28,028 nucleotides of DNA from IMG/VR virus record IMGVR_UViG_3300030118_002715, positions 3,325 through 31,352 of that record; one strand, written 5' to 3'. Both the position numbers and the translations under genes were made by a program. The stretch's first letter is position 1. Each line of letters opens with the position of its first letter. This DNA is from a virus. Below, piece after piece: positions 1 to 28,028 of this stretch. The notes under the pieces were generated by a model. It saw only the letters and a list, made by a program, of their open reading frames with translations. It did no database searches and was not told the origin of the DNA.

Positions 1-53
1 GTTATTTCACGTATCAAAACTTTGGTATCTTGGATAAATGTAGAGGAAACAGC

Positions 54-149
54 CTAACGTGTCAAATGCCCTATCCAATGAGTGCAATCATCACACGGGT
101 CATCACACCAGTTAAAGTCTAGCCAATCTATGTCATCAATAAGTCGCAC
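54..149 (-). CDS. Possible 31-residue acidic peptide (doubtful)
   Basis: The minus strand is open from 176 to the TAG at 54-56. A GTG at 147-149 would give 31 residues rich in Asp and Trp, with a CX3CX2C cluster near the C-terminus. There is no convincing ribosome site and no ATG. The composition looks protein-like, but a reading frame this short can arise by chance. On the plus strand, frame 1 is open from base 1 to a TAA at 55-57, so this stretch might instead hold the tail of a rightward gene coming from outside the window. The rightward terminator at 171-198 fits that alternative. Confidence 0.15.
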   Translation of the reverse strand: MRLIDDIDWLDFNWCDDPCDDCTHWIGHLTR

Positions 150-170
150 GGGATAGAATCCAATACAACT

Positions 171-198
171 GAAGGGCTAATTAGTAGCCCTTCTTTTT
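171..198 (+). terminator. Rho-independent terminator reading rightward
   Basis: The arms GAAGGGCTA (171-179) and TAGCCCTTC (185-193) form a perfect 9-bp stem with a 5-nt loop, followed by TTTTT on the plus strand. The minus-strand 3' side has no T-run, so it would work mainly on rightward transcription. It overlaps the end of the leftward lysine-rich gene, which suggests a convergent rightward gene beyond the left edge of the window. Confidence 0.6.
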
Positions 199-324
199 AC
201 CCATAGTTTTCTTTTTCTTCTTTTTAGTCGTTTTCTTTTTAGTTGTTTTTGGTTTTGAATGATAAGGCATTGTTTGTTCTCCTAACATTGGTCTTTGTTT
301 AACATTTGTTTTAGTTTCAGCCAT
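181..324 (-). CDS. Small lysine-rich protein
   Basis: A 47-residue protein starts one base after the stop of the MuF-like gene (TAA G ATG) with a GAGG ribosome site about 6 nt upstream. A second ATG at 268-270 has a better site (AGGAG, 8 nt away) and would give 29 residues beginning MPYHSK. The C-terminal half is almost entirely Lys and Thr and ends MGKKKGY. I recall similar tiny basic proteins from marine phage structural clusters but know no function for them. Binding to packaged DNA or another acidic partner is only a guess from charge. It is the last gene of the leftward block seen here, and its end lies inside the 171-198 hairpin. Confidence 0.6.
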   Translation of the reverse strand: MAETKTNVKQRPMLGEQTMPYHSKPKTTKKKTTKKKKKKTMGKKKGY

Positions 325-325
325 C

Positions 326-1204
326 TTAGTCCTCCACTGGTATCCAGAAGTGTCTACAACGATGTCCGCCTCTCACAACGAATGGATCGCCTGAACGTTT
401 TCCTGACCAACTCTCACTTGACCATAGATTTCTTGCTTCTGCTTCTGTAAATGTTTTACCTTGATTACGGATACAAAAATCTCTGCTTTCTGAGATTATA
501 GATCCTGCGTATCTAAACTTATTCAGACCTGCTTGTCTGGCACGATGTTTAACAAATACTCCATCAAAGTCCATTACTGTGTCGTGCATTTCGGCACTCA
601 TCTTTTTACTTAAACTTGTGCCTACATTGACACCTGCGAACTTGTTTTTAAGTCGTCCTAATATCAATGCAATTTCTTCTTCATTTCTATCTGCGGCGTT
701 TCTTAGTTTTCTTAATCTGTTTTGTAATCTTGTAATCTCAATATCATCAACTGTAATCATAAGACCTGATATTGCGTGTCTGGTGTTTGTAGCAATATCT
801 TGAACGGCAAGACCTGCTAATGCACCTACTACAATACTTGAATTTACTGTTTCTTTATTCTGCTTTACAGTTTCATCTAATCTTGCATATGATTGTGCTT
901 TTAGTTCTGCAACTATTCTGTTATCAACAGGAGTAACACCATCACCTGTCATTTCGGCAGTATCACGTGCTAGTGTATCAAAATCGTCTATATACGCTCT
1001 CACACGCTCCTGAACGAGGTTACGGTAGTCTTCTGTGATAGGGACACGTAACTCTAATAGTTCGTCAATCGTCTTTGTTTCTAGTATTCTTTTGGCAACT
1101 TTATTCTCAAGTGTCTTTTCAGAACTCTCCATAAACTCGTCAAAGTTATCTAAAATCGAGTCGATTAAATCACTATGTTGTTGTATCTGTTCCTGTGTCG
1201 CCAT
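326..1204 (-). CDS. MuF-like minor head protein
   Basis: A 292-residue protein. The last 65 residues carry the pattern of the phage Mu gpF / SPP1 gp7 head morphogenesis family: a Ser-Arg-Asp-Phe-Cys segment, then Gly-Lys-Thr-Phe, then a terminal GGHRCRHFWIPV with Cys and His in the family's C-terminal CRH arrangement. The first 200 residues are mostly helical and charged. Proteins of this family bind the portal and act in head assembly or DNA delivery. The start overlaps the portal gene by 32 nt and has GGAG 9 nt upstream, which supports translational coupling with portal. In most tailed phages this gene is followed by scaffold and capsid genes; here those lie about 25 kb away. Confidence 0.75.
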   Translation of the reverse strand: MATQEQIQQHSDLIDSILDNFDEFMESSEKTLENKVAKRILETKTIDELLELRVPITEDYRNLVQERVRAYIDDFDTLARDTAEMTGDGVTPVDNRIVAELKAQSYARLDETVKQNKETVNSSIVVGALAGLAVQDIATNTRHAISGLMITVDDIEITRLQNRLRKLRNAADRNEEEIALILGRLKNKFAGVNVGTSLSKKMSAEMHDTVMDFDGVFVKHRARQAGLNKFRYAGSIISESRDFCIRNQGKTFTEAEARNLWSSESWSGKRSGDPFVVRGGHRCRHFWIPVED

Positions 1205-2588
1205 CTAAGTTTGCTCCGAACTCTGGTGCTTGTGAACCATTCTCAATCTCTTTGATAATAGTATCCATCATTTCTTCATCTTCTATTGTGATACGTGCAA
1301 TCTGTTTTGCAATCTCTGTAGAGTATTGATTGCTTGATACAGGTGCCGCACTTGCTTTCATTAAGAAGTCTAGTTCGGTGTATGTATCAGTCATATCAAA
1401 GTTATCTGGATAATCAATAACACCATCAAAGTGTGCATCACCATCATAAAAATGGACAAAATGGTGCCAGATTTGTTCTTCTGCAATCTCTAGATTATCG
1501 GCTATCTGTGCTAGTTTAACGTTCAATAACTCACGTTCTATCTTTAAAGAAACACCTGATGCTGTTGCTTTTGATGTTGAACGCATTGAACTTAAGTTAG
1601 CCATTCTGTCAATCATTGCAGTTTTTGTTTTGATTGATTCTAAAATACTGCTAATTGATTGTGAACTTGGCTGTAGAAGATACGGCTTTAATGCTGGATC
1701 CATATCTTGGTTCTCAATAGTAATAACTGCACCTGCACCGCCTTGTAAATCTACACCTTCTGTAGCAACGATACTTGGATGATTTGCAATACGCAATACT
1801 TGTTCAAGTTCCGAAAGTTCATTGTATATTGATTTCTGAACGTCTGCCACGTCAGCAACTTGTGATATACCTATTCCTCTTTCGTGTGAACGTTGACTAT
1901 ACAAGAATGTTGCAGGAATATGACCCATTGTATTTTCATATTGTTCCATCAAATACATTTCTGAGTTTTCTTCATCTACTTCATAAACTGAAACAGTTTC
2001 GTTTGTCCATACTCTGTAGATACATTTTTCATCATCTTCAAACTCTTTTAGTTTTAGATAGTCAATCATATAACGACCATTTGCCATTCTAGAAAAATGC
2101 CAATCAATAATATTTTCTGGAGTGATAACTGAAAGATAAGGTCTGATGCCTTGTGATAATTCTTCTGCTAGAGTAGAAGCCTCACTTGCAGGTTTATCTA
2201 ACATCAACAGCACGTGACCATAGATATTTGCTAGTGTAGTTGCTTCACGCATTACAGCATCAAATGAACGACCTTCTAAATCAGCGTCCTTTAAGAAGGG
2301 TTCTAATGCCGGGTTATCTGCTAAAATACCGAACTCTCTTTGAGGTGTATCTCGCCAGATGAATGATGTATATGTGTCAACCACTGAACGACAATGATTG
2401 TCTAGTGGTGTGTTCATAATACGTTTGCCGTATTCATTATATCCATCATCTTCTTCTTGTAAATATTTTCTTAGGTATTGGCCTTGTTGGTAATCTTGCC
2501 CGCCATAGTAACTATCGTAATAGTATCTCCAACGGTAAATATGCTTTTTATACATATTATGCTTTTTTATAATGTTATCATAATCCAT
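1173..2588 (-). CDS. Portal protein
   Basis: A 471-residue protein, in the usual size range for siphovirus portals. It lies directly after the large terminase and before a MuF-like gene, the normal portal position. Sequence traits agree: an N-terminal Tyr-rich helical stretch, a region around residues 55-75 of type NTPLDNHCRSVVDTYTSFIW, a central mixed alpha/beta part, and near residues 330-380 a helical segment with ASGVSLKIER, typical of the portal stem and crown side. It would form the dodecameric ring at one capsid vertex through which the terminase drives DNA. AAGGA lies about 8 nt before the ATG. Assigned from context and overall resemblance, not from a single catalytic motif. Confidence 0.85.
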   Translation of the reverse strand: MDYDNIIKKHNMYKKHIYRWRYYYDSYYGGQDYQQGQYLRKYLQEEDDGYNEYGKRIMNTPLDNHCRSVVDTYTSFIWRDTPQREFGILADNPALEPFLKDADLEGRSFDAVMREATTLANIYGHVLLMLDKPASEASTLAEELSQGIRPYLSVITPENIIDWHFSRMANGRYMIDYLKLKEFEDDEKCIYRVWTNETVSVYEVDEENSEMYLMEQYENTMGHIPATFLYSQRSHERGIGISQVADVADVQKSIYNELSELEQVLRIANHPSIVATEGVDLQGGAGAVITIENQDMDPALKPYLLQPSSQSISSILESIKTKTAMIDRMANLSSMRSTSKATASGVSLKIERELLNVKLAQIADNLEIAEEQIWHHFVHFYDGDAHFDGVIDYPDNFDMTDTYTELDFLMKASAAPVSSNQYSTEIAKQIARITIEDEEMMDTIIKEIENGSQAPEFGANLDGDTGTDTTT

Positions 2589-2600
2589 AGTGCTGTTCCT

Positions 2601-3830
2601 TTACATATGCGTAAATCGTTTTGGTTTATTGATTGCTCTCACTGGTTTAGTAATTGGCGCAATGTGAGCCACAAGATAACCAAGTGCATCATTCTGGTGG
2701 TCAAAGCCACCGTCTTTATCAGGGATTGAAGTCCCTTCTTTATAAACTTGACGCTCAAGACAACGAATAGAATTCACACAATTTGGGTCTATTGAAAATC
2801 TTATTGTTCCATCTGCACTTTCCATAAGACTATTTACTGCATTTATTCTATCTCTTACTGCATCGTGTTTTCTTTTTGTTTCTACTTTAAAATATTGTTG
2901 TAGAATTGTAATATCTGTTTTACCTGATGCTGAGGTTTTACGCTGATTGCCTGCAGGATCCGGGGTGCATATTACTTTTGTTTTATCATAACGGTTCATA
3001 ATCTCTTGACATAGTTCTTCTGTATTAGAACCGTATATTGAAATTTCATCAAACTGATGTAATTTACCATTTACTATTTGACACACACTTGCTGACATTG
3101 GGTCAATGTTAAAATCGATTCCTATCCATATAGGTGCATCTTTAATAAATTCTTGTTTTGCTACGTGCTTCTTTCTATCAAAGTTGTAATAAATCTGTCC
3201 TGTAAAATTTATAAAACTTGCCAAATATTCTTGTTCAAATTGTCTTTTGTCCATATCTGCTTTTGCACGTTCTATTTCATCTTTAGGTATTTGTCCGCCA
3301 TCTATTGAACGAAACTGAAATGAAGCCCAATCTTTATCATCTGTTTGTCCTAAATCATAAAGGTCTTTAAAATGATTAAAGCCTTTTGGTGTTCCACAGA
3401 ATAATGCGTGACCAGGTGGTGTTTGTGCTGATAATGTTGGTCTCAATACTGCTTCCCACGCCTCTCTTTTCATATCTGCAAACTCGTCTAAAACTAGAAA
3501 GTCAACTCCTGACCCACGTAAGGTATCATATCTATCACTCCCTTTTAAGGAAATTTTGGAACCATTGACTAAACGAATACTTAATTCGTTCTGATTTATT
3601 TTATCTGCCCATCCTAGTTTTGTCATCTTACTTTGTAAATCTTCCCATACAATATTTTTAGCCTGAGAGTATGTTGGTGCAACATACCAGATATTACGTC
3701 CTGGATATCTTGCGAACCTAGCCAACTCTCTGATAGCAAAGAATGTTTTACCACATCTTCTTCCTGCTACAAACACTCTAAAACGTGCATCTGAATTAGC
3801 AACTGCCTTTTGTGCTTTATTCAGTGGCAT
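2601..3830 (-). CDS. terL: Terminase large subunit
   Basis: A 409-residue packaging motor with all family landmarks: Walker A GRRCGKT (residues 23-29), Walker B LVLDE (112-116), coupling motif GTPKG (146-150), and a C-terminal RNase H-like nuclease with acidic residues in GIDFNIDP (near 239), DPAGN (291) and DHQNDALGY (377-381). It cuts concatemeric DNA and pumps it into the prohead through the portal encoded next to it. The ATG lies inside the end of the small subunit gene with a 14-nt overlap, so the two are probably coupled in translation. The length is somewhat short but all motifs are intact. Confidence 0.96.
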   Translation of the reverse strand: MPLNKAQKAVANSDARFRVFVAGRRCGKTFFAIRELARFARYPGRNIWYVAPTYSQAKNIVWEDLQSKMTKLGWADKINQNELSIRLVNGSKISLKGSDRYDTLRGSGVDFLVLDEFADMKREAWEAVLRPTLSAQTPPGHALFCGTPKGFNHFKDLYDLGQTDDKDWASFQFRSIDGGQIPKDEIERAKADMDKRQFEQEYLASFINFTGQIYYNFDRKKHVAKQEFIKDAPIWIGIDFNIDPMSASVCQIVNGKLHQFDEISIYGSNTEELCQEIMNRYDKTKVICTPDPAGNQRKTSASGKTDITILQQYFKVETKRKHDAVRDRINAVNSLMESADGTIRFSIDPNCVNSIRCLERQVYKEGTSIPDKDGGFDHQNDALGYLVAHIAPITKPVRAINKPKRFTHM

Positions 3831-4143
3831 CGTCTGACCAAGGGAGTATTTTATCTGCTTCTGCTACAGGCGTTTCACTTTGTCCTAACATAGACTTACC
3901 TAAAAAGATAAGAAGTGCTGGATTTCCTTGCATTGCTACTTCTATTTGTTTTCTTCTTAGACGCATTTTGCCTTCTGCTTTCCCTTTGTCTATTATACCC
4001 GCATATCTGCGTTTTAACGTGTCTTCACTGACACCTATGATATCTACCATCTCTTTCATAGTGCAATGAATCTGTGCTAGTTTATACAATAGGTCTTCGT
4101 CTATCTCTTTGACGGGACGACCCATCTTCTTTTCTTTTGCCAT
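3817..4143 (-). CDS. terS: Terminase small subunit
   Basis: A 108-residue protein with a basic N-terminus (MAKEKKMGRPVKE), a helix-turn-helix-like region at about residues 20-52 (KLAQIHCTMKEMVDIIGVSE) and a C-terminal LLIFLGKSMLGQ, a signature often seen in small terminase-like phage proteins. It would recognise the packaging site and hand DNA to the large subunit, whose gene overlaps its end by 14 nt. GGGAG sits about 6 nt before the ATG. Confidence comes from the motif together with immediate linkage to terL. Confidence 0.85.
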   Translation of the reverse strand: MAKEKKMGRPVKEIDEDLLYKLAQIHCTMKEMVDIIGVSEDTLKRRYAGIIDKGKAEGKMRLRRKQIEVAMQGNPALLIFLGKSMLGQSETPVAEADKILPWSDDATE

Positions 4144-4167
4144 CGTTGTCTCCCATTTTACCGTTGG

Positions 4168-4410
4168 TTACGTAAATAGTCCTGCTAAAACAGTGCCTAT
4201 CGTAGATGCAACAATGAGAATTAAGATACCCCATATTCTCATATCAATCTTATCTACTTTTTTTTCGACTCTACGAACATCCTGTTGCAAATGAACGAGG
4301 TGATTGTCACGTATCATCTCAATATCTTTTTTAATTATTTTAATTTCTATATCTTGTTCAATCTGGCTTTTACCAATGACTTTTGCTTGTTCAACTGCTT
4401 GTGATTTCAT
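4168..4410 (-). CDS. Holin-like / XhlA-type membrane protein
   Basis: An 80-residue protein: a charged helical N-terminal region with heptad character (about residues 20-55, ending VRRVEKKVDKIDMRI) followed by one hydrophobic segment (about 57-79, WGILILIVASTIGTVLAGLF) at the C-terminus. This resembles the XhlA / haemolysin family and similar small phage lysis-associated proteins. I chose the ATG at 4408-4410 because GGAG lies 6 nt upstream; an earlier ATG at 4422 overlaps the fibre gene stop and has no ribosome site. No endolysin or second holin is visible nearby, so a lysis role is inferred. It could equally be a membrane-anchored accessory protein. Confidence 0.6.
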   Translation of the reverse strand: MKSQAVEQAKVIGKSQIEQDIEIKIIKKDIEMIRDNHLVHLQQDVRRVEKKVDKIDMRIWGILILIVASTIGTVLAGLFT

Positions 4411-4421
4411 TGATTTCTCCA

Positions 4422-7400
4422 TTAAGAACTACTGATATCTGATCCTAATGCAATACGTTTCCACGAACTGCCATTATATACACCAATACAAGGATTGCCT
4501 GAATCACCATCTGTGATATAAGCAATACCGCCGGTTCCTACTATTCCGAACCCTGCGATTGTATTTGCTGTTGCTGTGTTTAAGTTTGTTAAGTTTAGTC
4601 CATTATTAAATGTAGCAATACCATTTATTGTAACTGTATCATTACTATCTGAACCTAATGTATTATTACCATCTACTGTTAGATTGTTGTTTACTTTTAG
4701 ATTATCATTGATTGTAACGTCACCTGTGCTATTTGATATTGCACCTTGTTGATTTAAAGTTCCGGTAATTTTTACATCATCATTGATGTTCAAATCACCA
4801 CCTGTGTATATTTCTGCATCACCTTCTGCGTGTAGTGTAATACTACCACCTTGTGCAATGATACTTGATGAACGTGTTGTGGCTCCATTTGCAATCGATT
4901 CAATAGCAACTTTATGCCCCATTGCTGAGGTTGTTTGGGCTTGTGTAGTCTCAAACTTAAGCATAGCACCTGCTGTGCCTGGTAGAGTGCCATCACTTTC
5001 ATTTGCCGCTATAGATTGTAGAACAAATGTTCTTTTACCACTTGCTACTGCACTTGGTGAACTTGGTGTTCCGCCTACAATCTCTGTTCCAAATGTAGGA
5101 TTAGAGAAGCCTGATAATGCTGGTTTGTTTGCACCACCAACAAACTCTTTAATAAGAACTGCACCCCACTTAGTATCATCTGCTTGAACTTTAAGTCCGT
5201 GAATAGCATAGTTATTTGATGTAATAGTTTGGTCGCCTATTGTTGTTAAGTTTGAATTTGCACCTGTTGCCTTGAATGTGTCTGCTACAGTTACATCTCC
5301 ACCATCGTTTGTAATAGAACCTGTAACAATTAAGTCATCATCAATCTTTAAGGTATCGCTTGTTGTGATAGTTGTGCCTTGAATGTCAATAGTTTTGTTT
5401 ACGTGTGAACTTTCTGTAGCGCCTGCTTCTTCACCATTCTCTGTTGTTCCAATACGAATCTTAGTTCCAAGTCCTGTAGTAGAATGATTCTCTGTTGCGA
5501 TTGCTGAAATCTCTGCTGAGCCTGTTAGCCATTCAGCACCTGTTTTGTAACCTGAATATGGGTTAAATGATAGAACACCAAACTCATCACCTGAATCTAA
5601 GTAATCATCGTTAGATCCGTCTTTACGACCTGCTGACATAACCATAATCGCTCTTGGCGAGAAGTTAAACTGTGATCCTATACCAAAATCGTGTGCACCT
5701 CTGTTTCTTACGTGAACACCTGCCCAACCATCTTCTTGTCCTACACCCATAATACTTGTAGGCATATTTGATCCTGCGCCATATGGGTTGAATGCTTGAA
5801 GTGTAAAGCCATCATCTACTTTAATAATACCAGAAACATCTAGGTCTTGTGACATTGTAACTTGACCTGTCAATGCTAGTGTGCTTTCACCTTCTACTGC
5901 CGAGATTGCTCTTGCACTTGTATGATAAAGATTTGAACTACCTTCACTTACTGTATCTGTATCACCCTGTGTATATGTTAAAACACCTGTTGAGTTATTA
6001 TATGATAACTGTGTAGAGTTTTCTGAGATAGCCGCTCTTGCTCTTGCATCCGTAAAATAAAGGTTCGATGAACCTTCTGTTATTTCGTCTGTATTGTCTT
6101 TTGTAGCAATCTGTGTAGCAATATAAGCCTTTACTGATTGCTGTGATGGAACTTTAGTAGCAGAGTCACTTGCAAAATTATCTTCATCTAATATTGCGTT
6201 GTTTACTCTTGCGTCTGCTCTTGCATCTGTGTAATAAAGATTGCTTGAGCCTTCTGCTACTGTATCTGTATTTCCTTGTGTATAAGTTAAAGCACCTGTT
6301 GAACTATTGTATGCTAAACTACCACTTGCTGAAATACTTGCCCTTGCTCTTGCTGTTGTAAAATATTGATTGCTTGAACCTTCAGATAAGTTGTCTGTAT
6401 CTTTTGTTCCAAGTCTTGTATCAAATCTTGCGTCTGTGTAATATAAATTTGTGCCTTCACTTAAATCTGATGTAGATTTGTTTCCAAAGGCAGTATTGAA
6501 TCTTGCGTCGGTATAATATAAATTAGAAGAACCTTCGCTAATATTATCTGTATCTTTTGTTGCTAATCGTGTATCAAATGTAGAATTAAAATCTGCTGTT
6601 GCTAATTTTGTAGCAATAGAGTTTGTTACTGTTGTTGAGAAGTTTGCATCATCACCTAGTGCCGCCGCTAGTTCATTTAGTGTATCTAAGGCGCCTGGTG
6701 CTGAATCTACTAATGCATCAACTTTTAATTGTGCCCTTGCGTCTGCACGTGCATCTGTGTAATATAAATTACTTGAACCTTCGCTTAATGAATCTGTATC
6801 GTGATTTGCAATACTTGAAACAGTTCCTGTTAGAGTGCCTGTAATACCTGTTGGTGTAATTTGTTGATTGTTACCGTCTAGTGTTCCTACAACTAAATTA
6901 CTTGTGTTTGCAATAACTTTACCTGTTCCGTTTGTTTTTAATGTTAAGTCGCCGTTTGAACTATCTTGGTGAATTTGACCTGATGTTAAATCTAAGTCTC
7001 CCATTTCAATTTTTGAAACAACATCTAGAGTTCCACGAACATTTATAGTTCCGTTATTTGTAGATGGGCCTAAATTGACTGTGTTATCTTGTATTGTAGT
7101 TGTTTGTCCACTTGATAACATAGTAATTGTGCCGCCTGCTTGAACGTTTAAGTTTTCACCTGCGTCTGTAGTAATATCAATTTGACCTGTTTGACTTGAA
7201 AGAATCTTTTGTCCGTTGATAAAAAGAGATCCTGGGCCAACATAAACATCACGCCACATACTTGTAGTTGAACCTAAATCATATGTCACGTTTGCTGAAG
7301 GAACGATATGACCAGAAACTGTTTCTAGTGCAGTCATTACTCTTGCATCTGTGAAATATTGATTTGTAGAACCCTCACTGAGATTATCAGTAGTATTATT

Positions 7401-7646
7401 ACTAAAATCATCCTCCACTGCGGAGATAGTAATGTTCCCATTACCATCATCAGTGAGGGTTACATTATCACCACCTGTGACTGATTTCAACGTGGTGATA
7501 CCGCCTGTGCTGGACTGTATTAGACTTGTTCCCGTGCCACCTGAGTTCACTTGGGTGTCTGCCGCCGCACTGGCTATTTGAACTTGATAAACTGCTTCTT
7601 GAACAGTAACCGTTTGTGTTGTATCTGATATTGTAACTTGTGTCAT
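4422..7646 (-). CDS. Tail fibre protein with eight TDAR repeats
   Basis: A 1074-residue fibre. Between about residues 80 and 580 there are eight imperfect copies of a module of the form TD-x-x-SEGSSNLYYTDAR, spaced at varying intervals. Near residues 120-145 there is a TYDLGSTTSMWRDVYVG segment, found in fibre and virion proteins of T4-like and pelagic phages. The rest is Gly/Thr/Asn-rich with beta-helix-like stretches. The C-terminus (TGGIAYITDGDSGNPCIGVY then WKRIALG) resembles the end of the 225-residue protein at 11720-12397. Its TAATG overlap with the preceding gene suggests coupling. It is likely a trimeric receptor-binding or side fibre; no intramolecular chaperone motif is evident. 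Host range may depend on residues beyond 580. Confidence 0.8.
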   Translation of the reverse strand: MTQVTISDTTQTVTVQEAVYQVQIASAAADTQVNSGGTGTSLIQSSTGGITTLKSVTGGDNVTLTDDGNGNITISAVEDDFSNNTTDNLSEGSTNQYFTDARVMTALETVSGHIVPSANVTYDLGSTTSMWRDVYVGPGSLFINGQKILSSQTGQIDITTDAGENLNVQAGGTITMLSSGQTTTIQDNTVNLGPSTNNGTINVRGTLDVVSKIEMGDLDLTSGQIHQDSSNGDLTLKTNGTGKVIANTSNLVVGTLDGNNQQITPTGITGTLTGTVSSIANHDTDSLSEGSSNLYYTDARADARAQLKVDALVDSAPGALDTLNELAAALGDDANFSTTVTNSIATKLATADFNSTFDTRLATKDTDNISEGSSNLYYTDARFNTAFGNKSTSDLSEGTNLYYTDARFDTRLGTKDTDNLSEGSSNQYFTTARARASISASGSLAYNSSTGALTYTQGNTDTVAEGSSNLYYTDARADARVNNAILDEDNFASDSATKVPSQQSVKAYIATQIATKDNTDEITEGSSNLYFTDARARAAISENSTQLSYNNSTGVLTYTQGDTDTVSEGSSNLYHTSARAISAVEGESTLALTGQVTMSQDLDVSGIIKVDDGFTLQAFNPYGAGSNMPTSIMGVGQEDGWAGVHVRNRGAHDFGIGSQFNFSPRAIMVMSAGRKDGSNDDYLDSGDEFGVLSFNPYSGYKTGAEWLTGSAEISAIATENHSTTGLGTKIRIGTTENGEEAGATESSHVNKTIDIQGTTITTSDTLKIDDDLIVTGSITNDGGDVTVADTFKATGANSNLTTIGDQTITSNNYAIHGLKVQADDTKWGAVLIKEFVGGANKPALSGFSNPTFGTEIVGGTPSSPSAVASGKRTFVLQSIAANESDGTLPGTAGAMLKFETTQAQTTSAMGHKVAIESIANGATTRSSSIIAQGGSITLHAEGDAEIYTGGDLNINDDVKITGTLNQQGAISNSTGDVTINDNLKVNNNLTVDGNNTLGSDSNDTVTINGIATFNNGLNLTNLNTATANTIAGFGIVGTGGIAYITDGDSGNPCIGVYNGSSWKRIALGSDISSS

Positions 7647-7981
7647 TATCTGGTCACCTCCGGTGTTGTATCTGCAACACCTTCTAATAGTCTAACTACT
7701 GAGCCAGATGCTTTCACCCACTCAACATCATAAACAAATTTACCATTACCCATAGCCGCTGTTTGCGTTGAGGTTAATGTCCAAGCAACTATACCTGATG
7801 CACCATTTGTTGCTGAATCAAAGGTAAAGGTTGCTTGAATATCTGTAGATGAATGTAGTTTTCTTACTTGACCACGAAATGTATCACCCGAAACGTTTAT
7901 GACTGCATTTGAGTCGTCTTTAAGTGTGAGTGTTTTGGCAAAGTCTGCACCTTGCTGAATCGTTATATCGTGAATTGCCAT
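7646..7981 (-). CDS. Small virion protein, probable fibre adaptor
   Basis: A 111-residue beta-rich protein. The opening MAIHDITIQQGADFAKTLTL, followed by a Lys-Asp-Asp turn and later FRGQVRK, is a pattern I know from phage proteins preceding tail fibres and from BppU-like N-terminal domains, where it mediates attachment to the tail. It ends in a TAATG overlap with the long fibre gene, consistent with the two products acting together. It is the first gene of the left structural block and lies 37 nt after the AAGCATAAATA motif at 8018-8028. Ribosome site GGAG about 8 nt upstream. Function inferred from position and fold type. Confidence 0.6.
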   Translation of the reverse strand: MAIHDITIQQGADFAKTLTLKDDSNAVINVSGDTFRGQVRKLHSSTDIQATFTFDSATNGASGIVAWTLTSTQTAAMGNGKFVYDVEWVKASGSVVRLLEGVADTTPEVTR

Positions 7982-8011
7982 TGAATTCTCCAGAGATTTA
8001 TTTTTAGCGCC

Positions 8012-8043
8012 TATCTGTATTTATGCTTATTTAAATACAGATA
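8012..8043. repeat. 12-bp perfect palindrome with embedded promoter-like motif
   Basis: TATCTGTATTTA (8012-8023) and TAAATACAGATA (8032-8043) are perfect inverted repeats with an 8-nt loop, between the coiled-coil gene and the fibre adaptor gene. There is no T-run on either side, so it is not a standard terminator. The AAGCATAAATA motif lies across the left arm and loop. It could be an operator over a late promoter, or an RNA hairpin separating the cassette from the structural block. Confidence 0.7.
8018..8028 (-). promoter_or_regulatory. Candidate late promoter motif (left structural block)
   Basis: Reads AAGCATAAATA on the minus strand, 37 nt before the fibre adaptor ATG. Identical 11-mers occur at 10508-10518 and 26538-26548, also in minus orientation and in or bordering gene gaps. 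It resembles the T4 late promoter TATAAATA in its AT-rich core. The role as a late promoter is inferred from position and repetition. Confidence 0.5.
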
Positions 8044-8067
8044 AATCGCAAAATATTTCTAGAGAAG

Positions 8068-8259
8068 TTAAGTTCTATGTTTTAAGGTTAGAAGTTCTAA
8101 AATAACACTTTCTAGTGTCTTAATATATTGATTTCTACGTTCTAATTGTTCATTTACACTGTCATAGTGTTGTTCATTTGGTGTCAGTGAGTGATATTCT
8201 TCACCGGCTTTTTCTGCACGAACACGTGCATTTTCTACTGCTTGTTCTAGTTTATTCAT
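8068..8259 (-). CDS. Small coiled-coil protein of unknown function
   Basis: 63 residues, almost wholly helical and charged, with regularly spaced Leu/Val (KLEQAVENARVRAEKAG at the start, LESVILELLTLK at the end), suggesting an oligomerising coiled coil. AAAGGAG lies 6-7 nt before the ATG. It is the last gene of the four-gene cassette expressed from the promoter at 9372-9400 and precedes the palindrome at 8012-8043. I recognise no family. Its small size and position next to an endonuclease gene suggest an accessory or regulatory product, but the sequence does not show which. Confidence 0.6.
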   Translation of the reverse strand: MNKLEQAVENARVRAEKAGEEYHSLTPNEQHYDSVNEQLERRNQYIKTLESVILELLTLKHRT

Positions 8260-8269
8260 AATTTCTCCT

Positions 8270-8398
8270 TTAAATCGTGAATGCTTTGTAAATCAAAGCA
8301 ATGTCAATCACAATAATATTCCAAAAAATCAATGCAAATACTGAGTTTCTTAATTTTTTGTATCTTAAATCTAGGTCTGAATCTGTGTTTATTTTCAT
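8270..8398 (-). CDS. Single-pass membrane peptide, unknown function
   Basis: 42 residues: a charged start (MKINTDSDLDLRYKKLRNS) followed by a hydrophobic helix (about residues 20-38, FALIFWNIIVIDIALIY) and a short tail. The ATG at 8396-8398 overlaps the TGA of the HNH gene (ATGA) and has AAGG 7 nt upstream, which fixes this start over a longer open frame that runs inside the HNH gene. Likely inserted in the host inner membrane. Phages carry such peptides as superinfection-exclusion or lysis-accessory factors, but nothing here identifies one. Confidence 0.55.
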   Translation of the reverse strand: MKINTDSDLDLRYKKLRNSVFALIFWNIIVIDIALIYKAFTI

Positions 8399-8865
8399 TG
8401 TTCTACCTTTTTGTATATCCATCTTCTGCATATTGCACTCATATGGTTTGGTTTTACTTCGTATTCTTTTGATAAGTCTGAAACAATACCCCAATAATAT
8501 TCGTTATCGTATCTGTTTCTGATATCTTTTATTTCTTCATCTGTAAATCTACCACGTTCTGCCGCATTACCTCTTTGTAATGACCCTGCATCTACAATAA
8601 TAATATGTTCTGGATTACAACACGCTGGTTCATTACAAGTTCTTGATACTCTAGTCCCGGTGTATTTGGTTGGTTTGGTTCCGTATTTTAGTTCTGCTAT
8701 TACTGAATGAACTGTTCTCATTTTAGTTTTGTAACGCATCATACCGTAACCCAACTGAGAATGTTTACCACCTGTCCATATTAGACAATCATTGAATGGT
8801 CTACCTTTAGCAACTATTTGTTCTAATGTCCATTCTTTTGGTTTTCTACCTGGCTTCTGTCTCAT
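8395..8865 (-). CDS. HNH endonuclease (HNH_3-like) with C-terminal HTH
   Basis: 156 residues from the ATG at 8863-8865, preferred because GGGAG lies 7 nt upstream; an in-frame ATG 11 codons earlier has no such site. The core follows the phage HNH_3 layout: CLIWTGG, GYGMMRY, TVHSVIAELKYG, then TCNEPACCNPEHI, and a Gly-Arg after an Asn-Ala segment. The final 45 residues (EEIKDIRNRYDN to SAICRRWIYK) look like the helix-turn-helix DNA-binding tail found on such enzymes. Where relatives usually have His before the first Cys (HxC), this protein has Arg (SRTC), so activity is uncertain. It is free-standing, not inside an intron or split gene, suggesting a selfish homing endonuclease or a DNA-processing role. 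Confidence 0.8.
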   Translation of the reverse strand: MRQKPGRKPKEWTLEQIVAKGRPFNDCLIWTGGKHSQLGYGMMRYKTKMRTVHSVIAELKYGTKPTKYTGTRVSRTCNEPACCNPEHIIIVDAGSLQRGNAAERGRFTDEEIKDIRNRYDNEYYWGIVSDLSKEYEVKPNHMSAICRRWIYKKVEQ

Positions 8866-8866
8866 A

Positions 8867-9343
8867 TTACGTCTCCCAAGTAAATAAACCATCTTCAACT
8901 ACAACATTGTATTCTGGTTGCTTTGTTTCTTGTTTTGGTTGTTCTTTTCTTACGTGTTTAATGATAGAGTCGCCATCAAGAATTTCCATTTGACCTCTTT
9001 TAGTTGAAATAAATTTAGTTTCAAACTTTGGAAGTTTGTCTGGTCTACCTGCATCAATAAATTGCTTATGTATTCTTGGATTATACATTTTAGAAGCAAA
9101 TGTGTAAACGTGACCTACGCCATTGTTTACTACATCTTCCCATCCATTTGTTTTGAAATTTGCGTAACCTACTGTTTTCTTTTTCATACCTTGTAGAGTC
9201 ATTTCATCTATTTGTCTTCTTGGTCCGGTATAACAGGTAATTGTTTCTTTTAAGTCTAAGTTTTTGAATGTAAAACGATAATCGCCATCTTTCATTCCAT
9301 ATGTATCTATTTTAGTCAATAGATATTCGTGGTTATGTTTCAT
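8867..9343 (-). CDS. Unknown protein, first gene of a short cassette
   Basis: 158 residues, soluble, mildly basic, no recognised domain. The N-terminal half is beta-like (YLLTKIDTYGMKDGDYRFTF), the middle has NGWEDVVNNGVGHVYTFASK, and the C-terminal quarter is Lys/Glu/Gln-rich and probably disordered. The ATG has AAAAAAGGAG 6 nt upstream and lies 28 nt after a consensus sigma70 -10 element, so this is the leader gene of the unit. The HNH gene follows with a 1-base gap (TAA T ATG). Expression from a host-type promoter suggests early or constitutive synthesis. I cannot assign a function. Confidence 0.65.
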   Translation of the reverse strand: MKHNHEYLLTKIDTYGMKDGDYRFTFKNLDLKETITCYTGPRRQIDEMTLQGMKKKTVGYANFKTNGWEDVVNNGVGHVYTFASKMYNPRIHKQFIDAGRPDKLPKFETKFISTKRGQMEILDGDSIIKHVRKEQPKQETKQPEYNVVVEDGLFTWET

Positions 9344-9371
9344 TGATTTCTCCTTTTTTAAATCATATGTT

Positions 9372-9400
9372 ATTATACATATTTATGATAAAAGAGTCAA
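9372..9400 (-). promoter_or_regulatory. Sigma70-type promoter P3
   Basis: On the minus strand TTGACT (9395-9400), a 17-nt spacer, then TATAAT (9372-9377). This is one mismatch from full consensus with ideal spacing, 28 nt before the ATG of the gene ending at 8867. It lies just after the terminator at 9421-9443, so the cassette has its own start. Confidence 0.85.
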
Positions 9401-9420
9401 GAGATATATTTAATCAATCA

Positions 9421-9443
9421 TAAAAGGTCTTTTTCAAAGACCT
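9421..9443 (-). terminator. Intrinsic terminator T2
   Basis: On the minus strand AGGTCTTT, a GAA loop, AAAGACCT (9425-9443), an 8-bp perfect stem, followed by TTTTA. The plus-strand side lacks a T-run. It ends the long noncoding unit that begins near 10036. Confidence 0.7.
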
Positions 9444-10036
9444 AACAATTCGTTTCCTTACTCGTTACCACTCGTTTAGAAACTCATTGTTTGGACAAAC
9501 ACCTAATATCTATTTGGATAATAATAATATTATTCATCTTCACTATGGCGAAGCCACAGGTCGAGGGAGTTTTCCCCCGGTCACTGTGACTAACTTCTTC
9601 ACTAAGTCTTACCACATTCTGTATTACACAACTCTTTCGAGAAAAGCAGGTTTAGGTATCAATCTTTATTACGTGCGGTCTACCCATACACTAGAACCAT
9701 ACAGTCAGTCTATCTAGTGTATTGACAGTTAAATGAATAAATCATTCTCGACATTCTGTCTCACTGAACTATTATATTAGATGTTATATTAGAACTTTCT
9801 CATATCTCTATGATACAACCATTGCGACAATAGAAAAGCACTCGATCCGGAAGGGGACGTCTTTTAAGGCATCCTGCATAACAGGGTAGTCTATTGAAGT
9901 AGATAACAAGCAATCAGCATACCGCCACACATCAGAACGGACTCTGCAACACGATAACAATCGGCGTGTCAACCTTAATCTTGTTTGTAATTTATGGGAT
10001 AGATATTAGTTCTTAAAAATCGTTATATTAGATATA
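9421..10036 (-). ncRNA. Candidate large structured noncoding RNA (about 615 nt)
   Basis: Between promoter P2 (10043-10071) and terminator T2 there is no minus-strand reading frame with a ribosome site. The RNA has strong helices: a 10-bp perfect hairpin (arms 9686-9695 and 9713-9722, 17-nt loop); a compound hairpin at 9553-9590 whose inner arm pairs CGGGGGA with TCCCTCG through a G-U pair and whose outer arm GTCACAG pairs with CTGTGGC through a U-G pair, so it folds better as minus-strand RNA; a hairpin at 9800-9813 with a GAGA (GNRA) loop on the minus strand; and TGTTT-GTCC-AAACA near 9490. The decamer TTATATTAGA (plus strand) occurs three times. Size and phage setting recall GOLLD/ROOL-type giant RNAs, but identity is not established. 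Confidence 0.55.
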
Positions 10037-10042
10037 TTTATT

Positions 10043-10071
10043 ATAATAACAAATAATCAGACCGAAGTCAA
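10043..10071 (-). promoter_or_regulatory. Sigma70-type promoter P2
   Basis: Minus strand TTGACT (10066-10071), 17-nt spacer, TATTAT (10043-10048), with an extended -10 TG one base before. It shares TGTTATTATA with P1. Predicted start near 10036. No gene lies downstream before terminator T2. Confidence 0.75.
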
Positions 10072-10090
10072 CCTTTTTTTAAACTTTTTT

Positions 10091-10128
10091 AAAATAAAAA
10101 CCCTGCCATACACTCGTATAGCAGGGTT
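10091..10128 (-). terminator. Strong intrinsic terminator T1
   Basis: On the minus strand AACCCTGC plus TATAC pair with GTATG plus GCAGGGTT across a GAGT loop (10099-10128). This is 13 bp including one U-G pair that forms only in the minus-strand RNA, followed by TTTTTATTTT. It ends the first noncoding unit. Confidence 0.9.
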
Positions 10129-10362
10129 CATCGATTTTTAAGAGAAATCTAATGTTTAAAATGACATATACACTAGATTGAAACTTCCACGAAAGAAGTA
10201 ATAGTATTTATCACATACTATCCGGGGGGATATGAGAAGATTTAAGTCACTTTCAAACCTAAATCTTCTCTAGAGAGTATGTGAAAAACTACACAACAAT
10301 CTAAGCAACTCAAAACCAGTCTTGGACAAGAATGGATACAAGGATCGAATCACTTAGATTGT
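10092..10362 (-). ncRNA. Candidate structured small RNA (about 270 nt)
   Basis: Bounded by promoter P1 and terminator T1 and lacking any plausible gene. The predicted 5' end starts an 11-bp perfect helix (10353-10363 with 10295-10305) enclosing 47 nt. Next comes a three-way junction: outer stem TCACATACT/AGTATGTGA (10276-10284 with 10211-10219) enclosing an 11-bp hairpin (10260-10270 with 10234-10244) and a short hairpin ATCC-CCCC-GGAT near 10220-10231. A further 10-bp stem (10170-10179 with 10146-10155) has a G-U pair only in the minus-strand reading. The exposed CCCC loop could pair with G-rich ribosome sites. It does not fit the tRNA cloverleaf or any RNA class I know. Confidence 0.7.
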
Positions 10363-10368
10363 TCTTAT

Positions 10369-10397
10369 ATAATAACAGATATTATGGGAGTTGTCAA
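10369..10397 (-). promoter_or_regulatory. Sigma70-type promoter P1
   Basis: Minus strand TTGACA (10392-10397), 17-nt spacer, TATTAT (10369-10374), with TG one base before the -10. A near-perfect consensus with start near 10362, at the base of the first RNA helix. Confidence 0.85.
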
Positions 10398-10411
10398 GTA
10401 TTTTTTTAAGT

Positions 10412-10452
10412 GTCCCTCTCAAAGTTTCTACAACCAGGAGTTTGAGAGGGAC
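10412..10452 (-). other. 12-bp perfect hairpin with anti-Shine-Dalgarno loop
   Basis: Arms 10412-10423 and 10441-10452 (GTCCCTCTCAAA with TTTGAGAGGGAC) pair perfectly around a 17-nt loop. Read on the minus strand the loop begins CTCCTGG, complementary to the AGGAG ribosome sites used throughout this phage. No T-run follows on the minus strand. A second hairpin (10478-10504, TTGTAG with CTACAA) lies just upstream, and the loop here contains another TTGTAG that could compete for the same partner. It lies between the late genes and promoter P1; it could be a 3'-end processing or stabilising hairpin or a small regulatory RNA. Confidence 0.6.
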
Positions 10453-10507
10453 TCGTCCATATTAAGAACGAAGGAGTTTGTAGTGTGTTTTAGAAAACCT
10501 ACAATAT

Positions 10508-10518
10508 TATTTATGCTT
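10508..10518 (-). promoter_or_regulatory. Candidate late promoter motif ahead of the noncoding region
   Basis: AAGCATAAATA on the minus strand, overlapping the stop codon of the 81-residue gene by two bases. This copy faces the hairpins and noncoding units, not a protein gene, so late transcription could enter the RNA region here. Confidence 0.4.
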
Positions 10519-10762
10519 ACATAAATGCTATTGCATCTAACTGTTTTGCCAGTTGTTTTAGTGATTTGTTGTAATCTTTTGGTAAATGCAGTTCCCATAC
10601 ATCTTCACGTTTTTGTAAAGTGCAATTTGCAGGAATCTTGTAAATGTCTGTTGATGATGTAATCAATAATACACCCGCTGTATGTTTTAGCGGTGATTTT
10701 CTAGTTTTAGCACGTCCTGTAATTCTCATCATTCTTGCAGGATCTAATACTGTGTAAGGCAT
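10517..10762 (-). CDS. Small unknown protein at the end of the late block
   Basis: 81 residues, basic N-terminal half (RMMRITGRAKTRKSPLK) and a C-terminal helical stretch with KSLKQLAKQLDAIAF. No recognised domain. The ATG lies two bases after the stop of the upstream gene, with only a weak purine-rich stretch before it, so translation probably depends on coupling. It is the last protein gene of the right-hand late transcript before the noncoding region, and its stop codon overlaps an AAGCATAAATA motif. A structural or head-accessory role is possible from position only. Confidence 0.6.
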   Translation of the reverse strand: MPYTVLDPARMMRITGRAKTRKSPLKHTAGVLLITSSTDIYKIPANCTLQKREDVWELHLPKDYNKSLKQLAKQLDAIAFM

Positions 10763-10764
10763 AC

Positions 10765-11001
10765 TTAATTATCCACTTCGTCAAAACTATCCCACAATTC
10801 AGCCATCTCATCCATAAGATGTGCATATCTTTTTTGTCTACTTCTATCTAATGTTCTAAAAACAACTACAAATTCGTGTAAATCATTTATATCAATGACG
10901 CCTATTGCTTTTGCTTGTTGTAGCATCATATCTAGTTTCATTACTACATAACTGTTTTTCATTTCACGGGATCTATCCCATTCTAATACAGGTGTTACCA
11001 T
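10765..11001 (-). CDS. Small helical unknown protein
   Basis: 78 residues from the ATG at 10999-11001, which overlaps the upstream stop in ATGGTAA and has AAGG 4 nt before it. A TTG six codons earlier is possible but lacks a ribosome site. The sequence is mostly helix: KLDMMLQQAKAIGVIDINDL, then FRTLDRSRQKRYAHLMDEMA and an acidic end. No domain recognised. It sits among small late genes after the fibres and differs from its three basic neighbours by being near neutral to acidic. Confidence 0.6.
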   Translation of the reverse strand: MVTPVLEWDRSREMKNSYVVMKLDMMLQQAKAIGVIDINDLHEFVVVFRTLDRSRQKRYAHLMDEMAELWDSFDEVDN

Positions 11002-11285
11002 TTTACCTTGTCGGCCCAATATGCGCCTGACATCCTTCCTTTTGCTATATTTTTAGCGTGACGTTTTTTGAATGCCATACGCTTATTTCGGTCTGAGGTG
11101 CTCTCTCCTTTGCGATATGGCTTAGTATCAGCGCCTTGTTGACCGAATCTAATAAGTTTAATTTTATTACCAGACTTGGCAAGAACTACGTGTGATTTGG
11201 TTGGATGTTTTGGTGTTCTTTTTGGTTTATTATAACCTGCTAACCCAAATCTTGCTAATCTAGGATCTTTTTTTCTTTTTTCCAA
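10995..11285 (-). CDS. Small basic phage protein (DUF6321-like), TTG start
   Basis: 96 residues. The segments HVVLAKSGNKIKLIRFGQQG and then RMAFKKRHAKNIAKGRMSGA followed by YWADKVKW match a pattern widespread in phage structural gene clusters, which I know as DUF6321; its function is unknown. The initiation codon is TTG at 11283-11285 with AGGAG 8 nt upstream, inside the 68-residue gene, giving a 26-nt overlap. No in-frame ATG precedes the conserved part. The strong positive charge and late location suggest contact with DNA or capsid, as an inference only. Confidence 0.75.
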   Translation of the reverse strand: MEKRKKDPRLARFGLAGYNKPKRTPKHPTKSHVVLAKSGNKIKLIRFGQQGADTKPYRKGESTSDRNKRMAFKKRHAKNIAKGRMSGAYWADKVKW

Positions 11286-11466
11286 GTTTTATTCTCCTAT
11301 CTAATAATGATTTAGGTATTCTTTTACCTGCTTTGTATAATGCAGATATTTGTGCTAATACACTTGCTAATTCAGAACGTTTTCCGCCTTTTACTCCAGA
11401 AAGATATTTTTTTGGCAATCCTGATTTCTTATCTTTTGGAACTGCTCTACGTTTCTTTTTAGCCAT
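11260..11466 (-). CDS. Small lysine-rich protein, unknown function
   Basis: 68 residues with Lys-rich ends (MAKKKRRAVPKDKKSGLPKK at the start, IKLGKKKKRS at the end) and a short central helix (RSELASVLAQISALYKAGK). Such proteins recur in marine phage genomes beside the DUF6321-like gene, as here, but no function is known to me. It starts in a TAATG overlap with the upstream gene, with AGGA about 7 nt before the ATG, and its end carries the ribosome site of the next gene. Second of three consecutive basic proteins that are probably produced together. Confidence 0.7.
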   Translation of the reverse strand: MAKKKRRAVPKDKKSGLPKKYLSGVKGGKRSELASVLAQISALYKAGKRIPKSLLDRRIKLGKKKKRS

Positions 11467-11720
11467 TACTTCTTTTTCCTGTTACGTTTTCTTGCTTTTG
11501 CTTGTAGGTCTAAATCGTGCTTTTTAGAACCTCTCATAAAACTATTTACTCTTGCCATCGCCCACCCTGCCATAGATATTCCTGGCCTACTTCCGGAACT
11601 TAAGTATGCGCCTTGACCTCTACGATAAACTTTCTGTAAATCAGTCAGTGTATATTTTTTAGACTTGTTTGCTTTTGCTCTCAAAGCCTTTTTAGCAGTA
11701 TCAGATATTTTCTTAGCCAT
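11466..11720 (-). CDS. Small basic phage protein with YRRGQGAY motif
   Basis: 84 residues. Basic ends flank a conserved-looking centre: VYRRGQGAYLSSGSRPGISM followed by GWAMARVNSFMRG. I recognise this motif from small proteins in phage structural regions (a DUF family), not from any enzyme. The C-terminus is RKRNRKKK. Its start overlaps the stop of the 225-residue fibre protein (TAATG) with only a weak ribosome site, so it is likely coupled to that gene. It and the next two genes form a trio of very basic products. Confidence 0.7.
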   Translation of the reverse strand: MAKKISDTAKKALRAKANKSKKYTLTDLQKVYRRGQGAYLSSGSRPGISMAGWAMARVNSFMRGSKKHDLDLQAKARKRNRKKK

Positions 11721-12397
11721 TATGAACTCGCAACTGTTGTTCCATCAGTTACATATTTCCAAGCACCACCTACTGAATAGATAAGTTGAAATTTGTTTGC
11801 ACCAGCACCATCTGTAGTCAAATATGCTACAAGACCGTCATCGCCTGAACCTGCGTTTGCAGGTAAGTTTGCGTATGCTGTTGGTGTCAATTTTATTGCA
11901 CAAGGAAAAACTCCTGTCTTTGGTTCTAATATATATTGAAACTCTGTTGCTGTTCCAGACACTGTATTGTAACCACTAAGTTGAACGTGTGTGTTAAAAT
12001 TGTTTGTATCTGTAACATTATCTGCTACCCACTTAATACCACCGCCAAGAACATCTGCCTTGTTTGCAGTATCAAATTTACCAAAAATACCTGCTGATTG
12101 ATTTGCGGTAAGATTGTGTGAATTTGTAGCATAATCACTTTGAACCATCAAAGAAATTAAATCACTTGCGCCTGATGATGAATCTGCTGTTCTTGTCAAC
12201 AAATGTGAATCAAATGCAGTTCCGATTGATTGAATTTTAGGATCAGTTCCTTCTGCTGTGAAACTGCCTACAATGAGTTTTGATACATCTAGATTTGCAC
12301 CAGAGTCGCTGTGTGCTAATCCTAATGTTGTAAAATTTGCGTCAAGTTCTGCGTGTGACAACGCTGATCCCTTACCCGCTCTTGTTGTGATTGCCAT
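11720..12397 (-). CDS. Tail fibre-like virion protein
   Basis: 225 residues. The N-terminus TTRAGKGSALSHAELDANFT is a common opening of phage fibre or virion proteins. The C-terminal 40 residues (GLVAYLTTDGAGANKFQLIY then WKYVTDGTTVASS) resemble the end of the 1074-residue fibre encoded at 4422-7646, so both may carry the same small beta tip or attachment domain. The middle is beta-rich. AGGAG lies 7 nt before the ATG. It follows the large adhesin and precedes three small basic genes. Likely part of the distal tail or capsid decoration; exact place unknown. Confidence 0.65.
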   Translation of the reverse strand: MAITTRAGKGSALSHAELDANFTTLGLAHSDSGANLDVSKLIVGSFTAEGTDPKIQSIGTAFDSHLLTRTADSSSGASDLISLMVQSDYATNSHNLTANQSAGIFGKFDTANKADVLGGGIKWVADNVTDTNNFNTHVQLSGYNTVSGTATEFQYILEPKTGVFPCAIKLTPTAYANLPANAGSGDDGLVAYLTTDGAGANKFQLIYSVGGAWKYVTDGTTVASS

Positions 12398-12407
12398 ATT
12401 TTTGCTC

Positions 12408-15400
12408 CTATTTTGTCATTCTGACAATATATGTTTTTTCCGATCCGCTTGTTGTATCAAACAAAACATAAACATTATCTCTGCTTTTGCCTTGAATGTA
12501 TAAATTAGATCCAGAAACTAAACGATTGGTTTCATCACCTACTGCACGATAAATGTGTGTTGAAGAACCATCGTGTCTTCCTAATCTAAAGAAATAATAG
12601 TCAGAAGTGCTAGGATCTTGTTTATACACTGTATGACTACCTAATGCTTGTTTTAACACTAAATCACTTGACGAACTAATACCTGATTGGAAATCATTTG
12701 CATCGTTTTCTACCCAAGCGTTTGTTGATGTGTTGTAACGATACAAGAATGTTCCTAATAATAACCAACCAGTTGTATTTGCTTGTAACCAACTACCTAT
12801 ACCGGTATATAGTGAAAAATATGAATTAAATGCAACATTACTTCCGCCCCAATAAGTTCTTGTTATTGATTGTTTTAACCCAAAGTTATCGGTTCCGCCT
12901 TCATTTTGATGATAAACATCAAATCTATTATTTGTTCCGTTTGCTATAGCAAAGTGTATTGTTCCATCTGCTAGTCTACCAATAGAACCTGCCCAACATT
13001 CAGTTGTGCCACTTTGCATAACAGTTGTTCCATTTGATGTATTTAAATCAGTTGAATTTAATGTATCTACTTTTAATAGTTTCCATTCATTTGTTCCAGC
13101 CCTTTGTATCAATGCGTAAAATCTGTTATTACTATCATCATAATATGAATCTAAAACTCTTGTTATCGATGACCAACCTAAATCATAATCTATGCCATTG
13201 GTAGTAGAATGAGGTATTGCAATACCATCTAATGTTCCAAATGAATCTTGTGAAGTTTGTGATAAACCTGATGCTCTAAATTTAATTTTAAGTGCATTAT
13301 TCAAGTATGCAGAATATGCCACAAATAAACCGTCTGCTTGGTTAATACTTGTTACCGCAGATTGTAATGTATTAAATTTATTATTTTGAGCATTTTGTGG
13401 CAGTGTTAAATTGTAATATCTATTTGATTGCCACGTAAAAAATACATTTGGATCAGGTGTAAAACTAGGATCTTTTGCTCTAATCGTTACACCACTTATT
13501 GACATATCATTGACTTTGTATGGTGCAAAGTAAACAGCGGCATCGTGCTGTTGCTCTCCTAAAAGAGCCCAATGTGATATCGATGTAACAAATCGTTTGC
13601 TTGAGTTAGAAAAAACTACAACATTATTTGCTGTATTTGAGTCTGTAACTTGAATATCTGCACGTATTTCTGACCATTCACCTATGTTATCAGTCGCTGT
13701 AGGTTCATCATTATGATAAGTTAAAATTTCATTTGTTTCATCTAATACTGCATCTGCTGTTCTATATACTAATCTATTTGTTGATTGGTGTGAAGTTCCA
13801 TTTGATCCAGCATCAGCATTTTCATTACTATCGCTCCAACTACGATTGTATGCAAATCCAGTTGTAATTGGCCCTACAACTGAAAGATTACTCCAGTTAC
13901 CTGTGTATGTTACTCCTATAGTTGCTTCTGCAAAATTATAGTGGTCTTGTTCTGTATTTTCTGCATCTCTTGTAAGGTTGCTATCAGTAGTTGATATTGG
14001 CCCAAAGCCTCTTGCTCCATCGTATGAAACATTTCCAAATTGAGAACTGAATACAGGTATTGCAATTTCATTTACAGTCATAGAACCTGTATCTACTGCA
14101 CCACTAGTGCCTGCTCTAAATAATTCATAACTTAATGTAAAATTACCTGTTCCTAAAACTCTTAAAGATTGAACATAATCTGTAACTTGTGTTGGAGTTC
14201 CTGTAAATGTAAATTCGTGTCTTGTGTAATCTGTTACAACATAACCATCTGTAATATAATCACCACTTTGTAATACTGAACCTGCATATAATTCGTGTGT
14301 AGAAGGTATAACTATGTTAAGTGTATAATTTAATGAATATGATTCTGTGACACTCCAACTCGCTGAACTTGTTCCAGTCAATCCATACATACTTGCTATT
14401 GGATTTCCTGTTGTAGGAATAAATGCATTTAATGTGTTTACATAATATGCTTGTGATGGTAATGAAAGTTCTTTAAGTGCTGTCCCTTGATTAAAATTTG
14501 TTTGAATATCATAGTTTGGAAACCCTGTATTTGAACTATCATTGTTTCTAACTACTTTGTATTCTAGATAAAAAGGCCCACCTGAATAGTCAAAGTATGG
14601 AACCATTTGTAAATTTTGTAATGCAGTATTACATTGTGCTTTTGTTCCTACGATTGTTAAATCACCTGTTGCATTACCGTTACCTGAAACTGTTGCCCCG
14701 CCGTTTGAACTACAAGCGAAAGAGGCATTTGTTGCAGTCAATAATGAATTATCTGATGATAATTTCGCTCTTGCTGTAACTGTAAATGTAGCCGCACCTG
14801 CAAAAGAATTATCGTTTATTACTAACCCACTATCAAAGTTTTTTGTTTGGTCTTCGTTCCAATTCAATGCTGAACCTTGCGTAAATGTTGTTTCATCTAC
14901 TTGTGTTACTGTAAAATTCATAGGAATATTTGCAGTTGAATATGATGAACCAACTGTGCTATTTGCTTTTGTCATTACAAGATTACCAACAAACGTATCA
15001 AATTCATCGGTGTCAAATGTAAATTGTAAACCATTTAATACATTATCCATTAAATTTGTCATACTAGTTGCAGTTAAATCAATAACACCTGTGCTTGAAT
15101 TGTATGATACTGTTGCTGTTGGATGTGTTACTGTATTGACTATTGCTATGCCATCTGCGTCTAATTGCATTGTAAATGAAACTGAATTTGTTTCTGGCAT
15201 AGTAGATTCATTTGTTGTTGACAAATCACTGCTTGAACAACTAACTGTCAGTGTGCTATCTTCTGTAGTCGTTTGACTTGGTAAAGAACCTGATGTAGTA
15301 ATATTATGTGGATGCCAAAATGTTCTTTGAACATATGAAGTTGTTGGCCCATCTGAAATTGTAAAATATAAATCAAATGTTGTTTGATTTGAACCGCGTA

Positions 15401-16190
15401 TGTAACGAATATTATCTAAAAATGCTTGTGCTTCTGCAACTGAGCCTGTAAATGAAAATCCTGTTGTTGATCCTACTGATGGTTTTTTATTACCAACGTA
15501 TACACTTCCTGTTCCTGAAAATGAACCATAATTTACTGATGATGTTGCAGAACCACTATAATCTCTAAAATTTGCGGCGACTGTAACATTTTCTGTATCT
15601 GAACCGTGTGATATTACACCTAAATTTAATTTTTCACCTGATGTTGCTGAACTTGTAAATTGTTGACCATTTGTAGGTTCTGTAGAGAAAAAAGGTCTTT
15701 GATTTGAAAATGTAGGTTGTGTTGGATCAAATGTAACAGTGTATGATTGAATAAGAGTATTACTTCCATTGTAAACTTTCAATGACATAACTGTGTCAGG
15801 TATAGCAACTGTATCAGCAGGTTCTTCTTGAGTATAACTTCCGCTAGTATTGTTTGATTTTTCTACTATAGGTGTCCAACCTCTTATTGCAGGATAATCA
15901 GGTGGGAAAAACGAAAGTGTATCTAATACTGCGTCTACATCACTACGATTTCCTGAACAACTCCATTCTTCGGCATCTGAATTGTATGATGCTACCGCTG
16001 TTCCTGAACTTGGTGTTGAAATATGTCCAGTTGCATCCATATGAGTGTTTGCATTGAAAGTGATTATTACTTTGACTGTATCTGTTGCGTTTGGAAAATC
16101 ACTGCTAAGTGCAGTTGCGATTTCACTTGAACCATATCCAAAACTCGTCTCCTGGAAAGGTGTATATGTTACTGTTTTACCTAAAGCCAT
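12408..16190 (-). CDS. Giant tail adhesin with Ig/cadherin-like repeats
   Basis: 1260 residues, just downstream of the J-like gene (12-nt gap), GGAG 7 nt before the ATG. The first 900 residues are Ser/Thr/Asn-rich beta domains of roughly 110-140 residues, several containing a TFDLYFTISDGPT or FTVTARAK type strand and short 'FLDNIRYIRG' or 'ALQNLQMVPY' linkers, as in immunoglobulin-like or cadherin-like adhesins. The last 350 residues are Trp/Tyr-rich with repeated FYALIQRA, GWLLLGTFLYRYN and SDYYFFRLGRHDG segments, compatible with a beta-propeller. By position this is a tail-tip side fibre or receptor-binding protein. Few Cys, no enzymatic motif seen. Confidence 0.65.
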   Translation of the reverse strand: MALGKTVTYTPFQETSFGYGSSEIATALSSDFPNATDTVKVIITFNANTHMDATGHISTPSSGTAVASYNSDAEEWSCSGNRSDVDAVLDTLSFFPPDYPAIRGWTPIVEKSNNTSGSYTQEEPADTVAIPDTVMSLKVYNGSNTLIQSYTVTFDPTQPTFSNQRPFFSTEPTNGQQFTSSATSGEKLNLGVISHGSDTENVTVAANFRDYSGSATSSVNYGSFSGTGSVYVGNKKPSVGSTTGFSFTGSVAEAQAFLDNIRYIRGSNQTTFDLYFTISDGPTTSYVQRTFWHPHNITTSGSLPSQTTTEDSTLTVSCSSSDLSTTNESTMPETNSVSFTMQLDADGIAIVNTVTHPTATVSYNSSTGVIDLTATSMTNLMDNVLNGLQFTFDTDEFDTFVGNLVMTKANSTVGSSYSTANIPMNFTVTQVDETTFTQGSALNWNEDQTKNFDSGLVINDNSFAGAATFTVTARAKLSSDNSLLTATNASFACSSNGGATVSGNGNATGDLTIVGTKAQCNTALQNLQMVPYFDYSGGPFYLEYKVVRNNDSSNTGFPNYDIQTNFNQGTALKELSLPSQAYYVNTLNAFIPTTGNPIASMYGLTGTSSASWSVTESYSLNYTLNIVIPSTHELYAGSVLQSGDYITDGYVVTDYTRHEFTFTGTPTQVTDYVQSLRVLGTGNFTLSYELFRAGTSGAVDTGSMTVNEIAIPVFSSQFGNVSYDGARGFGPISTTDSNLTRDAENTEQDHYNFAEATIGVTYTGNWSNLSVVGPITTGFAYNRSWSDSNENADAGSNGTSHQSTNRLVYRTADAVLDETNEILTYHNDEPTATDNIGEWSEIRADIQVTDSNTANNVVVFSNSSKRFVTSISHWALLGEQQHDAAVYFAPYKVNDMSISGVTIRAKDPSFTPDPNVFFTWQSNRYYNLTLPQNAQNNKFNTLQSAVTSINQADGLFVAYSAYLNNALKIKFRASGLSQTSQDSFGTLDGIAIPHSTTNGIDYDLGWSSITRVLDSYYDDSNNRFYALIQRAGTNEWKLLKVDTLNSTDLNTSNGTTVMQSGTTECWAGSIGRLADGTIHFAIANGTNNRFDVYHQNEGGTDNFGLKQSITRTYWGGSNVAFNSYFSLYTGIGSWLQANTTGWLLLGTFLYRYNTSTNAWVENDANDFQSGISSSSDLVLKQALGSHTVYKQDPSTSDYYFFRLGRHDGSSTHIYRAVGDETNRLVSGSNLYIQGKSRDNVYVLFDTTSGSEKTYIVRMTK

Positions 16191-16202
16191 TTATTATCTC
16201 CA

Positions 16203-19200
16203 TTAGACGGTGTTTGCCCATATTCTTGTATATTTATCCGGGTCGTGTTTATGCGCCGTCACAGCATAAATCCCGTCTTCTGACTCTTCAATCGCTACTA
16301 CACGGTAGTTTCCGTATAATGTTCCTGAATAAGTATTGAATACTGCACCATCTACATATCCGTGTGAACCAGACATTGTTGCTGTTGTTCCTGATACTGT
16401 TCCTGTTCTTGTTATACCGTTCTGGTCTGTGACTGCTATTGAACCAGATCCTGCATTTCTATCTAGTGTGAGAGTATCACCTGAAACTGCTGAAACTCTA
16501 CCGCCTGTTGTTTGTGAATCTACTCTTAATGTATCATTTAACAAAATTAAGTCGCCTGGTATAACATCAAAATGGTCAAAGCCTGCAATGTATGTAACTG
16601 TCTCTGAATTTGCTTGTTCTGTTTCATACATCCAAGCACCGTGCCATAGTGCTTGTTGTTTGCTTGTGCAACCTGTCAATTCAATACTTGTTTCTCTTTC
16701 ACCGAACTTTGCAATACTTGTTGCGTTTCTGTATTGAACTTCTTCTAATCTAAAATAATTGTCAGGGTTATTCCATTTAACATTTATTACATTAAAGATA
16801 TTATCTACAGAACCGCCTTGATAAATTATTTCGGCAGAGTTTGCTTGATTGACTAGTCTTTTAATTGTTGGTGTGTAGTTGCTAAATGCATATGATTGTC
16901 CATCATAGAACAATCTTGGATTGCCATTCAAGTAAACAAATTTAGCAAAGAATGAATCTGCAATTTTTTGTAGTGCTTCATATTTTGATTCTGCACCATA
17001 GAATAAACCATTAAATCTTGCCGCTGTTTGTGTTGAAACACCTGTTGGATTTTGATTACACCATATACCTGCATTGTAAATGTCTGTATATAATTGCTCT
17101 TTTTGTTCTGTGTCTAACACGATATCATTGCCTAACCCAAATGTAGTATTTGTTAGATAGTCAAAGAATACCCAAGCAGGATTGTTTGACCAGTTATCTT
17201 CTGATCCGCCTGCTTGATTTAACGCATCAACATAAGCAAATGAACTGTAATTATAAGTATTTTTCCAATCATTAAATGAAATATTATTATCATTCGGTGA
17301 CTCGATTTCACGTCCTGCTACAAAAAATCCTAGTTCACTTAAATCAGTTTCACCATCACCTTGTGCAGGTCTATATTTTACTTGTGCAAATGCAACATCA
17401 CTTGCTGATAATGTATTTGTAAATGCTAGTGCAGGAATAAATTTTGCTAATAAATTCTTTGTAGTTTGTTTAGGTTGAGTAATACGACTTGGTGATACAC
17501 CGCCTGAAATCTGTGAAATAGTTGTTGCTAGTAATGGTGATAAAGCACCGTTCGTTGGTTGAATACCGTTATAAGTATCACCTAACCCTTGTGGGCCTGT
17601 AACTGTAACTACATTGTTTGAACGTGTTGCTGTAAAATCAGGAACACCTGTTGTGTAACTATTGATTGCTGTTTTAATTTGTTCTGCAATTTCTGATGTT
17701 GTTCCACTCGCTGTAATTGTGTTCATAATAAGTCTACCACGAACTAAACATTTAAATTTACCAGAAGTGCCTGTAACTGTGATTGTAAATGAAGGTGCTA
17801 CATAATCTGTCACTGCTTCTGAACGAATAAATCTTGAACTTGTATTTGAACCTGCTTGTGATTGAATATTAAATGTAATTGTAACATCACCTGTATTTGC
17901 AGTAGTAGAAAAGAATTTTAGACCTGTGTTTAGTGTAGTTTGTAAATCTGCAATTACACCTATAAGTGTCATACTTGATGTATTTCTATTACTTGCTGTA
18001 ACACCTGATGTGAGTGTAGTAATATCTACTGAACCTTTATCTACTGTTATAATCAAAGTATTATTTGCTAAAGAGTCTGCGTTTGTAACTGATACTGCAG
18101 GTAATGTAACTGTATCAGCAACACCGTTTGCTGAATATGAACTATCACGTGCCATTTCTACACTTGGAACATCTGGTGCATTTGGAACTGTAACAGAACC
18201 TTGTGTTCCTGAAGAACCAGTAGAACCAGTAGAACCTGTTGATCCTGTGCTACCAGAACCTCCAGCACTTCCTGTAGATGATGGATCTAAAACAAGTAAT
18301 GGTGTTGGTGGGGATACTGTTGAATATGAACCAGACAATACATCTTCATAACATCTTTTTTGTTCTAATGAAAATGACTCTGTTTCTTCATCACCAGCAA
18401 AAACTCCGAACCCGTGATCCGGTGCAAATTGATTGAAAGGATCTGTGTTTGATGATGCAACTGAATATCGTGCATCAAAATCTGTTAAAGGATCACATAC
18501 ATCTATTGCGTGTAAATATGCGTTTGTTGAAATATCAAATTCATCATTTGTTTTGTTATCGAACCAAGCATATACTTTGATTGTATTTGCCGCTGTAACT
18601 ATTTGGTCAGGGTATGCAGTTAAGTAGTCACTTAATGTAAAATCTTTAAAATTAAATTTTTCTAATTCTGTTGCATTACAATCATTTGTAGTTCCATCTA
18701 TTGAACCTATTTGTTGAGTTCCTGCATTTGTTCCTGTAACTATTGCACCTGAACCTGCGTTCATTGAACTCAAAGCAAAAGATTTTGTATGTTTATAACC
18801 ACCATTCTTTAAGAACGATATTGGATAACTTGTTTCGTGTAAAACAAATTCTCTACCACAGATAGTTGTTGTTAAAACAATGTTTACATCAACTTCACCG
18901 TTTGCTCTTGTTTTAGTTGTTGCACTTTGTCCGTCTGGTGCTAGTGTAACACTTGGTGTTAAACAATTTAAATTACCTGAATTTGAAATAGGTCTTTCTG
19001 TTCCACATAATGTAATTGTTCCGTCAACTGTTGTTGTCGTTGTAGTGAGTTCTTTGTATATCCCATCTGGAAAGAATGTAGTAATATTGATTGAATCAAT
19101 CGCTTCATCTACATCTGCAAAATCTATGTCTGTAGAAAAATAAGGTGTAGTCTCATCTAATCTTCTTAATGGTGCACCTTTACCTGTAACAACTGTAGTT

Positions 19201-20117
19201 CCTACTGATGGTGGTGCAGTAATAGTTGTAGTAGTTTTAATTGTGCCTGTTGTTTCAATATGAGCAGGTGGGGGATTGTGTTGTGTATATTTTAGTCCTC
19301 CAGAACTTGGGCCTACGCCTCCAGTTCCTCCAGAACCTCCAGTTCCACCGTCACCCCCATCACCGCCGTCTCCTCCAGCGCCACCGTCATATGTTGCGCC
19401 TACTTCATTAAGTAATGAGTTAAATGATTTTGCTTCCCATCTGCCTGCACTATTATTCCAATAAAGAACATAGCGTTCTCCCTTTGCGGCTTGAACATCA
19501 CCTAAATCGTTTAATAATTTTTGGTCTGTTGGGTCATTGACTGCTTCAATCTTTACACCATCTGCTTCTTCAACTAGCAATGGATTGAAATCTGTTATTG
19601 TTGCAGTTTGTTTATTTGAAGTTCCATCACCCAATGTCATTTCAAATTTAATATCTTTAAAATTTGCTACATTTGTATTTGGATCAATAACAAATGAATC
19701 ATTGATAACAACTTGTTTTAAATTTTGTTTGTTTTCACCAGGAGGAAAAAATGTAATGTTATTATCATTTAATCTTTTTGCAACACCTATGATAGGGCCT
19801 TCTGAAATAGGCATTCTGACTTCTTGTGTAACAAACTCTGCATCTATATCACTTGGCTTTTGTCCTAAATCAAATTGTGTATTTGACATACCAACGTGAC
19901 CATAAACAACAGGAATAGTTCCTGGTTCAACTTGTTGTCCCATATCAACACCTTCGTGTGCTTTTGGTTTTTCACCTAGTATTGATTTTAGAATAGTTGA
20001 TATGATTGCAGGTGCACCTTTTTGTTTAACAAAGTTTCCAATCTGTGATTGTTGAATTTGTTGTGCTACCTTTGTTTTTACAAATTGTCCTAAGTCAAAG
20101 TTAAAATTAAATTTCAT
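16203..20117 (-). CDS. Tail tip / central hub protein, lambda gpJ-like
   Basis: 1304 residues from the ATG at 20115-20117, chosen because GGAG lies about 8 nt upstream; an in-frame ATG 13 codons earlier has no site. N-terminal landmarks of gpJ are present: GTIPVVYGHV (about 66-75) and ISEGPI (about 104-109). The C-terminal third carries the hub core: NPAWVFFDYLTNTTFGLG (about 970-990) and VIPGDLILLND (about 1185-1195). Between them lies a long insertion with a Gly/Asp-rich stretch (about 240-270) and an SGSTGSTGSTG run (about 620-640). It would close the tail and contact the host. A Trp-rich receptor domain like that at the C-terminus of lambda J is not obvious; the next gene may supply receptor binding. 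Confidence 0.88.
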   Translation of the reverse strand: MKFNFNFDLGQFVKTKVAQQIQQSQIGNFVKQKGAPAIISTILKSILGEKPKAHEGVDMGQQVEPGTIPVVYGHVGMSNTQFDLGQKPSDIDAEFVTQEVRMPISEGPIIGVAKRLNDNNITFFPPGENKQNLKQVVINDSFVIDPNTNVANFKDIKFEMTLGDGTSNKQTATITDFNPLLVEEADGVKIEAVNDPTDQKLLNDLGDVQAAKGERYVLYWNNSAGRWEAKSFNSLLNEVGATYDGGAGGDGGDGGDGGTGGSGGTGGVGPSSGGLKYTQHNPPPAHIETTGTIKTTTTITAPPSVGTTVVTGKGAPLRRLDETTPYFSTDIDFADVDEAIDSINITTFFPDGIYKELTTTTTTVDGTITLCGTERPISNSGNLNCLTPSVTLAPDGQSATTKTRANGEVDVNIVLTTTICGREFVLHETSYPISFLKNGGYKHTKSFALSSMNAGSGAIVTGTNAGTQQIGSIDGTTNDCNATELEKFNFKDFTLSDYLTAYPDQIVTAANTIKVYAWFDNKTNDEFDISTNAYLHAIDVCDPLTDFDARYSVASSNTDPFNQFAPDHGFGVFAGDEETESFSLEQKRCYEDVLSGSYSTVSPPTPLLVLDPSSTGSAGGSGSTGSTGSTGSTGSSGTQGSVTVPNAPDVPSVEMARDSSYSANGVADTVTLPAVSVTNADSLANNTLIITVDKGSVDITTLTSGVTASNRNTSSMTLIGVIADLQTTLNTGLKFFSTTANTGDVTITFNIQSQAGSNTSSRFIRSEAVTDYVAPSFTITVTGTSGKFKCLVRGRLIMNTITASGTTSEIAEQIKTAINSYTTGVPDFTATRSNNVVTVTGPQGLGDTYNGIQPTNGALSPLLATTISQISGGVSPSRITQPKQTTKNLLAKFIPALAFTNTLSASDVAFAQVKYRPAQGDGETDLSELGFFVAGREIESPNDNNISFNDWKNTYNYSSFAYVDALNQAGGSEDNWSNNPAWVFFDYLTNTTFGLGNDIVLDTEQKEQLYTDIYNAGIWCNQNPTGVSTQTAARFNGLFYGAESKYEALQKIADSFFAKFVYLNGNPRLFYDGQSYAFSNYTPTIKRLVNQANSAEIIYQGGSVDNIFNVINVKWNNPDNYFRLEEVQYRNATSIAKFGERETSIELTGCTSKQQALWHGAWMYETEQANSETVTYIAGFDHFDVIPGDLILLNDTLRVDSQTTGGRVSAVSGDTLTLDRNAGSGSIAVTDQNGITRTGTVSGTTATMSGSHGYVDGAVFNTYSGTLYGNYRVVAIEESEDGIYAVTAHKHDPDKYTRIWANTV

Positions 20118-20118
20118 T

Positions 20119-20628
20119 TTATATCTCCAACTTTCTGGCACTTGGTTTGTTGCCATTCTCTGTTCCTAAACTAGGAGTCAAAGTAAAAACTATTTGTGAT
20201 GGTGAAAGTTCATCTACAGATTTTACAAAATAAGTTTGTGGGTCAATCATTGTTGGCGTGTTAAAAAATAATCTCATTCTTTTTAATTTTAACCCACGAT
20301 AATCTACCATTGTAAAACCTGAAGTTGCACTTGACCAACTTGATATTTGCCATAAATCGTGTGCGGCTATAGTCAATGTTGGTTCAGAAACTTGACCTGT
20401 TAAATCTGAACGTGTATTACTTAACTGAAAATCTATCCATTCAAATGTATGCTCTACACCGTCAGTCCAGGTAATATCTAATTTTTCATATGTTCCAGTT
20501 TCGTTTTCTTGTGTATTTGCAATATATACTTTGCTACTGCCACCAATAGATGTGAAGTCAAACTCAATAAGTTGACCAATAGATTGTGTAACTAGTTTTT
20601 GTGCTTCTATCCTTGCTTGTGAACTCAT
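20119..20628 (-). CDS. Minor tail protein, lambda gpL-like
   Basis: 169 residues in the lambda L position, directly after the M-like gene with an ATGA overlap. Internal pattern fits the family: LIEFDFTSIGG near residues 21-31, then VEHTFEWIDFQLSNTRSDLT, and a middle with SEPTLTIAAHDLW. There is no cysteine anywhere, whereas lambda L has a C-terminal iron-sulphur domain with conserved cysteines; this protein stops at ARKLEI before such a domain. It likely forms part of the tail tip between tube and hub. The J-like gene's ribosome site lies inside its end. Confidence 0.75.
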   Translation of the reverse strand: MSSQARIEAQKLVTQSIGQLIEFDFTSIGGSSKVYIANTQENETGTYEKLDITWTDGVEHTFEWIDFQLSNTRSDLTGQVSEPTLTIAAHDLWQISSWSSATSGFTMVDYRGLKLKRMRLFFNTPTMIDPQTYFVKSVDELSPSQIVFTLTPSLGTENGNKPSARKLEI

Positions 20629-20975
20629 AAATCAAATACCTCAATCATACTTGCTGTTACTGTTCGTTTGCTTGTGTCTGCCATTTGAACGTCAAAACTT
20701 TCTAGGTAAAACTGACCATCAGTCCGTAACAACCCGTTTGCTGAGATATCTATTTTGTCTGCATCTTGTAATCTTGCTTCATAGAATAATATTAAAGCAG
20801 ACGCCTCAGTTGAAGTTAAATTGTCGTGTGTAACTGATATTGAGCGTCTTTGATAGTTGATGCCTAAAGGTGTTCTTTGTATGTAACCATCACCGAACTC
20901 TACTAGTCTATGTCTTGGTGTTGCTTGATAACTTGTTGAAACTGATAGTTTTGTTTGATATGGTAACGTTGCCAT
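20625..20975 (-). CDS. Minor tail protein, lambda gpM-like
   Basis: 116 residues, close to lambda M (109). It has the family hallmark RLVEFGDGYIQR (about residues 23-34) and a beta-rich body ending TVTASMIEVFDL. It overlaps the tape measure stop (TAATG), and GGAGG lies 9 nt before the ATG, inside the tape measure gene. It would act at the distal end of the tail tube next to the L-like protein, as in lambda. Confidence 0.85.
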   Translation of the reverse strand: MATLPYQTKLSVSTSYQATPRHRLVEFGDGYIQRTPLGINYQRRSISVTHDNLTSTEASALILFYEARLQDADKIDISANGLLRTDGQFYLESFDVQMADTSKRTVTASMIEVFDL

Positions 20976-22615
20976 TAAATTAGCCCTCCAAATCTAGTAT
21001 TTTGTCTAAGAACTTGGTGTGCTGTTTGTAAAGCAATACCTTCTATATACTGTCTCATTTGTTGTTGTTTGAATTGTCCTGCAGAACCTCCTGCATTGAC
21101 GCCTGAAATATTGAAGTTTACATTTGAGTTTGCTGTTGGACTACCCATACCTGTTTGTAAAGGCCCAAATGCTTTCTTACTTTGCATTACACCTTGTTCA
21201 ATTGGATTAGCCATTTTAGCAGGAAGTTTATCCATAAATTTACCAATATCATTCACTAAGTCTGGTATAACTGAATTACCAACTGCCCAATCATAAAAGC
21301 CTTGAATATTTTCTTTACCACTATCAACCCATCCACCGATTGCATCTCCGGCTTTTGAAAAGCCTCCTGATACTTTGTCGCTTACGTTAGATCCAAACTC
21401 TTTGACTTTGCCAATACCTGCACCTATGAAATCAATCATACTTTGTATCTTATCAATAACTGTTCCGATAGTTCCTATGACTGATTCAAATGCCGGTATA
21501 ACAATGTCTGTCATAACTGTTGCTATGCCTTTGAATGCTTCTTGTGCCAATGGTGCTATTGTTTCTACAAGTGGGCCCAACGCCTCAGCGATTTTTACTA
21601 TAACATCAAATGCTAGACTTAGAGCAGGAGCAACAATGTCAGTAAAGATAGTTCCTAGTAATTCAAATACGGGTTGTGCTTTTTCCATTCCTGAAGAAAG
21701 TGAGGCAATACCGTCAACAACAAAGGTAACTGCTTGTCCTAATTTCTCACCAAGTGCCATTGCCAAATCTTCATTATTGACAATGAAATCACTCATTCTT
21801 TTTGCGGCATTGTTTATTGCGTCAGAAAGGCCACCTTCACCAACTGCAATCAAGGCGTTATTAGCCGCAATGCCTAAGTTAGATAGTGACACTGATAAGT
21901 TTTGTGATGCTTTTTCCATACCACCACCGAACTTCTCATCAAGTCCTTCTAGTAATGCGTCTTTTAATTTTGCGGCACCTTCTGCTGTTTTACCGAACTC
22001 TGATACTTCTAAACGTGTTAAGCCTAGTTTTTCTTGGAAGATATCAAATACAGGAACACCTCTATCTGCTAGTCTGTTTAAATCTTCAAGACCTAAACCA
22101 CCTGCTGTTGTTCTTGCGAACAAATCTGTGATAGCGTTAAGTGAACCTATACGGTCTGTAGTAACAGCCGCCATATCACCGAACTGTGTGAGTAATTGTT
22201 CAGTTGGTTCAATACCTGCCGCTTTTAGTTTGATGAATGTTTCTGTTAGAGTTTCAATATCGAACGGTGTTCTTGTTGCAAAATCATTGATGAATTTAAA
22301 TGCTTCATCACCTGCTTTTGCTGAACCTGTAACAGTTTCTAATGTAGTTTTTAAATCTTCTGCTCTTGAACTTGCTTCAACTACTGATTTAGTAAATGCA
22401 GTGAGTCCGCCTATTGTAATAGCACCAGCGAGTAGTCCTTTGAACTTGCTGAAAGAGCCAGAACTTTTTTGTATACTCTTGTCAACTTTGTTGAATTCTT
22501 TTTCAACACCGCTGACTTTTTTCTTGAGTGGAGCGAGATTTCTATCAATCTTTTTTAGTGCCGATGATGCTTTGTCAAGAGCCGTAATTTCAATTTGTAT
22601 ATCAGCGTTTGCCAT
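20975..22615 (-). CDS. Tail tape measure protein
   Basis: 546 residues. An N-terminal charged coiled coil (about 1-55, ALKKIDRNLAPLKKKVSGVE) is followed by a hydrophobic Gly-rich segment (GLLAGAITIGGLTAF) and a tape-measure N-terminal domain (about 80-240, with NDFATRTPFDIETLTETFIK). Residues 290-400 hold long hydrophobic helices (VDGIASLSSGMEK, ALSLAFDVIVKIAEALGPLV). At about 1.5 angstrom per residue, the usual ratio, it predicts a tail near 80 nm. It sits immediately after the G-T frameshift region, whose stop lies 13 nt inside this gene. GGAG lies 8 nt before the ATG. Confidence 0.93.
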   Translation of the reverse strand: MANADIQIEITALDKASSALKKIDRNLAPLKKKVSGVEKEFNKVDKSIQKSSGSFSKFKGLLAGAITIGGLTAFTKSVVEASSRAEDLKTTLETVTGSAKAGDEAFKFINDFATRTPFDIETLTETFIKLKAAGIEPTEQLLTQFGDMAAVTTDRIGSLNAITDLFARTTAGGLGLEDLNRLADRGVPVFDIFQEKLGLTRLEVSEFGKTAEGAAKLKDALLEGLDEKFGGGMEKASQNLSVSLSNLGIAANNALIAVGEGGLSDAINNAAKRMSDFIVNNEDLAMALGEKLGQAVTFVVDGIASLSSGMEKAQPVFELLGTIFTDIVAPALSLAFDVIVKIAEALGPLVETIAPLAQEAFKGIATVMTDIVIPAFESVIGTIGTVIDKIQSMIDFIGAGIGKVKEFGSNVSDKVSGGFSKAGDAIGGWVDSGKENIQGFYDWAVGNSVIPDLVNDIGKFMDKLPAKMANPIEQGVMQSKKAFGPLQTGMGSPTANSNVNFNISGVNAGGSAGQFKQQQMRQYIEGIALQTAHQVLRQNTRFGGLI

Positions 22616-23107
22616 TTATCCTACTCCGTTTTTTCATTTGGTCTTCCTTAATCTTATAATATTCAGACCAACTTAAATATTCCGACACTGACATCTCAGA
22701 TATTTCTGATACCGTTTTATGTAGTGCTTCTGCTAGTTGAAACCTAAAAAACAGGTCAGTGTCGGACTTTAGTTTTTTGCGATTTCGTCCGCTTTCGGTT
22801 CTTGATTCAGAATATGATTAGCAACACGTATAACGACTTCTGGATCTACGCTGTTCATAAGTTCAAATTTATCAACCATTTTGAACAACGGTTTTCCTTC
22901 TTCGTTTAATGCTCTCATAATCAACACTGTGACGAGTGCTTCCATTACCTTTTTATCTTGGTGTAACTTTACCACTTCCTCTGTTTGTTTTAGCGTAGCA
23001 CTTGCAGTGAAGTATACTTTTGTATCCCATTCAGGGACATCTACCCACTCAAGTCCATTAGCCAACTTTGTTTTGAAATGCTTAGTAGCATTTTGTATTG
23101 CATTCAT
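22602..23107 (-). CDS. Tail assembly chaperone G-T fusion (-1 frameshift product)
   Basis: Predicted 168-residue product: translation starts at 23107, reads 112 codons to the slippery heptamer A AAA AAC (22772-22778), slips back one base and continues in the -1 frame to the TGA at 22602-22604, adding 56 residues. The extension begins LKSDTDLFFRFQLAEALHKT and includes SVSEYLSWSEYYKI, the Trp-centred pattern typical of lambda-type T domains just upstream of tape measure genes. G and G-T together coat the tape measure and recruit tube protein during assembly. Without frameshifting this 167-nt stretch would be an unexplained gap in a compact operon. Coordinates: complement of 22772-23107 joined to 22602-22772, base 22772 being read twice. 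Confidence 0.9.
22681..22778 (-). promoter_or_regulatory. Programmed -1 frameshift signal: slippery site and stem
   Basis: On the minus strand the heptamer A AAA AAC (22772-22778) is in the correct X XXY YYZ phase for the G frame. Five nt later begins TCCGACACTGAC (22755-22766), perfectly complementary to GTCAGTGTCGGA (22681-22692): a 12-bp stem closing a 62-nt loop. Inside the loop a further hairpin TCAGA-AATA-TCTGA can form. The spacing is what is known for stimulatory structures. Confidence 0.88.
22769..23107 (-). CDS. Tail assembly chaperone G (unshifted product)
   Basis: 112 residues, between the tail tube gene and the tape measure, the fixed position of lambda G. The protein is a small alpha/beta domain: KLANGLEWVDVPEWDTKVYF near the start, then a helix EEVVKLHQDKKVMEALVTVL, ending ADEIAKN and TAA. 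The last two sense codons AAA AAC are part of the slippery site. GAGG lies 6 nt before the ATG. The major product should be G, with G-T made in minority. Confidence 0.88.
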   Translation of the reverse strand: MNAIQNATKHFKTKLANGLEWVDVPEWDTKVYFTASATLKQTEEVVKLHQDKKVMEALVTVLIMRALNEEGKPLFKMVDKFELMNSVDPEVVIRVANHILNQEPKADEIAKN

Positions 23108-23128
23108 TATTATCCTCTATTCTTTATC

Positions 23129-23548
23129 TTAGTTTGTTTCGTCTAAATCACCACGCATAGTTTTTGTGTATGCTGTGCCAGATGAACCAGTTTTTGAAGT
23201 TTGATAATCAAATGTTACTGTTCCTAAACCGTCAGGTGCCATCTCAACGTTTGCCGCTGTGATGATAACGTCACCTGTAATATTTTCTGTTGCTGAGCCG
23301 TCAAAACCTAAAACTAGTGATACTGTATCACCAACTTCTAATAGTTCTTGACCACTGTCTGCTAGATCCATATTACACTCAACTGTGCCTGATATTTGTC
23401 TAAGACCCGGAACATAGTTTCTTGCTACGTCACCGATTGCAGTAGTTTCTAACATATCTGCTTCTTCTGTAACGGAAAATGATGTAACTTGTGCCACTGT
23501 TGTTGACCCAACTTTTACAATCCCGCTGTTACCTTTTTGAACTGCCAT
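23129..23548 (-). CDS. Major tail tube protein
   Basis: 139 residues, beta-rich, with the features of small siphovirus tube proteins: GIVKVGSTTVAQVTSFSVTE at the N-terminus, a DMLETTAIGD loop, VPGLRQISGTVECNMD, and a C-terminal strand GLGTVTFDYQTS. It stands just before G/G-T and the tape measure, as lambda V does. AGGAG lies 7 nt before the ATG. It would stack as hexamer rings to make the tail tube. It is shorter than lambda V and lacks the C-terminal Ig-like decoration domain. Confidence 0.88.
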   Translation of the reverse strand: MAVQKGNSGIVKVGSTTVAQVTSFSVTEEADMLETTAIGDVARNYVPGLRQISGTVECNMDLADSGQELLEVGDTVSLVLGFDGSATENITGDVIITAANVEMAPDGLGTVTFDYQTSKTGSSGTAYTKTMRGDLDETN

Positions 23549-23567
23549 TGTTTGCTCCTATTAAATG

Positions 23568-23996
23568 TTATTTGTCTAAATCACCTTTTGGGTGATAGTA
23601 TTCAATACGCACGATTATTTGAACCGCACCCAAAGGAAAGATAACACCTTCATCAGTATTTACTTCCCTTACCATTGTATCAGTTGCATAGCCATTTCTG
23701 GTAACATCTTCATACAATTTTGTTTCAATGTCATCTAACAATTTGTTTCTAGCAGTATCTAAAAACTTGCCTTTAACAAACCCTGTTAGAATATACTCTA
23801 TGATCCCTTGTCTTGTTGTCAGTGAATTATCAGTTTTTAATTCTGATCCACTTTGAACTAAGATTGCAGGAACTTGAGCATCGCTTAACTCGTCAGGTTC
23901 AAAAACATCACGTGTTACAAATCTAACAGATTTAATTTCTTTTAGTTCTGAAACAATGTTTTTCGCAATGTTTTCTCTATAACTTGTTTTGCTCAT
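23568..23996 (-). CDS. Tail terminator-like protein
   Basis: 142 residues in the position of lambda U, between a tail completion-type gene and the tube gene. Helix-strand pattern: an N-terminal helix (SYRENIAKNIVSELKEI), a strand with VPAILVQSGSEL, a long beta hairpin around GIIEYILTGFVKG, a helix with RNKLLDDIETKLYEDV, and a final strand VQIIVRIEYYHPKGD. This fits the terminator or neck fold that caps the tube and joins it to the head. It overlaps the upstream gene by ATGA. Assigned mainly by gene order and secondary structure. Confidence 0.65.
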   Translation of the reverse strand: MSKTSYRENIAKNIVSELKEIKSVRFVTRDVFEPDELSDAQVPAILVQSGSELKTDNSLTTRQGIIEYILTGFVKGKFLDTARNKLLDDIETKLYEDVTRNGYATDTMVREVNTDEGVIFPLGAVQIIVRIEYYHPKGDLDK

Positions 23997-24424
23997 CTCA
24001 ATTCTCTCTCTAACTGTCTTTTGAAAGCATCTGTGATAATTCTAACTTCACCTGAACGAACACCTATGAAAGGTCTTGTTTCCTGATTGCGTTCTGCTTT
24101 CTCTTGTTCTTGTTTTCTTTTAAAGCCCACAATAACTCTATTGCGACCTTTACGTTCAACATCCAAGTTAGAAAGCATTCTACCAGAAAAATTCAAGTCT
24201 GGTGTAGTTCCTCTGCCATTATCTTTACGAAACTTTGCATAACTTTCGGAATAAGGTATAAATCTTCCTGTCAACCCCACTCCACGTGATGTTCTATCTA
24301 AGATAGTTTCACGCATTTTCTCTCCACTTCTATTTAGAGCCTTTGGAATTGCTCTATCTAAATCAGCCGTAAATCGTTGTATAAAACTTTTGAAACGACT
24401 AGTATTGATAGAGATTTTTGCCAT
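23993..24424 (-). CDS. Tail completion / HK97 gp10-like protein
   Basis: 143 residues, basic. The N-terminus (SRFKSFIQRFTADLDRAIPKALNRSGEKMRETI) resembles the helix of HK97 gp10-like or phage virion morphogenesis proteins that begin with a helix and contain an Ala-Leu-Asn-Arg segment. It ends in RIITDAFKRQLERELR. It lies between connector and terminator genes, the usual neck location. TAATG overlap with the connector gene; AAGGA about 10 nt upstream. Probably joins the tail to the head connector. Confidence 0.65.
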   Translation of the reverse strand: MAKISINTSRFKSFIQRFTADLDRAIPKALNRSGEKMRETILDRTSRGVGLTGRFIPYSESYAKFRKDNGRGTTPDLNFSGRMLSNLDVERKGRNRVIVGFKRKQEQEKAERNQETRPFIGVRSGEVRIITDAFKRQLERELR

Positions 24425-24879
24425 TAGCGAATAATCCTTCTTGTATGAAATGGTTGTCTCTCAGTATTTTCTACTGTGCCATCATTGTCAAAATCATAAT
24501 CTACACCATCACGTAAAATTGAATTAAATTCTTCTTCAAATTTTTTACGATAGTGCATCATCATAACTTGAAACTTATCTTCATTTCCTTCTGAATTCCA
24601 TTTCGTTAGCATAGGTAGAGCGTATTCTGAAAGAACACGATACACTGCACAACGAGTAAATTGAGATTCAGTAAGGCGAGAATTATCCATCTCTAAACTA
24701 GGTAGTGAACGAGAAATATCATAGTTTGTAACATTACGACTACGAACCCACCATTCATCACGCAATCTACGTAAAATATCATCACGTGCTTTTGCGTGTT
24801 CATCGGTAAATTCATCTATACCGTATGTTAAAATATCTGGCTGATACTTTATTAAGTCAGCGTCAGTTGACATTGCCAT
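24424..24879 (-). CDS. Head-tail connector/adaptor protein
   Basis: 151 residues, rich in helices. It begins STDADLIKYQPDILTYGIDE followed by an Asp-His-containing helix with ARDDILRRLRDEWWVRSR, a pattern I associate with head-tail adaptor proteins that bind under the portal. It is the first gene after the major capsid protein and precedes the completion and terminator genes. AGGAG lies 8 nt before the first ATG; a second ATG two codons later is less well spaced. A strong hairpin lies just upstream in the leader. Confidence 0.65.
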   Translation of the reverse strand: MAMSTDADLIKYQPDILTYGIDEFTDEHAKARDDILRRLRDEWWVRSRNVTNYDISRSLPSLEMDNSRLTESQFTRCAVYRVLSEYALPMLTKWNSEGNEDKFQVMMMHYRKKFEEEFNSILRDGVDYDFDNDGTVENTERQPFHTRRIIR

Positions 24880-24904
24880 TGTGCGTTCTCCTAGTAGCGT
24901 TTAT

Positions 24905-24926
24905 GAGAGGGGATTGCTCCCCTCTC
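24905..24926 (-). other. Hairpin between capsid and connector genes
   Basis: GAGAGGGG and CCCCTCTC form an 8-bp perfect stem with a 6-nt loop, 22 nt after the capsid stop codon. No T-run follows on the minus strand, so full termination is unlikely. It may stabilise the capsid mRNA 3' end or lower expression of the genes behind it, as capsid is needed in large excess. Confidence 0.7.
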
Positions 24927-24948
24927 TATTTCGGTTGTTTAATTCAGA

Positions 24949-25791
24949 TTACTGAATTGAAGAGTCAAAGTGCATTTCAACTCCATAAGAGTCGAAGATT
25001 TCACCGTGACCATACACAGCCGTTGCTACCACTTCATCAGCCCGTAAAGATGCATCTCTTTGCCTTTCAATGTTGATGTCTTGCATCATTGCTAGACCTA
25101 GAGCATCTCTGTGGAATACTGCGCCTTTGTAGTCACCTGTTGTGCCTGTGTTAGACATATTTGACGATTCAAAAATTGGCACACCCGCTAGTGTTCCAGC
25201 GTAACCAGAACGTAGGGCCTCCGTTTGAAACTCGCCGCCTGCATATGCTTGTGCACCGATAGCCGCTTTAAGGTCGTATGCTACCATTGGGTGTAGAACA
25301 CACGCTAAGTCAGAAGCAGGGACACCTGCCGCACGTAGATTTGCTACTGCTTGGAAAATGCTGTTTACTGTGATTGCACCTGTGCCATCACCAACTGCTG
25401 TTGAGAAGTTGTCAAAGTTACCCATTAAATCTGAGTCTATCTTTTTTGCAATCCCTTCCCCAAACAATTTTCCTAAATCGGCAATAACGTTAGAAGCCGA
25501 AGTTCTGATTGCTAGGTCAGTAACAGTTGTCATTACACCTACTTCTGAAACAGTCAGTGTTGCACCGCCTGTTGAGATTTCAGTGTTTGCTAAGTCAGTT
25601 CCTTCTGCAACTGCCGCCGCTGATACTGTTGGGTATGTAGGAACTACGATTGATTTACCACTGTTTAGTGGCATTGTAAAGTTTTTTACAAGCCCACGCA
25701 TAATTGATTTTTCGTTTGCTTGGAACATTGCTTCTGCTACGATTTGTGGCAAAAGGTCGTTCAGGGTTGTTGTTGTTGATTCATTAGCCAT
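24949..25791 (-). CDS. Major capsid protein (HK97 fold)
   Basis: 280 residues. The sequence has the HK97-type layout: an N-terminal arm (TTTTLNDLLPQIVAEAMFQA), an extended loop and P-domain with SGKSIVVPTYPTV, helices with FGEGIAKKIDSDLMGNFDNF, then ACVLHPMVAYDLKAA and a C-terminal A-domain part with VYGHGEIFDSYGVEMH. The short length and lack of an upstream protease gene suggest no large cleaved delta domain; a separate scaffold gene lies just before it. AGGAG lies 7 nt before the ATG. Forms the icosahedral shell. Confidence 0.9.
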   Translation of the reverse strand: MANESTTTTLNDLLPQIVAEAMFQANEKSIMRGLVKNFTMPLNSGKSIVVPTYPTVSAAAVAEGTDLANTEISTGGATLTVSEVGVMTTVTDLAIRTSASNVIADLGKLFGEGIAKKIDSDLMGNFDNFSTAVGDGTGAITVNSIFQAVANLRAAGVPASDLACVLHPMVAYDLKAAIGAQAYAGGEFQTEALRSGYAGTLAGVPIFESSNMSNTGTTGDYKGAVFHRDALGLAMMQDINIERQRDASLRADEVVATAVYGHGEIFDSYGVEMHFDSSIQ

Positions 25792-25824
25792 TGTAATTCT
25801 CCTATACTGTTGGCGTTATTAAAT

Positions 25825-26490
25825 TTACATTCCTTGCTTAGTTCGCCAATCTTTGTATTTGGCTCTATCAGCAGGATTGCTCATATCTAATTTTGTTACA
25901 TCCATTTCTGGTGCAACATCGCCTCCGACTTTTGATTGTGACCCTGTGCCTGGAGCACTTGGAGCCGCAAAGTGCGGGTTCTTAGTAATAAAATCTTTAA
26001 CCAAGTCTTTAACTTTCATTGCTGAACCGTTATCTAAGTATGCAGGTGTTCCTGTTTCATCTAGAACTTCTGCTTCACCTTGTTCGTTCAAACGAACTCG
26101 ATTCTTTAACAAGTCTGCGACCTGACTAGGAGCAATCGCTTTAAGTGACGCCGCACTATCTAATAATGCTCCATCTACTTTTTCTCGCTTCAACGTGCCT
26201 TCTAACTCGGAAATTTTTGAACTAAACTTTTCAGCCTGTTCTTTTAAAACTTTCTCAAATTCACCACGTTGTTTTTGTTGCTCAACTTTTCGTTCTTCTT
26301 CTTGATTCTGCCAATTCTTGTATTGTTCAACATCGATACCATCAAACTTTTTACGTTCTCTTGCAACTCTATCTGCTACAATACGATTGACTTCTTCTTG
26401 AGAGAAGCCCTTGTTTTCATTACTATCCAGAGAATTCGTTGGTTCTGTAGTCTCCGTTACTACATTTTCTACCTGATTATCTTCAGTCAT
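25825..26490 (-). CDS. Capsid scaffolding protein
   Basis: 221 residues from the ATG at 26488-26490, fixed by GGAGG 5 nt upstream; a longer frame upstream has no site. Typical scaffold composition: an acidic N-terminus (TEDNQVENVVTETTEPT), a long charged coiled coil (about 40-120, VNRIVADRVARERKKFDGID through KQRGEFEKVLKEQAEKF), a middle LLDSAASLKAIAPSQVADLL, and a short basic C-terminus (DRAKYKDWRTKQGM) that would contact capsid. Position directly before the capsid gene agrees. It is the first gene of the right-hand late block. Confidence 0.85.
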   Translation of the reverse strand: MTEDNQVENVVTETTEPTNSLDSNENKGFSQEEVNRIVADRVARERKKFDGIDVEQYKNWQNQEEERKVEQQKQRGEFEKVLKEQAEKFSSKISELEGTLKREKVDGALLDSAASLKAIAPSQVADLLKNRVRLNEQGEAEVLDETGTPAYLDNGSAMKVKDLVKDFITKNPHFAAPSAPGTGSQSKVGGDVAPEMDVTKLDMSNPADRAKYKDWRTKQGM

Positions 26491-26512
26491 TATTGCCTCC
26501 ATTGAGTGAAAC

Positions 26513-26527
26513 CTACTATAATAGTAG
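26513..26527. repeat. 15-bp palindrome in the late leader
   Basis: CTACTA (26513-26518), 3-nt centre, TAGTAG (26522-26527), between the AAGCATAAATA motif and the scaffold ATG. It could be an operator in the divergent control region or a weak leader hairpin. Confidence 0.4.
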
Positions 26528-26537
26528 TGTATGATTG

Positions 26538-26548
26538 TATTTATGCTT
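26538..26548 (-). promoter_or_regulatory. Candidate late promoter motif (right structural block)
   Basis: AAGCATAAATA on the minus strand, 47 nt before the scaffold ATG. No good TTGACA/TATAAT pair is found in the minus orientation in this 147-bp divergent region, so this motif is the best candidate start for the scaffold-capsid-tail transcript. Confidence 0.5.
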
Positions 26549-26578
26549 TTTGTTTGGAAGATAAATTGGGTCAATGTA

Positions 26579-26607
26579 TTGACTATTTGACGAATCACCG
26601 CTATAAA
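26579..26607 (+). promoter_or_regulatory. Sigma70-type promoter P4
   Basis: TTGACT (26579-26584), 17-nt spacer, TATAAA (26602-26607), 30 nt before the ATG of the 50-residue gene. The spacer contains ACGAATC (26590-26596), also found in the spacer of P5, a possible shared operator. Confidence 0.75.
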
Positions 26608-26637
26608 GATTGTGTGTTAAGCAAAAAGGAGAACACA

Positions 26638-26790
26638 ATGACTTATGAAACAATAACAGAAGAAACTTTGGTAAATTTGGTAAATTGGTGCTATGAAATG
26701 CGAGGAGAAATTGAATTCTGTTTAGTAGATGTGCTTTCAAGTCCGGCAACTATGCAGATAATCAATAATTGGCATTCTGTTTACAATTAA
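26638..26790 (+). CDS. Small acidic protein of unknown function
   Basis: 50 residues from the ATG at 26638, fixed by AAGGAG 7 nt upstream. The frame is open further upstream but has no site and crosses promoter P4. The sequence is acidic and helical (TITEETLVNLVNWCYEMRGE, then a short hydrophobic part FCLVDVLSSPATMQIINNW). It forms a complete single-gene unit: promoter P4, ribosome site, gene, terminator at 26799. Transcribed away from the late block, probably early. No family recognised; such small early products often act on host proteins, but that is only a possibility. Confidence 0.7.
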   Translation: MTYETITEETLVNLVNWCYEMRGEIEFCLVDVLSSPATMQIINNWHSVYN

Positions 26791-26798
26791 ACACTTAA

Positions 26799-26829
26799 AA
26801 AGAGCAGTATTTCTACTGCTCTTTCTTTC
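26799..26829 (+). terminator. Intrinsic terminator after the 50-residue gene
   Basis: AAAGAGCAGTA (26799-26809), TTTC loop, TACTGCTCTTT (26814-26824): an 11-bp perfect stem followed by CTTTC. On the minus strand it is followed by AAGTGT, so it acts rightward. Confidence 0.75.
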
Positions 26830-26839
26830 GGTCAAAAAC

Positions 26840-26867
26840 TTGACAGATTCACGAATCGTGTTATAGT
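26840..26867 (+). promoter_or_regulatory. Sigma70-type promoter P5
   Basis: TTGACA (26840-26845), 16-nt spacer, TATAGT (26862-26867), with TG one base before the -10. The spacer contains the 11-bp inverted repeat CACGA-A-TCGTG (26850-26860), including ACGAATC shared with P4: a likely repressor or activator site. Confidence 0.75.
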
Positions 26868-26898
26868 AATTACACAATGAAAAAACAAGGATAATATT

Positions 26899-27318
26899 AT
26901 GTTGAACAAAAGACTATTTGAAACATTTGAAGATGCTTGTCAGCAAAGAGATTTGACTATAGAATGGCAACCAAGTTCATTGAATGTTTACTTTGATAAT
27001 GGTAACTACATTATGTTATGGACACCTTTGAATAAGTGTCCAAGAAGACCAATAGAAGGATCTGACTTTGTTATAAGACAAATGTTGATTGAACTTAATG
27101 ACAATATGCACGACTATCATATTGAGTGTAATGCAAAAGATCCAGATAGAATGATGAGGATCAGCACAGCAAGTTGGAGTAATGGTATGATATCAAAACT
27201 ACAAAACAATCCTACTGTAAAAGGTTGGTTTGAGTTGTTTGATTTTTGTCAAGACAATGATGCAATAGACACAGACTATGCATTTAGTTTATTCACACAA
27301 GAAGAGGAGGTAGTATAA
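26899..27318 (+). CDS. Unknown 139-residue protein
   Basis: A soluble protein, slightly acidic, with four Cys and many Trp/Phe. The N-terminal part (LFETFEDACQQRDLTIEWQP then NVYFDNGNYIMLW) suggests an alpha/beta domain; the end (FSLFTQEEEVV) is acidic. AAGGA lies 7 nt before the ATG, 31 nt after the P5 -10 element. Its stop overlaps the next ATG by one base (TAATG), so the two form an operon. I recognise no family. Codon use looks like that of the structural genes, with no sign of recent transfer. Confidence 0.75.
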   Translation: MLNKRLFETFEDACQQRDLTIEWQPSSLNVYFDNGNYIMLWTPLNKCPRRPIEGSDFVIRQMLIELNDNMHDYHIECNAKDPDRMMRISTASWSNGMISKLQNNPTVKGWFELFDFCQDNDAIDTDYAFSLFTQEEEVV

Positions 27319-28028
27319 TGTCTTATCCGGCAAATACGAAAGTAGTAATACGTTCAAGAGAAAGAGAGCCTGACAGTTATTTTAAACTATGGGCAGATAT
27401 GCAAAAACCATGGTTCAAAGACCAAATAACAAAAGAATGGTCAGACAAATGGAAACTTGCATTTAGAAGAATGGGTTGTGATGATACTATAACGTTGTAT
27501 GAATGGAATAAGGTAAACGAAAAAATGCAACGTGGTATATGTGCATCAACTCAAAAAGGTTTTTATCTAGACCAATGGGATCCATATCCTGTTATAGTAA
27601 ATCGTTTTGATGGACTAGCAATAAGACACTCTAGAATAAATTGGACTTACATAGTTCATACAAGTCATTTAAAATTTACACCACACGCATTGGGTCAATA
27701 TCGTGCAAAAGCAGGTTCTTTTGTTGATGATAGTATGTGTTGGGATATACCATATATTTGCAATCCATTGATGAAGAAAGGTTCTGAAGAAAGTGGACTA
27801 ACAAGTTACTTGTTGCCTGCAAAAAATGGTGCTTGGTTGGGACATTCAACTGCAGGAAGAGGTGGTCTAACAGAAACATACAAATGGAAAAGAGGCAAAC
27901 CAATGTTTTATGAACAATCAGAAGGTTGGGGTTGTCATTTTATTTGTATGACATACATCAGAGATTGGAATATGTCTATGGCTCAAAGAGAGATTGTTAA
28001 AGCATATGAAGACGGAGACTATGAAAGA
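27318..28028 (+). CDS. Unknown protein, cut by the window end
   Basis: 237 codons are present with no stop before the right edge, so the gene continues. AGGAGG lies 7 nt before the ATG, inside the end of the previous gene. The protein is Trp-rich (about a dozen) and basic: EPDSYFKLWADMQKPWF, then VIVNRFDGLAIRHSRINWTY, and IVHTSHLKFTPHALGQYRAK. The His-Ala-Leu-x-x-Tyr-Arg stretch faintly recalls the HALxR motif of some small nuclease or toxin folds, but this is weak and I do not assign a function. Co-transcribed with the 139-residue gene from P5. Confidence 0.75.
   Translation, partial: MSYPANTKVVIRSREREPDSYFKLWADMQKPWFKDQITKEWSDKWKLAFRRMGCDDTITLYEWNKVNEKMQRGICASTQKGFYLDQWDPYPVIVNRFDGLAIRHSRINWTYIVHTSHLKFTPHALGQYRAKAGSFVDDSMCWDIPYICNPLMKKGSEESGLTSYLLPAKNGAWLGHSTAGRGGLTETYKWKRGKPMFYEQSEGWGCHFICMTYIRDWNMSMAQREIVKAYEDGDYER

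Follow-up and report, generated by a model that had tools for sequence, protein, structure and literature searches.

To our knowledge, few giant RNAs of phages have been described (GOLLD and ROOL), and their role remains open. ROOL (RF03087) is a free-standing, ornate, phage-borne RNA of about 600 nucleotides (nt) that lies near tRNA islands (PMC12286853). GOLLD (RF02032) is large and ornate and is found in phages and prophages, including some from water; it is often longer than 800 nt, and its conserved part is the 3' region (PMC12286853). Both assemble into homo-oligomers, so that oligomerisation has a precedent among phage RNAs of similar size; multimers are not universal among large RNAs, and raiA is a monomer (PMC12286853). 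Polynucleobacter-1 (RF01718) is a 141-nt Rfam model whose listing gives Burkholderiales and fresh water as its sources, and the 2010 paper carries the motif in a table only (PMC2864571).

Computation shows that the minus strand of one interval in the window (the whole stretch of 28,028 nt analysed here, taken from a marine virus record of 31.4 kb) encodes a free-standing, elaborately folded RNA. It is about 615 nt long and belongs to a large family, which diverse aquatic phages and islands of freshwater bacteria carry. This RNA shares with GOLLD and ROOL the form of a large, phage-encoded unit that stands alone, with its own promoter and terminator and phage genes around it. A first, sequence-only reading of the DNA had pointed to the size and phage carriage of the known giant RNAs, rightly, as the RNA is of ROOL size and sits in a phage. 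The same reading saw in the locus the setting of GOLLD and ROOL and raised membership of those families; neither proposal survived. Unlike at ROOL loci, tRNA genes are rare nearby (in the flanks of just 2 of 60 loci), and unlike in GOLLD, conservation is highest in the 5' domain. Rfam 15 models, including those of GOLLD, ROOL, OLE, IMES and RF01718, gave no match that makes sense on the window or on its homologue L031, even to E 10. HEARO resembles the family in the nuclease genes found near several RNA copies, but here the nuclease varies in kind and is not constant, and there is no model match.

The locus and its transcription signals

The virus record encodes terminase, portal, tape-measure and tail proteins, almost all of them from the minus strand. 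Its host is uncertain, perhaps alphaproteobacterial, because the large terminase shares no more than about 50% identity with any isolate (Pelagibacter phages HTVC111P and HTVC202P, and phage DSL-LC06, come closest). A 1.17-kb stretch with no credible gene separates genes 10517-10762 and 8867-9343. Along the minus strand, this stretch holds a terminator (10129-10098), the promoter of the RNA, the RNA itself (from about 10036), its terminal hairpin and a separate promoter, in that order (Table 1).

Within the RNA interval the only open reading frames are 9487-9717 (plus strand, 76 aa) and 9808-9972 (minus strand, 54 aa), both with a TTG start. Conservation of a reading frame, which would have spoken for a protein, is absent: none of the homologues at L031, L085, L086, L089, L092, L106, L132 and L101, which include the closest window-type ones, contains an inside frame of at least 50 aa. 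The original description of a gene-free unit of 615 nt with a promoter and a terminator of its own is accurate. Promoters of similar strength stand upstream of the RNA in L085, L086, L087, L089, L101, L106, L107 and L132; many subtypes other than that of the window have no evident promoter there. The terminal hairpin is swapped for hairpins of other sequence (e.g., GATGCC-GGCATC) in L085, L086 and L092.

Covariation and structure

Single-sequence folding gave -147.1 kcal/mol for the minus strand (z -1.58) and -126.2 for the plus strand (z -1.19), mildly better than chance and only suggestive as a model result. The verdict that the interval is an RNA comes from covariation among homologues, not from this fold. 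Pairs were counted on the structure read from alignment A1, which contains 40 dereplicated 5' domains. The 5'-domain helices are paired in 89.3% of cells, versus 67.6% after shuffling, with 321 double changes versus 109. Covariation is 0.575 versus 0.197; slid partners reach at most 0.162, and none of 500 shuffles reaches the score. RNAalifold predicted 29 pairs in the 5' domain, 26 of them with double changes. Helices P1 to P6 contain 119 G-U cells versus 7 A-C cells, which marks the minus strand as the RNA. That the interval gives a folded RNA of this family is close to certain.

Covariation in homologues was the check that the sequence-only reading had named, and its other structural claims held too. 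The minus strand, which it favoured, agrees with the G-U count, and the helices that it singled out (9553-9590 and 9800-9813, the latter with a GAGA loop) are real, both keeping compensatory changes in homologues. The homologues of the GAGA hairpin have the stems CATA/TATG, CGTA/TACG and CGCA/TGCG, closed by GAGA, GAAA, GCGA, GTAA or GTGA loops.

Other elements were scored individually. All four Watson-Crick pair types occur at one pair of P4. The native strands of the pseudoknot P0 score 13.5, versus 10.5 (sd 0.29) for swapped strands. Every cell of P7 is paired (100%, n=20 sequences), with covariation of 0.543 versus 0.140 after shuffling. Native complementarity is 20.0 for P8, versus 10.8 (sd 0.83) with swapped partners, and 22.7 for P10, versus 14.8 (sd 0.90). 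Helices of P9 and of the 3' terminal region were judged by eye. A further pseudoknot beside P1 is suggested, also by eye on A1, because L106 and L132 show an exchange near P1 (GC/GC there, GG/CC in the window).

The motifs of P5 and P2 served to fetch most homologues, so the conservation of these two stretches is partly selection. P1, P3, P4, P7, P8 and P10 were not used in selecting homologues. Copies found only with R1, our own covariance model (its E-values rest on a short calibration), are free of this motif-selection bias; these are the second copies in large virus records and the copies in bacterial genomes.

Table 1. Features of the large-RNA locus, in window coordinates
Feature	Position	Strand	Basis or detail
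Large RNA, ~615 nt	9421..10036	-	predicted start to terminator; profile-search homologues in 144 loci and covariation
Sigma70-type promoter TTGACT-17-TATTAT	10043..10071	-	-35 at 10071-10066, -10 at 10048-10043
3' terminal hairpin / intrinsic terminator	9425..9443	-	stem AGGTCTTTGAAAAAGACCT, then TTTATG; T run modest
Separate promoter for next gene	9400-9372	-	between large RNA and gene 8867-9343
5' domain, P0-P6	9815..9990	-	alignment A1, pair counts; window scores 149.7 bits with model R1
P0	9985-9980 with 9910-9905	-	pseudoknot of 5' end with P3 loop
P1	9971-9966/9952-9947	-	paired in 99.6% of cells (A1)
P2	9940-9936/9926-9922	-	A1
P3	9915-9913/9904-9902	-	A1
P4	9896-9890/9834-9828	-	paired in 240/240 cells (A1)
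P5	9885-9882/9876-9873	-	A1
P6	from 9865	-	A1
GNRA hairpin CATA-GAGA-TATG	9801..9812	-	stem and loop variants in homologues
P7 stem GACAG/CTGTC, after invariant AGTGAG	9724..9760	-	covariation
P8 hairpin ATACACTAG/CTAGTGTAT	9686..9722	-	native complementarity
P9 region: conserved motif ACCTRCC (AGCAAAACCTRCC in relatives) and CTCGAAAGAG hairpin	9629..9671	-	alignments, by eye, not counted
P10 hairpin	9551..9593	-	hairpin of other sequence at same place in 15 homologues

Spread among phages and bacterial islands, and relation to Polynucleobacter-1

The first homologue, L031, came through relatives of the terminase, and patterns from conserved pieces fetched further ones. Searching iteratively with nhmmer from six window-type sequences led to convergence on 144 homologous loci among those fetched. 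The phage contigs that carry the RNA are between a few kb (small siphophages) and 372 kb long, and some come from giant phages. Virus contigs of 372, 185 and 278 kb (G003, G007 and G010; loci L252, L260, L253 and L257) hold two diverged copies each, the second copies being found with R1 alone. Below E 0.5, R1 had no match in 34 other loci or records, nor in genome loci that had been fetched by chance matches.

Several candidates were set aside. A blastn search with the RNAs of the window, L031, L090, L127, L096 and L141 found no credible homologue among 50,697 isolate phages; the matches at E 6e-5 cover an AT-rich promoter stretch and do not reflect homology. The protein of the downstream gene 8867-9343 brought up no relatives as bait, an exact pattern search for P10 had no match, and the seven matches of ATTAAGGTTNACACGCCG in GTDB genomes were all due to chance. 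L082, L084 and L116 are coding false positives, and L103 and L117 are doubtful as homologues. The L158 group has only the P2 motif (22.5 bits) in common with the family: L158, L159, L216, L219, L226 and L228 contain the exact P2 hairpin CCGTTCTGATGTGTGACGG and nothing else of the R1 model. Perhaps these contigs represent another class of RNA, with the P2 module borrowed. On one phage contig that carries the large RNA, ARAGORN reports a putative permuted tmRNA (L229, 2157-2578).

The RNA is patchy within the window's own phage group, where it is present in L031 and L092 (the contig of L027). In L009, whose large terminase is 93% identical, the upstream terminator and a similar promoter are kept and open reading frames replace the RNA. 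The related loci L021, L028, L036, L039 and L048 have no R1 match. The RNA is thus optional cargo, and close relatives that lack it fill the promoter slot with protein genes.

The nearest known relative is Polynucleobacter-1, whose model spans roughly a quarter of the full RNA and matches just the first quarter in a distant branch. Comparison with the Rfam consensus structure, using pair counts and alignment A3, shows the same order of the 5' domain: P1, P2 and P3, then P4 around P5 (CACTAYCC-hairpin-GGAYG) and P6. At its gathering threshold (37 bits), RF01718 has no match in 17 window-type and jumbo loci, and the typical RF01718 members L261 and L262 have no R1 match at E 1. Phage loci such as L141, L140, L157, L210, L149 and L230 match RF01718. 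R1 finds six RF01718-positive phage loci, none of which went into building it, at E 2.6e-7 to 5e-12, with about 22 bits of their R1 score due to the P2 motif used in fetching. L263, fetched by RF01718 alone, scores 25.8 bits with that model and 83.7 bits with R1 at the same place. By these sequence comparisons the window RNA is filed as a sister branch to Polynucleobacter-1 and not as a member, because RF01718 does not detect the window RNA, nor R1 the loci L261 and L262. One superfamily would include both branches, since the intermediate loci match both models and the helix order and island setting agree. The suggestion of a new class is nearly right, except that a short piece of a distant branch is present in Rfam. 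The literature yielded no previous description of the large form, but one may exist in a preprint or a subscription paper.

Among bacteria, R1 matches 7 of 299 Burkholderiaceae genomes, and 32 of 186 genomes in the genus of one of those seven. The RNA-bearing genomes of this genus are mostly 1.7-2.6 Mb in size; the genus is probably Polynucleobacter, a name inferred partly from that of RF01718 and its listing. The full-length RNA is divergent from a gene for a DUF6641 protein (Pfam PF20346; phrog_31551) in all seven genomes inspected (L273-L279), and the RF01718 loci L261 and L262 are likewise flanked by a divergent DUF6641 gene. The bacterial copies sit in islands, as judged from the tyrosine recombinase genes within a few kb of the RNA in most of the seven genomes and the restriction-type (restriction-modification) genes at some. 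The arrangement makes the DUF6641 protein, which has no relative with known structure, a candidate partner of the RNA. As a general partner it was rejected: a search run without a positive control did not find it in 23 phage records, mostly RNA carriers, so that it looks island-specific.

Proposed function and its rivals

Most likely the family is a structural RNA that phages and islands carry as an accessory and that acts in trans, a function that we infer. Action in trans is suggested because the genes downstream of the RNA vary among phages. Host RNA polymerase would transcribe the RNA from its own sigma70 promoter and stop at its own terminator. Pseudoknots and GNRA tertiary contacts would fold the transcript into a compact particle, which would serve in trans as structure or decoy, possibly as a homo-oligomer by analogy with GOLLD and ROOL. 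Such a particle would bind and divert a host component, benefiting the mobile element in infection or in competition between elements. We hold this reading tentatively, with somewhat less than even confidence; taken jointly, the folded family RNA and a mechanism of this broad form are evenly balanced between right and wrong. Rejected as families, GOLLD, ROOL and OLE remain the best model for its possible mode of action. More doubtful is a wider proposal, in which tiny siphophages, jumbo phages and islands would have in common a class of RNA-only machines: self-assembling particles, with DUF6641 in islands, for host takeover or inter-element warfare.

The family is a further widespread class of giant RNA, unrelated in sequence to GOLLD and ROOL, and through it an obscure Rfam entry of 141 nt becomes an RNA of about 600 nt. 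Deletion, pull-down and cryo-EM become feasible, because the bacterial copies lie in a genus with cultured strains (if it is Polynucleobacter) and have one conserved neighbour, DUF6641. A broader question then arises: are RNA particles a general tool of mobile elements?

The main rivals of the particle reading are a monomeric regulator and a nuclease-linked RNA. A monomeric trans-acting regulator, 6S-like or sequestering a protein, would re-program host transcription or translation; it would suit the strong host-type promoter and the standalone unit, and the spread over unrelated phages suggests a conserved host target. Such a regulator is nonetheless unlikely: the RNA has no likeness to 6S or to any Rfam regulator, and a length of about 600 nt with many tertiary elements far exceeds what regulators of this kind need. 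Considerably less probable is an RNA that serves a homing or nuclease system as guide, scaffold or regulator, like HEARO with IsrB, and that nearby HNH or GIY-YIG genes use or mobilise. An HNH-type gene (8395-8898, minus strand) does lie downstream in the window, with relatives near other copies, including L092; SegE GIY-YIG genes adjoin the RNA in L150 and L188, and NUMOD3/HNH in L180. The nuclease, however, is not the same at every locus and some loci have none, the HNH gene occurs in L009 although the RNA does not, and free-standing homing nucleases are common in phages.

The remaining alternatives fare worse. A cis-regulatory leader could be imagined from the next gene, 8867-9343, which follows downstream on the same strand, but the RNA's terminator and a separate promoter intervene and the genes downstream are unrelated among homologues, which makes this very improbable. 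Marginally less credible still is an element acting as DNA (an origin, packaging or recombination site) with its hairpins formed in single strands. Many hairpins in a gene-free stretch would fit such an element; the excess of G-U over A-C cells, the constrained GNRA loops, the promoter and terminator in register, the two copies in three genomes and the absence from sister phages do not. A divergent GOLLD or ROOL is almost certainly wrong, for all the agreement in size, phage setting and pseudoknots (PMC12286853), as the GOLLD, ROOL and OLE models fail on further loci as well and the RNA is not beside tRNA genes.

Upstream of the large RNA, the window contains another unit without genes, about 265 nt long (10397-10098, minus strand), which runs from a promoter TTGACA-17-TATTAT (10397-10369) to the terminator at 10129-10098. 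Positions 3340-3590 of L009 are homologous to this unit; the hairpin is wholly changed, with AGAAGATTTA/TAAATCTTCT versus GAAACCCAGA/TCTGGGTTTC, and the loop TTTGAAAGTG is the same. Judging from these changes, the unit is probably a second small structured RNA, which occurs also where the large RNA is absent.
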